Shown here: one piece after another, positions 1 to 64,000 of the stretch
Position numbering within the stretch: the stretch's first letter is position 1
Layout of the letters: each line of letters begins with the position of its first letter
Origin: Pukyongia sp.
GTDB lineage: Bacteria > Bacteroidota > Bacteroidia > Flavobacteriales > Flavobacteriaceae
Length of the DNA: 64,000 nt
Direction: 5' to 3'
Assembly: GCA_030148705.1 (NCBI GenBank)
Contig: JASBSY010000014.1
Location: 434,001 to 498,000, forward strand
The notes under the pieces: generated by a model
What the model was told of the DNA's origin: nothing
Seen by the model: only the letters and a program-made list of their open reading frames with translations
The model's database searches: none
Position numbers and translations under genes: made by a program

Positions 1-1854
1 GGAAATGTTCAGAATATCATATCCATCGATCCGTTCTCTATTGAACGAACCGAGGTGATTCTCGGGCCGGGATCGGTGGTTTACGGAAGTGATGCCATTG
101 GGGGGGTGATGAATTTCTACACCAAGAAACCCAAGTTCTCTTTTGAAGAAGGGGTGGCCTTTTCCGGAAGTACTACCGGGAGATATTCCACAGCAAATTC
201 AGAAAAAACAGGACATATCGATTTTAATATAGGTCTGAAGGAATGGGCTTTTCTCACCTCGGTTACCTACAGCGATTTCGATGATCTGAAGATGGGTAAA
301 TACGGCCCGGAAGATTATCTGCGCTTCGAATATGCCGACCGCATCAACGGCCGGGACGTTACCATACCCAATCCCGATCCGCGGGTGCAGGTACCCACCG
401 GTTACGACCAGATCAATGCCATGCAAAAGATCCGGTATATGCCCGGTTCAAACTGGAATTTCGATCTTGGGTTGTTCTATACAACTACCAGCGATTATCC
501 GCGTTACGACAGGTTGTACAGGAAGCGGGACGGAGAACTGCGTTCAGCCGAATGGTATTACGGGCCGCAGGAATGGCTTAGCGGGAATTTTCAGGCTACA
601 AACCAATCGGATATGGGAATCTACGACGACAGCAGGTTTACCCTGAGCTATCAGCAATTCAAGGAAAGCAGGAACGACCGAAATTATGGCGAAACCATTT
701 TGTTTGAATCCGATGAGCAAGTAGATGCCTATTCCGCCGGACTCGACTTCACCAAAAAGCTGAATAAAGCGACAATCTTCTACGGTCTGGAGTATGTATA
801 CAACAAGGTAAATTCAGAAGGAAGACAAACCGATATTACCACCGGAAGTTCGGTTGCCGATATTTCCCGGTATCCCGACGGAGCCACCTGGCAGAGTTTG
901 GCGGCCTATAGCAGTCTGCAGTTAAAGCTAAGGGATAATCTGTCCTTCCAGGGCGGATTGCGATATAACCATATCCTGGTGGATGCCTCCTTTGTGGGGC
1001 CTTTCTACGATTTTCCCTTTACGGAGGCAAATATCGATACCGGGGCGCTCACGGGAAGTGCCGGGTTTGCCTGGCAGGCCAGTGATATCCTCGGGTGGAA
1101 GGTGAATTTCGGAACGGCTTTCCGAGCCCCTAACGTGGATGATATTGGTAAGATCTTCGACAGTGAGCCCGGGAGTGTGGTTGTACCTAACCCCAACCTG
1201 GATCCGGAATACGCCTACAATTACGAACTGGGAGCGCTGCTGAACTTCAATGAAGTTGTAAAGCTAGAGATGGAAGGGTATATCACCCAGCTAAAGGATG
1301 CGCTTGTTCGCAGGGATTTCGACCTGGACGGGGTAACCATGATCGAATACCAGGGAGAGCTCAGCAGGGTGCAGGCCATACAGAATGCCGCTAAAGCCGA
1401 AGTTTACGGATTTGAAGCCGAACTCGAAGTAAACTTTACGAAGAACCTTCAGCTTACTTCACAATACAATATCACCGACGGCTATGAAGAAGACGAGGAC
1501 GGTAACCGTAACCCCATTCGCCATGCTGCACCTCAGTTTGGGAATACGCACCTTATCTGGAAGTGGAACAAGCTGAAGTTCGATGCCTTTGCAGAATACA
1601 ACGGCCAGTTCGATTTTGAAGACCTGGCACCATCGCAACAGGCTAATGACTTTCTTTACGCTCTCGACAGTAACGGTCTGCCGTATTCCCCCAAGTGGTA
1701 CACTCTCAACTTCGGAAGTCAGTATGCGGTTACCGAAGCCCTTACCTTAAATGCCGTGATCGAGAATATCACCAACCAGCGATACCGTACGTATAGTTCT
1801 GGAATCTCGGCAGCGGGAACAAACCTTATCGTTGCAGCCACCTTTAAATTTTAA
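1..1854 (+). CDS. TonB-dependent receptor, 3' part
   Basis: Outer-membrane active transporter; the N-terminus lies before the window, and the frame is open from base 1. The visible part begins inside the plug domain: GPGSVVYGSDAIGGVMNF is the classic plug motif. About 580 residues of beta-barrel follow, with alternating aromatic-rich strands, a late-barrel FRAPN motif (around residue 375) and a terminal strand ending in NLIVAATFKF, with the final Phe needed for BAM-dependent insertion. The lack of a visible SusD partner downstream argues against a SusC-type glycan importer. Barrel features resemble receptors for siderophores, haem or cobalamin, but the substrate cannot be told. The GTG at base 55 is inside the gene and is not a start. 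Confidence 0.93.
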   Translation, partial: GNVQNIISIDPFSIERTEVILGPGSVVYGSDAIGGVMNFYTKKPKFSFEEGVAFSGSTTGRYSTANSEKTGHIDFNIGLKEWAFLTSVTYSDFDDLKMGKYGPEDYLRFEYADRINGRDVTIPNPDPRVQVPTGYDQINAMQKIRYMPGSNWNFDLGLFYTTTSDYPRYDRLYRKRDGELRSAEWYYGPQEWLSGNFQATNQSDMGIYDDSRFTLSYQQFKESRNDRNYGETILFESDEQVDAYSAGLDFTKKLNKATIFYGLEYVYNKVNSEGRQTDITTGSSVADISRYPDGATWQSLAAYSSLQLKLRDNLSFQGGLRYNHILVDASFVGPFYDFPFTEANIDTGALTGSAGFAWQASDILGWKVNFGTAFRAPNVDDIGKIFDSEPGSVVVPNPNLDPEYAYNYELGALLNFNEVVKLEMEGYITQLKDALVRRDFDLDGVTMIEYQGELSRVQAIQNAAKAEVYGFEAELEVNFTKNLQLTSQYNITDGYEEDEDGNRNPIRHAAPQFGNTHLIWKWNKLKFDAFAEYNGQFDFEDLAPSQQANDFLYALDSNGLPYSPKWYTLNFGSQYAVTEALTLNAVIENITNQRYRTYSSGISAAGTNLIVAATFKF

Positions 1855-2055
1855 AGGGCGCAGCGTAACGAATCGTCTCCAATAAGTAATAGGAGATTAT
1901 AACGCGATCGCCGAAAACACAGCGCTTATTGTGGGATTTATCAGGCCTATAAGTTGTACGAATACTCCTATTTTCCACCCGGTTTGCTGAAAATTACCTA
2001 TTTTTAGAATATATGCGATTGTAAATCAATCCATTACATACTACACAACCCTTTC

Positions 2056-2063
2056 TACCTTTG
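2056..2063 (+). promoter_or_regulatory. Bacteroidota -7 box for the secreted protein at 2141
   Basis: TACCTTTG matches the TAnnTTTG consensus of the primary sigma factor of Bacteroidota. It lies 78 bases before the ATG. No clear -33 TTG sits 17-23 bases upstream, so it rests on the -7 box alone. The rest of the 286-base gap after the receptor gene shows nothing else. Confidence 0.4.
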
Positions 2064-2140
2064 CCCCTTTTTAATTCTATTGATACTTGGTATTGCGTTA
2101 TATGCATTAGGTTTCGAATACTAACTAAATCAATATAATT

Positions 2141-2968
2141 ATGAAAACTACAAATTTCTTAGGCAGGTTTGCACTGTTCTGTACCCTGCTGCTTTTTCTA
2201 TTACCATCAACCGGTGCCGGGCAGGAGACCTCCGACAGAGTTTATGTGGAAGTGGGGTGCTTAAAAGCCAAGAGTCCCGAACTGGGAGCTTTTATGATGA
2301 ATGAGGGAATGCAATTCAATAAGGAGGCTCAGGCCATGGGAATGCTGGAGGATTTTATTGTGCTGAAAGTAATGTATCCCAATGGGGAAGACTGCAAGTG
2401 CGATTACAGGGTAGTTACCGTATTCACAGATATGAAGCAGTTGGATATGCTCACGGCCTCCGATACCGGGCCCAAGGTTGCTACCAAAGCATTTGGCGAC
2501 AAAGCCATGGAAGTATACGAAAGAATGCAAAGCCTCACCACGAATAAAGGCTCTGAAATCTTCGAACTTTCAATGTCTGCTGTTCCGGGTCCTGCCAACG
2601 CAGCAATTTCCATGGTTAATTTCCTGGAAGTAGAACCGGGGAAACAACAGGAATTTGAGAAAATGGAAAAGGAAGTCTGGCTACCTGTTGTAAGGGAGGC
2701 CATTAAGGCCGGTATGCTGAAGGATTTTACTATTTGGAGCCGGGTTATGCCCAGCGGGGATGCCTTTATGGGCGATTATATTCAGGTTTACGATATTAAT
2801 AATTTCGCCCAAATGGAAGCCTGGGAATGGGAGGAATTCGGTAAGATCTTTCAAAAGGTCCATCCGGAAAAAGATATGATGAAACTGATCGAGCAGTCGG
2901 TTGCCCTGTCGACTGTAGTTTACAGCGAAACCCTGAAAGTAATGGGAAGCCTTAATCAAGGTCAGTAA
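2141..2968 (+). CDS. Secreted protein with two dimeric alpha/beta-barrel-like repeats
   Basis: 275 residues, not recognised as a named family. An N-terminal signal peptide is evident (basic start, hydrophobic LFCTLLLFLLPS, then small residues before QETS). The mature part has two related halves: each has a hydrophobic strand, a helix with EAQ/REA-xx-GML, then DFxVxxxVMxxG and a YRVVTVFTD or YIQVYDI strand. This layout resembles tandem ferredoxin-like (ABM, NIPSNAP or Dabb) folds that bind small ligands or haem-like molecules. It stands alone between a receptor gene and a terminator. Function is unknown; the periplasmic or outer-membrane location is inferred from the signal peptide. Confidence 0.8.
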   Translation: MKTTNFLGRFALFCTLLLFLLPSTGAGQETSDRVYVEVGCLKAKSPELGAFMMNEGMQFNKEAQAMGMLEDFIVLKVMYPNGEDCKCDYRVVTVFTDMKQLDMLTASDTGPKVATKAFGDKAMEVYERMQSLTTNKGSEIFELSMSAVPGPANAAISMVNFLEVEPGKQQEFEKMEKEVWLPVVREAIKAGMLKDFTIWSRVMPSGDAFMGDYIQVYDINNFAQMEAWEWEEFGKIFQKVHPEKDMMKLIEQSVALSTVVYSETLKVMGSLNQGQ

Positions 2969-2992
2969 TCAACTAACCAACCAGTTGAAATG

Positions 2993-3019
2993 CACCGGGG
3001 TTCGCTCCGGTGTTTTTTT
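2993..3019 (+). terminator. Rho-independent terminator with TTCG tetraloop
   Basis: CACCGGGG and CTCCGGTG pair over eight positions (one G-T) around a TTCG tetraloop, followed by seven T. It ends the transcript of the secreted protein; the convergent acs gene stops within its T run. Confidence 0.88.
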
Positions 3020-4925
3020 ATTTCTTATCTGAAATAATCTCGTCCACCACCTCGGGATTCAGCAGGGTGGAGGTATCGCCAATATCCTTGGTATGGCCTT
3101 CGGCTATCTTCCGAAGGATGCGCCTCATGATCTTTCCGCTCCTGGTCTTGGGCAAGCCACGGGTGAATTGAATTCGCTCCAGTTTAGCGATTGGCCCTAT
3201 GCGTTCGGTAATCAACTGGTTGATCTCTTTCTTTAGATTTTCCTGCTTCCGTTCTTCCCCGGATTCCTTCAGAATAACAAACCCGAAAAGCGCATTGCCT
3301 TTGATATCATGAGGGTATCCCACAACGGCACTTTCGGCCACGGCGGGGTGCTCGTTAATGGCGTCCTCTATGGGTGCAGTTCCCAGGTTATGGCCCGAAA
3401 CGATGATCACATCATCTACCCGCCCGGTGATACGGTAATAGCCGGTCTGATCGCGCAGGGCGCCGTCCCCGGTAAAATAGTGGTTCTTAAAAGTTGAGAA
3501 GTAAGTATCCTTATAGCGCTGATGGTCGCCCCAAATGGTCCGTGCCATGGCAGGCCATGGGAATTTTATACAGAGTCGACCGCTGGCCGGATTGCCTTTG
3601 ATCTCCTTCCCTTCCTCATCCATTAAACAGGGCTGAATGCCCGGAAGCGGCAGGGTGGCAAAGGTTGGGATGGTTGGCGTAGCAAAGGGAATGGGTGAGA
3701 TCATAATCCCGCCGGTCTCTGTTTGCCACCAGGTATCGACGATGGGACTATTCCCTTTGCCGATATTCTCATCATACCAGTGCCAGGCTTCTTCGTTGAT
3801 GGGCTCGCCCACGGTGCCCAGCACCTTTAGGGATGATAGGTCGTGTTTGGTTACCAGATCCAGCGATTCCTTGGCCAAAGCCCTGATGGCTGTAGGCGCC
3901 GTATAGAACTGATTCACCTTGTGTTTTCCCACGATTTGCCAGAAGCGGCCCCAGTCGGGATAGGTGGGCACGCCTTCAAACATCACCGTTGTGGCCCCGT
4001 TTGCCAGTGGTCCGTACACAATATAGCTGTGGCCGGTGATCCAGCCTATATCGGCGGTACACCAGTACACATCGCCGCGGTTGTACTGAAACACATTTTT
4101 AAAGGTATAGGCCGTATAGACCATATAGCCGGCGGTGCTGTGAACCATTCCCTTGGGGTTGCCGGTGGAGCCGGAGGTGTACAGTATAAACAGCGGGTCT
4201 TCGGCTTTCATTATTTCGGCAGCACATTCGTCTGAAGCATCATCCAGCAGCGGTTGCAGCCAGTGATCTCTTCCTTCCTTCAGTGTTATTTCTGAATTGA
4301 TTCGCTTGGCGACCAGTACCGATTCCACTCCTTCGCAGGACTTAAGGGCTTCATCGACGATTCCTTTGAGGTCGATGGTCTTTTTTCCGCGGAAAGAACC
4401 GTCGCTGGTAATCACGAGTTTGCAATCGCTGTCGTTGATTCGGGTAGCCAGGGCGGTGGAAGAGAAGCCTGCAAACACCACCGAATGTATCGCGCCTATA
4501 CGCGCACAGGCGAGTACAGCTACGGCCAGTTCGGGGATCATGGGCAGGTAGATACAAACCCGGTCTCCTTTTTTAATGCCTTGAGCCTTGAGAACGTTGG
4601 CAAACTTACAAACCCGTTTGTGTAATTCTTTATAGGAAATATGTTGGGGTTCCTCATCGGGGTCGTTGGGTTCGAAAATGATGGCCGTACTATCCCCTTG
4701 TGCGGTGAGATGCCTGTCGATACAGTTTTCGGTTATATTGAGTTCGGCCCCTTCGAACCAGCGCAGCTCAGGTTTTTCAAAATCCCAACTCAGGACCTCA
4801 TCCCACGGCTTTCGCCATACGAACTGCTCTTCGGCCACTTCGTGCCAGAAGGTCTCGGGCTGCTGAACGGATTTGCGGTAGACCTGGAAATACTCCTCGA
4901 GGTTCTTAATATGGTACTGACTCAT
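3018..4925 (-). CDS. acs: Acetyl-CoA synthetase (AMP-forming)
   Basis: Activates acetate to acetyl-CoA through acetyl-AMP in the cytoplasm. 635 residues, close to the usual 640-660. Seen in order: N-terminal YFQVYRKSVQQPETFW region, the adenylate P-loop YTSGSTGNPKGMVHS (about 265), the WWQTETGG motif (about 400), the hinge GRVDDVIIVSGHNLGTAPIE, and the C-terminal PKTRSGKIMRRILR, whose Lys is the catalytic residue that is acetylated in this family. SGHNLGTAPIE replaces the common SGHRLGTAEIE. The gene is monocistronic: the next minus-strand gene stops 24 bases upstream of its start. Confidence 0.97.
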   Translation of the reverse strand: MSQYHIKNLEEYFQVYRKSVQQPETFWHEVAEEQFVWRKPWDEVLSWDFEKPELRWFEGAELNITENCIDRHLTAQGDSTAIIFEPNDPDEEPQHISYKELHKRVCKFANVLKAQGIKKGDRVCIYLPMIPELAVAVLACARIGAIHSVVFAGFSSTALATRINDSDCKLVITSDGSFRGKKTIDLKGIVDEALKSCEGVESVLVAKRINSEITLKEGRDHWLQPLLDDASDECAAEIMKAEDPLFILYTSGSTGNPKGMVHSTAGYMVYTAYTFKNVFQYNRGDVYWCTADIGWITGHSYIVYGPLANGATTVMFEGVPTYPDWGRFWQIVGKHKVNQFYTAPTAIRALAKESLDLVTKHDLSSLKVLGTVGEPINEEAWHWYDENIGKGNSPIVDTWWQTETGGIMISPIPFATPTIPTFATLPLPGIQPCLMDEEGKEIKGNPASGRLCIKFPWPAMARTIWGDHQRYKDTYFSTFKNHYFTGDGALRDQTGYYRITGRVDDVIIVSGHNLGTAPIEDAINEHPAVAESAVVGYPHDIKGNALFGFVILKESGEERKQENLKKEINQLITERIGPIAKLERIQFTRGLPKTRSGKIMRRILRKIAEGHTKDIGDTSTLLNPEVVDEIISDKK

Positions 4926-4949
4926 GGATACGCGATTTAAGGCAAAAAG

Positions 4950-5351
4950 TTACGAATTTTCGGAGGAAGCGTTTCGCTGATGCTGTTTGATCGCCAGGCC
5001 GGTGAACAGCAGAACAAACCCGAGAAAAATAATGCTAAGGCAAAGCACAAAGGTGCTGAGAAAGAAGTTCTGTCCGGTGAAATTAAAGAAGTAGGTAATA
5101 AATGCGCCGAAGAGGATAAGCAGCAAGGCTGTCCATATCGGTTTCCGCTTCACAAAGAATAGCAGTATGAGCAGCAAAAGCCAGGGCAGGCTGTTGGGGC
5201 TGTTTTGAACAAACCCCTGTAGCCCGCTGCCATAGGTTTCCGTTCCGGAAATAAAGGAAAAGATTAGTAATAGGATCGCCAGCACAAACAGCAGGCCGGT
5301 AACCACCTTTCTAATTGTATAGAGTATCTTGAGTTGATTCTTGGCTTCCAT
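4950..5351 (-). CDS. Small four-helix membrane protein
   Basis: 133 residues, no family recognised with certainty. Four hydrophobic helices are visible (about 14-34, 54-68, 71-91 and 99-122), with a basic KRKP turn between the second and third, and a polar C-tail. It starts four bases after the stop of the methyltransferase gene on the same strand, so the two are probably cotranscribed. Nothing in the sequence shows a catalytic site; an integral inner-membrane location is the only safe statement. Confidence 0.72.
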   Translation of the reverse strand: MEAKNQLKILYTIRKVVTGLLFVLAILLLIFSFISGTETYGSGLQGFVQNSPNSLPWLLLLILLFFVKRKPIWTALLLILFGAFITYFFNFTGQNFFLSTFVLCLSIIFLGFVLLFTGLAIKQHQRNASSENS

Positions 5352-5355
5352 AAGT

Positions 5356-6171
5356 TTATAATTTTTCGGCTATTACCTCCACCATAAGTGGGCAGCAGAG
5401 GGTGGCGCCGGGTGTGCGTTCCAGGGCCTCCAGGTCTGTAAGCGCCTCCTCCATTTGTTGGTCGCTGAGGTAACCTGCGCGCACCAGCCTGGGGAAATAG
5501 CTGTGATAAAAAGTCTTGGGCCACTGCCAGGTGAGAGTTTTTGGCTGAGCCAGTTTAGGCATGAGGCGGATGCTGTTAACCTTCATTCCCATGGCATTCA
5601 GCATACCGGGCAATTGGCGGCCGATGTCGATCTCACCTTCAGACTCTTTAAAACTGCGAAGGGCGGCCGCGATAGCGGCGTTTAACCCTGCCATGGGCGG
5701 TTGAATCTGGTGGGTGGACCAGTCGTAGTATTCGTGAATCACCATCCGCCCTCCCGGCTTCAGGGCTTTAAACACCTTTTCCAGGATGGCTTTTGGATCC
5801 GGCAGCCAGGCCAGGGCCCAGCGGCAGTACATGCCGTCCAGGGAATTCGCTTCCAGCATAAGCTGGTCGAAATCTATGGCACGGGCATCGATATTGAGCT
5901 GCTGGAGTTCGCTGAGTTTATCGAGGTGATTTATAAAACTTTCCGACTTATCGACTGCTATCACCTTGCCGTTTTGGCCGGCGATATAGGCCAGTTCCAG
6001 GCTGCAGTAGCCCGGGCCGGAGCCCAGGTCGATCAGGGTTTGTCCGGCGGAAAAGCCTGCCAGTTCCCAGCCTTTTACGGCCTCTTCGGCCCACACCTGG
6101 TGTTGTATACCAAGGCGCAGCAGTTCTTCCCGGTCGGTTCCCAGGATATACGCTTGTTGTTCTTCACTCAT
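5356..6171 (-). CDS. Class I SAM-dependent methyltransferase
   Basis: 271 residues with a Rossmann-fold methyltransferase core: motif I LIDLGSGPGYCSLELA (about 46-61), an acidic end of strand 2 (VIAVDKSE), and post-motif GGRMVIHEYYDW. UbiE/COQ5-like and Methyltransf_11-like proteins share this layout. The C-terminal 80 residues are variable and probably bind substrate. Substrate is unknown. It leads a two-gene unit with the four-helix membrane protein. A TAGCTTTA-type box precedes the start (see 6190-6206). Confidence 0.85.
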   Translation of the reverse strand: MSEEQQAYILGTDREELLRLGIQHQVWAEEAVKGWELAGFSAGQTLIDLGSGPGYCSLELAYIAGQNGKVIAVDKSESFINHLDKLSELQQLNIDARAIDFDQLMLEANSLDGMYCRWALAWLPDPKAILEKVFKALKPGGRMVIHEYYDWSTHQIQPPMAGLNAAIAAALRSFKESEGEIDIGRQLPGMLNAMGMKVNSIRLMPKLAQPKTLTWQWPKTFYHSYFPRLVRAGYLSDQQMEEALTDLEALERTPGATLCCPLMVEVIAEKL

Positions 6172-6189
6172 AGGGATATGCTATTACCG

Positions 6190-6206
6190 ATTAAAGCTAC
6201 GAAGAA
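6190..6206 (-). promoter_or_regulatory. Repeated promoter-like element, copy 1
   Basis: Read on the minus strand this is TTCTTCGTAGCTTTAAT, lying 18 bases before the methyltransferase start. It contains TAGCTTTA, close to the TAnnTTTG -7 box. An identical 17-base copy lies at 6825-6841, upstream of the next minus-strand gene, so the two genes may share promoter architecture. Confidence 0.4.
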
Positions 6207-6283
6207 AGTTGGAGAGTTGGGCGTGTTTTTATGCGTGCGATTTTCACTTGCGCTATCAATTTGAGAGCTGCGGATTATTAACG

Positions 6284-6751
6284 CTAACGTTCCGTAGCAT
6301 CGTGAATCTCTATATCGAATGCCAGTTTAAAATGATCTGCAACCTTAAAGGCATCTTCTTTCTCGAAAGTGCGATAGAAGGTTAGATGTTTATTCCTGTC
6401 GTAGAACAGGTTCACAAGAAATATGTCGTCCGAAAAAGTAGTGGAGGCACCCAGGGAATTCACTCGTTGTGACTGCTTTCCTTTGAAAACTGAAATGTAT
6501 TCGAATTCAGGGCTGGGGTGCCATTTCCCAAAATGAAGTCCGAAGATCGACCAGATGTTCCTATAGCTGTGGTCATCCATGTTGAATTGAGAGCCTGTCG
6601 TTGACGCCAAATAAATGGCAAATCCGATCATAAAGAAACCGAACAACGGACTTTCATAAACGATAATATAAAATGAAAACAGGATTGTTATGGCGCTGAA
6701 GATGGTCTTTAAGGTAGAGACGGGCTTGGTGTAGGTAATGATGTTACTCAT
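6284..6751 (-). CDS. Membrane-anchored protein with two N-terminal helices
   Basis: 155 residues, no named family recognised. Two adjacent transmembrane helices occur at about 14-30 and 33-50, followed by a soluble domain rich in beta-strands (FEYISVFKG, IFLVNLFYDR, HLTFYRTFE) and a C-terminal helix EDAFKVADHFKLAF. This resembles the small PH-like membrane proteins common in Flavobacteriaceae. It stands alone between copies of a 17-base promoter-like repeat. Confidence 0.7.
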   Translation of the reverse strand: MSNIITYTKPVSTLKTIFSAITILFSFYIIVYESPLFGFFMIGFAIYLASTTGSQFNMDDHSYRNIWSIFGLHFGKWHPSPEFEYISVFKGKQSQRVNSLGASTTFSDDIFLVNLFYDRNKHLTFYRTFEKEDAFKVADHFKLAFDIEIHDATER

Positions 6752-6824
6752 GAAATCGCGATTGAAAGTATAGATTTTTGATACATGATCCTTTTGGATC
6801 GGTCGAGGGGTTTTCGGCTCAGAA

Positions 6825-6841
6825 ATTAAAGCTACGAAGAA
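6825..6841 (-). promoter_or_regulatory. Repeated promoter-like element, copy 2
   Basis: Same 17 bases as 6190-6206 (TTCTTCGTAGCTTTAAT on the minus strand), here 73 bases before the membrane-protein start. Similarity extends a few bases further on one side with mismatches. Confidence 0.4.
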
Positions 6842-6887
6842 TTTTGGAAATGCTTAGCGATAAAATAAGCGGGACAAGAGTGAAGTT

Positions 6888-7571
6888 CTATTTTAATAGA
6901 CGTACATATTCATCCAGGTACTGGTCTTTTTGTTTTGACTTGTACTGAACGATATATCTGGGATGATCGAATACCACTATCCGGTCAAACAGTTGTTCTT
7001 CTGAATTGATCCGTCTAAAGAAGATAGCATTCTTTTTCCCCAGTATATAAACAACTGAAGTATCTATCCCGAATGCTATTTGTTTTTTCAGACTTGTGAT
7101 AATAAACTTCTTTGCTGAATTAAACAGGGCTTCATAGTCGTAATAATTGCAATTCACCCAGTTTCCTTTTTCATTCTTTCGTATAAATCCCAGGGGGCAA
7201 ACCGAATTGATATAGAAGTCCTTATAAAACCGATCGCTGCCGCCATAGGTATCGATCAGATCGTAGACAAAAACGGAGGAGGGCTCATGAGTTTGCACCG
7301 AGGCAATGTTTATTCCGCAGATCTCCTGCAAGCGTTTGGTATCGGTAAAGGGGATACCCGTAACCCCCGCTCCCAATCGTCCCGGGTTGATTCCCAGTAT
7401 TAATTTACGCGGTTTCCTGTCTGAATAATACTTTTTATAGAATAGTTCCGAGGTGGCAAGAATTTCCGGATTCTCCTTAAACGGATTCATCACCCTGATA
7501 TTTGGCAGGAGGGCACCGGTATAGCTGAGGTTTTTGTTGAATTCGAGTACGTTGTGAGCGAAGGTTAGCAT
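6888..7571 (-). CDS. SMUG2-like uracil-DNA glycosylase family protein
   Basis: 227 residues. The glycosylase motif 1 region GINPGRLGAGVTGIPF (60-75) matches SMUG-type enzymes, which have a GMNPGPFGMxQTGVPF pattern, and DHPRYIVQY near the C-terminus takes the place of motif 2 (HPSP-like). SMUG2 proteins of Bacteroidota remove uracil or deaminated bases from DNA. The PRY replacement in motif 2 fits SMUG2 and not SMUG1. It is transcribed alone toward 6888. Base-excision repair is the likely role; the exact base specificity is inferred. Confidence 0.82.
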   Translation of the reverse strand: MLTFAHNVLEFNKNLSYTGALLPNIRVMNPFKENPEILATSELFYKKYYSDRKPRKLILGINPGRLGAGVTGIPFTDTKRLQEICGINIASVQTHEPSSVFVYDLIDTYGGSDRFYKDFYINSVCPLGFIRKNEKGNWVNCNYYDYEALFNSAKKFIITSLKKQIAFGIDTSVVYILGKKNAIFFRRINSEEQLFDRIVVFDHPRYIVQYKSKQKDQYLDEYVRLLK

Positions 7572-7653
7572 TGTGGGGAAATTAAGGAAAATAAATTGGG
7601 GGGATGATGTGGGAGGACTTTAGAGATCAGTTGTCAGGCCGCCTATCTACTCT

Positions 7654-8130
7654 TTATTCTGTTAATATTTGTTTCCATTTATCCGATTCCGCAAACGCTT
7701 TTACAATTCTGTTTCTTTGGATAAGTAATTCAGTCATATATTTTTTTAGAAAAAATTTGTCGGCCAGTTTGCCCAAAATTCCAAAAGGGGATTTGTAGTC
7801 AAAGACATCAGTCATTAAGGTTCCGCCATTTAATTCCGCAAAGTGATGTTGGTGTTTAAATTCCCTAAACGCTCCGCTAACCATTTGGTCGGCAAAATAA
7901 TTGGGGCGATCAAATTCCGTGACTTTAGAGGTTAGGTTTTGGTAAAACCCAAAATGTTTGGCTCTCCAGGTTACACTTTCATTTAATCCGATTAATCCAC
8001 GGGTTTTTCCGGCGATCGCAGTTTCGTTGGTATGATCAGTCGATATTATATGCAGATCGATGCTCCGGGCAAGGTCGAAAACTATTTCTTTTCTGGCTTT
8101 TATATGAGTTTGTAATTCAATTCGCGGCAT
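7654..8130 (-). CDS. SRPBCC (START-like) family protein
   Basis: 158 residues with the helix-grip pattern: an initial strand ELQTHIKARKEIVFDLARSIDLH, central strands WRAKHFGFYQNLTSKVTEF and FKHQHHFAE, TLMTDVFDYKSPFGILGKLAD, and a long C-terminal helix. Such proteins bind hydrophobic ligands, and this type is often annotated as a cell-division inhibitor SulA homologue or cyclase without evidence. No catalytic residues can be assigned. It is the last ordinary gene before the restriction-modification island. Confidence 0.82.
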   Translation of the reverse strand: MPRIELQTHIKARKEIVFDLARSIDLHIISTDHTNETAIAGKTRGLIGLNESVTWRAKHFGFYQNLTSKVTEFDRPNYFADQMVSGAFREFKHQHHFAELNGGTLMTDVFDYKSPFGILGKLADKFFLKKYMTELLIQRNRIVKAFAESDKWKQILTE

Positions 8131-8300
8131 TTTGTTTAGTATAGATGGTGGCTGGTATCATTTATGAGTAGGAGCGGGATTTATTGCATGTTGTTCCGTT
8201 TATGACAAAGTTAAATTAAATGAAGAAACTTTGGATTTGCCAATTTCTCCGTTATTGCTAATGCTCTATATTGGCGCATCGTTCTTTTTTATTCATTTGC

Positions 8301-8330
8301 TTGCCATTTCAGATTTTAGTTCTAAATTTG
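8301..8330 (+). promoter_or_regulatory. Promoter of the DNA methyltransferase gene
   Basis: TTG (8301-8303), a 19-base spacer, then TAAATTTG (8323-8330), a full match to the Bacteroidota TTG-N19-TAnnTTTG promoter. It lies 33 bases before the ATG at 8364. The rest of the 233-base gap after the SRPBCC gene is AT-rich and featureless. Confidence 0.68.
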
Positions 8331-8363
8331 TAACCATTGTATAAGGTTTAATAACTTGGTTAT

Positions 8364-9605
8364 ATGAAAGACTATTTAACGTTGGCTGAAACATCAGAAC
8401 TTATTGGCAAGTGTAAAGAAACATTGCGTAGATGGGATAACGAGGGCATTTTAAATGCTGTTCGAGAACCTGTTTCAAATTATCGGATGTACAGAAAATC
8501 TGATGTTCAAGCCTTATTGGGAAGTCTTTTTGATGATATAGTCGTGGATGAAGTTTCCAATTTTGTTGAGCCTGAAAAAGAGTATTCGGTGTTGGAACTA
8601 TTTGCCGGAGCCGGTGGTTTAGCAATCGGTTTGGAAAAAGCCGGATTGAAATGTGTCGCATTAAATGAAATTGACAAATGGGCCTGTGAAACATTGCGAA
8701 ATAACCGTCCGAATTGGAATGTACTAGAAGGAGATATTAGAAACTTTAACTTCACGGAATACAAAGGCAAAGTCGATGTAGTAACTGGTGGTTTTCCTTG
8801 TCAGGCGTTTAGTTATGCAGGTAAAAAATTGGGTTTAAATGATGCAAGGGGAACGCTTTTTTATGAGTTTGCAAGAGTGGTTAAAGAGGTTCAACCCGCT
8901 ATTTGTATAGGCGAGAATGTTCGTGGATTATTAAGTCACGAAAAAGGTAAAACACTTGAAGGGATGATTTCTATTTTAGATGAGATTGGTTATAAAGTTG
9001 TTCCTATCCAAGTGTTGAAAGCTATATACTACCGTGTTCCTCAAAAGAGAGAACGATTAATTTTAGTTGGCGTACGCAAGGACATTGATCTGGATTTTGA
9101 ATATCCAAAACCACACAATAAAATTTACAATCTTGAAGATGCCTTGAAAAAGGGTGAACTTTTTGATTGCGATGTTCCAGAATCCAAGGGAGCCCAATAT
9201 CCCGAATACAAAAAACAAGTTCTTGATATGGTACCACCAAAAGGTTATTGGAGGGATTTACCTATTGATGTTCAAAAAGAATATATGGGAGGCAGTTATT
9301 ATCTTGGTGGAGGAAAAACAGGAATGGCTCGTAGAATTGGTTGGGACGAACCGTCGCTAACATTGACTTGTAGTCCTGCTCAAAAGCAAACAGAACGTTG
9401 TCATCCGGATGAGACCCGACCCTTTACAGTACGGGAGTACGCTCGTATTCAAACCTTTCCCGATGAATGGAAGTTTGCTGGTTCTATGGCACAACAATAT
9501 AAACAAATTGGTAATGCTGTACCTGTTAATCTTGGACAAGAAGTTGGTTATTCAGTTGTTAAGATTTTGAATGAATACTATTCTGAAAAACAAAAAGACT
9601 ATTGA
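8364..9605 (+). CDS. DNA (cytosine-5) methyltransferase with N-terminal MerR-like helix-turn-helix
   Basis: 413 residues. Residues 1-52 (YLTLAETSELIGKCKETLRRW) form a MerR/excisionase-like winged helix. A complete C5 methyltransferase follows: motif I ELFAGAGGLAIGLEKAG, motif IV GGFPCQAFS with catalytic Cys146, motif VI ENVRG with Glu184, motif VIII VPQKRERLILVGVR, and motifs IX-X RPFTVREYARIQTFPDEW and QIGNAVP. It is the modification half of a type II system; the convergent restriction gene overlaps its 3' end by seven bases. The helix-turn-helix could let the enzyme regulate its own operon, as known for some C5 methyltransferases, but that is inference. AT-rich relative to flanking genes, suggesting acquisition by transfer. 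Confidence 0.95.
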   Translation: MKDYLTLAETSELIGKCKETLRRWDNEGILNAVREPVSNYRMYRKSDVQALLGSLFDDIVVDEVSNFVEPEKEYSVLELFAGAGGLAIGLEKAGLKCVALNEIDKWACETLRNNRPNWNVLEGDIRNFNFTEYKGKVDVVTGGFPCQAFSYAGKKLGLNDARGTLFYEFARVVKEVQPAICIGENVRGLLSHEKGKTLEGMISILDEIGYKVVPIQVLKAIYYRVPQKRERLILVGVRKDIDLDFEYPKPHNKIYNLEDALKKGELFDCDVPESKGAQYPEYKKQVLDMVPPKGYWRDLPIDVQKEYMGGSYYLGGGKTGMARRIGWDEPSLTLTCSPAQKQTERCHPDETRPFTVREYARIQTFPDEWKFAGSMAQQYKQIGNAVPVNLGQEVGYSVVKILNEYYSEKQKDY

Positions 9606-10306
9606 TATTTCTCAGCAATTTCTTTTGCCAGTTTTTGTATTGTGCTTTCTACAACTTTACTAGCATCGACTTCTAATGCAACTTCTCCAATTGCGTCTAT
9701 CAGCTCGAAATAAAAATCATCTTTACCAGTCAATCGATGCCAAAAATCCTGACCAATATATACTGGGTAGTTTTGACCAATTCGCCTATAATGTGAGCTT
9801 AACTCTTCTGGTTCACCGTAAACAACTCCAACAATCATATCATTAATACCAACATCTAAATTGTTTGTTCTCGCCAAACTCCGTACCCCATTAAAGTGAT
9901 TTACAATTGTTGTAACATCATCGTGATTGATTGTATTTGGACCAGCTTTTAATTGGCAATATTTTTTTCTTCCGTCAACTTCATCAATAAATTCGATATC
10001 AATCCCCTGCGTAGTTGAACCAAGCCCTTGAAAAAGAGTACTAATAAGACTTTGAATTTTCATTCCGAATGAGGTCGTAATAGATGAACCTAAAATCCTA
10101 GGTAAAACTAAAGCCCTTGCAATACTTACTGAATCATCATTACCAGTCAAAAAGTTAGCTAGGTATTTAAATAAGAATGGATTAACATTATACTCTGAAA
10201 GCTTACTTGCTCTTTCACAGGCACCTTTTATATGACTTTGGACAATTTCGTTTCTGAAAAATTGTTTAGCATTCTCTATTATCTGTTTCCTTTGTTCTTT
10301 ATCCAT
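9599..10306 (-). CDS. Type II restriction endonuclease, Eco47II/PmeII-like
   Basis: 235 residues. The motif GIDIEFIDEVDGRKKYCQLKAGP carries a PD-(D/E)xK-type site in the variant D103...Q118-L-K120. NTINHDDV, DMIVGVVYGEPEELSSHY and YPVYIGQDFWHRLTG match, from memory, the Eco47II/PmeII restriction family, whose members cut GGNCC-type sites. Together with the C5 methyltransferase it makes a complete type II system in convergent orientation, so the two are expressed from separate promoters. Recognition site is inferred only from family resemblance. Confidence 0.82.
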   Translation of the reverse strand: MDKEQRKQIIENAKQFFRNEIVQSHIKGACERASKLSEYNVNPFLFKYLANFLTGNDDSVSIARALVLPRILGSSITTSFGMKIQSLISTLFQGLGSTTQGIDIEFIDEVDGRKKYCQLKAGPNTINHDDVTTIVNHFNGVRSLARTNNLDVGINDMIVGVVYGEPEELSSHYRRIGQNYPVYIGQDFWHRLTGKDDFYFELIDAIGEVALEVDASKVVESTIQKLAKEIAEKYQ

Positions 10307-10352
10307 TCTTTATTTGAATCTGTTTCTGCAAATTTATCAATATTATTTCTTG

Positions 10353-10376
10353 CTGAGTCGTTTTAGGGTGACTCAG
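10353..10376. other. Perfect 7-bp inverted repeat between island genes
   Basis: CTGAGTC and GACTCAG flank a ten-base loop, 47 bases upstream of the restriction gene. No T run follows, so it is not a standard terminator; it could be an operator for the restriction gene. Further along, 10461-10483 holds another hairpin (TTGAAAATTCC/GGAATTTCAA). Confidence 0.35.
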
Positions 10377-10525
10377 AATGATCTCGGCTATGAGTAGTTG
10401 CGTGGTTTAACACTTAACTTTGTGCGCCAGATCCGCCTGTAGGCAAATACCCACCACTTTGAAAATTCCGCAGGAATTTCAAATTATGTGATAGTAAGCA
10501 ATTAAATAACCAATGTTCCGCATAT

Positions 10526-11539
10526 TTATTCCCCTTTTGTAGTTGCACTTTTTATTATTTCAATAATCTTACTATTAGAATCAGAGTCGCCTTCGTTTTT
10601 TAAATATCCTGTTTGTTGATTTGAAAAAATAGAGTGAGTGGTTTCAATTAAAACTGCATTTTTTGTTTGGTCATCAGCACTTGCCGCACTTGTAAACGTT
10701 TCAAAAGTACTCAACGCATTTTGTCTGTGTTTATTCATAATTGAATTATGCTTATGTGCTTTGTAATTTCTATTAGTGATAGATAGTCCATAAAATAGAG
10801 CAGTAAGAACTACAACTTTTGTAATAGTGAATTGTATAATTTCAGCGTTGTCTTTAAATAACCTTCCGAGAAATGCCAAACCAATTGCGAAAACTACAAT
10901 TCCTACTAAAAGCCAAGTAGTATAAGCTAACCATTTTTTAGATTCAGTTTCGTGAAATTCAGATTCAGCTTGAAACACTTTAGAGTGTTTAGAAACTCCG
11001 ATTTGTGTTGCAGCACTTTTAGCACTTTCAAGTATATCATTTAGTTCTTTTAGTTTTGATTCACTTTCTAATTCCGATTCTTCTCTTTGTTTATCTAATT
11101 CAGTTATTAGTTGATTCATTTTTGAGCGTTCAACTGAAAGATCATTACTATTTAAAAGTCCAATAGACAAAATCGGAACAGAATGAGTATAGTAGCTGTC
11201 GTATTTATTTTGTATGTTGTTAATTAAACCTGTTCTTGTGTTAGCAGCATTGTTAACGGTTGGATCAAAAGTTTTAACTTGGTCAAAATAAGTTATGGCT
11301 TCATTAATTTGCGCATTTATTGCGTTTAAAAGGCTGTAGGGAACTTCTTGTAGGTTTACCTCTTTTACTCGTTTAAATAAGTCAATTATTTTCACGAAAT
11401 CCTCTTCAATTTCTTTAAAGCTGAATTGAGTTCCGAGTTCTTCTTCTCGAGTCAATTCCTCAATTGAATAAGATAACATCTTTTCAAGTCTTTCATTTAC
11501 TTGATTGAGTACAGTTTCAAATTGTTCTTTCGTTGCCAT
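10526..11539 (-). CDS. Coiled-coil protein with central transmembrane pair
   Basis: 337 residues, family not recognised. The N-terminal 200 residues are helical and charged with heptad-like stretches (NERLEKMLSYSIEEL, ELDKQREESELESESK). Two transmembrane helices follow (WLLVGIVVFAIGLAFLG at about 212-228 and FTITKVVVLTALFYGLS at about 239-256). The C-terminal cytoplasmic part has HRQNALSTFETFTSA and KNAVLIETTHSIFSNQQTGY. The design (sensor coil, two helices, helical tail) recalls effectors in defence islands, and it directly neighbours a restriction-modification system, but no toxic or catalytic motif is seen. AT-rich codon use like its island neighbours. Confidence 0.8.
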   Translation of the reverse strand: MATKEQFETVLNQVNERLEKMLSYSIEELTREEELGTQFSFKEIEEDFVKIIDLFKRVKEVNLQEVPYSLLNAINAQINEAITYFDQVKTFDPTVNNAANTRTGLINNIQNKYDSYYTHSVPILSIGLLNSNDLSVERSKMNQLITELDKQREESELESESKLKELNDILESAKSAATQIGVSKHSKVFQAESEFHETESKKWLAYTTWLLVGIVVFAIGLAFLGRLFKDNAEIIQFTITKVVVLTALFYGLSITNRNYKAHKHNSIMNKHRQNALSTFETFTSAASADDQTKNAVLIETTHSIFSNQQTGYLKNEGDSDSNSKIIEIIKSATTKGE

Positions 11540-11652
11540 TTATTTTGGTCGTCTATAAATTATGCCCAACCCCCAATTTCCAACCAATATTCCATATACA
11601 AAAACGGAAAACCATAATGGAAATCAAGAAAAAAATCTTAGCATCTTCATAA

Positions 11653-11763
11653 CTACGACCGCTCGGCCTCTTCCTTTATTATTTTCCAGAAACTGCCGGA
11701 AAAAAAGATAAGTACTACCAGGGATATACAAAACAGGATCAGTTTTCGGATCAGGGTTTTCAT
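11653..11763 (-). CDS. Possible 36-residue membrane peptide
   Basis: An ATG-started frame of 36 codons gives a basic start (MKTLIRKL), one hydrophobic helix (ILFCISLVVLIFF) and a charged tail (KIIKEEAERS), ending at TAG. This composition is typical of real single-pass small proteins. A longer overlapping frame at 11624-11815 reads less convincingly. No family is known to me. The remaining DNA of the 11540-12083 gap holds the ssb control region. Confidence 0.4.
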   Translation of the reverse strand: MKTLIRKLILFCISLVVLIFFSGSFWKIIKEEAERS

Positions 11764-11945
11764 AAGTAGCGATTTTAGGTTTGGAGGCTGGTTTCGTTAA
11801 AAACGAACAAGCCAAATTTCGGACATTTACCCAAACTTAGCAAGGGGAAAAACCCTGTTTTCTTCCCGGATATACCCTAATTTTTCTAAAAAGAGGTTAA
11901 AGGACCAAAATCCCTTTAAGTATTATAAACAGTAGGATGAACCCA

Positions 11946-11985
11946 TTTACAAACGGTTACAAACATTTATAAACGAAAGTAAATG
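11946..11985. promoter_or_regulatory. Three 10-bp tandem repeats upstream of ssb
   Basis: TTTACAAAC, GTTACAAAC and TTTATAAAC occur at 11946, 11956 and 11966, spaced exactly one helical turn apart. They are followed by an inverted repeat CATTTA...TAAATG (11964-11985). The array lies about 100 bases before the ssb start. Same-face spacing suggests cooperative binding of a regulator; this is inference. Confidence 0.45.
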
Positions 11986-12083
11986 TTTCCCAACCGAATC
12001 GGCGGGCCCGGCGCTCTTATGTTTGTGGTGTCGGATAAGGAATATTCGATAGTATCAAGTGTTTAACATTAAAGTATATTACG

Positions 12084-12416
12084 ATGAACGGACTTAGAAA
12101 CAAAGTACAGTTGATAGGACGATTGGGGCAGAACCCCGAAATTATTGACCTGGACAGCGGAAAGAAACTGGCAAAATTCTCCCTGGCCACCAACGGAAGC
12201 TATAAGAACGCCCAGGGCGAGCGGGTGGAAGATACCCAATGGCATAATGTGGTAGCCTGGGGCAAAACAGCGGAGATCGTGGAGAACTATGCCGAAAAAG
12301 GCAAAGAGGTCGCGGTGGAAGGTCGGCTTTCACACCGCTCCTACGACGATAAGGAGGGCAATAAACGCTACACCACCGAAGTGGTCTGTAACGAACTGCT
12401 GCTGCTAGGGAAGTAA
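12084..12416 (+). CDS. ssb: Short single-stranded DNA-binding protein
   Basis: 110 residues forming one OB-fold: NKVQLIGRLGQNPEI, ATNGSYKNAQGERVEDTQWH, NVVAWGKTAEIVENYAEKGK and VAVEGRLSHRSYDDKEGNKR. It ends straight after the fold (VVCNELLLLGK), so the disordered acidic tail with the DDDIPF-like partner-binding end of replicative SSB is missing. It may therefore be a secondary SSB used in recombination or stress rather than the main replicative protein. It stands alone, with a repeat array upstream, and is more GC-rich than the island before it. Confidence 0.93.
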   Translation: MNGLRNKVQLIGRLGQNPEIIDLDSGKKLAKFSLATNGSYKNAQGERVEDTQWHNVVAWGKTAEIVENYAEKGKEVAVEGRLSHRSYDDKEGNKRYTTEVVCNELLLLGK

Positions 12417-12544
12417 TCCCAAATCTATCAAAGGCTGTCCCCTTTCCCGCTATTGCCTGCCGGGTTGGGGATGGCCGTATTATACCCGGGACTGGGAACT
12501 TTTCCATTTGCACAGTGAAACCGAATGCGTTTTAAAAATTCGTT

Positions 12545-12552
12545 TATATTTG
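12545..12552 (+). promoter_or_regulatory. -7 box of first short transcript
   Basis: TATATTTG matches TAnnTTTG, 16 bases before the ATG of the 34-codon frame. A -33 TTG is not evident at the right distance. With the terminator at 12703-12730 it bounds a transcript of roughly 170 bases. Confidence 0.45.
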
Positions 12553-12568
12553 CAGCATCGTGAACATC

Positions 12569-12673
12569 ATGAGCATACATAACTCACCGGGACTGCAGAG
12601 TCAGTTCGAATATCGTACAGCCAAAGACTGGTTGAAACGATACAGGGCGTTATGTATTGAATTTAGACGATAA
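12569..12673 (+). CDS. Possible 34-residue peptide or small RNA unit
   Basis: A 34-codon frame beginning MSIHNSPGLQSQFEYRT and ending RYRALCIEFRR sits between a -7 box and a strong terminator. The peptide is basic and soluble; no family is recognised. The unit could equally be a small RNA whose ORF is accidental. It is the first of two similar short units between ssb and the TPR gene. Confidence 0.35.
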   Translation: MSIHNSPGLQSQFEYRTAKDWLKRYRALCIEFRR

Positions 12674-12702
12674 GCAAAGCTTAATCCATACAATTTTATA
12701 TA

Positions 12703-12730
12703 CGCCCGATCTGTTCGGGCGTTTTTTTTT
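12703..12730 (+). terminator. Terminator of first short unit
   Basis: CGCCCGA and TCGGGCG form a perfect 7-bp stem with a five-base loop, followed by nine T. Confidence 0.88.
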
Positions 12731-12914
12731 AATTTTTTTTAAATCAAATATGAAATTATAACATCAATACCTGCTAAAAACATTTGGAACATAAACAATT
12801 GAAAAACAAATCATTCCAAATACTATCGGAAATCTGCCAAGGGCGGACAGGGATACATTTGTTCAAAAATTAACATAACTACCTGATAATCAAATAAATA
12901 AAACGAAAAAAATG

Positions 12915-12945
12915 TTTGGATTATTAAAAAATGTTTTCATCTTTG
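12915..12945 (+). promoter_or_regulatory. Promoter of second short transcript
   Basis: TTTG (12915-12918), a 19-base spacer, and CATCTTTG (12938-12945) fit the Bacteroidota consensus with one change in the -7 box. The GCACCGCA just after is typical of flavobacterial start-site context. Transcript to the terminator at 13102 would be about 185 bases. Confidence 0.55.
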
Positions 12946-13002
12946 CACCGCAGTTGAATAAATGCAACGCATCAATAAAATAACAATTTAAAAACGAAGA
13001 CT

Positions 13003-13080
13003 ATGTGTTTATCGAATAGTAAACCACGATTTAAAGGAGATCAGTTTCTCCCATCGACACAGCTTCGCGATCATGAATAG
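13003..13080 (+). CDS. Possible 25-residue peptide or small RNA unit
   Basis: A 25-codon frame (MCLSNSKPRFKGDQFLPSTQ...) lies between a good promoter and a terminator, mirroring the unit at 12545-12730. Both peptides share an NS...QF pattern, too short to prove kinship. It may be a leader peptide or a small RNA acting on the TPR gene downstream. No family recognised. Confidence 0.33.
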   Translation: MCLSNSKPRFKGDQFLPSTQLRDHE

Positions 13081-13101
13081 CTAATAATACTTCTATGATA
13101 G

Positions 13102-13136
13102 ATCCGAAGCACACCTGACTGTTTCGGATTTTTTTA
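13102..13136 (+). terminator. Terminator of second short unit
   Basis: ATCCGAA and TTCGGAT pair perfectly around a 14-base loop, followed by seven T after the stem. It separates the short unit from the TPR gene 66 bases on. Confidence 0.82.
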
Positions 13137-13201
13137 TATCCAGCCGGATAGCCCGATCTCTGTTTCAGCAGGAAGAAAATTAACTTTTAACTTAAAACAG
13201 A

Positions 13202-13786
13202 ATGGAGGCAAATACGTCTAACATCTATTTATTTAAAGCGCTTGAAGCCTACCCTTACGAGTTGGCCAAAGCAATGGAGGCACTGAACTACGCCCTGTCT
13301 TACGACCCTGAGAATGTTCGCGCATTATGCCTTATGGCAAAGATTCAGGATGAGCAGTTGGGCGAGTTCGAACTGGCGAGATCATACTACGAAAAGGCGC
13401 TGGCCCTGAGGTTGGATCTACCTGCAATTTACCCGGACTTTATCCGGTTGCTGGTAAACAACGAGGAATTCGAGGCCGCACAGCGACTTATCGAATTCGC
13501 GAGAACCGTTAAGGGAATCGACAGTGCGGTGATCGAACTGGCTCAGGCAAAACTATTTGAGGCCACAGCAAGGTATGATGAAGCGCTTGATGCCCTTAAG
13601 GAAGCCAAACAGCTGGCCATGAACGGGGATTTCATCATGTATGTTGATGAGGTAATCGGACGGGTAAAGAAGAAGCGTGAATTTGCAAATAACAAAAAAC
13701 GCAAACTTCGTGAGACCCAGCCCGAACCCGTAAAGGAAAGTACCGGTGTAAAATGGTTTTCCGGCAGGCTTAATAACCTGTTGTAA
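13202..13786 (+). CDS. TPR protein upstream of the tRNA-like array
   Basis: 194 residues. Consecutive helix pairs fit tetratricopeptide repeats: AMEALNYALSYDPENVRALCLMA, EFELARSYYEKALALRLDLPAIY, EFEAAQRLIEFARTVKGID, and RYDEALDALKEAKQLAMNG. No signal peptide, so cytoplasmic; the tail is basic (KKKREFANNKKRKLRE), which would suit nucleic-acid contact. TPRs bind partner proteins. Its place between two short-RNA units and the tRNA-like array, with slipin beyond, suggests it belongs to the same locus, but this is guilt by position only. Confidence 0.85.
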   Translation: MEANTSNIYLFKALEAYPYELAKAMEALNYALSYDPENVRALCLMAKIQDEQLGEFELARSYYEKALALRLDLPAIYPDFIRLLVNNEEFEAAQRLIEFARTVKGIDSAVIELAQAKLFEATARYDEALDALKEAKQLAMNGDFIMYVDEVIGRVKKKREFANNKKRKLRETQPEPVKESTGVKWFSGRLNNLL

Positions 13787-13787
13787 T

Positions 13788-13812
13788 TCTCCCGCCTGAT
13801 GAAGGCGGGAGA
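13788..13812 (+). other. Perfect 9-bp hairpin after the TPR gene
   Basis: TCTCCCGCC pairs with GGCGGGAGA around TGATGAA, starting two bases after the TPR stop codon. No T run follows, so termination is uncertain. A sister hairpin (TCCCGCC/GGCGGGA) occurs at 14080-14096 inside the array; both resemble REP-like palindromes of Bacteroidota. The stretch 13813-13977 is GC-rich and purine-rich, with no gene seen. Confidence 0.55.
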
Positions 13813-13977
13813 TCCTATGGGAGTGTGCGCCCCGCGTGTCGCCCGAACATTTCAACCTTCGGAGGCAAGACAAGATGGCGAAGGAAGGAAGCAGAGGCGA
13901 AAGCTAAGAGAGCCGGGGAAGTCTGCAAAACATTAGCACAATTGCTGAGTACGTTACAATCGTACCACTTCCACTAC

Positions 13978-14050
13978 AGTATCGTAGCTCAAAGGCTAGA
14001 GCACCCGGTTGTCTCCCGGGCGGGTACGGGTTCGAGTCCCGTCGATACTG
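13978..14050 (+). tRNA. tRNA-Asp(GTC)-like, first unit of the array
   Basis: 73 bases fold into a full cloverleaf: acceptor AGTATCG/CGATACT (7 bp), D-stem GCTC/GAGC with GG in the loop, anticodon stem CCCGG/CCCGG-complement with loop TTGTCTC (anticodon GTC, C38), T-stem ACGGG/CCCGT with loop TTCGAGT. The G discriminator fits Asp identity. CCA is not encoded. An A1-T72 pair is unusual for an Asp tRNA. The 3' acceptor can also fold into an alternative hairpin ACTGC-GAA-GCAGT (14047-14059). Confidence 0.8.
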
Positions 14051-14119
14051 CGAAGCAGTGAGCCGGGACGAGAAGTTTATCCCGCCTGTGGCGGGAAGCA
14101 TCGTCGATACTGCGATATA

Positions 14120-14190
14120 GGAAGGACAAGTGACGAGTTAAGTCATCGGCTTGCTTGGATGAGGTGTTGGTTTAATTCCGCTCCCTTCCG
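14120..14190 (+). pseudogene. Degenerate tRNA-like unit 2
   Basis: GGAAGG and CCTTCC give a 6-bp acceptor at 71-base spacing; TGAC/GTCA can form a D-stem. The T-arm (GTTGG, TTTAATT, CCGCT) is weak, with T for the invariant C56 and a mismatch. The anticodon arm does not pair normally (CATC/GATG around ten bases). I read it as a decayed tRNA; the anticodon is unassignable. Confidence 0.35.
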
Positions 14191-14230
14191 CTAAATATTA
14201 TGTAAGACAAGTGTTTGCAAGAGTACAAAC

Positions 14231-14303
14231 TGAGGCATAGCTTAATTGGTAGAGCACCGGACTTTTACTCCGGGTGATGCAGGTTCGGATCCTGCTGCCT
14301 CAA
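14231..14303 (+). tRNA. tRNA-Lys(TTT)-like
   Basis: 73 bases: acceptor TGAGGCA/TGCCTCA (7 bp), D-stem GCTT/GAGC with one G-T and loop AATTGGTA, anticodon stem CCGGA/TCCGG with loop CTTTTAC (anticodon TTT), T-stem GCAGG/CCTGC. The T-loop is TTCGGAT, so invariant A58 is G. Discriminator A fits Lys. T1-A72 instead of G1-C72 is atypical. Confidence 0.78.
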
Positions 14304-14307
14304 CAAT

Positions 14308-14365
14308 GCAGGAATGGCGAAATGGCTAACGCAGCCGATTTAGGATGGGGAGACCGGGAGTTCGA
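14308..14365 (+). pseudogene. 3'-truncated tRNA-Leu(TAG)-like unit
   Basis: The 5' part reads like a class II tRNA-Leu: GCAGGAA, TG, D-stem GCG/CGC with loop AAATGGCTAA, then an anticodon loop TTTAGGA (anticodon TAG) with a partly mismatched stem. The sequence reaches the GTTCGAA of the T-loop and then stops being tRNA: the 3' T-stem and acceptor are replaced by the hairpin AATGC-GAA-GCATT (14366-14378). Confidence 0.55.
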
Positions 14366-14387
14366 AATGCGAAGCATTGACGAACAC

Positions 14388-14413
14388 AAAAGTTTAAAAT
14401 AAAAGTTTAAAAT
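14388..14413 (+). repeat. 13-base direct tandem repeat
   Basis: AAAAGTTTAAAAT occurs twice back to back in the spacer after the truncated Leu unit. It is AT-rich in a GC-rich locus and could serve as a promoter UP-like or processing spacer; no role is evident. Confidence 0.6.
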
Positions 14414-14448
14414 AGTAGAGAGTGAGCAAATCTCCCTCTCTGTAACAG

Positions 14449-14522
14449 ACCCCTCTAATCCAACGGGCAGAGATGACAGATTTAGAATCTGTACAGTCCC
14501 GGTTCGAATCCGGGGAGGGGCA
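14449..14522 (+). tRNA. tRNA-like with TAG anticodon on a class I body
   Basis: 74 bases. Acceptor ACCCCTC/GAGGGGC pairs at six of seven positions (A1-C72 mismatch). Anticodon stem ACAGA/TCTGT with loop TTTAGAA gives anticodon TAG (Leu). T-stem CCCGG/CCGGG with loop TTCGAAT is perfect. The variable loop is short (class I), whereas bacterial tRNA-Leu has a long variable arm, and the D-stem is poor. This mix makes charging by LeuRS doubtful. Confidence 0.65.
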
Positions 14523-14526
14523 CAAA

Positions 14527-14598
14527 AGGGGTATGGTGTAAGGGAGAACATTTCCGGCTTCGAACTGGAAGATACGGGTTCGAATCCTGTTACCCCTG
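14527..14598 (+). tRNA. tRNA-Arg(TCG)-like
   Basis: 72 bases: acceptor AGGGGTA/TACCCCT (7 bp), D-stem GTGT/ACAT with GGG-containing loop, anticodon stem TCCGG/CTGGA (one G-T) with loop CTTCGAA (anticodon TCG), variable loop of four, T-stem ACGGG/CCTGT with loop TTCGAAT. Discriminator G. It starts five bases after the previous unit ends. Confidence 0.78.
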
Positions 14599-14602
14599 CC
14601 AC

Positions 14603-14674
14603 AAACCCGTAGTGTAATGGCGAGCATACGAGACTTTGAATCTCGTGGTACAGGTTCAAATCCTGTCGGGTTTT
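14603..14674 (+). tRNA. tRNA-Gln(TTG)-like
   Basis: 72 bases: acceptor AAACCCG/CGGGTTT (7 bp), D-stem GTGT/GCAT with loop AATGGCGA, anticodon stem CGAGA/TCTCG with loop CTTTGAA (anticodon TTG), T-stem ACAGG/CCTGT with loop TTCAAAT. The discriminator is T, where Gln tRNAs normally carry G, and the first pair is A-T. Four bases separate it from the Arg unit. Confidence 0.78.
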
Positions 14675-14680
14675 CATTTC

Positions 14681-14753
14681 GGAACAGTAGCATGGCAGGT
14701 CTATGCGTCCCGCTGAACACGGGAAGATACAGGTTCGATTCCTGTCTGTTTCA
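14681..14753 (+). tRNA. tRNA-Phe(GAA)-like
   Basis: 73 bases: acceptor GGAACAG/CTGTTTC (one G-T), D-stem GCAT/ATGC with GG in the loop, anticodon stem TCCCG/CGGGA with loop CTGAACA (anticodon GAA), T-stem ACAGG/CCTGT with loop TTCGATT. Discriminator A fits Phe. This is the only good unit of the array that begins with G1-C72. Confidence 0.78.
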
Positions 14754-14829
14754 CATCGGGCGAGTCCGGTTAGGTGTTTCTGAATGGCACCAATGTATAA
14801 GCAATTGCAGTGATGTATGATCTGCTTAT

Positions 14830-14904
14830 GTACAACCCGACCCGAAGGTAGGCTACAACCAAATGTAGACGCTATAGTCGCCGGTTCGATTCCGGTCTGT
14901 TTTT
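14830..14904 (+). pseudogene. Degenerate tRNA-like unit 9, T-arm intact
   Basis: A perfect T-arm (GCCGG, TTCGATT, CCGGT at 14880-14896) is followed by CTGTTTT, echoing the 3' end of the Phe unit. Upstream, CTACA/TGTAG encloses ACCAAA, a six-base loop that resembles a shortened tRNA-Trp loop (CCA). No 5' acceptor strand is found. Further upstream, ATAAGCA/TGCTTAT (about 14798-14828) forms a separate 7-bp hairpin. Confidence 0.4.
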
Positions 14905-14910
14905 CGGGGA

Positions 14911-14983
14911 AATCCCGTGATTACAGTAGCTCAGAGGTTAGAGCAATAGCTGAGATGCGCAGGTTCGATTCCTGCCGGGGTTA
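14911..14983 (+). pseudogene. Scrambled tRNA-like unit 10
   Basis: Exactly 73 bases with good ends: acceptor AATCCCG/CGGGGTT (one T-G), T-stem GCAGG/CCTGC with loop TTCGATT, discriminator A. Inside, a D-arm-like hairpin GCTC/GAGC with GG in its loop is shifted about nine bases 3', and only 14 bases remain for the anticodon arm and variable loop. No anticodon can be read. Confidence 0.5.
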
Positions 14984-14999
14984 CCGGGATATTTCCGGG

Positions 15000-15047
15000 C
15001 ACTCCGTAGCTCAGATGGTAGAGCACTACGCTTTTAACGTAGGGAAT
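15000..15047 (+). pseudogene. 3'-truncated tRNA-Lys(TTT)-like unit
   Basis: The 5' two thirds are normal: CACTCCG, TA, D-stem GCTC/GAGC with loop AGATGGTA, anticodon stem CTACG/CGTAG with loop CTTTTAA (anticodon TTT). After the variable loop the T-arm is absent; instead ATGGTTT-TAT-AAACCAT (about 15046-15062) makes a perfect 7-bp hairpin. No 3' acceptor strand follows. Confidence 0.55.
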
Positions 15048-15099
15048 GGTTTTATAAACCATCATCTCAAGAAGGGTAACTTGTTAAATGCCCACCAGG

Positions 15100-15182
15100 G
15101 CCGTTATGCCAAAAAACTGACAAAAAACAACCGGGGGCGTATCGGTTTGGTTTTTTCGGAAACCGGACAAGTCCAGGAATGA
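15100..15182 (+). pseudogene. Possible decayed copy of the slipin 5' end
   Basis: One frame reads YAKKLTKNNRGRIGLVFSET and soon stops. NNRGRIGLVF lines up with INAGQVGLVF near the start of the slipin gene 490 bases downstream. The match is short and may be chance. The surrounding 15063-15367 has GC-rich hairpins such as CGGTTT/AAACCG and no other recognisable gene. Confidence 0.2.
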
Positions 15183-15367
15183 CCTTGAAATACAATTGCC
15201 GGTTTTCGAAAGCGAATGCTTAACCCGGACGAAACTCAGGACAATGGAACCTTGTGTTTATTCTCTTGAGCTTTCCAGGGGATAACCGTTTTGCCGCAGA
15301 TTGCAGGCCTTGTATTTCCGGCAGGAAAGGATGATATGCCTCATGTTGTTTTAAACTGAAATACTGC

Positions 15368-15460
15368 GTTAGGGATAGAAGCAGGCTACCCCGTCCCGGC
15401 ACGAGAGTGACGGGCGTGTAGCGCGGATAGCCCGACCACGCCCTTGGCGTGGGAACGCCC
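15368..15460. ncRNA. Structured intergenic element of Flavobacteria (Flavo-1-like)
   Basis: GTTAGGGATAGAAGC and GCGGATAGCCCGACC flank a long stem: GCTAC/GTAGC (15385-15389 with 15418-15422) stacked on CCCGTC/GACGGG (15390-15395 with 15409-15414), then a second hairpin CACGCC/GGCGTG. I recall the GGGATAGAAGC...GCGGATAGCCCG frame as a repeated intergenic structure in Flavobacteria, possibly the Flavo-1 motif. The name is from memory and the functional strand is undecided. It lies 130 bases before the slipin start. Confidence 0.6.
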
Positions 15461-15589
15461 AAAATAAATTCCTGAACAGAAGTGAAGGAAAGAAAGTAAA
15501 CTTCAACGACGGCCGGCACCGGTAGGTTGTTTTGGAGCGAAGCAGGCCTTAAGGGCCATTATTTAATGTTGAATTTAAAATAGAATGAA

Positions 15590-16702
15590 ATGAAAAGAGT
15601 ACGAATTAACGCAGGACAGGTAGGCCTTGTTTTTCGCAAGGGCGATTACAGGCGGGTACTCACTAAAGGTGTTTACTGGCTTCGACTGAACGACAAGGTG
15701 CTGAGATACGATCTGGCATATAGGTTTGTTCAACTACCAAAATCCCTGGAATTACTGTTGCTGGACACCGAACTTGCTGCTATGCTGCAAGTGGTTGAAG
15801 TGAATGATGGCGAACTGGTGATCGTTACGAAGAACGGACGATTCAGCGAAGTGCTGAGCACGGGACGCTATGTGTTCTGGAAAGGCCTGGTGGAATTCGA
15901 TTTTACCAGGGTAGATACCAGTAAGATCTACATCACTGAACAACTGGATAAGGCCTGGTTCAATAAAACCGAACTGAACGCTTATATACGGTTGTTCGAG
16001 GTGGCTGCTTTCGAAAAAGCGGTACTTATCGTGGACGATGTCTACGAGAAAACGCTTGAAAGCGGTACGTACAGGTTCTGGCGAAATGATACGTCCATTA
16101 AGGTTGTAAAGGCCGATATGAGGCAGTTGCAGCTCGAAATTGCCGGACAGGATCTGTTAACCCGAGACAAGGCGGCGATAAGAATTAACTTCGACCTGCT
16201 GTACCGCGTGGTCGATATTGAAAAAGCGTTGCTGGGGAGCAAATCTTACGAAAAGCAATTGTACGTTGCAATGCAGCTTGCGCTGCGGGCCTATGTTGGA
16301 GCCTACAGCCTGGATGAGGTTTTGGAAAACAAAGCGCAGATCGCTCAGGCTGTCTTTGAAGACACAAAGGCAGCAGCGGCCAAACTTGGTGTCACGGTCC
16401 TTGACTGTGGTATTCGCGATGTCATCCTAACCGGTGAGATGAAAGACATCATGAACCAGGTGCTGGTGGCACAAAAGAAGGCCCAGGCGAATGTAATTAC
16501 AAGGCGTGAAGAAACGGCTTCTACCAGGAGCCTGATGAACACGGCCAAATTGATGGAGGAAAACGCAATGCTCTACAAATTGAAAGAAATGGAATTTGTA
16601 GGACAGATCGCCGACAAGATCGGGGAGATTACGATTTCCGGAAACGGTCAACTGCTCGAGCAGTTAAAGGATATCTTTACTGTTGGTAAGCAGGCCGATT
16701 AA
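15590..16702 (+). CDS. Slipin (SPFH/band 7) family protein
   Basis: 370 residues. The N-terminal 150 hold three related repeats: QVGLVFRKGDYRRVLTKGVY, ELVIVTKNGRFSEVLSTGRY and KAVLIVDDVYEKTLESGTY. An SPFH domain follows (LLTRDKAAIRINFDLLYRVVD, KQLYVAMQLALRAYVGAYSLDEVL, KLGVTVLDCGIRDVILTGEM), then a helical tail with AQKKAQANVITRREETASTR. No N-terminal membrane hairpin is seen, unlike stomatins. Slipins of this long type are known in gene neighbourhoods of RtcB RNA ligase; here the gene follows a tRNA-like array. It probably scaffolds membrane or RNP assemblies. A terminator follows. Confidence 0.9.
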   Translation: MKRVRINAGQVGLVFRKGDYRRVLTKGVYWLRLNDKVLRYDLAYRFVQLPKSLELLLLDTELAAMLQVVEVNDGELVIVTKNGRFSEVLSTGRYVFWKGLVEFDFTRVDTSKIYITEQLDKAWFNKTELNAYIRLFEVAAFEKAVLIVDDVYEKTLESGTYRFWRNDTSIKVVKADMRQLQLEIAGQDLLTRDKAAIRINFDLLYRVVDIEKALLGSKSYEKQLYVAMQLALRAYVGAYSLDEVLENKAQIAQAVFEDTKAAAAKLGVTVLDCGIRDVILTGEMKDIMNQVLVAQKKAQANVITRREETASTRSLMNTAKLMEENAMLYKLKEMEFVGQIADKIGEITISGNGQLLEQLKDIFTVGKQAD

Positions 16703-16706
16703 GATA

Positions 16707-16736
16707 AACGTCGGGGGAACTCCCCGGCGTTTTTTA
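16707..16736 (+). terminator. Terminator after slipin
   Basis: AACGTCGGGG pairs with CCCCGGCGTT (one T-G) around GAACT, followed by a T run. It ends the slipin transcript before convergent metG. Confidence 0.9.
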
Positions 16737-16761
16737 TTATGGATTATTGATGGAAAGTTAA

Positions 16762-18831
16762 TTAGCTTATCGTAGCCCCGTTATCCACATCCGGAAGGTC
16801 GGGATTTAGAAATACCAACTTCCCGTCGGCAGTCTCGGTCATCAGGATCATGCCTTCACTATCCACCCCCCTCAGGGCCCTGGGAGCCAGGTTGACAAGC
16901 ACTGTTACCTTTTTTCCAACCACCTCTTCGGGGCTGTAGCTCTCGGCTATTCCCGACACTATAGTGCGGGTATCCAGTCCGGTATCTACTTTCAGCACCA
17001 GCAATTTCTTTGTCTTCGGCATTTTTTCGGCCGAGATAATAGTCCCCACCCGCATATCGAGCTTTGTAAAATCATCGAAGGTTATAGTCTCTTTCTGCGG
17101 ACTTATAGTTGCATTGTTCATTTCGTTCTCTTTTTTACTCTGCCGGAGCTTTTCCAGCTGCTGTTCGATCTGTGAATCGTCTATCTTACTGAATAATAAT
17201 TCCCCCTGCCCGATTTTATGCCCCGGAGGCAGCAATTCTTTTTCGTCGGTTATCGCATCCCAGTTCAACGCGTCGCCCAGCTGAGGAATATTCAAGACTT
17301 CATTTAACTTCTCCGAAGTATGCGGCAGGAAGGGTTCGCTCAATACCGCCAGGGCCGCAGCGATCTGCAAGGCCACGTACATGATGGTTTTGGTACGTTC
17401 TTCATCGGTCTTTACGGTCTTCCAGGGCTCCTCATCGGCCAGGTATTTGTTCCCAAGCCTCGCAACTTCCATCAGCCTGCTTTGGGCTTCCCTAAATCGA
17501 TAGCGTTCTATGGAATCGGCGATTACCGAGGGATAGGTCTTGAGCATTTCCATAGTGTCCGTATCCACCTGGTTGCGATAGGCAGGTTGGGGAACCAGGC
17601 CGTTGTAATACTTATGGGTAAGGACTACCACCCGGTTGATGAAATTCCCGAAAATGGCCACCAGCTCATTATTGTTCCTGGCCTGGAAATCGGCCCAGGT
17701 AAAATCGTTGTCCTTGGTCTCGGGCGCGTTTGCCGTTAATACATAGCGCAACACATCCTGTTGGCCGGGAAAGTCCTGCAGGTATTCATGCAGCCAAACC
17801 GCCCAATTCTTGGAAGTGGAGATCTTGTTGCCTTCCAGGTTGAGGAATTCATTGGCAGGCACATTTTCCGGCAGCGTATAACTGCCGTCTGCCTTAAGCA
17901 TGGAAGGAAAAATGATACAATGAAAAACGATATTGTCCTTGCCTATAAAATGCAACAGCTTGGTATCCTTATCTTTCCAATAGGGCTCCCAATCCTTGTT
18001 GTATTGTTGGGCCCATTCCTTGGTGGCAGAAATATAACCAATGGGTGCATCGAACCAAACGTAGAGCACCTTGCCTTCGGCACCCTCCAGGGGAACGGGA
18101 ATTCCCCAGTCCAGGTCGCGGGTAACCGCACGAGGCCGGAGCCCGTCGTCTATCCACGACTTACACTGACCGTAAACATTGGTTTTCCAGTCTTTCTTAT
18201 GTCCTTTTAGAATCCAGTCTTTTAACCATTCCTCGTATTCATTTAGCGGCAGGAACCAGTGTTTGGTCGATTTGGTAACAGGCTTGGCTCCCGAGATCGC
18301 ACTTTTAGGATTGATGAGGTCGGTGGCATTGTGGGAAGTACCGCAATTCTCGCACTGATCCCCATAACTCTCTTCATAACCGCATTTCGGGCAGGTCCCT
18401 ACAACAAAGCGATCGGCGAGAAACTGTTCCGCCTCGGGATCGTATAGTTGTTCGGTGATCTCTTCTTCAAATTTACCGTCATCGTATAGTTTTGTAAAGA
18501 ACTCGGAAGCGGTTTTATGATGAATCTCTGCCGAAGTCCGGGAATAATTGTCGAAGGAAATCCCGAAGTCCTCGAAGGATTTTTTTATGATAGCGTGATA
18601 CTTGTCCACCACCTGTTGCGGACTCACCCCTTCCTTCTTGGCCTTGATGGTAATTGGCACCCCGTGTTCGTCGCTTCCGCAAACAAATAACACATCCCGT
18701 CCCTGCAGGCGTTGATAGCGTGCGTAGATATCGGAAGCGACGTAAACTCCAGCCAGGTGGCCTATGTGGACGGGCCCGTTGGTATAGGGCAAAGCCGCGG
18801 TAATGGTGTATCGTTTGGGATGGTCGCTCAT
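16762..18831 (-). CDS. metG: Methionyl-tRNA synthetase
   Basis: Charges initiator and elongator tRNA-Met. 689 residues. HIGH signature at 22-25 ([12 protein letters not shown]), zinc knuckle [23 protein letters not shown] in the variant KISTS, and a C-terminal EMAP/Trbp111 tRNA-binding domain ([18 protein letters not shown]), which also dimerises the enzyme. Length and order match the long MetG1 type. It converges on the slipin gene and is monocistronic. It is housekeeping; I see no tie to the tRNA-like array beyond proximity. Confidence 0.97.
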
Positions 18832-18941
18832 GTTTTATGCTAAAAGCACAAAAATAGCGATTTTATCTTCGGAAGTTTAAAATCCCTTTAAAGAATAGGC
18901 ATTACTCACATCGGTATTTTAGAAAAATGCAGGTTTCTAAC

Positions 18942-20561
18942 CTACTTTATGATTAGCGATTTACTGTAGAACTTTCCACCCATTCCTATTCGATAGATAT
19001 ACTGGCCGTAGCTGAGTCTGGATTTTATTCCTGCCCTCACGTCTATGGCGTGTTGCCCGGGGAACAGGATTTCGTTTTTCAGAGTACCCAGTTCTTTGCC
19101 CATGATATCGTAGAGTTTTACATCCACATGGGCCGTGGTGGTCATATTCATTTCGATGAACACAGTGTCATTCCTGTATACCGGAGCGTGAATAAAGGTG
19201 CTCACATTACTGAAATCGGTATTGCCCAGGACATCGCAGTTAAAGCCAATATCAACTACCGGGTGATTTTGTCCCAGCATGATAAGATCAATCACCGTAG
19301 GATCCAGACAGAACCAATTGGTGAGTACGCTTGAGTAAACCGATCTGAAATCGGTAGATGGGATGAGGTTATCGTTATTGTCCCAGACCGTAAGATCGGG
19401 ATGGGTACCGACGAATCCGCTTCCGTTCAACCCGGGGCCGAAAAGCATTACCGGCGATGCAGCTCCATGGTCTGTTCCCGTGGATCCGTTCTCGTAGGGC
19501 CTTCGCCCGAATTCAGATATCGTCATAGCAAGGACCTTCTCCTGCATGCCCGCAGCTTCCAGGTCGGTGTAGAAATTCTTCAAAGTATCGCCCAGGTCTT
19601 CCAGCAGGGTGCGATGTGCGTCCGGCTGATTGGCATGGGTGTCGAAACTACCCAGGGTTACCATATAGACCTTGGTGCCCAGGTTTCCTTTTATCATCCG
19701 GGCGACAATCTTCAGTTGGTTGGACAGTTGTTGGTTGCTGTACGGTGCCTGGTTGGAGGAAGAGGTGTAGGCATCGTTGATCACACTGGCGTAAGTAAAT
19801 GTGGTATTGGTGTTCGATCTCATAAAGAACAACTTGTCCCCATAGACACATTCCGGGAGGTTCATCAGGTCGTGTAGCTGGCCATTTTCGGCTATATCCT
19901 CTAATTGCTCCGGATTCGCTACCGAGAAGGCGTAATTTGTTTCCTGTCCGTCGAAGATCAGGTTCCCTATACTGCCAATCTGGATAGCCGGCGGTACTTC
20001 GGGTGGGTTGATGAGGTAGTCGGGGTACAGGTGTTCGTAGTATCGGCCCCACCAGCCGGTTGGTTCGAAATAGGTGTCTGCTCCCGACGCCCAGATTTCC
20101 GATGACCGGAAATGCGACAGGTTCTGTTGCGGATATCCTACCCCGTGCACGACTTTCATTTGTCCTTCTCCCCAAAGTTCTTCCATACTGTCTAGGTAAG
20201 AGGGGATGGCAAAGTCGTCGTTCAGGTTTATCAGGTCGTTCTCCTGGTGTCTTATAGTCGGCCGAAGGTTGGCATAGGTGGCATAGTCGTAAACGGGTAC
20301 GATGGTGTTTAGGCCGTCGTTTCCGCCTTTCAGACGAATGATTACCAGGATGCGGTCGGTTTCACTTTCAGCAAGTGCTACGGATAAAGGTGAAGGTTTT
20401 GAAGCTGTTACTGCGGCATTGCCAAGCATGATGCTTCCTCCGCCTACCAGGCCCAATGCCTGGATAAACGACCGTCTGCTCCAGGTTGCATGTTCCTGGT
20501 CGTGAACAGATTTTTCGTCCTTTTTGGGTTCTTTCTTGGGTAATTTATGATCGTTACACAT
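18942..20561 (-). CDS. DUF1501 protein with Tat signal and T9SS sorting tail
   Basis: 539 residues from the ATG at 20561; a longer frame upstream would overlap the preceding gene and is rejected. SRRSFIQ with Arg29-Arg30 plus ALGLVGGGSIMLG is a twin-arginine signal. The core has the DUF1501 (sulfatase/phosphatase-like superfamily) motifs RLKGGNDGLNTIVP, LSHFRSSEIW, LGSFDTHANQ and SEFGRRPYENGSTGTDHG. The last 75 residues (VDVKLYDIMGKELGTL...GQYIYRI) form a type IX secretion sorting domain. So it should fold in the cytoplasm, cross by Tat, then leave via T9SS. Its partner DUF1800 gene ends eight bases upstream. Confidence 0.9.
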   Translation of the reverse strand: MCNDHKLPKKEPKKDEKSVHDQEHATWSRRSFIQALGLVGGGSIMLGNAAVTASKPSPLSVALAESETDRILVIIRLKGGNDGLNTIVPVYDYATYANLRPTIRHQENDLINLNDDFAIPSYLDSMEELWGEGQMKVVHGVGYPQQNLSHFRSSEIWASGADTYFEPTGWWGRYYEHLYPDYLINPPEVPPAIQIGSIGNLIFDGQETNYAFSVANPEQLEDIAENGQLHDLMNLPECVYGDKLFFMRSNTNTTFTYASVINDAYTSSSNQAPYSNQQLSNQLKIVARMIKGNLGTKVYMVTLGSFDTHANQPDAHRTLLEDLGDTLKNFYTDLEAAGMQEKVLAMTISEFGRRPYENGSTGTDHGAASPVMLFGPGLNGSGFVGTHPDLTVWDNNDNLIPSTDFRSVYSSVLTNWFCLDPTVIDLIMLGQNHPVVDIGFNCDVLGNTDFSNVSTFIHAPVYRNDTVFIEMNMTTTAHVDVKLYDIMGKELGTLKNEILFPGQHAIDVRAGIKSRLSYGQYIYRIGMGGKFYSKSLIIK

Positions 20562-20569
20562 GTGTAGGT

Positions 20570-22036
20570 TTATTTTAGTTGGAATTCGGGCATTCGGGCA
20601 ATATGTATCAGCAGCAGGGAAACCTGTAGTGGCGCGGTGGACCAGCTGAGATTCCAGCTGCCGTCGTCGTAATAGTTCTGTGGGATCTCCCATTTAAAGA
20701 TATCGGTAGCTGTATCGTAATCACTGAGAGTATGCAATCCCCTGGGCACAAAATGGTCTACAAGTACCTGGGTAATATACTCAGGATCATTGCTGTCGTT
20801 GGTGAGGTCGCGCGCCAGGTCGGTTAGTGTGAACTCGTGATTGGCATAGATATAATCTATGTAAAGTTCCATTAGTTGCCATCGGCCGGTAAGGGTAGCC
20901 GTGGATATCCAGTCTTCATCACGTTGCCAGCCGGAGACATCCGGCGGATCGTAAATTTCCTGTCCCATCAAGGTGGCGTAATAGAGAAAGGCATCCATGA
21001 TATCGTTGTCGTAGTAAAAGGTGCTTTCCTTCACAAAGTTAAAAATGATGTCCATCGGACTCTTGATAACAACACCTACCGCATATTCATCAAAAAAATG
21101 CTCACTCTTGAACAATTGTTTTAACATAGGCACCATTTCAAAATTGTTTGAAACAAGCGTTTGAGCAAGCGGTGCGATTATATCCTGTTGTACCATGGCG
21201 TCCACAGTCGGGCTAACAAAGAACCTATACAGTTTCTCACAGATAAAGTTTGCGATCTCTGAACTGCGCTCCTGGAACAGTATGTTGATTACGTCCGTAT
21301 AACCCCAATTCCCGGTTTGTCCGAAAATTGTTTTGGTTCCGGTATCATGAGTGCTCACATCGAAATAGATTGCAGCTCCGGGCTCGCTCCAGTGGTTATA
21401 TCCGGTAAGGGCTCGGGCAGTCTCTGTTATATCGGTTTCGGTGTACCCATTTCCCTCTCCCAGGGTAAACAGTTCGTATAATTCTCTGGCGTAGTTTTCG
21501 TTGGGAGTAGTATTTGTATTCTCGAAACCGTTGAGATAGATCAGCATCGTATTATTGATTCCAATGGCGTGTACAAAATCCTTGAAATTGCCCAGAGCAT
21601 GTGTTTGCAAGGCGTTATAATACTGGAAGAGGTAAGGGGAATAGAAATATACTTCGAGCTCGGTTACAAAATGATTCATCCAGAAGAATGCAAGCCTGCC
21701 TCTTAGATCTTCTGTGATAAGGTCGTTTCCGGTCTGGATTCGCCAATCCATGATGTATTGATCGTTCTGTGGCCCGTAATCGGTGAAGTCGCTTACCGAA
21801 TAATATCCCCAAAATGGAGCGGGCGTTGGTGGTAATGCAAAGGCCGTGTCGACCAGGGTATCGATAAACTGGCCGGGGCTGAGCGCCAGAGCAGCATCGA
21901 TTTCAGCTTGAGAAGCACTGAAACCCAGTCTTCTGTACACATGTTTAACTTTTGCAGCCGACCAGGGATTTTGTCCGCTGGGCACGTATGGAGCCAATGT
22001 AGACGTGTTGCAGGTAGGTGATGCAATGGTTTCCAT
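20570..22036 (-). CDS. DUF1800 family protein
   Basis: 488 residues from the ATG at 22036 (a TTG two codons earlier is possible). DUF1800 hallmarks: HVYRRLGFSAS, MNHFVTELEVY, NENYARELYELFTLGEGNGYT, and FVKESTFYYDND. DUF1800 and DUF1501 genes are regularly paired in Bacteroidota and Planctomycetes, and the products are thought to act together at the cell surface; the reaction is unknown. No classical signal peptide is visible here, so this partner may be cytoplasmic or ride with the Tat-exported one. Confidence 0.9.
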   Translation of the reverse strand: METIASPTCNTSTLAPYVPSGQNPWSAAKVKHVYRRLGFSASQAEIDAALALSPGQFIDTLVDTAFALPPTPAPFWGYYSVSDFTDYGPQNDQYIMDWRIQTGNDLITEDLRGRLAFFWMNHFVTELEVYFYSPYLFQYYNALQTHALGNFKDFVHAIGINNTMLIYLNGFENTNTTPNENYARELYELFTLGEGNGYTETDITETARALTGYNHWSEPGAAIYFDVSTHDTGTKTIFGQTGNWGYTDVINILFQERSSEIANFICEKLYRFFVSPTVDAMVQQDIIAPLAQTLVSNNFEMVPMLKQLFKSEHFFDEYAVGVVIKSPMDIIFNFVKESTFYYDNDIMDAFLYYATLMGQEIYDPPDVSGWQRDEDWISTATLTGRWQLMELYIDYIYANHEFTLTDLARDLTNDSNDPEYITQVLVDHFVPRGLHTLSDYDTATDIFKWEIPQNYYDDGSWNLSWSTAPLQVSLLLIHIARMPEFQLK

Positions 22037-22158
22037 AGACAATTTTTTAAGGTTTGAGACCTCTAAATATATTGAAATCTAGCAATTTACGGGAATCGGG
22101 GTCTTATTTTAACGTAATATACTCACTTTGATTATCTTAGATTCTTCAATATTTTCTA

Positions 22159-23055
22159 ATGATCACACCTCCATTTTTAACTTCCGGCGATACTGTTGGG
22201 ATTGTTTCAACTGCCCGAAAAATAACTGCTGAAGAATTGACCGTTGCCCTCGATTTGCTGGATCAATGGGGGCTGAAAGTACTTCTCGGACGTACGGTAG
22301 GAGCCGCGAGCAACCAGTTTGCGGGCAATGACGAAGAGCGACGAACCGATTTACAACAAATGCTGGACAATCCTGAGGTAAAGGCTATCTGGTTTGCTCG
22401 GGGTGGCTATGGCACGGTGCGGATTGTTGATGGACTCGATTTTACACGATTTTTGGAAGCGCCCAAATGGTTAATCGGCTATAGCGATATCACGGTATTA
22501 CACTCGCATATCCACAAGTTGGGGGTGGAAACGCTGCATGCTCAAATGCCGCTTGAGATCGAGAAACGATCGGTAGAAACCGTTGTCTCCCTCCAGAATG
22601 GACTTTTTGGAGTCCCTCCGGACCTGGAGTACAGTTCAGATAATAGGCTAAATCGCAGGGGAACCGCCGGCGGACAACTGGTGGGTGGGAACCTTTCCGT
22701 ATTGTATTCCCTATGCGGGAGCCCTTCAGCATTAAATACCGAGGGAAAGATCCTCTTCCTGGAAGATCTGGACGAATACCTTTATCACATCGATAGAATG
22801 ATGCAGAACTTAAAACGAAACGGGTACCTGGATCGGCTTGCCGGACTGATCGTTGGGGGAATGACACAAATGCACGATAATGCCATTCAGTTTGGCAGCA
22901 CTGCTGAACAGATCATACGGGAGGTAGCCGATACTTATGATTTCCCCATAGCCTTCGATTTTCCCGCAGGGCATGTCACCGACAATCGCACCCTCATTTT
23001 CGGAAGGAAGGTTTTGCTCGAAATTAATGAAAACCGGGTACAACTCAAGTTTTAA
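22159..23055 (+). CDS. LD-carboxypeptidase (MEROPS S66)
   Basis: 298 residues. Removes the terminal D-Ala from murein tetrapeptides during wall recycling. The N-terminal domain has GDTVGIVSTARKI and ARGGYGTVRIVD; the nucleophile Ser lies in GYSDITVLHSHIH; the catalytic Glu is in ILFLEDLDEYLYHIDRM and the His in FPAGHVTDN, the Ser-Glu-His triad of the LdcA family. No signal peptide, as in cytoplasmic LdcA. It precedes yraN on the same strand with a 54-base gap. Confidence 0.93.
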   Translation: MITPPFLTSGDTVGIVSTARKITAEELTVALDLLDQWGLKVLLGRTVGAASNQFAGNDEERRTDLQQMLDNPEVKAIWFARGGYGTVRIVDGLDFTRFLEAPKWLIGYSDITVLHSHIHKLGVETLHAQMPLEIEKRSVETVVSLQNGLFGVPPDLEYSSDNRLNRRGTAGGQLVGGNLSVLYSLCGSPSALNTEGKILFLEDLDEYLYHIDRMMQNLKRNGYLDRLAGLIVGGMTQMHDNAIQFGSTAEQIIREVADTYDFPIAFDFPAGHVTDNRTLIFGRKVLLEINENRVQLKF

Positions 23056-23109
23056 TGCCTTAATACCGGTACAATAATGCTATTTTCAGCCATATAAGTA
23101 TTCTGCAAT

Positions 23110-23469
23110 ATGGCTTATCACAACGATCTGGGAAACGAAGGTGAGAATTTGGCAGCCGCTTACCTGCTAAATCACGGCTATGAGATCCTGGAACGTAACT
23201 TTTTCTTTCGCAAAGCCGAAATAGATATCATCGCCCGAAAAGGAGAAATGCTGGTGATTGTTGAAGTTAAAACCCGCAACAGTTCCTTTTTTGGTGATCC
23301 GCAGTCCTTTGTTTCCAAATCCAAGGTGAAATCTCTTGTGAAAGCCGCAAATGAGTATGTGCAGAGGCATGAGCTCGATCTCGAGGTGCGCTTCGATATA
23401 GTGGCTGTCTTAAAGAACAATACAATTGAACGCATCGAACACTTTGAGGATGCTTTTTATTATTTCTGA
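23110..23469 (+). CDS. YraN (UPF0102) family nuclease-like protein
   Basis: 119 residues. GNEGENLAAAYLLNHGYEILERNFFFRKAEIDIIARK and VIVEVKTRNSSFFGDP hold the E...D...ExK residues of a Holliday-junction-resolvase-type fold; QSFVSKSKVKSLVKAANEYV follows. The cellular role of YraN is unsettled, though links to DNA processing or competence have been proposed. It is convergent with mfd. Confidence 0.93.
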   Translation: MAYHNDLGNEGENLAAAYLLNHGYEILERNFFFRKAEIDIIARKGEMLVIVEVKTRNSSFFGDPQSFVSKSKVKSLVKAANEYVQRHELDLEVRFDIVAVLKNNTIERIEHFEDAFYYF

Positions 23470-23488
23470 AGAAACCGATACTGTAACT

Positions 23489-26400
23489 TTATTCTGAAAA
23501 AGGCTGAAGGGCGGCAAGTGCCTTATCCACGCTGTCTATTCTGTCAAAAGTAAGCAGTAACCGCAGGCCGGTCCGGGTTTGTTTTTCCTTCATTTTTACC
23601 TGCTGCGGATGGGACTGAACATACTGAAGCACCTTTGAAAATGCGGGACTCTGGTAATAGGCACTTTGCTGGTCGCTGACAAAATAACCAATCAGGCGAT
23701 TCTTTTTCATCACCACCCGTTCCAGTCCCATTTCGGCCGCGATCCATTTAATCCGAACACTGTTTAGCAGATCCTCGGCCTGATCGGGCAGATCCCCGAA
23801 GCGATCGCGAATCTCGGCTTCGAATTCCCGTAGTTTTTCTTCCGAGTTAATGGTGTTCAGTTGCTGGTACAGGTTCAGTCTTTCGGTGATGTTATTTACA
23901 TAATCGTCCGGGAACAGTAACTCGAAGTCGGTGTCGATTACCGTGTCTTTGACGAACTTCTTAACTTCATGGTCTGTACCTGCGTAGAGTTCTTTGAATT
24001 CTTTTTCCTTCAGTTCGTCGATTGATTCAGCCAGGATCTTCTGGTAGGTTTCAAAACCGATCTCGTTAATAAACCCGCTTTGCTCCCCGCCAAGCAGGTC
24101 GCCCGCACCCCGTATCTCCAGGTCTTTCATCGCTATATTAAAGCCGCTGCCCAGGTCGCTGAATTGCTCCAGGGCCGTGATACGCTTCCTGGCCTCATCG
24201 GTCATGGCAGAGTAGGGAGGGGTGATAAAATAACAGAAAGCCTTTTTGTTACTCCTTCCAACCCGGCCCCGCATCTGGTGCAGATCTGATAGTCCGAAGT
24301 TATTGGCATTATTGATAAACATGGTATTCGCATTAGGCACATCCAGTCCGCTTTCCACTATGGTGGTGGATACCAATACGTCGAATTCATTGTTCATAAA
24401 GGCCAGCATAAGATGTTCGAGTTTTCGTCCTTCCATCTGCCCGTGACCCACACCTATCTTTGCATCGGGAACCAGGCGTTGAATCATGCCTGCCACTTCC
24501 TTTATGTTTTCTATCCTGTTATGCACAAAGAATACCTGTCCGCCGCGCGAGATCTCATAACGAATGGCATCCCGGATGGTTTCTTCCGAAAACCTTATGA
24601 TATGGGTTTCCACCGGGTAACGGTTTGGGGGTGGAGTGTTAATCACCGACAAGTCCCGTGCTGCCATCAGGCTAAACTGAAGTGTTCGCGGAATGGGCGT
24701 GGCCGTAAGGGTAAGGGTATCCACATTCTCCTTAATGGTTTTAAGTTTATCCTTTACTGCCACCCCGAACTTTTGTTCTTCGTCGATGATGAGTAAACCG
24801 AGGTCTTTAAATTTAACTGCCTTGTTTACCAGTTGATGTGTCCCAATTACGATATCAAGCGAACCGTCGGCCAGGGTGTCCAGCACCTTTCGACGCTCTT
24901 TGGCCGAGCGAAACCTGTTGAGGTAGTCTACGGTTACCGGCATCTGCTCCAGGCGCTCGGTAAAGGTTTTAAAATGCTGAAAAGCCAAAATGGTAGTAGG
25001 TACAAGAACGGCTACCTGTTTGCCATTGTCCACGGCTTTAAAGGCCGCGCGTATGGCAACCTCTGTCTTTCCGAAGCCAACATCCCCGCAAACCAGCCTG
25101 TCCATAGGTCGTTCATTTTCCATATCGCATTTTACATCTTCGGTAGCTTTAACCTGGTCCGGGGTGTCCTCGTAGATAAAGGAGGATTCCAGTTCGTGCT
25201 GTAAGTAGCTGTCGGGCGCAAAGGCCTCTCCCTTTTGAAGGCGGCGTTTTGCATAGAGTTCTATAAGGTTGAAAGCGATCTCTTTAACCCGCTTTTTCGT
25301 CTTTTGTTTAAGTTTCTTCCAGGCCGCAGACCCCAGTTTGTAGATCTTGGGCGGGGTACCGTCTTTGCCGTTGTATTTGCTGATCTTGTGCAGTGAGTGA
25401 ATACTCAGATACAGTATGTCGCGCTCGCCGTAGATAAGCTTAATGGCTTCCTGCTGCTTGCCTTCTACGTCGATTTTCTTCAGGCCTCCGAACTTACCGA
25501 TTCCGTGATCGATATGGGTTACATAATCTCCCACTTCCAGGTTGGTGAGTTCCTTTAGGGTTATGGCCTGTTTTTTTGCGTAGCCGTTCTTTAGCTGAAA
25601 CTTGTGGTAGCGTTCGAAGATCTGATGATCGGTATAGCAGACATTCTTCTGGTCGTGATCTATAAATCCACGGTATAAGGGAAATACCACGGTCTCAAAC
25701 TGACTTACATGCTGCTGTGCATCTTCAAAAATATCGTGAAAGCGTTTGGCCTGCTGCTCGGTACTGCAGAAGATATAATTGCGATATCCGTCGGCTGTAC
25801 TGTTGTTGAGGTTCTCTATTAACAGATCGAATTGCTTGTTGAAGGAAGGCTGGGGTACGGTGTTGAACTGAACGCTACATGTATCCTTCTCGAGCTGTTT
25901 CTGCCCTCCTATATCGACTGTGGTAAAGGATTCAAGTTGGTTTTTGAGCAGCTGGGAAGTACAGAACAGCGCTTCCGGAGCACTCATCCTCACCTCTCCC
26001 GTAGTTGCCGCGAAGGCTTCCACGGCTTTATCGAACAGTTTATCGATCCCTGCGTAGAGCATTTCGCGATTACGGAGAAAAACTACGGTCTTAGAAGCTA
26101 TATACCCGAGGAAACTTTCCCGGTCTTCCTTCAGTAGTTTGTTTTCCACATTCGGGATGATGGAGATTTTCTTATGTCGGTCTACGGAAAGCTGGGTTTC
26201 CACATCGAAGGTTCGGATACTTTCAACTTCATCCCCAAAGAATTCAATACGGTATGGCTCGTCATTGCTGAATGAAAAGACATCCAGAATACCACCTCTC
26301 ACCGAGAATTCCCCGGGTTCGGTAACAAAATCCACACGTTTAAAACGGTATTCGAACAGGACCTCGTTTACAAAATCTATACTCACTTCTTCCCCTACAT

Positions 26401-26860
26401 TAAGCTTAAGCGTGTTTCGCTCGAGTTCCTTGCGGGTAACAACCTTCTCAAAAAGTGCTTCGGGATAGGTGACGATGATAGCAGGCTTTCGTCGCGAATT
26501 GATCCTGTTGAGGACTTCACTGCGCAATAGTATGTTGGCATTGTCGGTTTCCTCTATCTGGTACGGACGCCTGTAGCTCCCCGGATAGAAAAGGACATGC
26601 TGTTCCCCAATAAGATTCTCAAGATCGTTGAGGTGATATGCGGCGTCTTCCTTATCGTTAAAAATGAGCAGATAGGGAAGTTCGGAATTGTTAAAAGCGG
26701 CAGCGATTACAATGGAAAGTGAGGAGCCGGCAAGTCCGTTAAGATGTATGCTGTCGCAAGCGGTTTCGGCCTCGGAGTTTTGAGCCCGGGCAATAAGTTC
26801 CCACAGTTTTCGAGTGTTCGAAGACTGATTAAATAGTGACCTTACAAGCGGTTTGCTCAT
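23489..26860 (-). CDS. mfd: Transcription-repair coupling factor
   Basis: 1123 residues from the ATG at 26860; a TTG 27 bases earlier is less likely. Removes stalled RNA polymerase and recruits UvrA. Order: UvrB-homology module with YPEALFEKVV, RNAP-interacting domain around VGDYVTHIDHGIGKFGGL, then RecG-like translocase motifs GDVGFGKTEVAIRAAF (Walker A), IIDEEQKFGV (DEEQ box), TLTATPIPRTLQ, and ESGLDVPNANT...QMRGRVGRSNKKAFCYF. C-terminal TRCF domain is present. Convergent with yraN, divergent from the oxidoreductase gene. Confidence 0.97.
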   Translation of the reverse strand: MSKPLVRSLFNQSSNTRKLWELIARAQNSEAETACDSIHLNGLAGSSLSIVIAAAFNNSELPYLLIFNDKEDAAYHLNDLENLIGEQHVLFYPGSYRRPYQIEETDNANILLRSEVLNRINSRRKPAIIVTYPEALFEKVVTRKELERNTLKLNVGEEVSIDFVNEVLFEYRFKRVDFVTEPGEFSVRGGILDVFSFSNDEPYRIEFFGDEVESIRTFDVETQLSVDRHKKISIIPNVENKLLKEDRESFLGYIASKTVVFLRNREMLYAGIDKLFDKAVEAFAATTGEVRMSAPEALFCTSQLLKNQLESFTTVDIGGQKQLEKDTCSVQFNTVPQPSFNKQFDLLIENLNNSTADGYRNYIFCSTEQQAKRFHDIFEDAQQHVSQFETVVFPLYRGFIDHDQKNVCYTDHQIFERYHKFQLKNGYAKKQAITLKELTNLEVGDYVTHIDHGIGKFGGLKKIDVEGKQQEAIKLIYGERDILYLSIHSLHKISKYNGKDGTPPKIYKLGSAAWKKLKQKTKKRVKEIAFNLIELYAKRRLQKGEAFAPDSYLQHELESSFIYEDTPDQVKATEDVKCDMENERPMDRLVCGDVGFGKTEVAIRAAFKAVDNGKQVAVLVPTTILAFQHFKTFTERLEQMPVTVDYLNRFRSAKERRKVLDTLADGSLDIVIGTHQLVNKAVKFKDLGLLIIDEEQKFGVAVKDKLKTIKENVDTLTLTATPIPRTLQFSLMAARDLSVINTPPPNRYPVETHIIRFSEETIRDAIRYEISRGGQVFFVHNRIENIKEVAGMIQRLVPDAKIGVGHGQMEGRKLEHLMLAFMNNEFDVLVSTTIVESGLDVPNANTMFINNANNFGLSDLHQMRGRVGRSNKKAFCYFITPPYSAMTDEARKRITALEQFSDLGSGFNIAMKDLEIRGAGDLLGGEQSGFINEIGFETYQKILAESIDELKEKEFKELYAGTDHEVKKFVKDTVIDTDFELLFPDDYVNNITERLNLYQQLNTINSEEKLREFEAEIRDRFGDLPDQAEDLLNSVRIKWIAAEMGLERVVMKKNRLIGYFVSDQQSAYYQSPAFSKVLQYVQSHPQQVKMKEKQTRTGLRLLLTFDRIDSVDKALAALQPFSE

Positions 26861-26962
26861 CGGCGGCAAAGATACACGCTTCCGCAAAAATTCGGTTAAT
26901 GAGAAGGGAGATTTATCGTTTTACTAACATTTTCCGCAGACGCATTTCCTTAACTTAACAGG

Positions 26963-28315
26963 ATGGTAAAAAAAGAATACGATGTATTTGTAATTGGTAC
27001 AGGAACAGCGGGAAAAACAGTTGCCTACGATTGCGCCGCGGCGGGAATGAAAGTCGCCATTGCCGATAATCGGGAATTTGGCGGGACCTGTGCGAACCGG
27101 GGTTGCGACCCTAAAAAAGTGCTGCTCGCAGCGGCAGAAGTAGTTCATGTGGCCAGTAATCTGCATGGTAAGGGTATTTCTTCAGTCCCTGAGGTTCGCT
27201 GGGGTGAGCTGCAGCAATTCAAGGCGAAATTCACTAAGGCCGTACCGGCTGCCACCGAACGGGATCTAAAAAAAGCAGGGATCGATATGTTTCACCAGTC
27301 GCCTGCCTTTATCGATAAGAATACACTAACGGTGGAAGGAAAGACCGTTGGGGCTAAGAAGATCGTCATCGCCAGTGGAAACAGGCCCATTGAATTAAAG
27401 ATCCCCGGGCGGGAGTATTTTATTAACAGTGATGATTTTATGGAGCTGCCCGAATTGCCGGATGAGATCGTATTTGTGGGCGCGGGCTACATAGGCATGG
27501 AGTTCGCACAGCTGGCTGCGCATTGCGGTTCACGGGTTACAATGGTTGAAAGAGCATCGGCGCCACTGCAAGGTTTTGAACCTGAAATAGTCGAGGAATT
27601 AGTGGAAGCTTCGAAGGCCATAGGGATAGAGTTTATCTTTAATGCGGAAGTAGTCGAACTGGAAAAGCTTCGGAAGAATATTAGGGTTCATTATAAGCGA
27701 AATGGTCGCAAAGGGGAAGTAAAAGCGGGGATGGTAGTGAATGCAGCCGGGCGTGTTCCGTCTATAGACGAACTGGATCTTGAGAAGGGAGGCGTGCAGT
27801 TTGAAAGGAATGGTGTAACCGTAAATGAATACCTGCAAAGTGTATCGAATCCGTCGGTCTATGCCTGTGGGGATGTATCTGCAAGCGGCAGCCTGCAACT
27901 TACTCCAACATCTTCTCAGGAGGCGAGGATAGTTAGTTTAAATCTTCGGAAGGGAAGAAGGACTAAAATGGATTTCCCGCCGGTACCCACAGTAGTGTTT
28001 ACAATACCTCAACTGGTTTCGATCGGGCTAACGGAAGAAGAGGCACGAGCAAAAGGCTATTCGATACGGATAGAACATAAAAGTGTTCCGGGTTGGTTTA
28101 ATTCGAAGAGGATTAGTGAACGGACTTACGCCTATAAGACCATAGTGGACACCGAGCGTGACCTCATACTCGGAGCTCATATCATCTCTGCCCAGGCCGG
28201 TGAAATGATCAACCTGTTCGTTCTGGCCATGTGTGGGAAACTGAGCTGTGCCGATCTCAAGGCTATGATCTTTGCCTATCCAACCTGGGGCAATGACATT
28301 AAGGGAATGGTTTAG
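26963..28315 (+). CDS. Lpd/glutathione-reductase-like flavoprotein with altered C-terminus
   Basis: 450 residues. FAD motif VIGTGTAGKTVAYDCA (11-26), redox disulfide GGTCANRGCDPKK, NAD(P) motif FVGAGYIGMEFAQLAA, and FAD contact VYACGDVS. This is the class I pyridine-nucleotide disulfide oxidoreductase plan. The C-terminal dimer-interface base, normally HAHPTxSE, here reads FAYPTWGND, so the catalytic His and Glu are both absent. It may therefore not reduce a classic disulfide substrate. The stop overlaps that of the convergent aminotransferase-like gene. Confidence 0.88.
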   Translation: MVKKEYDVFVIGTGTAGKTVAYDCAAAGMKVAIADNREFGGTCANRGCDPKKVLLAAAEVVHVASNLHGKGISSVPEVRWGELQQFKAKFTKAVPAATERDLKKAGIDMFHQSPAFIDKNTLTVEGKTVGAKKIVIASGNRPIELKIPGREYFINSDDFMELPELPDEIVFVGAGYIGMEFAQLAAHCGSRVTMVERASAPLQGFEPEIVEELVEASKAIGIEFIFNAEVVELEKLRKNIRVHYKRNGRKGEVKAGMVVNAAGRVPSIDELDLEKGGVQFERNGVTVNEYLQSVSNPSVYACGDVSASGSLQLTPTSSQEARIVSLNLRKGRRTKMDFPPVPTVVFTIPQLVSIGLTEEEARAKGYSIRIEHKSVPGWFNSKRISERTYAYKTIVDTERDLILGAHIISAQAGEMINLFVLAMCGKLSCADLKAMIFAYPTWGNDIKGMV

Positions 28316-29457
28316 TAGAAGCATGCGATAAGTCGCTTCATGTCTTCTTCTGAATTGTAGAGGTGTGGAGAGACCCTGATGGCCTTTCCCCGATAGGAAA
28401 CATGGATGTTTGCGGCTTGTAGGCGTTGTTTTATGGGGTCTATCCCGGCGTTGTCTTGCAAATAGATTCCGAATAAATGTCTGGCGCGCTGCGTTCCTTC
28501 TTCGATAAAATATCCTTTTGAGATTAACTCTTCTATGAAAGGCGTCGTAATCGAATCACAATATTCCTGAATGGCGGTCGGTTGCCATTCGAGGATTTGT
28601 CTTATGCCTTCAGATAACATCGGGACATGTATAAAATTACTGGATTCGCCCATATCGAAACGCGATGCCTTCGGCTTAAAAGACTCGTTGTAATTTACCA
28701 GTTTTGTAAAATCTTCGCTGCCCTCGTGGTTGATCCAGTTATTTTCAAGCGGGCTGCCATTGTGAAATCGTTCACTAAAATATGCCATTCCCAAGCCGTA
28801 GGCTCCCATCAGCCATTTGTATCCCGCACATATCAGGGCGTCCGGCCGGATATCCTTAACAGAGAACGGTAAGGCCCCCACGCTCTGGGTTCCGTCGATT
28901 ATCAAATAAGCTCCTACATCTGCCGTACGTGCTCTAACGGCTTTCAGATCGAACAGGGTCCCGTCGGCCCAATGCACATTAGGTATGGCGACAACCCGGG
29001 TTTTCGTGTTTATGGATTCGAGTAGTTGTTCGTTCCATAGCTTACCGCGGCCGTTGCCCACGGGAGGAGCAGCAATCACTCTTAGTTTCACGCCATGAGA
29101 TTTTTCCAGAGCCTTCCAGGCGTAGAAATTACTCGGGAATTGTTCCTCAAGCAGCACGATCTCATCTGCTTTTTCAAAGGGGATATTTTTTATTACCGTG
29201 GCAATCCCGTAGGAAACCGAAGGGATGATGGCAGTGGAATGCGGATCCTCTGCATCTATCAACTCGGCGAATCGTTCCTTCAGTACAGTTCGGTCACTAA
29301 AGAAATGCCCGGATTGAATGTGCTGGGGCTGCGATTTTCTTATTAGGTTCTCTATACCCACCTGCTCCACACGCTTCAGCTGAGGAGACAAGGTGGCACA
29401 ATTTAGATAGGTACAATCCTCGGAGAGTGAAAACAGATGTTTTTGATTGGTTAGCAT
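28312..29457 (-). CDS. Class V aminotransferase (cysteine-desulfurase-like fold)
   Basis: 381 residues, PLP-dependent. IIDGTQSVGALPFSVKDI has the Asp that contacts the PLP ring; CAGYKWLMGAYGLGMAYFS has the Schiff-base Lys. ILLTH-like N-terminal ligand motifs and SVSYGIATVIKNI are also visible. No conserved Cys loop like that of IscS or SufS is seen, so desulfurase activity is doubtful; an isopenicillin-epimerase-like or other class V lyase role is as likely. Substrate unknown. Confidence 0.88.
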   Translation of the reverse strand: MLTNQKHLFSLSEDCTYLNCATLSPQLKRVEQVGIENLIRKSQPQHIQSGHFFSDRTVLKERFAELIDAEDPHSTAIIPSVSYGIATVIKNIPFEKADEIVLLEEQFPSNFYAWKALEKSHGVKLRVIAAPPVGNGRGKLWNEQLLESINTKTRVVAIPNVHWADGTLFDLKAVRARTADVGAYLIIDGTQSVGALPFSVKDIRPDALICAGYKWLMGAYGLGMAYFSERFHNGSPLENNWINHEGSEDFTKLVNYNESFKPKASRFDMGESSNFIHVPMLSEGIRQILEWQPTAIQEYCDSITTPFIEELISKGYFIEEGTQRARHLFGIYLQDNAGIDPIKQRLQAANIHVSYRGKAIRVSPHLYNSEEDMKRLIACFY

Positions 29458-29465
29458 AATCGAAT

Positions 29466-30251
29466 TTAGGTTTTAAGTTTCCTGAGCGGACTTGTTGCCC
29501 TGTTTAAATAGCCGTGAATACCACTGCTCGAAATCAGGATCACGGCAGTAATCAAAGCCGAATACATAACTGCAGGCGAGACATCCCAATTGGCCACGGC
29601 AATTGCAATAAGGGCCCAGGCTCCTACCAGGGCAAACTCCCTCATATTTCGAATCCAGGTTACCAACAGGTTAATTATGCCCGCAACGATAATCATGCTA
29701 ACGGCCCAAAAGGCTTCAGAAAAACCAAATCCACTCCATTCAATTTTTTTAAGCCAGGCCGAAATGTTAGCTATACTCGCCACGGTTACCCATCCGCTGT
29801 ACACCACGAACGGCCACCACAGGAAAGCTATAACAGACAAAGGTGCGTCCCATAATTCCATCCTGTTGTTCAAAACGATCTTAATGAGCGATAGCAGCAG
29901 TACCAGTATGCATACCACTGAAAGTGCGGTGTATTCATACAACCAGGCAAAAACCCAGGCAGTATTGGCAATACAAGATAGGATAAACCAACCGCCGGTG
30001 CGCAGTATAAAGTCGTCATCTTTTACCCTCACAAACAGGCTTCGCCCTTGGTAGATGATAAAACCTAATAACAGCAAATAGATCAATCCCCAGATAGCGA
30101 ATGCATAACCGGCAGGGGTAAACAGTGTATTAAGGTTCTTTGAAACATCCCCTATGGTGGAATTGTTAATTAAGCCCGTGTTCGAAAGATAATTTATTAG
30201 TACCATGGCAACAAAGGCCACTATATTGCTTAGTTGTAATATTTTTTTCAT
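29466..30251 (-). CDS. TspO/MBR-related tryptophan-rich membrane protein
   Basis: 261 residues with about eight hydrophobic helices. The flavobacterial TspO-like motif FTPAGYAFAIWGLIYLLLL is plain, along with WFILSCIANTAWVFAWLYE, WWPFVVYSGWVTVASIANISAWL and VTWIRNMREFALVGAWALIAIAVANW. TspO-like proteins bind porphyrins or related ligands in the membrane, but these longer relatives are uncharacterised. Eight bases separate its stop from the start of the aminotransferase-like gene downstream, so the two probably form an operon. Confidence 0.85.
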   Translation of the reverse strand: MKKILQLSNIVAFVAMVLINYLSNTGLINNSTIGDVSKNLNTLFTPAGYAFAIWGLIYLLLLGFIIYQGRSLFVRVKDDDFILRTGGWFILSCIANTAWVFAWLYEYTALSVVCILVLLLSLIKIVLNNRMELWDAPLSVIAFLWWPFVVYSGWVTVASIANISAWLKKIEWSGFGFSEAFWAVSMIIVAGIINLLVTWIRNMREFALVGAWALIAIAVANWDVSPAVMYSALITAVILISSSGIHGYLNRATSPLRKLKT

Positions 30252-30727
30252 CGCGCAGTTTTCAGCCTATACATAGTACTTCCCCGGAAGATGGCATAAA
30301 ACTCGTCATTTTCCCCGGGACGGATGATAAGCTTTTTTGGATAAAGTTACCAAAAGCCGGAAGAATTAACTGATTGGCAGGCTTGTTAAAATAGGGAAGT
30401 CGAACACCCTCTTTCATTTTTAATTCGGGCTGTAATCCTAATATGCGATTTTACCGGTTGTCCACAGCGACTGTGATCGGCATGTCCGTGGGTTACGATG
30501 CTTTTATTCACTGCGTTCCAGGCATTGATATATATTTCTGTGTGCCTTCAGAAAAAGCCTTTTTAATTAAAGATTTGCAGTGGATACCTCATAGAATAAT
30601 GATTAAACAGAAAGATGTGCAATTTTTAATAAGTGGATTAAGAAAAGTATAGATAAGTAGTTTTTTCCGAAGAATTATTCAGCTAAAAACATCGAATAGT
30701 ATTATTTTTGTTCCATAAATTACCATT
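30252..30727. other. Gap of 476 bases without a convincing gene
   Basis: A 69-codon frame at 30443-30652 has no family resemblance and poor codon character. A -7 box TATTTTTG lies at 30703-30710, 18 bases before the TerB start. Nothing else is seen. Confidence 0.5.
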
Positions 30728-31153
30728 ATGACATTTACAGACCTTTTCGAGAGTGGAGAACACAGCAGAAACCTGGGACATTTTGCTTCAATTGTAAGAA
30801 TGGCAGCGGTTGACGGAGACCTAAAAGATGAGGAGATCGTACTGCTTAAGCGATTTGCGAAAAAGCTGGACATTACCGAAGAAGAGTATAAAATAGTACT
30901 TAAACACCCTACTAAATACCCTATAAGCCACCAGTATTCGGCAGACGCCAGACTGGAACGCATGCTCGACCTGTTTAAGATAATCTTTGCCGACAACGAG
31001 ATCGATGAAGAAGAGCACAGGCTTATAGAGCGTTACGCTATAGGACTTGGTTATACCGAAGAACTCGCGGCCAAACTGATAAAACGCTCAATTCAGATAT
31101 TCAGTGGAGGTCTGGACCTGGAGGATTACCGCTATCTCCTGAACCGAAAATAG
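30728..31153 (+). CDS. TerB-like (tellurite resistance) protein
   Basis: 141 residues, all-helical. ASIVRMAAVDGDLKDEEIVLLKRFAKKLDI and KIIFADNEIDEEEHRLIERYAIGLGY are the two acidic metal-binding-like repeats typical of TerB domains (AxxDGxxxxEE). TerB proteins bind divalent metals and act as stress-related adaptors, often membrane-linked; a single small copy here gives no clue on tellurite itself. Monocistronic with a terminator. Confidence 0.88.
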   Translation: MTFTDLFESGEHSRNLGHFASIVRMAAVDGDLKDEEIVLLKRFAKKLDITEEEYKIVLKHPTKYPISHQYSADARLERMLDLFKIIFADNEIDEEEHRLIERYAIGLGYTEELAAKLIKRSIQIFSGGLDLEDYRYLLNRK

Positions 31154-31165
31154 AAAACCACATTT

Positions 31166-31197
31166 AAAGCTCTTCATACAACTGAGGAGCTTTTTTT
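31166..31197 (+). terminator. Terminator after the TerB-like gene
   Basis: AAAGCTCTTC pairs with GAGGAGCTTT (one T-G) around eight bases, then a T run. Confidence 0.88.
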
Positions 31198-31201
31198 ATG
31201 T

Positions 31202-32221
31202 CTAAGCGGTTCCGGATGAAGCGATTTTCATAAATTCTTCGGCTTTTTCCACCATATTCCTGCTTCCGCAGAAAAACGGTACCCTTTGATGTAATTCGGT
31301 GGGCTGGATATCCAGGATGCGACTATAGCCGTCACTGGCCTTTCCCCCGGCTTGTTCAGCAATCAGGGCCATGGGATTACATTCATAGAGCAAGCGGAGT
31401 TTTCCCTTGGGATCTTTTGCTGTACTGGGATAGATATAAATACCACCTTTAATCATATTCCTGTGGAAATCGGAAACCAGCGAGCCGATATACCGAGAGG
31501 TATAAGGACGGTCGCCTTCTTCCTGCTGACAGTATTTAATATAATCTTTCACACCCTGTGGGAAATGAACGTAATTGCCCTCGTTAACCGAGTATATATG
31601 GCCGTCTTCAGGGAATTTCATGTTGGGATGCGAGAGGTAGTAGGTGCCAATGGCGGGATTCAGGGTAAAGCCATTTACACCGTGACCTGTTGTATACACT
31701 ATCATGGTAGAAGTGCCGTAGATTATATAGCCGGCTGCTACCTGCATGTTCCCCGGTTGCAGGAAATCGTCCAAGGTTACCGGAGTGCCCGATGGCGTGA
31801 TCCGTCTGTAGATAGAAAAAATAGTCCCTACGGAAACATTTACGTCTATATTGGAAGAACCGTCGAGGGGATCTATAAGCACCACATATTTGTTATCGTT
31901 TTTTTCGTTCCGGCCTTTTATGGTAATGAAATGATCTTCTTCTTCGCTGGCGAGCCCACAGATGATCTCGCGATTGGTGAGCGTTCTAATAAAGGCGTCG
32001 TTGGCGTACACATCGAGTTTTTGTTGATTTTCCCCCTGAATATTTGTGTCGCCCGCACTCCCAAGAATGTCTACCAGCCCGGCCTTATTTACTTCGTGAT
32101 TCACAACCTTGGCTGCCAGACGGATTGAATTTATAAGCCGTGATAATTCGCCGGAAGAGTACTTAAATTCTTCCTGATTTTCGATAATAAATTCTCCTAG
32201 GGTTCGGTTCTTTTGCGACAT
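31202..32221 (-). CDS. fbp: Fructose-1,6-bisphosphatase, class I
   Basis: 339 residues; hydrolyses fructose 1,6-bisphosphate in gluconeogenesis. Signatures: [15 protein letters not shown], the metal motif [45 protein letters not shown], and [27 protein letters not shown]. Length and motifs match the class I enzyme. Divergent from the GNAT-lysC pair. Confidence 0.97.
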
Positions 32222-32305
32222 CGCGGTGTAGAGTGTTGTAGATTTACCGCAAATATCGTGAATTTTAGAAAATTGAACCGATATTTGTGACGCAAAACCA
32301 CAGTG

Positions 32306-32788
32306 ATGAAAGTAACTGTTCGAAAGGCTCTGAAAACGGACATGAGTTCCGTATTAAAACTGATAAAAGAACTTGCACTTTTTGAAAGGGAACCGGATGC
32401 GGTTGAGGTTAGCGAAAAGGAATTGATCGAAGCCGGTTTTGGTCCCTCACCACAGTTCAACTGCCTGGTAGCTGAAGTTGAGAATACCGTGGTTGGGATG
32501 GCCTTGTTTTATCCCCGTTTCTCAACCTGGAAAGGCCGGAGTATTCACCTGGAAGACCTTATCGTGACGGAGGCTATGCGTGGAAAAGGTATAGGGCGTG
32601 CGCTTTACGACAAAATACTCGAATTCGGTCATGCCGAGGGAGTAAGACGCGTACAATGGGAGGTTTTAAACTGGAACGAACCGGCAGTGAAGTTTTATGA
32701 GAACAGTGGGGCCACTATCTTAAAAGATTGGTGGCTGGTGCACATGCAGGAAGACGCATTAAAGAATTATATAGAGAATAAGGAATGA
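32306..32788 (+). CDS. GNAT N-acetyltransferase
   Basis: 160 residues from the ATG at 32306 (a GTG one codon earlier is possible). Starts [21 protein letters not shown]; acetyl-CoA motif [20 protein letters not shown]; motif [22 protein letters not shown]. This resembles the spermine/spermidine and diamine acetyltransferase subgroup. Its last codon overlaps the lysC start by four bases (ATGA), so the two are translationally coupled. Confidence 0.9.
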
Positions 32789-34041
32789 AAGTATTCAAAT
32801 TTGGCGGTGCTTCGGTAAAAGATGCCGAAGGGGTTAAAAATTTAAAGAAGGTTTTGGACAAGACCGGAGAGAAGAATCTTATCATTGTGGTTTCAGCCAT
32901 GGGGAAGACGACCAATCTGCTGGAACAGGTTGTAACTTCCTATTTAAAGAATACCCCCGACTTAAAGGAGTATCTCGGGTTATTTCAGTCCTACCACAAA
33001 TCCATCATGGACGAGCTCTTCCCCAACACATCGCATCCCGTATACGGGGAAGTCCGCAAATACCATGAATTGCTGGAGACTTTTCTGAAGAATAACAAAT
33101 CCACCCGTCATCCCTTTGTTTACGATCAGGTTGTAGGTTATGGCGAATTGGTTTCCACCACCATTGTTTCGAACTTCCTTCTTGAGAACGGGCTAAGGAA
33201 CACCTGGCTGGATGTTAGAAAGTGTATAAATACAGATGCAAATTACCGGGACGCTCTGGTAGACTGGTCCCGGACGCAGGAGTTGATCACAGCACAGGTG
33301 GGTAAAAAAGGTATAACGGTTACCCAGGGCTTTCTTGGGTCGGAAAGTGAAAACAATTTTACCACCACCCTGGGCCGGGAAGGTAGTGATTACACCGCCG
33401 CTATCTTTGCGTACTGTCTCAATGCAGACAGTGTGACTATTTGGAAGGATGTGCCGGGCGTATTGAATGCAGACCCCAGGTATTTCGAGAAGACTACCCT
33501 GCTTCACAATATTTCGTACAGAGAAGCCATAGAACTCGCCTTCTACGGGGCTTCAGTTATTCATCCCAAAACGTTGCAGCCCTTACAGCGCAAAGAGATA
33601 CCACTGTTTGTAAAATCATTCCTTAAACCGGAACTCCCCGGCACCTGTGTAGGAAAAGGGGTAACCCTTAATCCGGCTACTTCCTGCTTTATTCTGAAAC
33701 GGAATCAGGTATTAATTTCGCTGTCTTCCCTGGATTTCAGTTTTATGATGGAAGATAACATAGGCGATGTGTTTAAATGGTTACACGAATACAAGATGAA
33801 GGTAGAAGTCATTCAAAACTCTGCTATTAGTTTTTCGGTCTGTGTGGACGATAAGTACAACCGGCTGGAGGAGCTGTTGGCCAAGCTGAGAGAAAAATTC
33901 AGGGTTACCTGGAACGAAAGTGTTACCCTCTATACGGTAAGACACTCGAAGCCTTCAGAAATAAAGGCATTAACCAATGGTAAGTCGGTTTTACTCCGAC
34001 AGGAAAGTCGTGATACGGTGCAGGTGATTGTGAAGGAATAA
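32785..34041 (+). CDS. lysC: Aspartate kinase (monofunctional)
   Basis: 418 residues; phosphorylates aspartate for lysine, threonine and methionine. FKFGGASVKDAEGV is the ATP motif (usually KFGGTSV, here Ala). TQGFLGSESENNFTTTLGREGSDYTAAIFA and VTIWKDVPGVLNADPR are the kinase signatures. C-terminal ACT-type repeats about residues 300-410 allow feedback control. Coupled to the upstream GNAT gene; the OlsF-like gene follows with a promoter box between. Confidence 0.95.
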   Translation: MKVFKFGGASVKDAEGVKNLKKVLDKTGEKNLIIVVSAMGKTTNLLEQVVTSYLKNTPDLKEYLGLFQSYHKSIMDELFPNTSHPVYGEVRKYHELLETFLKNNKSTRHPFVYDQVVGYGELVSTTIVSNFLLENGLRNTWLDVRKCINTDANYRDALVDWSRTQELITAQVGKKGITVTQGFLGSESENNFTTTLGREGSDYTAAIFAYCLNADSVTIWKDVPGVLNADPRYFEKTTLLHNISYREAIELAFYGASVIHPKTLQPLQRKEIPLFVKSFLKPELPGTCVGKGVTLNPATSCFILKRNQVLISLSSLDFSFMMEDNIGDVFKWLHEYKMKVEVIQNSAISFSVCVDDKYNRLEELLAKLREKFRVTWNESVTLYTVRHSKPSEIKALTNGKSVLLRQESRDTVQVIVKE

Positions 34042-34056
34042 CTGCCGTTGATTCCC

Positions 34057-34064
34057 TATATTTG
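34057..34064 (+). promoter_or_regulatory. -7 box before the OlsF-like gene
   Basis: TATATTTG matches TAnnTTTG, 40 bases before the ATG at 34104. It overlaps the TTG at 34062 and argues that the ATG, not that TTG, is the true start. Confidence 0.45.
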
Positions 34065-34103
34065 TTTAAATCGTTGAGAAACGACACACTTAACAACCAA
34101 AAA

Positions 34104-35915
34104 ATGGGATTAGTAAATGCCAAAGAAGTGGCCAAAGCCATTAATGTCGATAAATTTGGCTTTATCGGCACCTTTATGGGTTGGACTCTGATGAAAGTCT
34201 TGAAGATCTCAACCATGAACCAGATCTACGATAGGAACAAACACCTGAGCGATCTGGAATTTATCAATGCTTTACTGGACGAATTCGAGATCAATTTCGA
34301 AATCCCGGAAGAAGACCTCAAAAGAATACCTAAAACAGGGCCTTTTATAACGATCAGTAACCACCCATTGGGTGGAATAGACGGGATATTACTTTTGAAA
34401 TTATTATTAGAACACCGTCCCGACTTCAAGATCATTGCCAATTTCCTCTTACACCGAATCGAACCTCTTAAACCATATGTAATGCCCGTGAATCCGTTTG
34501 AAGAACGGAAGGATGTCAAGTCGAGCATAAGCGGATTTAAGAATGCCATATCCCACCTCGGCAACGGACATGCGCTCGGGATTTTCCCTGCCGGGGAAGT
34601 TTCAACCTACCGCGACGACAGGTTGCTGGTAGACCGACCATGGGAGGTTGCGGCGATGAAACTTGTGAAGAAAGCCTCGGTCCCTGTGGTTCCCATATAT
34701 TTTCACGCCAAGAACAGCAAGATGTTCTACCGACTGGCGAAACTGAACGACACTTTAAGAACGGCTAAATTACCGTCTGAATTGCTCACCCAGCGAGATC
34801 GACTGATAAAGGTTCGGATAGGTAATCCAATATCGGTGCAGGACCAGGCTGAGCATCAAACCCTGGAGGAGTTTACCGATTTCCTGAGGCGTAAGACCTA
34901 TGTACTGGCCAACCCTTTTCAGAAGAAAAAATTACTGGAGAATATCCCGAAGACACTTAAGATCCCAAAGCCGCCTAAGAAAATAGCTGGGGCAGTTTCC
35001 ATCGAAATGATAGAAGCCGAAATAGATTTATTGAGGAAAGAGGATAAACGACTGCTCATTAGCAAGAATTACGAGGTTTTTCTGGCGCAGGCAGAGAAGA
35101 TCCCAAGCATACTACAGGAGATAGGGCGTTTGCGGGAAATCACGTTCCGGGAAGTAGGTGAAGGGACCAATAATGCAACCGACCTGGACAAATTCGACAG
35201 CTACTACCACCATATGTTCCTTTGGGACGAGGACGCTAAAAAGATAGCCGGAGCCTACAGAATGGGCCTCGGATCCAAGATCTTCCCTCAGTACGGGATC
35301 GATGGATTCTATCTGCAGGACTTGTTTCGCTTTGAGCCCGAATTATACCCGATGATGAGCCAATCCATAGAAATGGGACGTGCGTTCATTATTAAGGAGT
35401 ATCAGCAACGACCCATGCCTTTGTTCCTGCTGTGGAAAGGGATTGTACATACAACCCTGCGTTATCCGGAGCATCGCTACCTCATAGGAGGAGTAAGTAT
35501 AAGCAACAAGTTCTCTGAATTCTCCAAATCGCTGATGATAGAATTCATGAAATCGAATTATTACGACCCCTATGTTGCCCAGTATATCAATCCTAAAAAA
35601 GAATTCAAGGTTAAACTTAAAGATGCGGACAAGGATTTTATCTTCGATGAGACCGAGGCCGATCTGAATAAATTCGACAGGCTGATTGATGAAGTAGAAC
35701 CCGGGAGCCTGAGGTTGCCTGTACTTATCAAGAAGTACATCAAACAGAACGCCAAAGTTGTGGCCTTCAACGTAGATCCTCTATTTAATAATGCCGTAGA
35801 CGGACTGATGTACATTCGAATTGCCGATCTGCCCGAGAGTACCGTAAAACCGGTGATGGAAGAGTTCCAGGCCGAGCTGGAGAAAAAGTATCTCAGCAAG
35901 AACGAAGAGGAATAA
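34104..35915 (+). CDS. OlsF-like bifunctional acyltransferase (aminolipid synthesis)
   Basis: 603 residues from the ATG at 34104; the TTG at 34062 lies in a promoter box. The N-terminal half is a PlsC-type O-acyltransferase: ISNHPLGGIDG carries the HxxxxD motif, and FPAGEVSTYRDDR the second substrate motif. The C-terminal half (REITFREVGEGTNNATDLDKFD, YFLQDLFRF-like, SIEMGRAFI) is an OlsB-type GNAT N-acyltransferase. Fused OlsF enzymes make ornithine lipids in Flavobacterium and Serratia, N-acylating an amino acid and then O-acylating it. Here the amino acid (ornithine or glycine) is unknown. Confidence 0.87.
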   Translation: MGLVNAKEVAKAINVDKFGFIGTFMGWTLMKVLKISTMNQIYDRNKHLSDLEFINALLDEFEINFEIPEEDLKRIPKTGPFITISNHPLGGIDGILLLKLLLEHRPDFKIIANFLLHRIEPLKPYVMPVNPFEERKDVKSSISGFKNAISHLGNGHALGIFPAGEVSTYRDDRLLVDRPWEVAAMKLVKKASVPVVPIYFHAKNSKMFYRLAKLNDTLRTAKLPSELLTQRDRLIKVRIGNPISVQDQAEHQTLEEFTDFLRRKTYVLANPFQKKKLLENIPKTLKIPKPPKKIAGAVSIEMIEAEIDLLRKEDKRLLISKNYEVFLAQAEKIPSILQEIGRLREITFREVGEGTNNATDLDKFDSYYHHMFLWDEDAKKIAGAYRMGLGSKIFPQYGIDGFYLQDLFRFEPELYPMMSQSIEMGRAFIIKEYQQRPMPLFLLWKGIVHTTLRYPEHRYLIGGVSISNKFSEFSKSLMIEFMKSNYYDPYVAQYINPKKEFKVKLKDADKDFIFDETEADLNKFDRLIDEVEPGSLRLPVLIKKYIKQNAKVVAFNVDPLFNNAVDGLMYIRIADLPESTVKPVMEEFQAELEKKYLSKNEEE

Positions 35916-35919
35916 AGGC

Positions 35920-36888
35920 TTATTTGAGCGGTCGTTTTTTAATCATCCCTCCTTTGGCGTCTTTAATGCTGTGCATAACGAGAAAGGCATTCTTGTCTAT
36001 CTTATCTACCTCGGTATGAAGGGTGGCAAGCTCGAGACGGGTAATAAGCGTATAGATTATATCGGTCTCATTTAGTTTTTCACCGCGCTTTCCGTAGCCG
36101 CGTTTGCCGTTATAGATCGTACAGCCCCGGCCCATTTTTTCGATAATGGCGATGCGTATATCTTCACTGTAATCCGAAATAATAGTGACCCCAACATACT
36201 CTTCGATACCCGAAACCACGAAGTCGACCGTCTTGGAAGCCGATAAATAGGTAAGCATGGCGTACAATGCTGTTTCCACCGAAAAAATGTAGGCGGCCAC
36301 CCCGAAGATCATTACGTTAAAGATGAGGATGACGTCTCCTATGGTTACATGTGCCTTTTTACTGAGAAAGATCGCCAGTACTTCGGTCCCGTCGATCACG
36401 GCGCCCCCTCGAATTGCGAGCCCTATTCCTGCTCCCAAAAAGAATCCTCCGAATACGGCGATAAGCAACTTATCATCGGTGATGGTGGGAAGGCTGATAA
36501 AATGAACAAGGATGGCCAGCAGGAAGATAGCTACCAGGCTCTTTAATGCGAATTGTTTACCGATCACCGAAAAACCCAACACTACAAAGGGTACGTTTAC
36601 CACGACCAGGAGTACAGAAAGAGGAATCCCGGTAACATCGGTAAGGATAAGAGAGATCCCGGTGGCACCCCCGTCGATAAACGAATTGGGAAGTAAGAAA
36701 CCATTAAGGCCCACGGCTGCTGCGGTGATTCCGAGTAAAATAAATCCGCTTTCTTTCAGGAAATGCGTGAATTCTACGGCGGTTTCATTGAGTTGTTTTT
36801 CAAAGAGCTTGCCCGACCTTCTTCCGAGCTTACGCCGAAGGCGCCATTCGGCGATCGTTTTGGCAATATTCTGAAAAAGGAGCTTCAT
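35920..36888 (-). CDS. YitT family membrane protein
   Basis: 322 residues. About six helices (ILLGITAAAVGLNGFLLP, GISLILTDVTGIPLSVLLVVVN, LLIAVFGGFFLGAGIGLAIRGG) make the YitT N-terminal domain, and the cytoplasmic C-terminal DUF2179 has GCTIYNGKRGYGKRGEKLNETDIIYTLITRLE. An unusual basic lead of 40 residues (RLRRKLGRRSGKLF) precedes the first helix. Function of the family is unsettled. Convergent with the OlsF-like gene, five bases apart. Confidence 0.92.
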   Translation of the reverse strand: MKLLFQNIAKTIAEWRLRRKLGRRSGKLFEKQLNETAVEFTHFLKESGFILLGITAAAVGLNGFLLPNSFIDGGATGISLILTDVTGIPLSVLLVVVNVPFVVLGFSVIGKQFALKSLVAIFLLAILVHFISLPTITDDKLLIAVFGGFFLGAGIGLAIRGGAVIDGTEVLAIFLSKKAHVTIGDVILIFNVMIFGVAAYIFSVETALYAMLTYLSASKTVDFVVSGIEEYVGVTIISDYSEDIRIAIIEKMGRGCTIYNGKRGYGKRGEKLNETDIIYTLITRLELATLHTEVDKIDKNAFLVMHSIKDAKGGMIKKRPLK

Positions 36889-37113
36889 TTTTATTTTTTT
36901 ACGAAACTACTAAAAAGTTAAACAGCAAACCCTTTTTATGGGAATCATCCCTGATGGAATTAGTAAAAAATTGTGCCGTGGGGAAGGGGCTTTGATCAAA
37001 AATTCACAAAACAGGACTTTTTAACGTCTCAATGGAAGCAGTGAGTCGTCGATAATTTACAAAAATGGTTGTTTTGCTGTGTTAGTTAGAGTATGAATTT
37101 AAATTAGAGTTAA

Positions 37114-38811
37114 ATGAAAATTAGTAAACTACTTTTAGTTAGTATTGTGGGATTGTGTACGCTTGGTTCGCAGGCTCAGGAATTTCAGTGGGGCGGTCGC
37201 TTTGGAGGAATTGGAGAAGATGTGGTTAGAGCTATGGAGGTTGACGACCTAGGAAATACATATACCACCGGTTATTTTACAGATACCGCCGATTTCGATA
37301 TAAGTTCGGGGGAGGCCATGTTGACCTCACAAGGATTTTACGACATTTTTGTGTCTAAACACGATTCGGATGGAAATTTCGAATGGGTGCGTGGCATAGG
37401 CGGTGCAGGTTTCGAATATGCCGTAGGAGTGAGTTTCGACCCTTTTGGAAATGTTTTTGTGACCGGGGTCTATGAAGGCACCGTGGATTTCGATCCGGGA
37501 GCGGGAGAATATCTGCTGAGTTCATCGGGCGGTCTCGATATTTTTATTCTGAAATTGAACTCCCAGGGAGACTTTGTATGGGCTCGAAGCGTGGGAGGTA
37601 TAGATTACGAAGAATCCACCGATATCGCCGTCACTCCGTCCGGAAAGGTTATTGTTTTGGGATATTTGTATGAAGAAGTTGATTTCGATCCGGGTCCCGG
37701 AACTTATTTGGTAAGCAGTGTTGGAGCAAGCGATACTTTTATATTGACATTAACGGAAGCGGGAGATTTCGAATCGGCAAGGAGATACGGGGGTGTGGAC
37801 CTCGACCTGGGAATGGATATGATTATTGCCGACTCCGGTGAGATCTATATAACCGGATTCTTTGAAGGGACAGCCGATATGGATCCTCATGACCTGAACG
37901 AATTTAACGTAACTGCCGAACCCAACAGCCTGGCAGCCTATCTCTTGTACCTGGATGCCAACGGCGATTTTGCCAATGTGGTTCATACCCGTGGAGGAAA
38001 TGCCTTAGCCCGAGGTCTTGACGTTGACGGGAATGGCAACGTGTATATAACGGGCTATTTCGATGGCACAACAAATTTCGACCCCGATCCGATGGCAGGG
38101 AATGAATTCGAATTCGAATCGCTCATGGCATCTAATGCCTTCTTAATGAAATTAGATCCAACGGGCGACTTGTCATGGGCAAGCCACATAGCTTCCGATC
38201 TGCCGGTATTTGGCTATGATGTTGCCGTAAATAGTTCCGGATATGTATATTCCACCGGGTATTTTGAAGGCTCGGCCGATTTTGATCCTTCAGCCAGTGA
38301 ATTCCTCCTTTCGCAGGAATCGGCAAATGCCATGGATGCCTATGTCTCTGTGTTGAATTCGGACGGAGGCTTCGTTGCAGCCCAGGCTTTTGGAGGGATA
38401 AATTTTATCGACACCAATGAAATTGCTATCGACGATTCGGACAATATCTATCTGGCTGCGCATTTCGAAGACACTGTGGATCTGGACCCAAATCCGTCGG
38501 AACAGATGCTAGTATCCAGTGAGGCCTTCAGGGACAGTTATATAGTAAAATTAAACGATGTGATTCTTGGGGTGGAGTATCCAATAGCGCATTCATATTT
38601 CCTCGCTCCGAACCCTGCTTCAGACCATATAATGCTTTCGAATGCGGATAACCTTTTAACGACCTCATACACTATAACTGATATTCAGGGGAGAACAGTA
38701 ATGGTGGGTAATTTCACCGATTCAGGTATTATTGATGTGTCATCGTTAAAGGCGGGAGTTTACATTCTTAAGACTGAAGATACCCTGGGAATCAAATTCT
38801 TAAAGAACTAG
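37114..38811 (+). CDS. Secreted seven-repeat beta-propeller-like protein with T9SS tail
   Basis: 565 residues. Signal peptide MKISKLLLVSIVGLCTLGSQAQ. Then seven repeats of about 62 residues with the frame GDFxWARxxGG...DxxGNVYxTGxFxGTxDFDPxxGxxxL; the seventh is the most worn. Repeats of this SBBP-like type probably fold as a seven-bladed propeller. The tail (HYFLAPNPASDHIML...ITDIQGRTVMVG...DVSSLKAGVYILKT) is a T9SS type A sorting domain, so it is exported to the surface or medium. Likely an adhesive or scaffold protein; no enzyme site seen. Confidence 0.92.
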   Translation: MKISKLLLVSIVGLCTLGSQAQEFQWGGRFGGIGEDVVRAMEVDDLGNTYTTGYFTDTADFDISSGEAMLTSQGFYDIFVSKHDSDGNFEWVRGIGGAGFEYAVGVSFDPFGNVFVTGVYEGTVDFDPGAGEYLLSSSGGLDIFILKLNSQGDFVWARSVGGIDYEESTDIAVTPSGKVIVLGYLYEEVDFDPGPGTYLVSSVGASDTFILTLTEAGDFESARRYGGVDLDLGMDMIIADSGEIYITGFFEGTADMDPHDLNEFNVTAEPNSLAAYLLYLDANGDFANVVHTRGGNALARGLDVDGNGNVYITGYFDGTTNFDPDPMAGNEFEFESLMASNAFLMKLDPTGDLSWASHIASDLPVFGYDVAVNSSGYVYSTGYFEGSADFDPSASEFLLSQESANAMDAYVSVLNSDGGFVAAQAFGGINFIDTNEIAIDDSDNIYLAAHFEDTVDLDPNPSEQMLVSSEAFRDSYIVKLNDVILGVEYPIAHSYFLAPNPASDHIMLSNADNLLTTSYTITDIQGRTVMVGNFTDSGIIDVSSLKAGVYILKTEDTLGIKFLKN

Positions 38812-38884
38812 GAAATTTAGCCGGCCTCCTGCTGTTGTAAATCTAAAATTTATGCCCTAATTTTCCGCCGTGGAAAAGTGGGGC

Positions 38885-40045
38885 ATGATTGTCGATTTTA
38901 TGATGATAGGAGGCATGGTTATAATGGCCTCTATAATCCTCTTTTTGCTGAAGTCGGGCAAGCATTATTCGAAGAGATTATTGGTTGGATTCTTTGTAAG
39001 TGCGTTCTTTTTCTTTCTTTATTATTATGCATTCAGTCATAAAGCACGCCTTTTAGGAGCCATCGCTATTCTTTTCGGAAATGGGATGGGATTCTATCTG
39101 GGGCCGTTAACCTATTTCTATATAAGATCCTTATATAAACCTGCTAAGGAGGTTGTAAATAAGCTTCTTCTAAGTCTTATCCCGTTTTTTATATTCTGGG
39201 TATTTATAAATGTTCCGGTGGCATTGAGTATAGCCACAAATGCGTTCAGAACCTATGGCAGTAATTATGCTGCCGTTGCAGATTATATCAATTTGTTCGA
39301 GAACCTGTTCTTTATTTCCTTCCTGCTGTTTTCCTTAAAAGCCATGAAGACCATGAAATACAGACTTCATCAACATTATTCGGAAATCAGTATCGGCAAC
39401 TTGTCCTGGTACAAATCCTTATTGGGAGGGTTGATTTTTATCGTCATTCTTGACAGCCTTTTTTCGGTATATGAGCTTATTTATCCGCCTATTCCGTGGA
39501 ATATTGGTACAGTGATCGCGTTTCTGTTTGTGATATTTTACAGCCTGCTGGGATACCGTGGAATATTTCAGAATAATTTGCGTATAACCGATGACCATTC
39601 CAACCACAGCGAAGATCAGGAGGAAGATGTTCAACAAAAGAACCCGTTAATTAGCAGTCCGCCGGCAGTACACAGTACTTTATCATCAACCGAAGTGCTG
39701 CATTACAAACAGAAGCTCAAAGAATTAATGGAGCGGGAAAAGCTTTATATGAATGAATCTTTAAGTCTTAACGATCTCGCTGACAAACTGGGAATTGGTG
39801 CTAAAAAACTTTCCGAGTTACTCAACCAGCACATGCAGACCAGTTTTTACAATCTGGTAAATGAATACAGGGTTCTTGAAGTGCAATCGAAATTAAAATC
39901 GCCCGATAATGCTCAATATACCCTGGTTGGAATAGCATACGATTCAGGCTTTCAATCCAAGGCCAGCTTTAACAGGGTTTTCAAAGAAAAAACCGGGATG
40001 TCTCCCAGTACATACAGGAAGAAACATCTGGTAAAGATGTCGTAA
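38885..40045 (+). CDS. Membrane-bound AraC-type regulator
   Basis: 386 residues from the ATG at 38885; a GTG five codons upstream is possible. Seven hydrophobic helices fill residues 1-235, a linker of about 35 residues follows, then an AraC/XylS DNA-binding domain: EKLYMNESLSLNDLADKLGIGAKKLSELLNQHM and LVGIAYDSGFQSKASFNRVFKEKTGMSPSTYRK. Such 7TM-AraC proteins are common in Bacteroidota and likely sense something in the membrane. Its gene follows the T9SS propeller gene, a possible target. Confidence 0.9.
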   Translation: MIVDFMMIGGMVIMASIILFLLKSGKHYSKRLLVGFFVSAFFFFLYYYAFSHKARLLGAIAILFGNGMGFYLGPLTYFYIRSLYKPAKEVVNKLLLSLIPFFIFWVFINVPVALSIATNAFRTYGSNYAAVADYINLFENLFFISFLLFSLKAMKTMKYRLHQHYSEISIGNLSWYKSLLGGLIFIVILDSLFSVYELIYPPIPWNIGTVIAFLFVIFYSLLGYRGIFQNNLRITDDHSNHSEDQEEDVQQKNPLISSPPAVHSTLSSTEVLHYKQKLKELMEREKLYMNESLSLNDLADKLGIGAKKLSELLNQHMQTSFYNLVNEYRVLEVQSKLKSPDNAQYTLVGIAYDSGFQSKASFNRVFKEKTGMSPSTYRKKHLVKMS

Positions 40046-40072
40046 CCCATTATTTAGTGTGGGACGGATTAT

Positions 40073-40843
40073 TTATATATCGCTCGGACTGGTGTACCTG
40101 GCCCGAATAAGCATTGCGGCGCCATAAATAGCTAAGCCGATGGCGATCACCCCCATGATGGTGAGCCCGAATTCGTTTTCGATAAAGCTAAACGCTTCTT
40201 TTTTGCCTATGTTCTCGGCATTGCCTTTAATGGCTGCTTTTAGAATCATATAACCCATAAAACCACTTACAATTCCCCTGGCTGTTAGTCCGATCTTACC
40301 TGATCGCCTTAGCAGTTTGCGCTTTTTGGTTCCAAGACTTCCCATGTTGAGCTTCTCCTCGAATTTCCCCGAATAGACCTGATAGAATTCGTATGCGGCT
40401 TTTAAGAACAAAATAACACCTACGAGACAAGCCAGAATCACTCCGAGAGACGAAGAAAACAATTCTGCCAGTAAGTTGCCCGTATTCCCGGACTCCGATC
40501 CGTTTCCAAAAATAATTACCAGGGAGGTATAGACCAGGAAGAGGTAAAATAGTCCACTTCCGAAAGTAACAATACTCTTTAATTTGCTTTTTTTTCCCTT
40601 GGACTTAATTGCCTGGTAACTTTGATTCCAACGCCAGAACACATAGCCCGATAATGCCACCGCTATTGCGAAGAGCAGGATTTTACCAAAGCTTTGTTGA
40701 GAGATAAATTCCAGGGCATTCTGACTGCCGGCCTTTTGTCCGCCAACTCCAAAGGCGGCAAAGGCCGTTAACGATCCTATAAGCAGATATACAATACCTT
40801 TGGCGCCTATCCCCAGGCTGGAGAAAATTTCTTTCTTGTCCAT
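40073..40843 (-). CDS. DUF1206 membrane protein
   Basis: 256 residues with six helices in three similar pairs (LGIGAKGIVYLLIGSLTAFAAFG, FGSGLFYLFLVYTSLVIIFGNG, KIGLTARGIVSGFMGYMILKAA), the pattern of DUF1206. Function unknown. It follows the flavodoxin-like gene on the same strand at 26 bases. Confidence 0.88.
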   Translation of the reverse strand: MDKKEIFSSLGIGAKGIVYLLIGSLTAFAAFGVGGQKAGSQNALEFISQQSFGKILLFAIAVALSGYVFWRWNQSYQAIKSKGKKSKLKSIVTFGSGLFYLFLVYTSLVIIFGNGSESGNTGNLLAELFSSSLGVILACLVGVILFLKAAYEFYQVYSGKFEEKLNMGSLGTKKRKLLRRSGKIGLTARGIVSGFMGYMILKAAIKGNAENIGKKEAFSFIENEFGLTIMGVIAIGLAIYGAAMLIRARYTSPSDI

Positions 40844-40869
40844 AGTGCGTTTACGCTTTACCTATATAA

Positions 40870-41577
40870 TTAGCGATATTCCGGATTTTCGAAACTCCAC
40901 CTACTGCCATCATCCCAATCTTCCCGCGAGTTTCCATAAGCAGGGTATCCTCCCTGATCTTTAAGCATCTTAGCCAGATGGAGAAGGTTATAAGTCATAA
41001 ATGTTGTATTCCTGTTTGTAAAATCGTTGTCCTTCGCGCCGCTTTCTTCATCGTTGTAGCTGGGTCCCGGCCCGGCTTCGCCAATCCAGCCGCAATCGGC
41101 CTGCGGGGGAATGCTGTAGCCAACATGCTGCAGGGAATATAAAATCCCCATGGCTACATGTTTAATGCCGTCTTCATTCCCTGTAATGATGCACCCTCCT
41201 ACCTTACCGTAAAAATAATACTGCCCCTTGTCATTTCGGTTACCACTTTCCGCATAGATACGCTCGATGAGTTTGGAGGCTACTGAAGATTTCTCCCCCA
41301 GCCAGATAGGGGTGCCTATAACCAGGATATCCGCAGCGTCTACTTTTTCCCAGATTTTAGGCCATTCATCTGTTTCCGCGCCATGCTCGGTCATATCGTG
41401 ATAAACCCCATATGCCACATCGTGATTAACGAACCTGAGGTATTCAACAGTTACACCTTCGGCTCTCATGATATTTATCGATACATCCATAAGTGCCTTT
41501 GTATGACTCATTCTGGGGGATTTCTTCAGGGTACAATTTATATACAGGGCTTTTAGATTTGAAAAGTCTGGCTTCAT
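40870..41577 (-). CDS. Flavodoxin-family NAD(P)H oxidoreductase
   Basis: 235 residues. ALYINCTLKKSPRMSHT is the FMN phosphate-binding loop; ADILVIGTPIWLGEKSSVASKLIER is the isoalloxazine-contact segment; GKVGGCIITGNEDGIKHVA follows. These match NADPH-dependent FMN reductases (WrbA-like fold). Physiological acceptor unknown. It may be cotranscribed with the DUF1206 gene. Confidence 0.9.
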   Translation of the reverse strand: MKPDFSNLKALYINCTLKKSPRMSHTKALMDVSINIMRAEGVTVEYLRFVNHDVAYGVYHDMTEHGAETDEWPKIWEKVDAADILVIGTPIWLGEKSSVASKLIERIYAESGNRNDKGQYYFYGKVGGCIITGNEDGIKHVAMGILYSLQHVGYSIPPQADCGWIGEAGPGPSYNDEESGAKDNDFTNRNTTFMTYNLLHLAKMLKDQGGYPAYGNSREDWDDGSRWSFENPEYR

Positions 41578-41622
41578 GGCACTTATTTTTTGATTACAAT
41601 TTTGTATTAAAGATTATCCTTA

Positions 41623-42594
41623 TCATATCGTCAGCACGGTTCGAATTTCCGCAATATTATATCCTTTCTCAATTAGCTGTTGATAAGCCTTCGACTCCTT
41701 ATTGAGAACGGGGTTGGTGTGGTTGAAATGGATAAAATAAATCTTAGATCGCTCTGAATGAGGCAACGAATCGAAAGTATTCATGCTTTCCACGATAAAG
41801 GGATGGGGGATTGTAGTCATATCCCTGTTGTTAAGTTCTTCAGAATCGAAGAAAGTAGCATCTAAAAAAGCAAAATCAACTTCGGCTAATGCCTGTACAA
41901 TCGATGAGTCCCATTTTTCCCATTTGTCGATATCTGGTATAAATAGTACCTTTTTTTCCCGTCCTTGAATGTGAAATCCCACAGTTTCAGAGAATTCATC
42001 TCTGTGTGGAACCAGAATGGGCGTTATTGTAAAATTATCTGAAAGTTTGATTTTTTCTCTGTCTCTTATCGAAATCAGCCGAATATTATTATCACTTACA
42101 AGCTGGCTCCAGGGACCATTATCCTCTAGATAGTTTTGCATACGAGGCATAGTGTATATGGGGATTCCCGACGCATTGAAGGCCTCTTTACCCAAATACA
42201 TAAGCCCGGTATAATGACCCACATGAGCATGGGTTAAAAGAATGCCGTCGGGTAGTACCGTTTTACGTGGCGAGAGTTCATTCAAAATTTGCAACTGCGA
42301 ACTTAAGTCCGGACTAGCTTCAATTAAAAATGCCTTATCGTTGTCGGGATCCACCAGTCCGAGTGAAACCACCTTTCTGCCGGGATCGGGAGCAGCAAAT
42401 AATCGTTCACAGCAACTTTTTTGGCAGCCAATCTGAGGGGAGCCGGCGTCCTGGATAGTACCCAGAATTACCAGGGAGGGAACTTTTAAGGGTTTAATAT
42501 CCAAGTCCGGGGAAGGCAGTACAACTTCTTCGGTTGTGGTATTGTCGCAGCCGATAAAGATTATCAGAAAAATAACAAAGAGGCTCCGTATCAT
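41623..42594 (-). CDS. PqqB-like metallo-beta-lactamase-fold lipoprotein
   Basis: 323 residues from the ATG at 42594, whose ATGA overlaps the DinB-like stop. Signal peptide MIRSLFVIFLIIFIGC ends in a lipobox Cys, so it is lipid-anchored. The body resembles PqqB: VILGTIQDAGSPQIGC, LLTHAHVGHYTGLMYLG (metal site with HxHxxH altered to HAHVGH), VPHRDEFSETVGFHI, LFIPDIDKWEKWD and IHFNHTNP. No other pqq genes are near, so a PQQ role is unlikely; a periplasmic hydrolase is inferred. Confidence 0.85.
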   Translation of the reverse strand: MIRSLFVIFLIIFIGCDNTTTEEVVLPSPDLDIKPLKVPSLVILGTIQDAGSPQIGCQKSCCERLFAAPDPGRKVVSLGLVDPDNDKAFLIEASPDLSSQLQILNELSPRKTVLPDGILLTHAHVGHYTGLMYLGKEAFNASGIPIYTMPRMQNYLEDNGPWSQLVSDNNIRLISIRDREKIKLSDNFTITPILVPHRDEFSETVGFHIQGREKKVLFIPDIDKWEKWDSSIVQALAEVDFAFLDATFFDSEELNNRDMTTIPHPFIVESMNTFDSLPHSERSKIYFIHFNHTNPVLNKESKAYQQLIEKGYNIAEIRTVLTI

Positions 42595-43130
42595 TCCTTG
42601 GGTGTATGTTTTAGTACTGTCATATACTTTGTCCACGGCCCAACTTCTTCCATATACTGCTTTGCCATTACCCGTTCAATTTGTGTAAGATGCCCCAGGT
42701 CGTGGACCACCCATGCCGACAATAGATTCTGAAGAGTTACAGTTCCCAGGGAGGGATGAATCCCTGTACGTTGCAAATCGGATTCAGTGATGCCATAACC
42801 TTTAAGGAGCTCGAGGTTTTTGGCCCTTAAGGATTTAAATTCATCCAGTAAATCACTCATGCTCTTGCCTTTACTCATCCGAAATTGAGCGAATCTGTCG
42901 TACGGTTCGAAGGTCTTGTTATCACTGTCGTTTAAGATAATCAGGATTCGCGGGATCCAATCGGTCTGCTCTCCGTGCACCAGGTGTCCAAGTACGTCGA
43001 AAGGGCTCCAGGTATCGGGGCCTTCGGTGGCCCGGATCCAGTCGTCTGAAAGACGGTTTAACAACGCACTAAGTACCACCGGAGTGTTTTCCAGGATAGT
43101 TATCGCTTCGGATAATTTAAAGGTCAGCAT
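42591..43130 (-). CDS. DinB family protein
   Basis: 179 residues from the ATG at 43130; a longer frame would begin inside a neighbouring ORF with a Lys-rich leader. Four-helix DinB_2 pattern: a His in GHLVHGEQTDWIPR and a second set in HDLGHLTQIERVMAKQY form the likely metal site (H...HDxxHxxQ). Such proteins are thiol-transferase-like enzymes with unknown substrate. It couples to the PqqB-like gene by a 4-base overlap. Confidence 0.88.
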   Translation of the reverse strand: MLTFKLSEAITILENTPVVLSALLNRLSDDWIRATEGPDTWSPFDVLGHLVHGEQTDWIPRILIILNDSDNKTFEPYDRFAQFRMSKGKSMSDLLDEFKSLRAKNLELLKGYGITESDLQRTGIHPSLGTVTLQNLLSAWVVHDLGHLTQIERVMAKQYMEEVGPWTKYMTVLKHTPKE

Positions 43131-43233
43131 CTTTTTCTTCTTCTTTGATTTTACGGTACCTGATAAACAATCGAATTCCCAATCTGGCAAACAGGATTAT
43201 GGCGATTAAGGTAATGAGGTCTATCGCATCCAC
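43117..43233 (-). CDS. Possible 38-residue single-pass membrane protein
   Basis: A GTG-started frame gives VDAIDLITLIAIILFARLG, a basic stretch RLFIRYRKIK and an acidic end EEEKDADL. It starts two bases after the DUF6090 stop and overlaps the DinB-like start by 14 bases, the tight packing of an operon. The composition is that of a genuine small membrane protein. No family known to me. A competing ATG frame (43241) is unconvincing. Confidence 0.45.
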   Translation of the reverse strand: MDAIDLITLIAIILFARLGIRLFIRYRKIKEEEKDADL

Positions 43234-43235
43234 GG

Positions 43236-43982
43236 TCAGTCATGTTGTAATTCCTTGTAAATGTCTTCCTCTAATGAGCTCATGAGCTCGATCAGGGTTC
43301 CCAGGTATCTTACTTTGTCCCTGTCTACTTCTAGTTTAAGATTAACGATATTTTCAAATTCGAGATCATTGGCCAATGCAGAATAGTCGGAGACGGGATG
43401 AACCTCGATCAAGCCAGGATTTCGGGTTATCTGGGCGTAATTAACCTTTTTCATCAGAAAGGGTTCAATGATAGTGTGTAATTGTTGGGTTGAATATTCT
43501 TCAAGTATGCGGGAAAAGGAGAGCGCATTTTTAAGGTTGAGTAATTTGGTCTTGATCTCCAGATTTTCAATTCTGGCGATATGTCCGTCGTTGATAAAGG
43601 CTTCAGAAACAGGCAAATTGAAGTTAATGGCGATCACCTGTGGCAGGCCAGAAAGCGTATTATTCAGTTCGGCCAGGGAATCTGAGCTGCCATGTTGCAA
43701 CAGCCTCAACGTTCGTGTATTATTTGCAATTAGCAACGTATCTATAAACTGAATCCTTTCATTCATGAGCAATGCAGTATGGGAAAGCTCCTCATGAATG
43801 CGTTGGTAACGTTCCTTTATATCTTTTCCGGCTATGCGTTCCGAATTCCAGTTGTTTACCTGAAGAGCAATAAGAATACCGATTACCACGAGTAGAATCT
43901 CTCCCAATGCGTATAAGATATATCTTGAAACCCTGTTTTCATTAAGCATATTTAATCGCAGTTTTCTAAAGAAACGAATCAT
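43236..43982 (-). CDS. DUF6090 family membrane protein
   Basis: 248 residues. The signature MIRFFRKLRLN...RYILYALGEILLVVIGILIALQVNNWNSER (single helix at about 22-43, then NNWN) is that of DUF6090. The rest is a long helical, probably periplasmic or cytoplasmic coil. Function unknown; the family is abundant in Flavobacteriaceae. Three members occur in this window (also 46478 and 56182). It heads the small-ORF, DinB-like, PqqB-like operon. Confidence 0.9.
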   Translation of the reverse strand: MIRFFRKLRLNMLNENRVSRYILYALGEILLVVIGILIALQVNNWNSERIAGKDIKERYQRIHEELSHTALLMNERIQFIDTLLIANNTRTLRLLQHGSSDSLAELNNTLSGLPQVIAINFNLPVSEAFINDGHIARIENLEIKTKLLNLKNALSFSRILEEYSTQQLHTIIEPFLMKKVNYAQITRNPGLIEVHPVSDYSALANDLEFENIVNLKLEVDRDKVRYLGTLIELMSSLEEDIYKELQHD

Positions 43983-44196
43983 TTTTCAGCAGTTAATAAA
44001 CTAGTAATTAAAGATAGGTAAGAATTGCGAGCCCTTAAAACTTTTCATGAATGACTGTTCCGGGTGTTGGATTTATTTTCGGTTCTATAGTACTTATTTA
44101 CAAAACTTTATAATTAGATTGTTCATACAACTCATGTAATTCGGACACGAATATTTTGTACCTTTAATCATTAATAACTAACTAAAATTAATCCTT

Positions 44197-44751
44197 ATGA
44201 AGCCTTTGTATTTATTGCTTATTATTGCCGTAGCATTTACAGCCTGTAAAACAGAACCCGAGACCGATCCCGCTGTTAACGCAGATATGATGTTTACGGA
44301 GAATTCAAAAACCGTACTGGCCAATGTCCAGGGATGGGAAAGTGAGAGCCTCGATTATTCGATGTACGCAGACGATTTTGTCATGCTGGAAACAGCTTTT
44401 GGTTCCGAAAAGGATTCAATCGGCCTTGCAGAAATGAAAGGATACGACAAACAGATGTGGGAAGCTTACGATTTCGAAATGGTTACCGATCCGGTACTGT
44501 TACCCGGGGTGAATCCCGACACCAAGGAACCGGACGGTTCCGTTCGTCATTACAGTACCTGGAAGGTCATTAAACCCGCAACCGATTCAACCGAAGCCCG
44601 AAGTGGTGAGATAAAGTTATACGAATCCTTCGATTTCGATGAGGAAGGCAAGATCATCTATCAGCAGATCTACGGAGATTTTACCGGTCTGATGATGCAC
44701 CTTCACAACATGGATATGAAACCGAAAATGGAAGAGGAAGAAAAAATGTAA
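44197..44751 (+). CDS. Lipoprotein with SnoaL/NTF2-like features
   Basis: 184 residues. MKPLYLLLIIAVAFTAC is a lipobox signal. The mature domain has a helix then strands (YADDFVMLETAFGSEKDS, RHYSTWKVIKPATDS, GEIKLYESFDFDEEGKIIYQQIYGDF), suggesting an NTF2-like fold. Met- and Glu-rich end. No catalytic site assignable. Function unknown; a terminator follows. Confidence 0.82.
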   Translation: MKPLYLLLIIAVAFTACKTEPETDPAVNADMMFTENSKTVLANVQGWESESLDYSMYADDFVMLETAFGSEKDSIGLAEMKGYDKQMWEAYDFEMVTDPVLLPGVNPDTKEPDGSVRHYSTWKVIKPATDSTEARSGEIKLYESFDFDEEGKIIYQQIYGDFTGLMMHLHNMDMKPKMEEEEKM

Positions 44752-44773
44752 TCTCTAAAAGTACATGAACAAG

Positions 44774-44799
44774 AGCCTCCTCATAAAGGAGGCTTTTTT
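44774..44799 (+). terminator. Terminator after the lipoprotein gene
   Basis: AGCCTCC and GGAGGCT form a perfect stem around TCATAAA, with a T run after. Confidence 0.9.
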
Positions 44800-44869
44800 G
44801 TTTCTTATCTGAAATTCGAATGAACGGGTAAGGGCCCGGTTATTACCTAATCCCTTTGCTTTTGTTTTC

Positions 44870-46387
44870 TTAGAGATATCCTTGTGCGTTTTCAATTCCT
44901 TCGGTGGCCAGTCTTCTTTTTGGAGCTCGTTTCAGCATATATTCATATTGAGCCAACGATTCCTGATACCTGCCTTCTTTAAGCAACCAATCGGCATACA
45001 ACTCGTGGGTGGGCTTTTGAATTTGAGGAGGCCCGTAACTATAACTGAGCAATTCCTCCAGTTCTATTGATTGCAAGAAATGCTGTTCGGCCAATGTAGG
45101 ATTATTGTTGAGGTCGGCCATAAGTGCTTGCATCTGATGCTTGCGCACCAGGACTTCGGTGAGGTCTGAACTGGTAATTTTGCCCCGGTCTACGTTCGAA
45201 CATAACTTGGAAGCACCTTCCTCTACAACAAAGCTTCCACGCCGGTGTTCCTTGTCGGCCAGTTTAATAAGGCTGTCGAGTGTGGTCTTGTCTTTCGCTA
45301 CATATGCCTTCATGCCCTCGAGAAAATGGTATTGGGAGCGTACCGAAATGTTCAGATCTGAAATATCTACGGCTATTTCGGAAATGTCGCTTCCCCAGGC
45401 ATTTGTATCTACCAAATAGGTTCCTTTAAGAAAAACAAGGTGCACCCTTGCTCTTTTCGACGGGGTTTCCCGGGCAAATTGTTGCATTTCGCGTACCATC
45501 TTTTCCGCTTCTTCAACCTGGTTCTTTTGCAAATACCCGTATTCCAGCCAGTGATAAGCATGGTACCCGCGGGCATCATTATCCAGGTTCTTTGTATTCA
45601 TTCGCTGTACACTGGCCTCATAGGAATCGATGTTGGAGGCGATTACCTTATCCCACATTCCCATTGCGACAAAAATATGAGATGGCATATGCAGGGCATG
45701 ACTTGCATCAGGAGCTACTTTGGCGTAGGCGTGGGCGGCGTCCAGGGCCAGCATGGCGTGGTCTGGATCGTCGTACGAATGGATAAGGTAATGCAGGGCA
45801 CCGGGATGATTAGGGTTCTCTTCCAGGATGCCCTGGGCTATTTCGGCTCCCATGCCGTAAATCTGCTCATCCCTACCTTCCGGAACAGAGCCTAGCAATG
45901 ACAGAGCATAGAAGGCAGCCACCTCGTGATTGTTAGGATATTTTTCAGATAGTTTTTGCATATACTCCGCATAGGCCACATCCCGTTCTGGTTTATCCTT
46001 TTTTGGCTGATATAATAAAAATACCGCTTCGATGAGGTCTCGCTCAAGATCTGTAGCCTTGTTCCGGTAGTCAAATGCTTTTAATTCAGTCAATACTTCA
46101 GAAGCTTTTTCAAAATCCTGTTCGGACCACAGGCTGTGATTATAGGTCATGGCCTCCCCCCAATAGGCCATCGGCATTTCGGGGTCCTGCTTTTTTGCTT
46201 GCTGAAATGCATGGCGAGCATCTTCGTATTCGAATGAATGCAGCAACAGCAGTCCCCGTTCGAAATGTGGTTTGGCATCGGCCTTGCCTGTAACCTCTAT
46301 GCGAACCTCTCCGAGGTTTTCTTTTTTTTCAACAGGGGTATTACATCCAATAAGAAGGACTAGGATAAGTACAAGAAAAATTCTCAT
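44870..46387 (-). CDS. TPR lipoprotein
   Basis: 505 residues. Signal MRIFLVLILVLLIGC ends with a lipobox Cys. TPR-like units follow, e.g. FEYEDARHAFQQAKKQDPEMPMAYWGEAMTYN and EAEKMVREMQQFARETP, and the end GRYQESLAQYEYMLKRAPKRRLA. The HALHMPSHIFVAMGMWDKV stretch is conserved in a family of flavobacterial TPR proteins found on the outer membrane. Role unknown, probably partner binding. Confidence 0.88.
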   Translation of the reverse strand: MRIFLVLILVLLIGCNTPVEKKENLGEVRIEVTGKADAKPHFERGLLLLHSFEYEDARHAFQQAKKQDPEMPMAYWGEAMTYNHSLWSEQDFEKASEVLTELKAFDYRNKATDLERDLIEAVFLLYQPKKDKPERDVAYAEYMQKLSEKYPNNHEVAAFYALSLLGSVPEGRDEQIYGMGAEIAQGILEENPNHPGALHYLIHSYDDPDHAMLALDAAHAYAKVAPDASHALHMPSHIFVAMGMWDKVIASNIDSYEASVQRMNTKNLDNDARGYHAYHWLEYGYLQKNQVEEAEKMVREMQQFARETPSKRARVHLVFLKGTYLVDTNAWGSDISEIAVDISDLNISVRSQYHFLEGMKAYVAKDKTTLDSLIKLADKEHRRGSFVVEEGASKLCSNVDRGKITSSDLTEVLVRKHQMQALMADLNNNPTLAEQHFLQSIELEELLSYSYGPPQIQKPTHELYADWLLKEGRYQESLAQYEYMLKRAPKRRLATEGIENAQGYL

Positions 46388-46477
46388 GATTTTAAGGTGT
46401 TAGTAATCAGGGTGTAGTAAAAATACGCATTCTTCTTATCATTTCCGCAGAGTACTGCTGCAACCCGGGATAAAGAA

Positions 46478-47248
46478 TTACTCTGAATCGCGTACTTCCA
46501 GCGCCGTGTTCAGTTTTTCCAAAAGTTTTAGGATGTTGTCTTCCACCCGCATTGCCCTGTTCTGCACGCCGGAATTTTCGAAAGCTATGGCTTTTACCAC
46601 TTTCTTGAATTGATTATCCATCTTCAACCTTTCATAATCGTATTGCGAGATCTTAAATCTGTTGTAATGAACCTCAGTAGTATCGAATTCCATTTCAAAA
46701 TAATCGATTAACACCGGTTCGCTATGCAGGGCGTGAAACCGTATTCGCTCTTCCTCATAACGCCGGTAATATGGGTAAAGACGTTCGTAATGAACGGATA
46801 TATCGTTTCGCAGGCTGTCGTTGGAAATAATGCCAATTCCTTTGGAGACTAAAAAATCGTATCCACTTAAATTCGGATCGAAATGCGGGGTGGTTCGCAA
46901 CTGTGATGCGTAATACTGTAGCGAATCGACGGCGTATTCAGAGGTTGCGATATATGTATATACCTTACTGCTCGACTTGGAAATGGCATTCATCAAATCG
47001 ATATCCTCCCGTATTTCCTCGAGATCAAGCAGCAGGTTACTTCTTAGTTCTTTTATGATCTTTACTTCCAGCGACCTGGTTTCTCTTTCATTATTCCATG
47101 TATTAATTTGAAGTGCGATAAGAATTCCTATCACCACCAGCACGATCTCCCCAATTGCGTATAGAAGGTATTTACTGAACCTGCCGGCCTTGCCGGAAGG
47201 CAGGTCGGTAAGCAGATGCCTTCGAATATGTCTGAAAAATTTGATCAT
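46478..47248 (-). CDS. DUF6090 protein with palindrome-encoded insertion
   Basis: 256 residues. Family signature MIKFFRHIRRHLL...GRFSKYLLYAIGEIVLVVIGILIALQINTWNNER. Compared with the sister protein at 43236, about six extra residues (around LPSGKAG, residues 16-22) precede the helix; these come from a GC-rich palindrome in the DNA (47178-47204). The rest is helical. The insertion sits before the membrane helix, so it may be tolerated. Confidence 0.9.
   Translation of the reverse strand: MIKFFRHIRRHLLTDLPSGKAGRFSKYLLYAIGEIVLVVIGILIALQINTWNNERETRSLEVKIIKELRSNLLLDLEEIREDIDLMNAISKSSSKVYTYIATSEYAVDSLQYYASQLRTTPHFDPNLSGYDFLVSKGIGIISNDSLRNDISVHYERLYPYYRRYEEERIRFHALHSEPVLIDYFEMEFDTTEVHYNRFKISQYDYERLKMDNQFKKVVKAIAFENSGVQNRAMRVEDNILKLLEKLNTALEVRDSE
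47178..47204. repeat. REP-like palindrome inside the DUF6090 gene
   Basis: ACCTGCC and GGCAGGT flank CCGG-rich core (GGCCTTGCCGGAA). The palindrome is within the coding frame and is read as LPSGKAG without breaking it. Related GC hairpins occur at 13788-13812 and 14080-14096. Confidence 0.7.
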
Positions 47249-47478
47249 TGCCTTCTTTTTATTGAATAGAATAGGTTTAGCCTCAAGATTTCAGATTAAA
47301 TCCTGAAGAAGTGGAACCTGATTTCAATTCGAAATCGTCTTAAAAGATAAATGGGATCGCAACCGAAATAAGGCGCTGCATACAAAATTATCCGGCATTT
47401 ATTAGTTAGTTTAATTTAAAGGTAATAAAATTAACGACTTACATTACAGCTGCATATCGAATACGAACTTAAGAATGA

Positions 47479-47841
47479 TTAGAAATACAGAACAGCAAGT
47501 ATAGCCAGGAGAGCCGGTAGGGCCTGTACGAAGAAGATTTTCTTACTAGCCGTCAAGGCTCCGTAAATGCCTGCTATAAGAATGCAAACAAGAAAAAACA
47601 GGGCAATATTTGTACGCCAGGTCAGGCTGTCGATAAAGAAGGTCCATATAAGTCCGGCCGCCAGGAAACCATTATACAGACCCTGATTGGCTGCCATGGT
47701 TTTTGTAGGTTCGAAGAGTTCGGCCGGAAAATTCCGGAATACTTTACGCCCTCGAGTGGTCCAGGCAAACATTTCGAGCCATAGGATATACAGATGAAGG
47801 GCGGCAATAAAGCCGATAAGCAGATTGGCGGAAAAGGACAT
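47479..47841 (-). CDS. DUF1304 membrane protein
   Basis: 120 residues from the ATG at 47841, four bases after the arsC stop; a start 21 bases earlier would overlap that gene. Four helices, with NLLIGFIAALHLYILWLEMFAW and NQGLYNGFLAAGLIWTFF, fit DUF1304. Last gene of the ars-type operon. Function unknown; a membrane accessory of arsenic or stress handling is inferred from position. Confidence 0.87.
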   Translation of the reverse strand: MSFSANLLIGFIAALHLYILWLEMFAWTTRGRKVFRNFPAELFEPTKTMAANQGLYNGFLAAGLIWTFFIDSLTWRTNIALFFLVCILIAGIYGALTASKKIFFVQALPALLAILAVLYF

Positions 47842-47845
47842 GAGT

Positions 47846-48262
47846 TTAGAGGTTGGTTTCAATAAAGTTACGACAATATTCCTTTATTGAATCCCTGGTG
47901 GATTGAAATGCCTTATGGATTTCCTCCTCAGTTCCTTTCACTTTTGAAGGGTCGCTGAAATTCTGGTGCAAACGCTTTGCGTTAGGTGCCGGAATAAACG
48001 GACAATGCTCATTGGCGTGGTCACAGACGGTAATAATAAAATCCCAGTTTATCCCCTGATATTCATCCACGTGATTGGAAGTATGATTCGAAATATCAAT
48101 CCCATCTTCGGCCATGATGGATACGGCGCCGGGGTTCAATCCGTGGGTTTCAATGCCGGCACTGTAAACTGCTGCGCCTTCGCCTACAAAATGTTTGAGA
48201 TAGCCTTCAGCCATCTGACTGCGGCAACTATTGCCGGTACATAATACTAGTATGTTTTTCAT
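47846..48262 (-). CDS. arsC: Arsenate reductase, thioredoxin-coupled type
   Basis: 138 residues. LCTGNSCRSQMAEG holds the P-loop Cys8-x5-Arg14 of low-molecular-weight phosphatases, and FITVCDHANEHCPF with a second Cys pair suits the relay of thioredoxin-linked ArsC; DPSKVKGTEEE gives the Asp-Pro acid. Reduces arsenate to arsenite. Central gene of an operon with arsR, a DUF6428 gene, an acetyltransferase and a DUF1304 gene. No arsenite pump is visible in the window. Confidence 0.9.
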   Translation of the reverse strand: MKNILVLCTGNSCRSQMAEGYLKHFVGEGAAVYSAGIETHGLNPGAVSIMAEDGIDISNHTSNHVDEYQGINWDFIITVCDHANEHCPFIPAPNAKRLHQNFSDPSKVKGTEEEIHKAFQSTRDSIKEYCRNFIETNL

Positions 48263-48748
48263 CTAAAATATCTTTTTACTGCGTCTTTCAAGAAATATAT
48301 TGTCATACCATTCCCCATTGCGTTTACCGATCTTTTCGCGAAGCCCGACAACCCGGAAACCGCAGGCCTGGTGTAACTTGAGGCTGGCCGTATTCTGGGG
48401 AAAAATGGCTGCCTGCAGGGTCCAGAACCCTGACTTTTCACTGGCGGTTACCAGGTGATTGAGTAATTTTCTCCCTATGCCCGTGGATCGCTGGGATGCT
48501 GCTACATACACTGTATTTTCTGCTACCCCGCTATAAACCAGTCTTTTGGAAACCGGGTTGAGAGCCGCCCACCCAATAACCTTTTGCCCGTCTACTGCTA
48601 CGAACCTGCATGTTGCCAGGAACTTTTGGTTCCAGACTTCCCAGGATGGCACTTCTGTTTCAAAAGAAGCAAATCCTGTATCCAGGCCTTCCCGATAAAT
48701 AGCGGCCACTTCCGGGTAATGCGACTCCTTAAGCTTACAGATCTCCAT
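48263..48748 (-). CDS. GNAT acetyltransferase of the ars operon
   Basis: 161 residues from the ATG at 48748, two bases after the DUF6428 stop. VYVAASQRSTGIGRKLLNHLV is the acetyl-CoA motif; NTASLKLHQACGFRVVGLREKIG closes the domain. It resembles phosphinothricin acetyltransferases; ArsN-type enzymes of this kind occur in ars operons and acetylate organoarsenicals. Substrate is inferred from context only. Confidence 0.87.
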   Translation of the reverse strand: MEICKLKESHYPEVAAIYREGLDTGFASFETEVPSWEVWNQKFLATCRFVAVDGQKVIGWAALNPVSKRLVYSGVAENTVYVAASQRSTGIGRKLLNHLVTASEKSGFWTLQAAIFPQNTASLKLHQACGFRVVGLREKIGKRNGEWYDNIFLERRSKKIF

Positions 48749-48750
48749 TT

Positions 48751-49242
48751 TTAGCAACAACCGCTTCCAGGGCTGCAACAGGCTTCAGCAACTTCAACCA
48801 CAGCGGGTTGAGGTACACCGCAACTGTCTTTGGCTTTACAGTCTGTTTTGGTCACGGCCATCTTTACAACCAAGCGGGAATCATCGGCTTGTATATCATT
48901 AACAAAAAAGTGGGCCGTATGAAAGCTGTTGTTGCCGTATTCGAACTTCAGTTCTGCATCCGGATCGAAGGCTTTAAGCTTTGCTACTTTATTGAGGATG
49001 CCCAAAGCTTTGTAAGTGCTCATATATTCTGTCTTAGCTGCTTCGGAAGGACTTTCCCATAGCTGAATGAGCGTTTCGTTCCAGCTGTCGGAGTTGGCGC
49101 CACAATCCACCGAATCGATATGGATGTGTTTTACTTCAGTTATGTGGTAATTTGCTCCAACAAAACTCCCATTGCTGTATTCGAACAGCAGCGATTTGTC
49201 CCGGTTTGCATTTAAGATATCTAAAAATTCTCGCGTTTTCAT
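48751..49242 (-). CDS. DUF6428 protein with Cys-rich tail
   Basis: 162 residues. Two similar halves (LLFEYSNGSFVGANYHITEVKHIHIDSVDC and LKFEYGNNSFHTAHFFVNDIQ) suggest tandem repeats. The end carries KTDCKAKDSC and ACCSPGSGCC, with six to eight cysteines that could bind arsenite or a metal. DUF6428 genes are known to sit by arsR in flavobacteria. It is the second gene of the operon. Role as an arsenic-binding chaperone is inference. Confidence 0.85.
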   Translation of the reverse strand: MKTREFLDILNANRDKSLLFEYSNGSFVGANYHITEVKHIHIDSVDCGANSDSWNETLIQLWESPSEAAKTEYMSTYKALGILNKVAKLKAFDPDAELKFEYGNNSFHTAHFFVNDIQADDSRLVVKMAVTKTDCKAKDSCGVPQPAVVEVAEACCSPGSGCC

Positions 49243-49257
49243 ATAGTTTGTGTTAGG

Positions 49258-49581
49258 TTAACAACATTTTTGTTCGGTTACCTCAAAGAAGTCGGTAAAT
49301 AGTTCTTTCAGATCGGTAAGTTTTTCTTTATCAATAGTGTAATACTGGGCGTTTCCTTCGAACCTGCTATTAAGCAGCCCCGCTTTTTTTATCACTTGCA
49401 GATGTTGAGAGGTAGTAGGCTGTGCCAGTTGTATGGTTTCGGAGATGTCTTTGCACAGGCAACCGTCGCAATCGCCTATATAGTTAAGGATTGAAATACG
49501 CGCAGGGTGCGATAAAATTTTAGCGAGATCGGCAAGCTTGTTTACCTGCTCCGAATGAAGGTGTCTCTTTGATACGCCCAT
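49258..49581 (-). CDS. arsR: ArsR/SmtB repressor
   Basis: 107 residues, winged helix. SHPARISILNYIGDCDGCLCKDISETIQLAQPTTSQHLQVIKKAGLL has the recognition helix; CDGCLC is a possible arsenite site and CC ends the protein. First gene of the five-gene ars operon, which it should derepress when arsenite binds. An AT-rich repeated element lies just upstream. Confidence 0.93.
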   Translation of the reverse strand: MGVSKRHLHSEQVNKLADLAKILSHPARISILNYIGDCDGCLCKDISETIQLAQPTTSQHLQVIKKAGLLNSRFEGNAQYYTIDKEKLTDLKELFTDFFEVTEQKCC

Positions 49582-49620
49582 ATCTTATTATTTGAATATA
49601 GCAATATTACGATATTATAA
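49582..49620. promoter_or_regulatory. Candidate ArsR operator and promoter
   Basis: On the minus strand, ATATC, ATATT and ATATT recur every eight bases in ATATCGTAATATTGCTATAT, close before arsR, with TAATATTG resembling the -7 box. The short 92-base gap to the TM2 gene makes this the sole control site. Autoregulation by ArsR is inferred. Confidence 0.45.
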
Positions 49621-49673
49621 TGAATCAAAAAAGCTTTCGGGAAAAATTTTTATCGCGAAAGCTCAATTTTTTA

Positions 49674-50003
49674 TCAGAACCATCCTCTCTTACCTACCTG
49701 ATAGGTTTGATAGAACTCTTCATCACTTTTAGTGAGATAGATAATTCCTTCAATCAGACCGATAATTCCTCCAAGCCCGCAGGTAACAATGGTGATGATA
49801 ATCTGGAGTACCCCCTCCTGGGTATATCCAAGGATGAATTTGTGAATTCCCAGAGAACCGATCACGATCGCCAGAATCCCGGCAATTAGCTTTTTGTTCT
49901 CCTCTGTGTGTGGCCTGTTCCAGTCTTCATTCTGATTGGAAGCGGTGTTCTGAGTATTGTCCCTTGTACTGTCAAAGGAATCGTGGTTAGTTTCTTCAGA
50001 CAT
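49674..50003 (-). CDS. TM2 domain protein
   Basis: 109 residues. A polar, Asn/Gln-rich lead of about 35, then KKLIAGILAIVIGSLGIHKFILGY and IIITIVTCGLGGIIGLIEGIIYL, the two helices and HKFILGY motif of TM2 domains. Function unknown. Monocistronic. Confidence 0.9.
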   Translation of the reverse strand: MSEETNHDSFDSTRDNTQNTASNQNEDWNRPHTEENKKLIAGILAIVIGSLGIHKFILGYTQEGVLQIIITIVTCGLGGIIGLIEGIIYLTKSDEEFYQTYQVGKRGWF

Positions 50004-50080
50004 AATTGGCTAGTTATTAAGGTTTGCCATAAAATTATAAAAAATAATATGAAGTAAACTAACTTTTTTCAGCCTTATAC

Positions 50081-50467
50081 CTATTCGAAAGCTTTATCTA
50101 CCGGTTCCCATAACTCGAGTTTGTTGCCTTCGGGGTCCAGAATCCATCCAAATTTCCCGTATTCATACTCTTCCACTTCCCCCACTACGGTTACACCTTC
50201 CTCTTTTAATGCCTTTAGAAGTCCGTGAAGGTCGGCTACCCGGAAATTCATCATAAATTGTTTTTCGCTCGGACTGAAATACTTGGTGTCTGCCGGAAAG
50301 GGGCTCCATTGGGTTGTACATTTATTTCCGTCCTCATCGCGCCACCAGAAGGTCCATCCGTACTGGTCGGTTGGAATGCCCAAATGCTTTTTGTACCATG
50401 ATTTCATGGCGTCGGGATCTTCTGTCTTAAAGAAAAACCCACCAATTCCTGTTACTCTGTTCTTCAT
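50081..50467 (-). CDS. VOC (glyoxalase-like) protein
   Basis: 128 residues: FFFKTEDPDAMKSWYKKHLGI, TTQWSPFPADTKYF, FMMNFRVADLHGLLKALKEEGVTV, FGWILDPEGNKLELWEP. Two beta-alpha-beta-beta-beta modules with the Glu of KLELWEP as a likely metal ligand. Downstream of the DUF1801 gene by two bases, so cotranscribed. Substrate unknown. Confidence 0.9.
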   Translation of the reverse strand: MKNRVTGIGGFFFKTEDPDAMKSWYKKHLGIPTDQYGWTFWWRDEDGNKCTTQWSPFPADTKYFSPSEKQFMMNFRVADLHGLLKALKEEGVTVVGEVEEYEYGKFGWILDPEGNKLELWEPVDKAFE

Positions 50468-50469
50468 AA

Positions 50470-50925
50470 TTATTTTTTTATTTGCGATTCGTAAAGAGAG
50501 ATCCAGTCGCTCATTGACATTTTCCGCGTGAGCTCGGCAATGAGCTCGTATGGAATATCCTCGGGTTTTTTAAAGCGCACACAACTTTTACCCATGTCCA
50601 GTTTGTATTTGCAGTGTTTGGGGTATTCGGCCACAAACCAATCCAGGATATTTTTTTCGGCATACATGCCCATATGATAAAGCGCAACAAAATTTTTTTG
50701 CGATGCAATGCTCATAAAAGGCAGCGGTAGTTTTGGATCGCAGTGATAGCCGGGCGAATATTCCGAATGAGGCACCACATACCCTATCATCCCGTAAGAC
50801 ATGGTTTCTTCAAAGCCTTGAGGGAGATTATCGTTTATAGTTTTTCGCAGCTTCTCCATTGGAGCTTTTCGGTCTTCCGGAATTTCCTTTAGGTAAGCTT
50901 CAGGACTGTCGGCCTTATATTGCAT
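50470..50925 (-). CDS. DUF1801 (YdhG-like) protein
   Basis: 151 residues: EAYLKEIPEDRKAPMEKLRKTI, ETMSYGMIGYVVP, CVRFKKPEDIPYELIAELTRK. This is the frataxin-like YdhG/DUF1801 pattern. Function not established. Second gene of a run DUF4199, DUF1801, VOC with gaps of 2-6 bases. Confidence 0.9.
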   Translation of the reverse strand: MQYKADSPEAYLKEIPEDRKAPMEKLRKTINDNLPQGFEETMSYGMIGYVVPHSEYSPGYHCDPKLPLPFMSIASQKNFVALYHMGMYAEKNILDWFVAEYPKHCKYKLDMGKSCVRFKKPEDIPYELIAELTRKMSMSDWISLYESQIKK

Positions 50926-50931
50926 AAAAAT

Positions 50932-51438
50932 TTATTTTCGTTGAAGGATTAAGGCTGAAATTAGTGAGATCACCAAACCAATCATTACAACAGTTGCAAA
51001 CATAAGCGCTGCCATAAACCCGGATCCGCCGTAAGCTTCCATCTGCTGTGTGAGTTCGACTTTTTGTTTTTCATACTCTTCCGCTGAAAGATTGGCCTCC
51101 ATGCTTGCCAGGGTCTGACTGAGATACTCCTGCGCAAAATCGGGGTTGATCACGGTGGTGTAGATATAATCGATAATACCGATACCCAGTCCTGCAAATG
51201 CCGAAATCAATAAGCCTATCAGCATGGCTTTGCCGAAGGTCACCGAACCTCCGTTGTGTTTGTCGCGAAAATGCCGAATTCCAAAATAGACGAACAACAG
51301 GGAGACTACCATGGTGGTATATCCCATTATTTCCTGTGTGCTGAAATCCATTCCCTTGCCAAATACCAGCGCCAGGAGGAAAAGCAGCATGGCTGTTAAT
51401 AAACTGAATATGCCGTATTTTAAAACTGTGTTTTTCAT
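50932..51438 (-). CDS. DUF4199 membrane protein
   Basis: 168 residues with four helices (GIFSLLTAMLLFLLALVFG, GYTTMVVSLLFVYFGIRHF, GKAMLIGLLISAFAGLGIGIIDYIY, ALMFATVVMIGLVISLISALIL) and the HNGG-VTFGKA motif of DUF4199. Function unknown. Starts the operon with DUF1801 and VOC genes. Confidence 0.9.
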   Translation of the reverse strand: MKNTVLKYGIFSLLTAMLLFLLALVFGKGMDFSTQEIMGYTTMVVSLLFVYFGIRHFRDKHNGGSVTFGKAMLIGLLISAFAGLGIGIIDYIYTTVINPDFAQEYLSQTLASMEANLSAEEYEKQKVELTQQMEAYGGSGFMAALMFATVVMIGLVISLISALILQRK

Positions 51439-51540
51439 AATAGTAATTGTATAATTGACACAACAAAACTAAGCAGTACGTGTCAGCATGAGCTCATACC
51501 AAAGTACTAAATTGACCGGAACTTTAGTACGAATTGCTGT

Positions 51541-51960
51541 TTAATGAATAATCCGGAACTCCTTGGCACGCTGAATGGCCTGCGTTCTCCGTTTTACCTG
51601 CAGTTTTACAAAAAGATTGGAAATATGTGTTTTTACGGTACTTTCAGTGACAAATAATTTTTCTGCTATTTCCCTGTTCGAGAGCCCCTTCGCCACCTCC
51701 TTCAAAATTTCGTATTCACGATTGCTAATTCCCAGTTCAGAAATTTTAGATTCGTCTACTTCCTTCTGTTGAAATTGAACTTGCTTTTTTTGCAGACTTC
51801 TTTTATTTAGAAAGATTCCGACGAAAAAAAAGACCAGAGCGATTGCCGCAATGGTGATCTCGGATCCAAGGTCGCCCGAAAACACCGAATACTTACTTAG
51901 TTGAAAAAGAGCTAAGAGCGCAATTATCAGCACAGTGAATATGAGGATGGTCTTTTGCAC
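51541..51960 (-). CDS. Membrane-anchored LuxR-type regulator
   Basis: 139 residues. Two helices (ILIFTVLIIALLALFQL and ITIAAIALVFFFVGIFL), a short linker, then a GerE/LuxR helix-turn-helix: GISNREYEILKEVAKGLSNREIAEKLFVTESTVKTHISNLFVKLQVKRR. No receiver domain, so the signal is unknown. Its gene is 102 bases upstream of the DUF4199 operon, a plausible target. Confidence 0.9.
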   Translation of the reverse strand: MQKTILIFTVLIIALLALFQLSKYSVFSGDLGSEITIAAIALVFFFVGIFLNKRSLQKKQVQFQQKEVDESKISELGISNREYEILKEVAKGLSNREIAEKLFVTESTVKTHISNLFVKLQVKRRTQAIQRAKEFRIIH

Positions 51961-52018
51961 CTTCTAAAAATATTAAAACTATTGTATTGGCAGAAATTGC
52001 GAACTAAAAAAACCTGCC

Positions 52019-52969
52019 TTACTTTCTGCGGCCTTTATTCAGCGCCAGGATCTTTTCCACTACTATTTGGGCAAGTTTTTTCTTGCTTTCAACGGTCCAG
52101 CCTGCTATATGCGGGGTGAGCTGCACATTATCCATCTGTAGTAATTCTTTTAATGGTTTGGGAACTTCATCGTCAGAAAAGAGTAATTCGAAGGAACTGT
52201 GTTCATATTCCAGCACATCAAGCCCCGCCCCAAGGATCTTTCCATTGTTTAGTGCTGCAACAAGATCGGAAGTAACCACACTTTTACCCCGGGCCGTATT
52301 TAAGAACCAGAAAGGTTTACTAAAAGCTGAAATAAATGCTTCGTTAACCATTTGATTGGTTCGAGGAGTCCACGGAGTATGCAGGCTTACTACGTCCGAC
52401 ATCTCCTGTAATGTTTTTAATGAGACCTGTGTAGCATCACTATTACCTACTCCTTCAAGTATGTCGTAACATAAAACCGTGCAATTAAAACCGCGCATGG
52501 TCTTGGCGAAGGATTTACCCATATTACCATAGCCGATGATACCAACGGTCTTCCCATCCAGCTCGATGCCGCGATTTGTTTCCCGGTTCCACATGCCCTC
52601 ACGGACTTCGGCGTCTGCCCTGTTTAGTTTATTGAAAAGAGAAAGCAGCATCCCAAGGGTGTGTTCACCAACAGCCTGTCGGTTTCCTTCCGGGGCCGAA
52701 ATGAGTTTTATCTTTTTTTTCCTGGCGTAAGCCTCATCGATATTTTCCAAACCTGCACCAACTCTGGCGATGAATTTGAGGTTTTTGGCGGCATCGAGAA
52801 AGTCCTGGTCCAATAGAAAACGAGAGCGGATAACGATTCCGTCGAACTCATGTAGCATTTTTTCTATTTCCTCCCTGTCGCCCGTATAGTTCTCTACATT
52901 TTTATACCCGGCCGAATTAAGGGATTCGAGCAGTAAGGGATGATTGGTATCCAGGTGTAGAATTTTCAT
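52019..52969 (-). CDS. D-2-hydroxyacid dehydrogenase family protein
   Basis: 316 residues. KTVGIIGYGNMGKSFAKTMRGF is the NAD site; RVGAGLENIDEAYA, LNTARGKSVVTSDLVAALNNGKILGAGLDVLEYEHS and HIAGWTVESKKK hold the catalytic Arg, Glu and His. Resembles phosphoglycerate dehydrogenase (SerA) without an ACT domain. Overlaps the cupin stop by one base (TGATG). Confidence 0.92.
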   Translation of the reverse strand: MKILHLDTNHPLLLESLNSAGYKNVENYTGDREEIEKMLHEFDGIVIRSRFLLDQDFLDAAKNLKFIARVGAGLENIDEAYARKKKIKLISAPEGNRQAVGEHTLGMLLSLFNKLNRADAEVREGMWNRETNRGIELDGKTVGIIGYGNMGKSFAKTMRGFNCTVLCYDILEGVGNSDATQVSLKTLQEMSDVVSLHTPWTPRTNQMVNEAFISAFSKPFWFLNTARGKSVVTSDLVAALNNGKILGAGLDVLEYEHSSFELLFSDDEVPKPLKELLQMDNVQLTPHIAGWTVESKKKLAQIVVEKILALNKGRRK

Positions 52970-53334
52970 CAGATCTTGGGATATTCAGTTTGTGTTCGTT
53001 CACTAATCACATTGCCGGTATGTTGTGTTGTTAATTTTTCGAATAGCAGTACCTGCACCTCTTCCTCGCCCACGCTTCGAGGGCAGTGCTCTACGCCTTT
53101 GGGAACTACGATAAGTTCGCCTGCGCATATGGTTTCCGTTCGATCCCTGAATTTTATTTCCAGGGTGCCCTTCTGAACAAAGAACAATTCGTCCTCATCC
53201 TCGTGTTTGTGCCAGACAAATTCTCCTTTCAATTTAGCAAGCAGAACCTGCATATCATCCACCACGGCAATTTGTTGCGGATGCCACTGTTTGGAAAATT
53301 TTCCAAATTTTTCGTTGAGATTAATAGGTTTCAC
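52969..53334 (-). CDS. Cupin domain protein
   Basis: 121 residues: EFVWHKHEDEDELFFVQKGTLEIKF and GELIVVPKGVEHCPR are cupin motifs 1 and 2 with HxHxxxxE and H metal ligands. Probably a small isomerase or oxygenase-type protein. Coupled to the dehydrogenase gene. Confidence 0.92.
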   Translation of the reverse strand: MKPINLNEKFGKFSKQWHPQQIAVVDDMQVLLAKLKGEFVWHKHEDEDELFFVQKGTLEIKFRDRTETICAGELIVVPKGVEHCPRSVGEEEVQVLLFEKLTTQHTGNVISERTQTEYPKI

Positions 53335-53340
53335 AGCAAC

Positions 53341-53742
53341 TTACTTTTTCAGAAACAAAGTACGAATTTCCTCGCTAATTTTAGCAGGTTTAAGGGATTT
53401 TGCGTCGAGCAGACACCAAAGTGTACGCGCCGCAACAAGGGTTTTTCCGTCAGCCGGTCGCAGGATGCGGTAATGACGTTCACTTTTAACTCCCTCAGCA
53501 GTTGTCACCCAGGTTTCGACTTTTAACGAGTCTCCTTCAAAAGCCTCTGCCTTGTATTCGATATTGTGACGAAGTACATACCACACAAACAGTTCCTGCA
53601 GGGCTTCGGGGGCGTTTCGCTTCCAATGCGCTTCAGCTGCATCCATACACCATTGAAGGTAGGCGAGATTGTTTACATGACCCCGTTCGTCTATAGCGGA
53701 TGCTTGTACTTTAAAGTGTGTTGAATAAATTTCAGAGTTCAA
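53341..53742 (-). CDS. Acyl-CoA thioesterase (hotdog fold)
   Basis: 133 residues: HVNNLAYLQWCMDAAEAHW is the 4-hydroxybenzoyl-CoA-thioesterase-type catalytic helix with Asp in DERGHVNN; SERHYRILRPADGKTLVAARTLWCLLD follows. Substrate unknown. Overlaps mgtE by four bases. Confidence 0.9.
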   Translation of the reverse strand: MNSEIYSTHFKVQASAIDERGHVNNLAYLQWCMDAAEAHWKRNAPEALQELFVWYVLRHNIEYKAEAFEGDSLKVETWVTTAEGVKSERHYRILRPADGKTLVAARTLWCLLDAKSLKPAKISEEIRTLFLKK

Positions 53743-55088
53743 AACCCTAGAATTATTTTGGAAATATAAAAGAACAGGAAGATCCCGAAAATATCATTGC
53801 TGGTCGTAATAAATGGTCCCGTGGCGATGGCCGGGTCTATTCCTCGTTTGTTCAGAATAATAGGAACAAAAGTGCCTACCAGTGCCGCTACAATAATTAC
53901 AGACAGCATGGAAACTGCAATGGTAATGCTTACCAGGTGGTTCTGTCCAACCAGAAATCCGAAGATCATAACGAGCAAAGCCAGGGCGATGCCATTTATC
54001 AGGGCGAGGCCTACTTCCTTCAGCAGTCGGTGAAACAAACTGCCTTTAACGTTGTCGTTGGCAAGCCCCTGCACTATAATCGCACTCGACTGCACCCCTA
54101 CATTCCCGGCCATAGCCGCGATAAGCGGGGTAAAGAAAAAGAGGATAGGGAAACGGCTCAGGGCCTCGTCGAAGCCCTGCATGATATAAACACTGCCCAG
54201 ACCACCGAACAGGCCAAGTACCAACCACGGCAGCCTTGCCTTGGTGAGCCTCAATATACTGTCATCGGCCTCTACGTCCTGGGATATACCCGCAGCCAGC
54301 TGATAGTCCTTCTCGGCTTCATCCTTGATAAAATCTACAATATCGTCTATGGTGATCCGCCCCATCAGTATACCTTCTTCGTTCACTACCGGAATGGCTT
54401 CCAGGTCGTATTTTTGCATGATACGGGCCACTTCCTCGTTGTCGGTATGCACGGTTACATAATCTACTTTTGGGATATAGACCTCACTGATATGCGTTTT
54501 TTCTGAAGCCGTTAGCAGGTCTTTTAGAGAGAGCCGCCCTTTAAGCTTTCCTTCTTTGTCTGTAACATAGATGGAGTGCACCCGGGTCACATTTTTTGCC
54601 TGTCGGCGCATTTCCCGGACACAGCCTGCCACGGTCCAGGTTTCCTTCACCTGTACCAGTTCCTTGGCCATGAGTGCTCCCGCAGTGTCTTCATCGTATT
54701 TCAGTAATTCAACGATGTCTGCAGCCAATTCGTCATCGCCTATGGTATCGATTACCCGCTGCTGCATTTCGTCGTCCAGTTCGGCAACGATATCCGCGGC
54801 GTCATCGGTGTCCATCTCAAGAAGTTCCCGGGCAATCTGATTTGGCGACAGTCTGTCGAGAATCTTCTCCCGCACATCGTCGTCCAGTTCCATCAGCGCT
54901 TCGGAAGTAATCCGGCTTTCCAGCAAGTTAATCAGATAGGTTGCTTCGTCGAAACTCAGCTCTTCCAGTAGTTCGGCAACATCGGCAAAATGCAGGTCAT
55001 TCAACAGGGCACGCAGCGCTTTTCCATCCTTTTTGGAAATGAGCTGTTCGATGTGCTCGATAAATTCACTCGTTAGCTGAAATTGCAT
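53739..55088 (-). CDS. mgtE: Magnesium transporter MgtE
   Basis: 449 residues. N-terminal superhelical domain ([18 protein letters not shown]), tandem CBS domains ([23 protein letters not shown] and [27 protein letters not shown]), then five helices with [17 protein letters not shown], the Mg2+ pore motif. Channel gated by cytoplasmic Mg2+. Its start overlaps rsmA by 23 bases. Confidence 0.97.
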
Positions 55089-55860
55089 CCTGTTCTATCT
55101 TTTGGGTGAGCTCAATAAATGCCTTTACCGAAAGTTGTTCCGGTCGTTGCCCAAAGATAGTATCTTCTTTTAGTTTTTCAGAGAGATTAAAGATTTTTAA
55201 AGAATTACGCAGGGTCTTGCGTCTTTGTTGAAAAGCGGTTTTAACCACTTTAAAGAATAATTTTTCATCGCAGGGCAGGCTGTGATCAGCTAATCGTACC
55301 AACCGAAGCACTCCGCTGTCTACTTTTGGAGGCGGATTGAATACGCCGGGTTTTACGGTGAAAAGATATTCGGCCTTGTAAAAAGCCTGTACCAACACCG
55401 ATAAGATCCCATACGTCTTATTGCCTTCCTTTTCGCAGATACGCTGAGCCACTTCCTTTTGAAACATACCTGAAAGTTCAGGAATCTGCTCCCGCCATTC
55501 GAGCATCTTAAATACGATCTGAGAGGAAATGTTATAGGGAAAATTCCCAATGATAGCAAAAGGGGCATTGCCCATGAGATGGCTGAGATCGTATTTCAGG
55601 AAATCTCCTTCTTCCACCCGAAGACTCGGGCTATTAAAATGGGTTTCGAGATAGGCTACAGATTCGCTATCCAGTTCCAGGGCTGTGATTGTTATGGATT
55701 TTTCAAGCAAGTGGCGCGTAAGTACCCCCATGCCGGGACCAATCTCCAGGACATTCGAATATCCGTCCAGAGTTAGCGTATCGGCTATTTTCTTCGCAAT
55801 TGATTCATCGTGAAGGAAATGCTGTCCCAGGTGTTTTTTAGCCCTGACATTTTTACTCAT
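55066..55860 (-). CDS. rsmA: 16S rRNA dimethyladenosine transferase
   Basis: 264 residues; dimethylates A1518 and A1519 of 16S r[38 protein letters not shown] (SAM), [29 protein letters not shown] (NLPY variant NFPY), and [10 protein letters not shown]. Overlaps the DUF4286 stop by one base and mgtE start. Confidence 0.97.
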
Positions 55861-56168
55861 TACTGCTCACTGATTACCTGAAGTTCGGTTCGAAAGGCGA
55901 CAAATTTGCCTTCAAACTGTTTGCTTTGCGCCCGCATCCCATCTGCATCCTCTTTATAATAGCGATTCAGGGTTTCTTTAGAGTCGGTCCTGTATTGGAC
56001 CGAATAGGTGATACCTCCCATTTCTTCCTCGACTTCTACTCTGGTCATAAGTGCCTTGCTGAATTTACCCGTTTTAAGCATGGCCGGGATGTGTTCGCTT
56101 TTCATCCAATTCAACCAGTCCCGGTGGATGGATTCGTCTATATTGATGGTTACGTTGTATATATACAT
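55860..56168 (-). CDS. DUF4286 family protein
   Basis: 102 residues from the ATG at 56168 ([13 protein letters not shown], the usual family start); a frame 31 codons longer is rejected. [20 protein letters not shown] and [18 protein letters not shown] fit DUF4286, a small ferredoxin-like domain. Function unknown; neighbour of rsmA in many Bacteroidota. Confidence 0.9.
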
Positions 56169-56181
56169 TGGTAGTTTCGGT

Positions 56182-56871
56182 TTACAGAGGTACATTGGCA
56201 GCAGCCTGTTGATCTTCGGTATCAATATTCTCTTCAGCGAGAAAATCGTTCGCCTTTTCAAGCAATTCGCGATACTTGCTCAATCTGAAGTTCATCATAT
56301 ACGAATAAGTAGCCAGTATATTTAAATAACGCTTATTATCGTAAATTTTGATATCCTGTGGCTGTCCCTCCACAAGGTCAAGGTTTTCCACCACATAGGG
56401 GTAGAAATAGTCTGTGTAATTTTTAAGCGTGGCTTCATCCAGTCCTTCAGCCCAGGCATAATATTCGTACAGCTGAATAATTTCATCTCGTTTCGAATAG
56501 TCTTTGAAGTGACGCACATCCCCCGATTCGATCAAAGTGTTATAAGCCACCTTTTTATAATAACTTGAGTTGAACTGCAACACCTCCAGACTAAGCGTAT
56601 TTACAGTGGAGGGGTCTTCCTGTGTCTGAATTGCAACGATAAGACTGTCGATCTTCAGCTTAAGGGTTTCAGTAGCTTCTACATTCGCGCGAATATTGCG
56701 TTGGTTAAACCTTGTTTCTTCCATTATGTTCGCAAGATGCCTATCGATAAGCCGCTCTTCCTTGCGCTCTTGTGAACAGGTGTTTAGCTGAAATGCGATG
56801 AGAATTCCCACTATCACTACGATAAATTCCAGGAATAGGCTTAACCAGTTTATCTTTGTTTTTTCGGCCAT
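56182..56871 (-). CDS. DUF6090-like membrane protein
   Basis: 229 residues. LSLFLEFIVVIVGILIAFQLNTCSQERKEE resembles the DUF6090 helix, with NTCS for NNWN. The remainder is helical with no catalytic motif. Shorter than its sisters. It follows the TPR gene by one base. Confidence 0.82.
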   Translation of the reverse strand: MAEKTKINWLSLFLEFIVVIVGILIAFQLNTCSQERKEERLIDRHLANIMEETRFNQRNIRANVEATETLKLKIDSLIVAIQTQEDPSTVNTLSLEVLQFNSSYYKKVAYNTLIESGDVRHFKDYSKRDEIIQLYEYYAWAEGLDEATLKNYTDYFYPYVVENLDLVEGQPQDIKIYDNKRYLNILATYSYMMNFRLSKYRELLEKANDFLAEENIDTEDQQAAANVPL

Positions 56872-56872
56872 A

Positions 56873-58654
56873 TCAGTTTATTGCATCTCCCCTAAGCATT
56901 CTGAAGCGTTTTCTCGCTTCCACAAAATAAATACTATCTGCGAAGTTAAAGATTATAGCCTCATAGAGTTTCCTGGCTTTTTCGGGCTGAAGTAATACGT
57001 CCTCGTAGAGTTTTGCAAGCCTGAAGTGGGCATCATCCGAAAGAATATCGCTGCCGTAGAATTCGATGAGCTTTAAGTAACTGGCTTCAGCTTTTTCATA
57101 CTGCTTTGTCTCTTCGTATAGCTTACCGAGCTTCAGCAGAACTTCGTCTTCTATCTTTTCTCCTTTATGATTTTCAAGGATCTCATTCAGGGCGAGGATG
57201 GCTTCCGAATTCCTTTTTTGCAAGGCCAGCAGATCGGCTCTGGCAAATTTCTTAAGGGCTGTTTGTGTAGAATCTTCCAGCGAATTATCCCGAATCATCA
57301 AACTGAGTTCCATGGCGTCGTTGGAGATCAATTGCGAAGCCGATTTCTTTAACACATCGAGTTGTAACTGAGCCCATTGGAAATCACCTTTGTAATAGCT
57401 GGTCTTGGCTACCTTGAAACGAGCCTCTTGTGCCAGTATATCATTCTTTACATTCTTCTGGATCTGGGAATAGTAAATAAGCGCCTCATTGAATTTTTCA
57501 TCGAATACCAGGATATCGGCCAATTCCATTTTTACCCGCGCCTGTTGATAGATAGTCAGGTCCTCCCTGGCAAGCGCTTTCAGATTTTCGATCGCCTGCT
57601 GTTTTTTGTTCGAACTAAATGCCAGGAAATGATTGTAGTCTATCCTCAACGAATAGGTTTGAGGGCTCCTGCCATATCCGTCCAGCAGGGATTGGAACTC
57701 CTTTTCGATTAAAGGATAATCCGATTTTTCGGATGTTTCCAGTAAGATTCGCATTCGGTATTGTTGTCCCTGTAAAGCCAGATCTGTAGTAGGCGCTTCC
57801 GATATGATAAACTCCACGATCTCCCGTGCCTGTTCATAAGACTCTTCCGAAATAGCTATCAGGGCCAGATCGATAATGCCGCCGAGATCTTCATCGTTGC
57901 GTTTATATATGGCCTTTTCCTGGGCAAAGGCTTTTTTAAAATCTTTTTGTTGAATAAACAACCAACTCAGCAATTCATTGAACAGCAGATCCGGCTCTGC
58001 CTGAGACCTTTTCAGCAGTATCTTTCGAAGGAGCACATTGCCTTCGTTCTCCGGATCTTCGGTGACATACTGACTGAAATTTCGTTTGGCCAGCGGACGG
58101 TAGGCCGGATTCTTGCTCATCAGGCTTAGGTAGGTGTCGAACATCTTTTCGAGATTGCCCAGTTCTCCGTAAATTCGCGCCAACTGTACGTTGTAGTCTT
58201 TGCCGGGATCGAGTTCCATGGCGGTTTCGTAGACATTCACCGCCTGATCCAGCAGGCTGTATTCTTCGAAGCTCTTTCCTACGATATAGGCATAGACTGG
58301 ATTTTCCTTAACGTACTGTATAGCCTTGTTGTAATTAACTTCCGAGAGCGAATCCTTGTCCTGCAGGGAATAATTATGGCCTAACTCGACGAATAACTGC
58401 GGGTTGACCCTACGGGAATTTAACTTTTCAAGCAACATGCGTTCGGCCACTTCAAAGCGTTCCAGCTGTTGGTTGGACTGCAGCACGAACATAAAAAAAT
58501 CGAGCCGTTCCGGGTTGACCATATAAAGTTTATCGAATAGGGTCAATGCTTTTTCGTATTCTCCCCTGTCGAAGTAATTCTTGGCCAATAGCTCGTTCTG
58601 CCCATAGGAACAGGCAGTGACTAAGAGCAAACTAATAAAGAAAAACTTCCGCAT
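56873..58654 (-). CDS. TPR-repeat envelope protein
   Basis: 593 residues. Signal MRKFFFISLLLVTAC with a possible lipobox Cys. Then many TPRs (YFDRGEYEKALTLFDKLYMVNPE, SLLDQAVNVYETAMELDPG, YEETKQYEKAEASYLKLIEFYG). Large TPR proteins of this kind occur at the start of rsmA-proximal operons in flavobacteria. Likely cell-envelope scaffold. Confidence 0.9.
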   Translation of the reverse strand: MRKFFFISLLLVTACSYGQNELLAKNYFDRGEYEKALTLFDKLYMVNPERLDFFMFVLQSNQQLERFEVAERMLLEKLNSRRVNPQLFVELGHNYSLQDKDSLSEVNYNKAIQYVKENPVYAYIVGKSFEEYSLLDQAVNVYETAMELDPGKDYNVQLARIYGELGNLEKMFDTYLSLMSKNPAYRPLAKRNFSQYVTEDPENEGNVLLRKILLKRSQAEPDLLFNELLSWLFIQQKDFKKAFAQEKAIYKRNDEDLGGIIDLALIAISEESYEQAREIVEFIISEAPTTDLALQGQQYRMRILLETSEKSDYPLIEKEFQSLLDGYGRSPQTYSLRIDYNHFLAFSSNKKQQAIENLKALAREDLTIYQQARVKMELADILVFDEKFNEALIYYSQIQKNVKNDILAQEARFKVAKTSYYKGDFQWAQLQLDVLKKSASQLISNDAMELSLMIRDNSLEDSTQTALKKFARADLLALQKRNSEAILALNEILENHKGEKIEDEVLLKLGKLYEETKQYEKAEASYLKLIEFYGSDILSDDAHFRLAKLYEDVLLQPEKARKLYEAIIFNFADSIYFVEARKRFRMLRGDAIN

Positions 58655-58711
58655 CGGGTAAATATAACGAATTGATCGTGTAAACGGTATATCAAAAATA
58701 AAGCCGTTCTC

Positions 58712-59983
58712 TTAAGAGATCATATCAAAACCGCAGTAGGGCACAAGAACCTCGGGAATTCTTATACCTTCCGGAGTTTGGTAATTCTCAAGAATCCCGG
58801 CTAATACCCTCGGTAAGGCCAATGCGCTGCCATTCAGCGTGTGTACCAGTTTGTTGCTGCCGTCTGTATCTTTAAATCGAAGTTTAAGGCGATTGGCCTG
58901 GAAGGTTTCGAAGTTGGAGACTGATGAAATTTCAAGCCAGCGGTCCTGGGCCGTGGAAAACACCTCGAAATCGTAAGTGAGGGCAGAAGTGAACCCAAGG
59001 TCGCCGCCACATAGTTTCAAGATGCGATAGGGTAGTTCCAGTTCCCTGAGAATTTGTTTTACGTGCTCCACCATCCCATCAAGGGCGGCATAGCTGTTAT
59101 CAGGGTGTTCAATACGGACGATCTCCACTTTATCGAATTGATGAAGGCGGTTAAGCCCTCGAACATGAGCCCCGTAACTTCCTGCTTCACGTCGGAAACA
59201 AGGGGTATATCCCGTGCACCTAATCGGGAGTTCGTTGTGCATGAGCAAATCGCCCCTGAACATGTTGGTAACCGGAACTTCTGCCGTTGGAATTAGATAG
59301 AGGTCATCGGCCGTAATGTGATACATCTGACCTTCCTTATCGGGCAACTGACCGGTGCCAAATCCACTGGCTTCATTTACCAGGTGTGGCACCTGATATT
59401 CGGTATAGCCCGCCGAAGTATTCTTGTCGAGAAAATAGGCGATCAATGCGCGCTGCAGTCTGGCCCCCTTACCTTTATAAACCGGGAAACCCGCACCGGT
59501 GATCTTAACGCCCAGTTCGAAATCGATGAGGGCGTATTTTTTTGCCAGTTCCCAATGAGGCAAGGCATCTTTTTGAAGTTCGGGAATTGTACCCTCTGTA
59601 AAGACCTCTTCGTTGTCGGTTTCATCAGTACCTGCCGGGACACTGCTGTGCGGGATATTTGGAAGTGTGTATAACAGTTCTTCCAGCCGTGATACGGCGG
59701 CGTTCAATTGATCCTGGAGTTGCTTGGAATTCTCTTTTAGGGTTGAAGATTTTTCTTTTAATGCGTTCGCCTTATCGGTAGCCCCACTTTTAAAAAGCAT
59801 TCCAATTTCCTTGGAAAGGGTATTGGCCTGAGCGAGTGTTTCGTCCAGTTTTGCCTGAGTATTCCTTCGCACTTCGTCGGCAGCTAGGACCTTCTCCAGC
59901 ACTGCTTTTGCATCCAGCCCTCGTTTGGCCAGGGCCGTAATGAATTCTTCCTTATTATCGCGTATTTCGTGTACCTGTAACAT
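58712..59983 (-). CDS. serS: Seryl-tRNA synthetase
   Basis: 423 residues from the ATG at 59983 (MLQVHEIRDNKEEF), the usual start; an 18-codon longer frame begins at a non-ATG. N-terminal coiled coil (LDETLAQANTLSKEIG), motif 2 CFRREAGSYGAHVRGLNRLHQFDKVE, motif 3 NGSALALPRVLAGILENYQ. Class II enzyme that charges tRNA-Ser. Confidence 0.97.
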   Translation of the reverse strand: MLQVHEIRDNKEEFITALAKRGLDAKAVLEKVLAADEVRRNTQAKLDETLAQANTLSKEIGMLFKSGATDKANALKEKSSTLKENSKQLQDQLNAAVSRLEELLYTLPNIPHSSVPAGTDETDNEEVFTEGTIPELQKDALPHWELAKKYALIDFELGVKITGAGFPVYKGKGARLQRALIAYFLDKNTSAGYTEYQVPHLVNEASGFGTGQLPDKEGQMYHITADDLYLIPTAEVPVTNMFRGDLLMHNELPIRCTGYTPCFRREAGSYGAHVRGLNRLHQFDKVEIVRIEHPDNSYAALDGMVEHVKQILRELELPYRILKLCGGDLGFTSALTYDFEVFSTAQDRWLEISSVSNFETFQANRLKLRFKDTDGSNKLVHTLNGSALALPRVLAGILENYQTPEGIRIPEVLVPYCGFDMIS

Positions 59984-60052
59984 CTTCAATGGAAATTTAA
60001 CCCTCCCGCTTGCTGTGGCTACCGGGAGCAGCGGCAAAGTTAGGAAAATTGC

Positions 60053-61390
60053 CTATTTATCCTCTTGTTTTTTAGTATAATCCTGAGGGGAAGGAAGTAT
60101 CCAGTCGTGGTGTTTAAAGTGATGCCAGCGTTCGTTGGCAAGATCGGTTTTAAAATCTATCAGCCGGTGGAAATCCCCTCCATTCACCCTGATTTTTACA
60201 TCCATATAAACACCCACTTGTCGGCCTTTATTGTTTTCTATTTTTTCGATCTTTTGCGCCAACTGCCAAAGCATATCGGGTTTCGACTTAACATTCCTGG
60301 CTTGTTTTGCACTGAGGATCTCGGTATAATTAAACCGTTCCCGCTGGCCCGTAGCTTTATCTTCAACCCAAACAGTTAACATTCCGCTTTTGGAACGCAG
60401 CATCATCCGCCAGCTAAGGCGATGCCCCTCTTCGGTCCAGAGCACATCATCCTTAAAGAACCAATGGCGCAGCGGCAGCGCAATTTGCACAATAAAATGT
60501 ATGGAAAACAATGTGATCAGCAGACGTTTATAATTTGGAACCTTGATTTCCCCTGAGGTGTACAGCGGTTTCTTCGGAAGGAATCGCTTCCGCAGGACTT
60601 CAGGAGAAAAGAAAAAGAAGGCAAATGCCAGCGACATATAGGGAAAGATCCCGATCTGGAAAACAAAGGAATTAAAAAGGTGAAAGAAAATGGATACGAA
60701 AAATACAAAGAGCCGGGTGCGTTTCCAGAGAAATAAGGGTATCACCAGCAGGTCGAAAAGTATACCCACATAGGCAATACTCCAGTGTACCCAGGACTGT
60801 TGCAGGAATCCGCCAATGAGCCAGTAATCGCTCTTCCCGCTCATAAATAGAGCGGGCACACTTGCATCCAGCCAGTCGGGATATAGTTTGGCGACGGCTG
60901 CGTAGGTATAGACTATCCATACCTGTAGAATGAATACCAGCAGCACCCACCGTGGCATAGAGGGGGATTTTATCTTTGGATTAATGCGCGCATCCAGGGA
61001 GAACCAGCGGTTGGCCGGCAGGAACACCATTAACCAGCAAAGCAACATCATCAGGTAGTAATGATTGTTGTAAGAGGTCTTTTGCATCAGGTATACCGAG
61101 GACCACAGCACCGCATAGGCAACCATACTCATGCGGTATTTGTAGCCCAGCATCACGAATATCCCGAACAGCCCCATAAGGGCGAATAAAACGTAGGTAA
61201 GGTCTCCCTGTAGCAGTTGTAAGAATTCGAAGCCGATAAAGTTAAAGGTGAATTCCGGCTCGGCCAGGGTACGTCTAACCCAGCCCGTGGCTATGGCCCC
61301 AAAGCCCTCGATAGCGATTAACAGGCCAAAGGCGATCCGCCATAGCACCAGGCCGATATTGTCGATATGTTTGAATAAAATCCTATCCAA
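60053..61390 (-). CDS. HTTM / vitamin-K-dependent carboxylase-like membrane protein
   Basis: 445 residues from a TTG (61390) that overlaps ribF by eight bases; no ATG fits. Several helices with FRI-like IDNIGLVLWRIAFGLLIAIEGFG, YNNHYYLMMLLCWLMVFLPA and YTYAAVAKLYPDWLDA match the HTTM domain of gamma-glutamyl carboxylase homologues; a soluble C-terminal domain (EEGHRLSWRMMLRSKSGML) follows. Bacterial members are of unknown substrate. Coupled to ribF. Confidence 0.88.
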   Translation of the reverse strand: MDRILFKHIDNIGLVLWRIAFGLLIAIEGFGAIATGWVRRTLAEPEFTFNFIGFEFLQLLQGDLTYVLFALMGLFGIFVMLGYKYRMSMVAYAVLWSSVYLMQKTSYNNHYYLMMLLCWLMVFLPANRWFSLDARINPKIKSPSMPRWVLLVFILQVWIVYTYAAVAKLYPDWLDASVPALFMSGKSDYWLIGGFLQQSWVHWSIAYVGILFDLLVIPLFLWKRTRLFVFFVSIFFHLFNSFVFQIGIFPYMSLAFAFFFFSPEVLRKRFLPKKPLYTSGEIKVPNYKRLLITLFSIHFIVQIALPLRHWFFKDDVLWTEEGHRLSWRMMLRSKSGMLTVWVEDKATGQRERFNYTEILSAKQARNVKSKPDMLWQLAQKIEKIENNKGRQVGVYMDVKIRVNGGDFHRLIDFKTDLANERWHHFKHHDWILPSPQDYTKKQEDK

Positions 61391-62315
61391 AATGTTTCAG
61401 GTACGTCCGGGCGTAATCTTCATCCTGCTTGATGGCTTCTTTTAATGCGTCCACATTTGTAAACCTTTCTTCAGCACGAATGTGTTTAATAAATTCTATG
61501 CGTAGCGGCTGTTCGTAGAGGTCGGCGTTAAAATCCAGGAAATATGTTTCAATGGTTTTTTGTTTTCCTCCTACAGTAGGGTTGGTACCAATACTGGTGA
61601 TGCCGTAAACCAGTTTGCCCTGGATCTCCGCAAAGACGATATACACTCCATTTGCCGGGATGAGCTTATGAGGTTCGTGTATTTTAAGGTTGGCCGTGGG
61701 GTAGTCGATGGTTCTCCCTATTCGCTGGCCTTTTACTACGGTACCGCTTAACATAAAAGGGTAACCCAGGTAGTGATTGGCAGTAGTAATATCACCTGTT
61801 TCCAGGGCTTTTCTAATTTTGGTTGAACTCACTGTTACTTCATCCAGTTCCTGTGCGCTGATCTCTTCCACTTCGAAATTGTACACGGTTCCGAACTCGC
61901 GCAGATCTTCAATGGTAGCTGTGCGGTTTCGCCCGAACCTGTGATCGTAACCAATGATGATTTTCTTGGCCTTTAAAGAATTTACAAGGATATCGCGTAC
62001 AAATTCTACGGCGGTAAGGCGCGAAAAGGCTTTAGTGAACGGATGAACGATGAGGTGGTCGAGCCCGGTTTTTTCCAGTAATTGTTTCTTTTCACTCAGC
62101 GTGTTAATGAGTTTAATTTCGCTGTTCTGTTGTAAAACCATTCGGGGATGCGGGAAGAAAGTAAATACGACGGATTCGAGGTCGTCATTTTTAGCAGTAG
62201 ACACCAGACGGTCGAGTATTGCTTTATGGCCTATGTGTACTCCGTCGAAGGTTCCGATAGTGACTACCGAATTCCGCTCATTCTTGTAGGAGGCAGCCGA
62301 GGTGTATTCCTTCAT
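61383..62315 (-). CDS. ribF: Bifunctional riboflavin kinase / FAD synthetase
   Basis: 310 residues. TIGTFDGVHIGHKAILDRL is the nucleotidyl-transferase motif; GYDHRFGRNRTATIEDL follows; the kinase part has GTVVKGQRIGRTIDYPTANL and VYGITSIGTNPTVGG. Converts riboflavin to FMN and FAD. Confidence 0.97.
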   Translation of the reverse strand: MKEYTSAASYKNERNSVVTIGTFDGVHIGHKAILDRLVSTAKNDDLESVVFTFFPHPRMVLQQNSEIKLINTLSEKKQLLEKTGLDHLIVHPFTKAFSRLTAVEFVRDILVNSLKAKKIIIGYDHRFGRNRTATIEDLREFGTVYNFEVEEISAQELDEVTVSSTKIRKALETGDITTANHYLGYPFMLSGTVVKGQRIGRTIDYPTANLKIHEPHKLIPANGVYIVFAEIQGKLVYGITSIGTNPTVGGKQKTIETYFLDFNADLYEQPLRIEFIKHIRAEERFTNVDALKEAIKQDEDYARTYLKHFG

Positions 62316-62316
62316 C

Positions 62317-62949
62317 CTATTTTCCGTTAAAACTGTTCATGGTAAGTTTAACACCCGCGAGCCCGAAACTCTCGATGATCTCACTTGCTTTTTTTAGTCG
62401 TTCGGGCAGTTTTTCCAATTCTTCTTCACTCCATTCACCCAGTACGTAATCCACCTGTCTGCCCTTTGTAAACTCATCGCTTATCCCGAAGCGGAAGCGG
62501 TTATAGTTGGTGGTTTGCAGAACGTTCTGAATGTCGTGCAAGCCGTTATGCCCCCCGTCGCTTCCTTTGGTCTTAACCCGTAGGGTTCCGAAGGGAAGAT
62601 TGAGATCGTCTGTTATAACCAACAGGTTTTCCAGGGGAATATTTTCTTTCTCCAGCCAGTATTTTACAGCCTTTCCGCTCAGGTTCATATATGTACTCGG
62701 TTTAAGAAGGATAAAGCTGCGGCCTTTTTTCTTGTGTACGGTTATATCGCCGAGTTTTGCGGTTTCCCATTCCAGCGACTCTCTTTCTGCAAGAAAGTCC
62801 AGGATCTTAAAACCGATGTTATGTCGGGTATTGTGATATTTAGGCCCAATATTTCCCAGGCCTGCGATCAGGAATTTTTTCATAGGGTCACCTTCAGCGA
62901 TTGGGGTGTTGGAGCTTAGTCCAAATAAGTTCTTTAAAAATGCGAACAT
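62317..62949 (-). CDS. pth: Peptidyl-tRNA hydrolase
   Basis: 210 residues from 62949, or 188 from the ATG at 62883 (MKKFLIAGLGN). GLGNIGPKYHNTRHNIGF holds catalytic His; PSTYMNLSGKAV and KGSDGGHNGLHDI hold the other conserved residues. The 22-residue lead (MFAFLKNLFGLS) is common in flavobacterial Pth. Releases tRNA from peptidyl-tRNA. Confidence 0.96.
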   Translation of the reverse strand: MFAFLKNLFGLSSNTPIAEGDPMKKFLIAGLGNIGPKYHNTRHNIGFKILDFLAERESLEWETAKLGDITVHKKKGRSFILLKPSTYMNLSGKAVKYWLEKENIPLENLLVITDDLNLPFGTLRVKTKGSDGGHNGLHDIQNVLQTTNYNRFRFGISDEFTKGRQVDYVLGEWSEEELEKLPERLKKASEIIESFGLAGVKLTMNSFNGK

Positions 62950-62974
62950 CCAGTTGTTTCTTCAGTAAAAATAA

Positions 62975-63007
62975 AAAAAGCATCCCGATTTACACGAGAT
63001 GCTTTTT
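62975..63007 (-). terminator. Terminator after rplY
   Basis: AGCATC/GATGCT plus two further C-G pairs (one mismatch) around ATTTACA, with A/T tracts on both sides. Acts on minus-strand transcripts from rplY; may be bidirectional. Confidence 0.78.
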
Positions 63008-63028
63008 AAATATATTTACGAAAGAGGA

Positions 63029-63697
63029 TTACTCTTTAACTGCAGCCACATCGTCGGTTTCAGTTGCGGGAACTGCACCATCGTCTGTGCCTTCTTCGCC
63101 TTCAACTCCTTCTTCGTCCTCTTCTTCTTCTTCCACTTCGTCAACGATAGCGGTACGTGAAGTTCTCACCTGACAAATCACTGTGTTGTCCGGGTGAAGG
63201 ATTTTATAGTCGTCTGATGTTACTGAAGTAACATATTTCTTGTGTCCGATCTTCATCTCTGTGATATCGACTTCGATAAAATCGGGAAGATTTTCCGGGA
63301 TTGCCTTAATACGTAGCTTTCGGGTTACGATACGTAACACACCACCGTTTCGAACACCTTTTGCGTTTCCTGTTACCCGTACCGGAATCTCCAGCATCAC
63401 TTCTTTATCGTCGAAGATTTGGTAGAAATCCATGTGAAGGATTCGGTCTGTTACAGGGTGAAACTGAATGTCCTGAAGAATGGCATTGATTTTACTGCCG
63501 TCTTTTAGGGAAATTACAACCGTATGTACATCCGGGGTATACACAAGGTTTTGAAACTCCTTTTCTTCTGCTGAAAAGTGAATAGGTTCGTCTCCTCCGT
63601 ATACCACGCAAGGAACCTCTCCAGCATTACGTAGGGCTTTGGTCGCTGCCTTGCCCACGCTTTCTCTTTTAGATCCGTTGATTGTAATTGATTTCAT
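63029..63697 (-). CDS. rplY: 50S ribosomal protein L25 (Ctc form)
   Basis: 222 residues; the long TL5/Ctc type that binds 5S r[78 protein letters not shown]. The end is very acidic ([16 protein letters not shown]). Lies between prs and pth, an order usual in Bacteroidota. Confidence 0.96.
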
Positions 63698-63874
63698 TAC
63701 TTTTTTAAGCTTTATTTATCCTCTAAACTTCTTTGTTTAAGAGGGCTGCAAATGTACTGTTTTTTCTGAAAAAAATTAAAAAAACCGACGAAAGATTAGG
63801 AGAGGGTGTCAATTGTGGAAACCGGACTTGTATTTTGAGGGCAGACAAAAGGTGGAAATCAGTGGCCGGGTGTT

Positions 63875-64000
63875 TTACATCAGGAACTTTGAACTGATGG
63901 ATTTGTTTTCCTGAACACTTAACATAACTTCTGCGAAGAGTTTGGCGCAGGTTAAAACGCGAATCTTGTCGCTTTGCTGTTTTAAAGGGATGGAGTCGGT
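63875..64000 (-). CDS. prs: Ribose-phosphate pyrophosphokinase, C-terminal end
   Basis: The last 41 codons are in the window; the rest lies beyond base 64000. The frame reads TDSIPLKQQSDKIRVLTCAK, then LFAEVM and a short tail ending KFLM and TAA. This is the end of Prs, which makes PRPP. The prs-rplY-pth order supports it. Confidence 0.9.
   Translation of the reverse strand, partial: TDSIPLKQQSDKIRVLTCAKLFAEVMLSVQENKSISSKFLM

What the first reader, a model, noticed from the sequence alone, without database searches (positions are those of the whole stretch)
13978..15047. Array of eleven tRNA and tRNA-like units next to a slipin gene
Eleven cloverleaf-like units lie head to tail on the plus strand over about 1.07 kb, six with full cloverleaves (anticodons GTC, TTT, TAG, TCG, TTG, GAA) and five truncated or scrambled. 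Most good units begin with A-T or T-A pairs rather than G-C, one has T where Gln needs G73, one has G58, and the TAG unit combines a Leu anticodon with a class I body. These are unlike a normal operon of housekeeping tRNAs. Slipins are known neighbours of RtcB RNA-repair genes; I infer decoys for anticodon nucleases, spare tRNAs for translation under attack, or damage sensors.
Basis: partly seen in the sequence, partly recalled or inferred. Interest (0 to 1): 0.92.

Follow-up and report, generated by a model that had tools for sequence, protein, structure and literature searches.

The report
Reserve tRNA array with vault-like slipin
A conserved island in one large group of bacteria joins spare, oddly built tRNA genes, an RNA made of inside-out tRNA pieces and a protein of a ring-forming family, apparently so that the cell can keep making protein when its RNA is damaged; this genome carries a reduced copy.

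Summary
ARAGORN finds six tRNAs, Infernal eight matches, all plus strand. They split into eight array slots (six intact, two damaged) and a separate ncRNA before the slipin gene. The ncRNA contains a circularly permuted tRNA cloverleaf (96.8% of cells paired, 77.1% when shuffled; 17 of 20 pairs changed on both sides). In 83 slipin loci all 650 upstream ARAGORN tRNAs are plus strand; isotype order is conserved (0.93 against 0.61). An RNA-only search of 395 genomes found the ncRNA in 14, all 14 with slipin downstream. Upstream lie a TPR gene (53 loci), RtcB (16) and PrfH (12). Three Proteobacterial loci have RtcR, slipin and RtcB or RlaP. Array tRNAs keep housekeeping discriminator bases (522 of 545, Gln apart) but change base 37 in seven isotypes. 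Best reading: a reserve-tRNA and RNA-repair island like the Anabaena L-array regulon, reduced here (no RtcB). Expression and function are untested. New variant of a known kind.

The parts
13202..13786 (+). TPR-repeat protein, 194 aa, of a family usually upstream of the array
   Evidence: weak Pfam TPR matches, below most cut-offs; same BLAST cluster upstream in 53 of 83 loci, nearest ORF in 49, all plus strand
13978..14051 (+). array tRNA Asp-GTC (A1-T72, G73, T37)
   Evidence: (62.4 bits); 97% identical to Asp units of L096 and L063
14119..14192 (+). damaged array unit with acceptor-like ends GGAAGG/CCTTCC (by eye); assignment to Ser is weak
   Evidence: sequence; only a 23-nt match to a Ser-GCT unit, E 0.11, and its minimum-energy fold is not a cloverleaf
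14231..14304 (+). array tRNA Lys-TTT (T1-A72, A73)
   Evidence: (69.7 bits)
14308..14445 (+). array Leu-TAG unit interrupted inside the T loop; 3' limit approximate
   Evidence: 86% identical over 59 nt to the L087 Leu-TAG unit
14449..14523 (+). array tRNA in the Leu-TAA slot, with anticodon TAG, class I body
   Evidence: 48.7 bits; the nine matches printed are all Leu-TAA units
14527..14601 (+). array tRNA Arg-TCG
   Evidence: (58.2 bits)
14603..14675 (+). array tRNA Gln-TTG (T73)
   Evidence: (67.4 bits)
14681..14754 (+). array tRNA Phe-GAA (GGAACAG acceptor strand, as in 32 of 51 array Phe units)
   Evidence: (56.0 bits)
14762..14874 (+). 5' domain of the conserved ncRNA (branched stems, conserved hairpin GTGTTTC..GCAC)
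   Evidence: alignment A4 and its fold; own-genome hit of model R1, 85.2 bits (this sequence is in the model)
14871..14950 (+). permuted tRNA-like cloverleaf X1: anticodon-stem 3' strand, T arm, acceptor hairpin, D arm, anticodon-stem 5' strand
   Evidence: covariation; own sequence folds into it; coordinates
14959..15062 (+). second permuted unit X2 (T arm, acceptor hairpin, D arm), then a Lys-like anticodon arm and one more hairpin
   Evidence: YrlA-like match, covariation, fold z -3.91; coordinates
15063..15589 (+). rest of the leader before slipin; shorter conserved blocks in relatives, mostly not recognisable in the window
15590..16702 (+). slipin (SPFH/Band 7), 370 aa, three N-terminal beta modules
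   Evidence: PF01145 E 3.8e-30; AlphaFold2 models

Best explanation
The locus is a reduced copy of a conserved RNA-damage island of Bacteroidota: (RtcB-PrfH-)TPR, reserve tRNA array, permuted-tRNA ncRNA, slipin. Shown: the parts, their order, their conservation and the folding of the RNA. Inferred: the island is normally silent and switched on by translational stress or RNA damage; the array supplies a second set of chargeable tRNAs whose altered anticodon loops and acceptor stems escape the nucleases or modification-dependent recognition that hit housekeeping tRNAs; the ncRNA, a Y-RNA-like tRNA mimic, is the partner RNA of slipin, which assembles into a ring or cage that holds damaged tRNA, ligase or rescue factors. 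In this genome the ligase is missing and two array slots are damaged, so the copy may be only partly functional.
For: Array on the slipin strand: 650 plus, 0 minus, 77 of 83 loci. Order concordance 0.931, null mean 0.613. Acceptor stems: 4090 of 4179 standard pairs, with many double-sided changes (ARAGORN favours paired stems). Discriminator base as housekeeping in 522 of 545 units of 16 isotypes, Gln the exception with 11 of 52. Base 37: A for housekeeping G in 178 of 191 units of five isotypes; T in Asp 59 of 60 and Glu 48 of 48. Housekeeping Lys, Leu, Arg, Gln and Phe tRNAs of the same anticodons exist in this genome. Permuted cloverleaf. RNA-first search: 14 of 395 genomes, all 14 with slipin. 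RtcB in 17 of 20 slipin genomes, 155 of 375 others, Fisher p 1.2e-4, relatedness not corrected. RtcB in 18 and PrfH in 12 of 83 loci beside the array. RtcR and slipin with RtcB or RlaP in three Proteobacterial loci. Palindrome ACGCA..TGCGY upstream in 37 of 83 loci, downstream in 0 of 83. Parallel: in Anabaena a silent 26-tRNA operon, rtcB and a slipin gene rise together under translational stress (PMC10272220: abstract, passages, section 9).
Against: No expression data. This genome lacks RtcB and the palindrome (chance level), and two array slots are damaged. Where the palindrome and the array can both be placed, it tends to lie between array and ncRNA (for example L059: array ends near -1310, palindrome -1088, ncRNA motif -724), so ncRNA-slipin may have its own promoter and array and slipin need not be co-induced. 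Pyrimidine 37 in Asp and Glu and the lost variable arm of Leu would be expected to harm decoding. In L057, L058 and L060, the nearest relatives with full flanks apart from L059, ARAGORN finds only one or two array tRNAs. RtcB is among the three nearest ORFs per side in only 18 of 83 loci (some flanks are cut). RtcB2-PrfH in E. coli protects from colicin E3, not from the tRNA toxins E5 and D (PMC9223846, passages). Housekeeping Asp was not found in G000, but its syntenic site lies at a contig end, so this proves nothing.
Confidence: 0.55

Rival explanations
1. Decoys: array units and permuted tRNA mimics are bait or competitive inhibitors that soak up anticodon nucleases or other tRNA-attacking toxins.
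For: Anticodons and, in nearly all units, U33 are kept. Frequent isotypes (Asp, Gln, Phe, Leu, Tyr, Glu, Arg) include known targets (colicin E5: Tyr, His, Asn, Asp; colicin D: Arg; PMC9223846 passage). A competitive-inhibitor role was suggested for the YrlA tRNA-like domain (PMC7790460 passage).
Against: A decoy needs no conserved discriminator base or compensated acceptor stem; both are kept. Base 37 next to the anticodon is changed in several isotypes, which would make a poorer mimic.
Confidence: 0.2
2. Regulatory or sensing RNA: the permuted modules are a leader that senses damaged or uncharged tRNA and controls slipin; the tRNA array is a by-product of duplication.
For: The ncRNA motif lies upstream of slipin in 82 of 83 loci (L061 is cut short, the L040 match is weak) and slipin follows in 14 of 14 RNA-first hits. 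Several hundred nt separate the last T arm from slipin.
Against: The array is more elaborate than a sensor needs, with fixed order and kept identity elements. No alternative fold was sought; the window's minimum-energy folds of both units are the tRNA-like ones.
Confidence: 0.15
3. Decaying tRNA genes or a phage relic without function, next to slipin by chance.
For: Two of eight slots are damaged in the window. The six congeners searched have no close slipin: five have only remote paralogues of 22-24% identity, one no match.
Against: Conserved order, strand and compensated stems in many genera. No slipin match in 50,697 phage records, none confirmed in viral contigs. Strong covariation of the permuted fold.
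Confidence: 0.06

Closest known systems
L-array / trn operon of Anabaena PCC 7120 and its TrcR regulon (Santamaria-Gomez 2021, recalled, not held; PMC10272220 abstract, passages and section 9; PMC9938897 passage)
   Same: Long array of supernumerary tRNAs; rtcB and a slipin gene in the same stress response
   Different: In Anabaena array, rtcB and slipin are separate genes under a shared repressor; here array, ncRNA and slipin are one locus with fixed isotype order, unusual base 37 and a permuted-tRNA ncRNA (whether Anabaena has such an RNA was not tested)
Bacterial Y RNA YrlA, Rfam RF02553 (rsr-yrlBA-rtcBA operon)
   Same: Circularly permuted tRNA mimic: T arm, acceptor hairpin, D arm (Rfam alignment; bacterial Y RNA in PMC11472068 passages); linked to RtcB operons (PMC7790460 passages)
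   Different: Scores 24-42 bits, gathering score 69; neighbour is slipin; tandem units; own 5' domain
SPFH/Band-7 with a 'novel tRNA-like molecule' in RNA-repair systems (Burroughs and Aravind 2016, recalled, not held)
   Same: Slipin-type gene with a tRNA-like RNA in an RNA-repair setting; the Proteobacterial loci L217 and L218 may belong to it
   Different: The published RNA could not be compared; whether the multi-isotype array and the tandem permutation are described there is unknown to me
RtcB2-PrfH module (PMC9223846, passages)
   Same: RtcB-PrfH pair before TPR and array in some relatives
   Different: RtcB absent from this genome; the passages seen mention no slipin

Membership tests
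L-array of supernumerary tRNAs | Array tRNAs in addition to housekeeping copies | tested here: met
   Lys-TTT, Leu-TAG, Arg-TCG, Gln-TTG and Phe-GAA found elsewhere in G000; Asp inconclusive, contig end
L-array of supernumerary tRNAs | Silent normally, induced by translational stress | not testable with these tools
   No expression data; feature known from PMC10272220 and recalled work
L-array of supernumerary tRNAs | tRNAs functional in aminoacylation and translation | not testable with these tools
   Discriminator bases kept, base 37 altered
YrlA (Y RNA-like, RF02553) | Permuted tRNA fold, T arm - acceptor hairpin - D arm | tested here: met
YrlA (Y RNA-like, RF02553) | Reaches the Rfam gathering score of 69 bits | tested here: not met
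   32.0 bits in the window; 33.2 in L040, 31.5 and 24.4 in L041; best 42.1 in L191
YrlA (Y RNA-like, RF02553) | Neighbouring Ro/Rsr (TROVE) gene | tested here: not met
   None of ten window ORFs scanned around the array has a TROVE match in Pfam; the whole genome was not searched for it
Rtc RNA-repair operon | RtcB ligase present | tested here: not met
   0 matches in G000; present in 17 of 20 slipin genomes of the phylum sample
Slipin / SPFH family | SPFH (Band 7) domain | tested here: met
   PF01145 E 3.8e-30; stomatin SPFH Z 17.6, rmsd 1.3, 109 aligned
Major vault protein | Vault-type tandem repeats before an SPFH-like shoulder | tested here: inconclusive
   Full model aligns to MVP over residues 3-315, Z 12.6, rmsd 6.6, 216 aligned; N-terminal modules alone match MVP only at Z 2.2-2.4 and SPFH beta subdomains at Z up to 4.7
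Prophage tRNA cluster | Relatives in phage genomes | tested here: not met
   No confirmed slipin in IMG/VR, no match in 50,697 phage records; the array itself was not searched there

The most novel reading that the evidence does not exclude
A bacterial analogue of the vault: a soluble slipin cage whose RNA partner is a string of inside-out tRNAs, paired with a broad second tRNA set that synthetases can charge but that avoids the modification or cleavage of the anticodon loop. Cells would switch to this parallel tRNA set while RtcB and PrfH repair the damaged translation machinery.
Probability: 0.25. Interest if true: 0.93.

Novelty: new variant of a known kind. Interest (0 to 1): 0.76.

Why it matters
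It ties four things usually studied apart (silent tRNA arrays, tRNA-mimicking Y-type RNAs, SPFH proteins and RtcB repair) into one locus that can be deleted, expressed and imaged. The array poses a sharp question: why would these bacteria keep the anticodon and discriminator base of a dozen or more extra tRNAs while replacing base 37, with a pyrimidine in Asp and Glu? An answer would say whether bacteria keep a second, damage-resistant decoding set. In the Rfam 15 searches made, no family other than tRNA itself reaches its gathering score over the ncRNA, so it also offers a natural series of permuted tRNA mimics.

Tried and rejected
Phage relic: no confirmed slipin relative in viral contigs and none in phage records. 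Plasmid matches are distant: 61 records, all under 60% identity; four of the 61 were opened.

Array Asp as the only tRNA-Asp of this genome, which would have shown use in translation: housekeeping Asp was found in five of seven genus members (not in G000 and G003), and the syntenic gene in G000 ends 85 bp from the end of contig C8, so an assembly gap explains it.

Operator in the window: a relaxed palindrome search gives four matches on both strands at two places, chance level (4.63 expected), none near the array.

Vault relation of the N-terminal modules: modelled alone (pLDDT 91), Foldseek finds nothing at E <= 0.001 and MVP rows reach only Z 2.2-2.4; so the vault likeness is suggestive only. 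Stomatin, prohibitin and HflK/C remain the solid matches.

Proteobacterial tRNA-like units: Rfam finds tRNA matches only in Photobacterium L217 (54.1 and 46.4 bits); none in the region before slipin in Citrobacter L216 or Burkholderia L218. The L216 unit is by eye only; L218 rests on its fold (z -2.31). The first L217 unit folds little better than shuffles (z -0.95).

Conserved gene downstream of slipin: the largest cluster with mostly downstream members spans 12 of 83 loci; L041 has a T4 Rnl1-type RNA ligase there.

Literature: searches returned no paper; two key papers are not held. I do not claim that the association is unpublished.

Limits of the sample: the 80 loci are the best of 360 confirmed relatives, so they favour near relatives (65-75% identity, mostly Flavobacteriaceae). 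L061, L098 and L111 have short upstream sequence and stay in the n of 83. Housekeeping comparison rests on two genomes (G000, G040). One of 650 units could not be parsed, and isotypes with fewer than 13 units (52 units) are left out of the 522 of 545 count, as is Gln (52 units). Phe (G37 in 40 of 51) and Leu-TAA (G37 in 22 of 38) are changed only in part. X1 was scored in 81 of 82 ncRNAs (L135 dropped); A3 used 44 of those 81 and A4 45 of 82. In one search alignment columns with many gaps were dropped before folding. Model R1 contains the window sequence. The list of RtcB matches is cut, so 'five within 1.5 kb' is a lower bound.
Full report
WHAT IS THERE. The window (from a genome of 24 contigs, 99.6% complete) holds, on the plus strand, a TPR gene (13202-13786), an array of tRNA units (13978-14754), a structured RNA region (14762 to about 15062) with a leader up to 15589, and a slipin gene (15590-16702). 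ARAGORN calls six tRNAs; Infernal gives those six, two borderline tRNA matches and a sub-threshold YrlA match. Comparison with units of relatives shows that the interrupted unit at 14308 is the 5' part of a Leu-TAG unit, and that the 14449 unit is the Leu-TAA slot whose anticodon now reads TAG. The unit at 14119-14192 could not be assigned with confidence.

IT IS CONSERVED. Of 39 other relatives searched, two have a close slipin (54% and 46% identity); the six congeners have remote paralogues or nothing, so the island is sporadic. A scan of genome contigs gave 360 relatives, of which the best 80 were kept. With the window, L040 and L041 that makes 83 loci. Upstream of slipin (up to 6 kb held) ARAGORN finds 650 tRNAs, all on the slipin strand; downstream it finds none on that strand and four on the other. 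Of 71 loci with more than 3 kb upstream, 69 have one or more, 51 five or more and 37 ten or more, up to 18. Neighbouring units are 5 nt apart at the median (434 of 568 gaps are 15 nt or less). Pairwise isotype order agrees with the majority in 93.1% of cases; the mean after shuffling is 61.3%, the highest of 200 shuffles 63.3%. Read by eye, a common order is Ser, Asn, Cys, Tyr, Trp, Asp, Pro, Glu, Lys, Leu-TAG, Leu-TAA, Arg, Gln, His, Phe. Ala is absent, Gly occurs in one locus and Thr in two.

THE TRNAS ARE UNUSUAL BUT NOT JUNK. Compared with housekeeping tRNAs of this genome and of the complete chromosome G040, the array units have their own acceptor stems, shared between loci (for example Asp AGTACCG or AGTATCG in 46 of 60, Phe GGAACAG in 32 of 51, Cys GACAAGG in 31 of 34). 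In 17 isotypes 4090 of 4179 acceptor pairs are standard, with many double-sided changes (ARAGORN's own selection inflates the first number). The discriminator base equals the housekeeping one in 522 of 545 units of 16 isotypes; Gln is the exception (T73 in 41 of 52). Leu units have lost the long variable arm while Ser and Tyr keep it. Base 37 is altered: where housekeeping tRNAs have G36-G37 (Gln, Leu-TAG, Arg-ACG, His, Pro; 11 of 11 genes), 178 of 191 array units have A37; Asp has T37 in 59 of 60 and Glu in 48 of 48. Tyr, Lys, Cys, Ser, Trp, Asn and Arg-TCT keep the housekeeping A37. A pyrimidine at 37 is rare in functional tRNAs, and G36-G37 is the site of m1G37 methylation (both general knowledge), so the array appears to avoid that modification. 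The anticodon and, in nearly all units, U33 are kept. This pattern fits tRNAs that must still be charged but must not be handled like the housekeeping set.

THE NCRNA. Between array and slipin lies an RNA whose 5' motif is found in 82 of 83 loci with up to three mismatches (L061 is truncated, L040 weak). Its 5' domain has 33 predicted pairs, 18 with double-sided changes (45 sequences). Next to it, tRNA-like elements occur in permuted order: 3' anticodon-stem strand, T arm, acceptor helix closed by a loop, D arm, 5' anticodon-stem strand. The permuted cloverleaf was tested on 44 sequences: 96.8% of cells paired (77.1% after shuffling, 0 of 500 as high), 17 of 20 pairs with double-sided changes, covariation score 0.574 against 0.184; sliding the partners drops pairing to 52% or less. 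A cruder test on 81 loci agrees (acceptor 479 of 567 pairs, highest shuffle 323). The window's own sequence folds into exactly this cloverleaf. A second unit covaries in T arm, acceptor and D arm but lacks a comparable closing stem (236 of 405, highest shuffle 221); in the window and several loci printed there a Lys-like anticodon arm follows. The topology is that of the YrlA model; a bacterial Y RNA structure superposes on tRNA with a circular permutation (PMC11472068, passages). Scores stay far below Rfam's cut-off.

LINKAGE TO SLIPIN AND RNA REPAIR. A covariance model of the 5' domain found matches in 14 of 395 genomes of the phylum; all 14, this genome included, encode the slipin downstream on the same strand. 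A slipin profile at E <= 1e-40 hit 20 of the same 395, including all 14. The other six lack the model match, but all six have T-arm motifs upstream of slipin and five of them YrlA-like matches. RtcB is present in 17 of these 20 genomes and in 155 of the other 375 (Fisher p 1.2e-4, relatedness not corrected); in at least five of the 20 it begins within 1.5 kb after slipin (coordinates). In the 83 loci, RtcB is among the three nearest ORFs in 18 (16 upstream, 2 downstream) and PrfH in 12, all confirmed by profile and all on the slipin strand; the TPR family is upstream in 53. A minus-strand WYL-type gene lies upstream in three loci (one, L130, confirmed by Pfam). A palindrome ACGCA..TGCGY lies upstream in 37 of 83 loci and downstream in 0 of 83; L201 of the phylum sample also has it after slipin, before RtcB. 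It often lies between array and ncRNA, so the two may be transcribed separately. Of 61 plasmid records with slipin matches four were opened: in Photobacterium and Burkholderia slipin stands behind divergent RtcR and before RtcB, in Citrobacter behind rtcR and before RlaP, and in a record labelled Subdoligranulum RtcB follows slipin. The Photobacterium and Burkholderia upstream units fold as cloverleaves in normal order, Rfam supporting only the former. P. aeruginosa also has an SPFH gene inside its rtc locus (PMC13086221, passage).

THE SLIPIN. The AlphaFold2 model (pLDDT 77.6, last 68 residues under 50) shows three tandem beta modules, the SPFH domain and helices. Solid structural matches are stomatin, prohibitin and HflK/C, which form large oligomers. 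In the 50 rows shown, only major vault protein aligns from residues 2-4 to 307-315 (9bw5: Z 12.6, rmsd 6.6), but the modules alone match it weakly. A cage that holds RNA is therefore an inference.

READING. The closest known system is the Anabaena L-array: a silent operon of 26 tRNAs, induced together with rtcB and a slipin gene by antibiotics that hit translation (PMC10272220, abstract, passages and section 9). The island described here has these ingredients in one locus in many relatives, adds PrfH, a TPR protein and a permuted-tRNA RNA, and carries tRNAs that have drifted in a patterned way. The best explanation is an inducible reserve tRNA set with a tRNA-mimic ribonucleoprotein for times of RNA damage. 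The copy in the window has no RtcB in the genome, no PrfH among its neighbours, and two broken slots, so it is reduced. Function, expression and charging are untested, and two papers that may already describe parts of this could not be read.

Noticed in passing
window 12920-13150: Short ORF followed by a terminator-like hairpin before the TPR gene, behind a Bacteroidota-type promoter-like sequence (all by eye); possible leader peptide or small RNA.
   Followed up: no
window 8364-10306: C5 cytosine methylase (plus strand) and an EcoO109I-type restriction endonuclease (minus strand) side by side: a type II restriction-modification pair a few kb from the array.
   Followed up: no
G000:C6:73428-73500 (L033): A Ser-GCT tRNA with class I body and CGCGG start, by eye much like an initiator tRNA with a changed anticodon loop.
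   Followed up: no
G000:C2:175066-175152 (L038): A second, poor tRNA-Ser-GGA (35.3 bits) beside a normal one elsewhere.
   Followed up: no
L068, L073, L077, L078, L088, L093, L094, L119 arrays: Eight units read as Tyr-ATA, all with T37 and with varied discriminator, mostly just before Phe; perhaps degenerate or non-decoding units.
   Followed up: no
L133, L136: Array block Tyr-Asp-Pro-Glu-Leu-Gln repeated in tandem in L133 and partly in L136 (locus cut), both Tenacibaculum.
   Followed up: no
L191, L204, L205: Simplest versions: divergent WYL-like regulator (by eye), operator-like palindrome (matched in L191 and L205), one T-arm motif, slipin; perhaps the ancestral form of the island.
   Followed up: partly
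L218:4397-4473: Burkholderia tRNA-like RNA before slipin folds as a cloverleaf whose anticodon arm ends in a GAAA tetraloop, so it could not decode.
   Followed up: partly
G040:C1:489527 and 1621726 (L170, L171): Two further weak tRNA matches (29.5 and 28.9 bits) outside the array in the complete chromosome.
   Followed up: no
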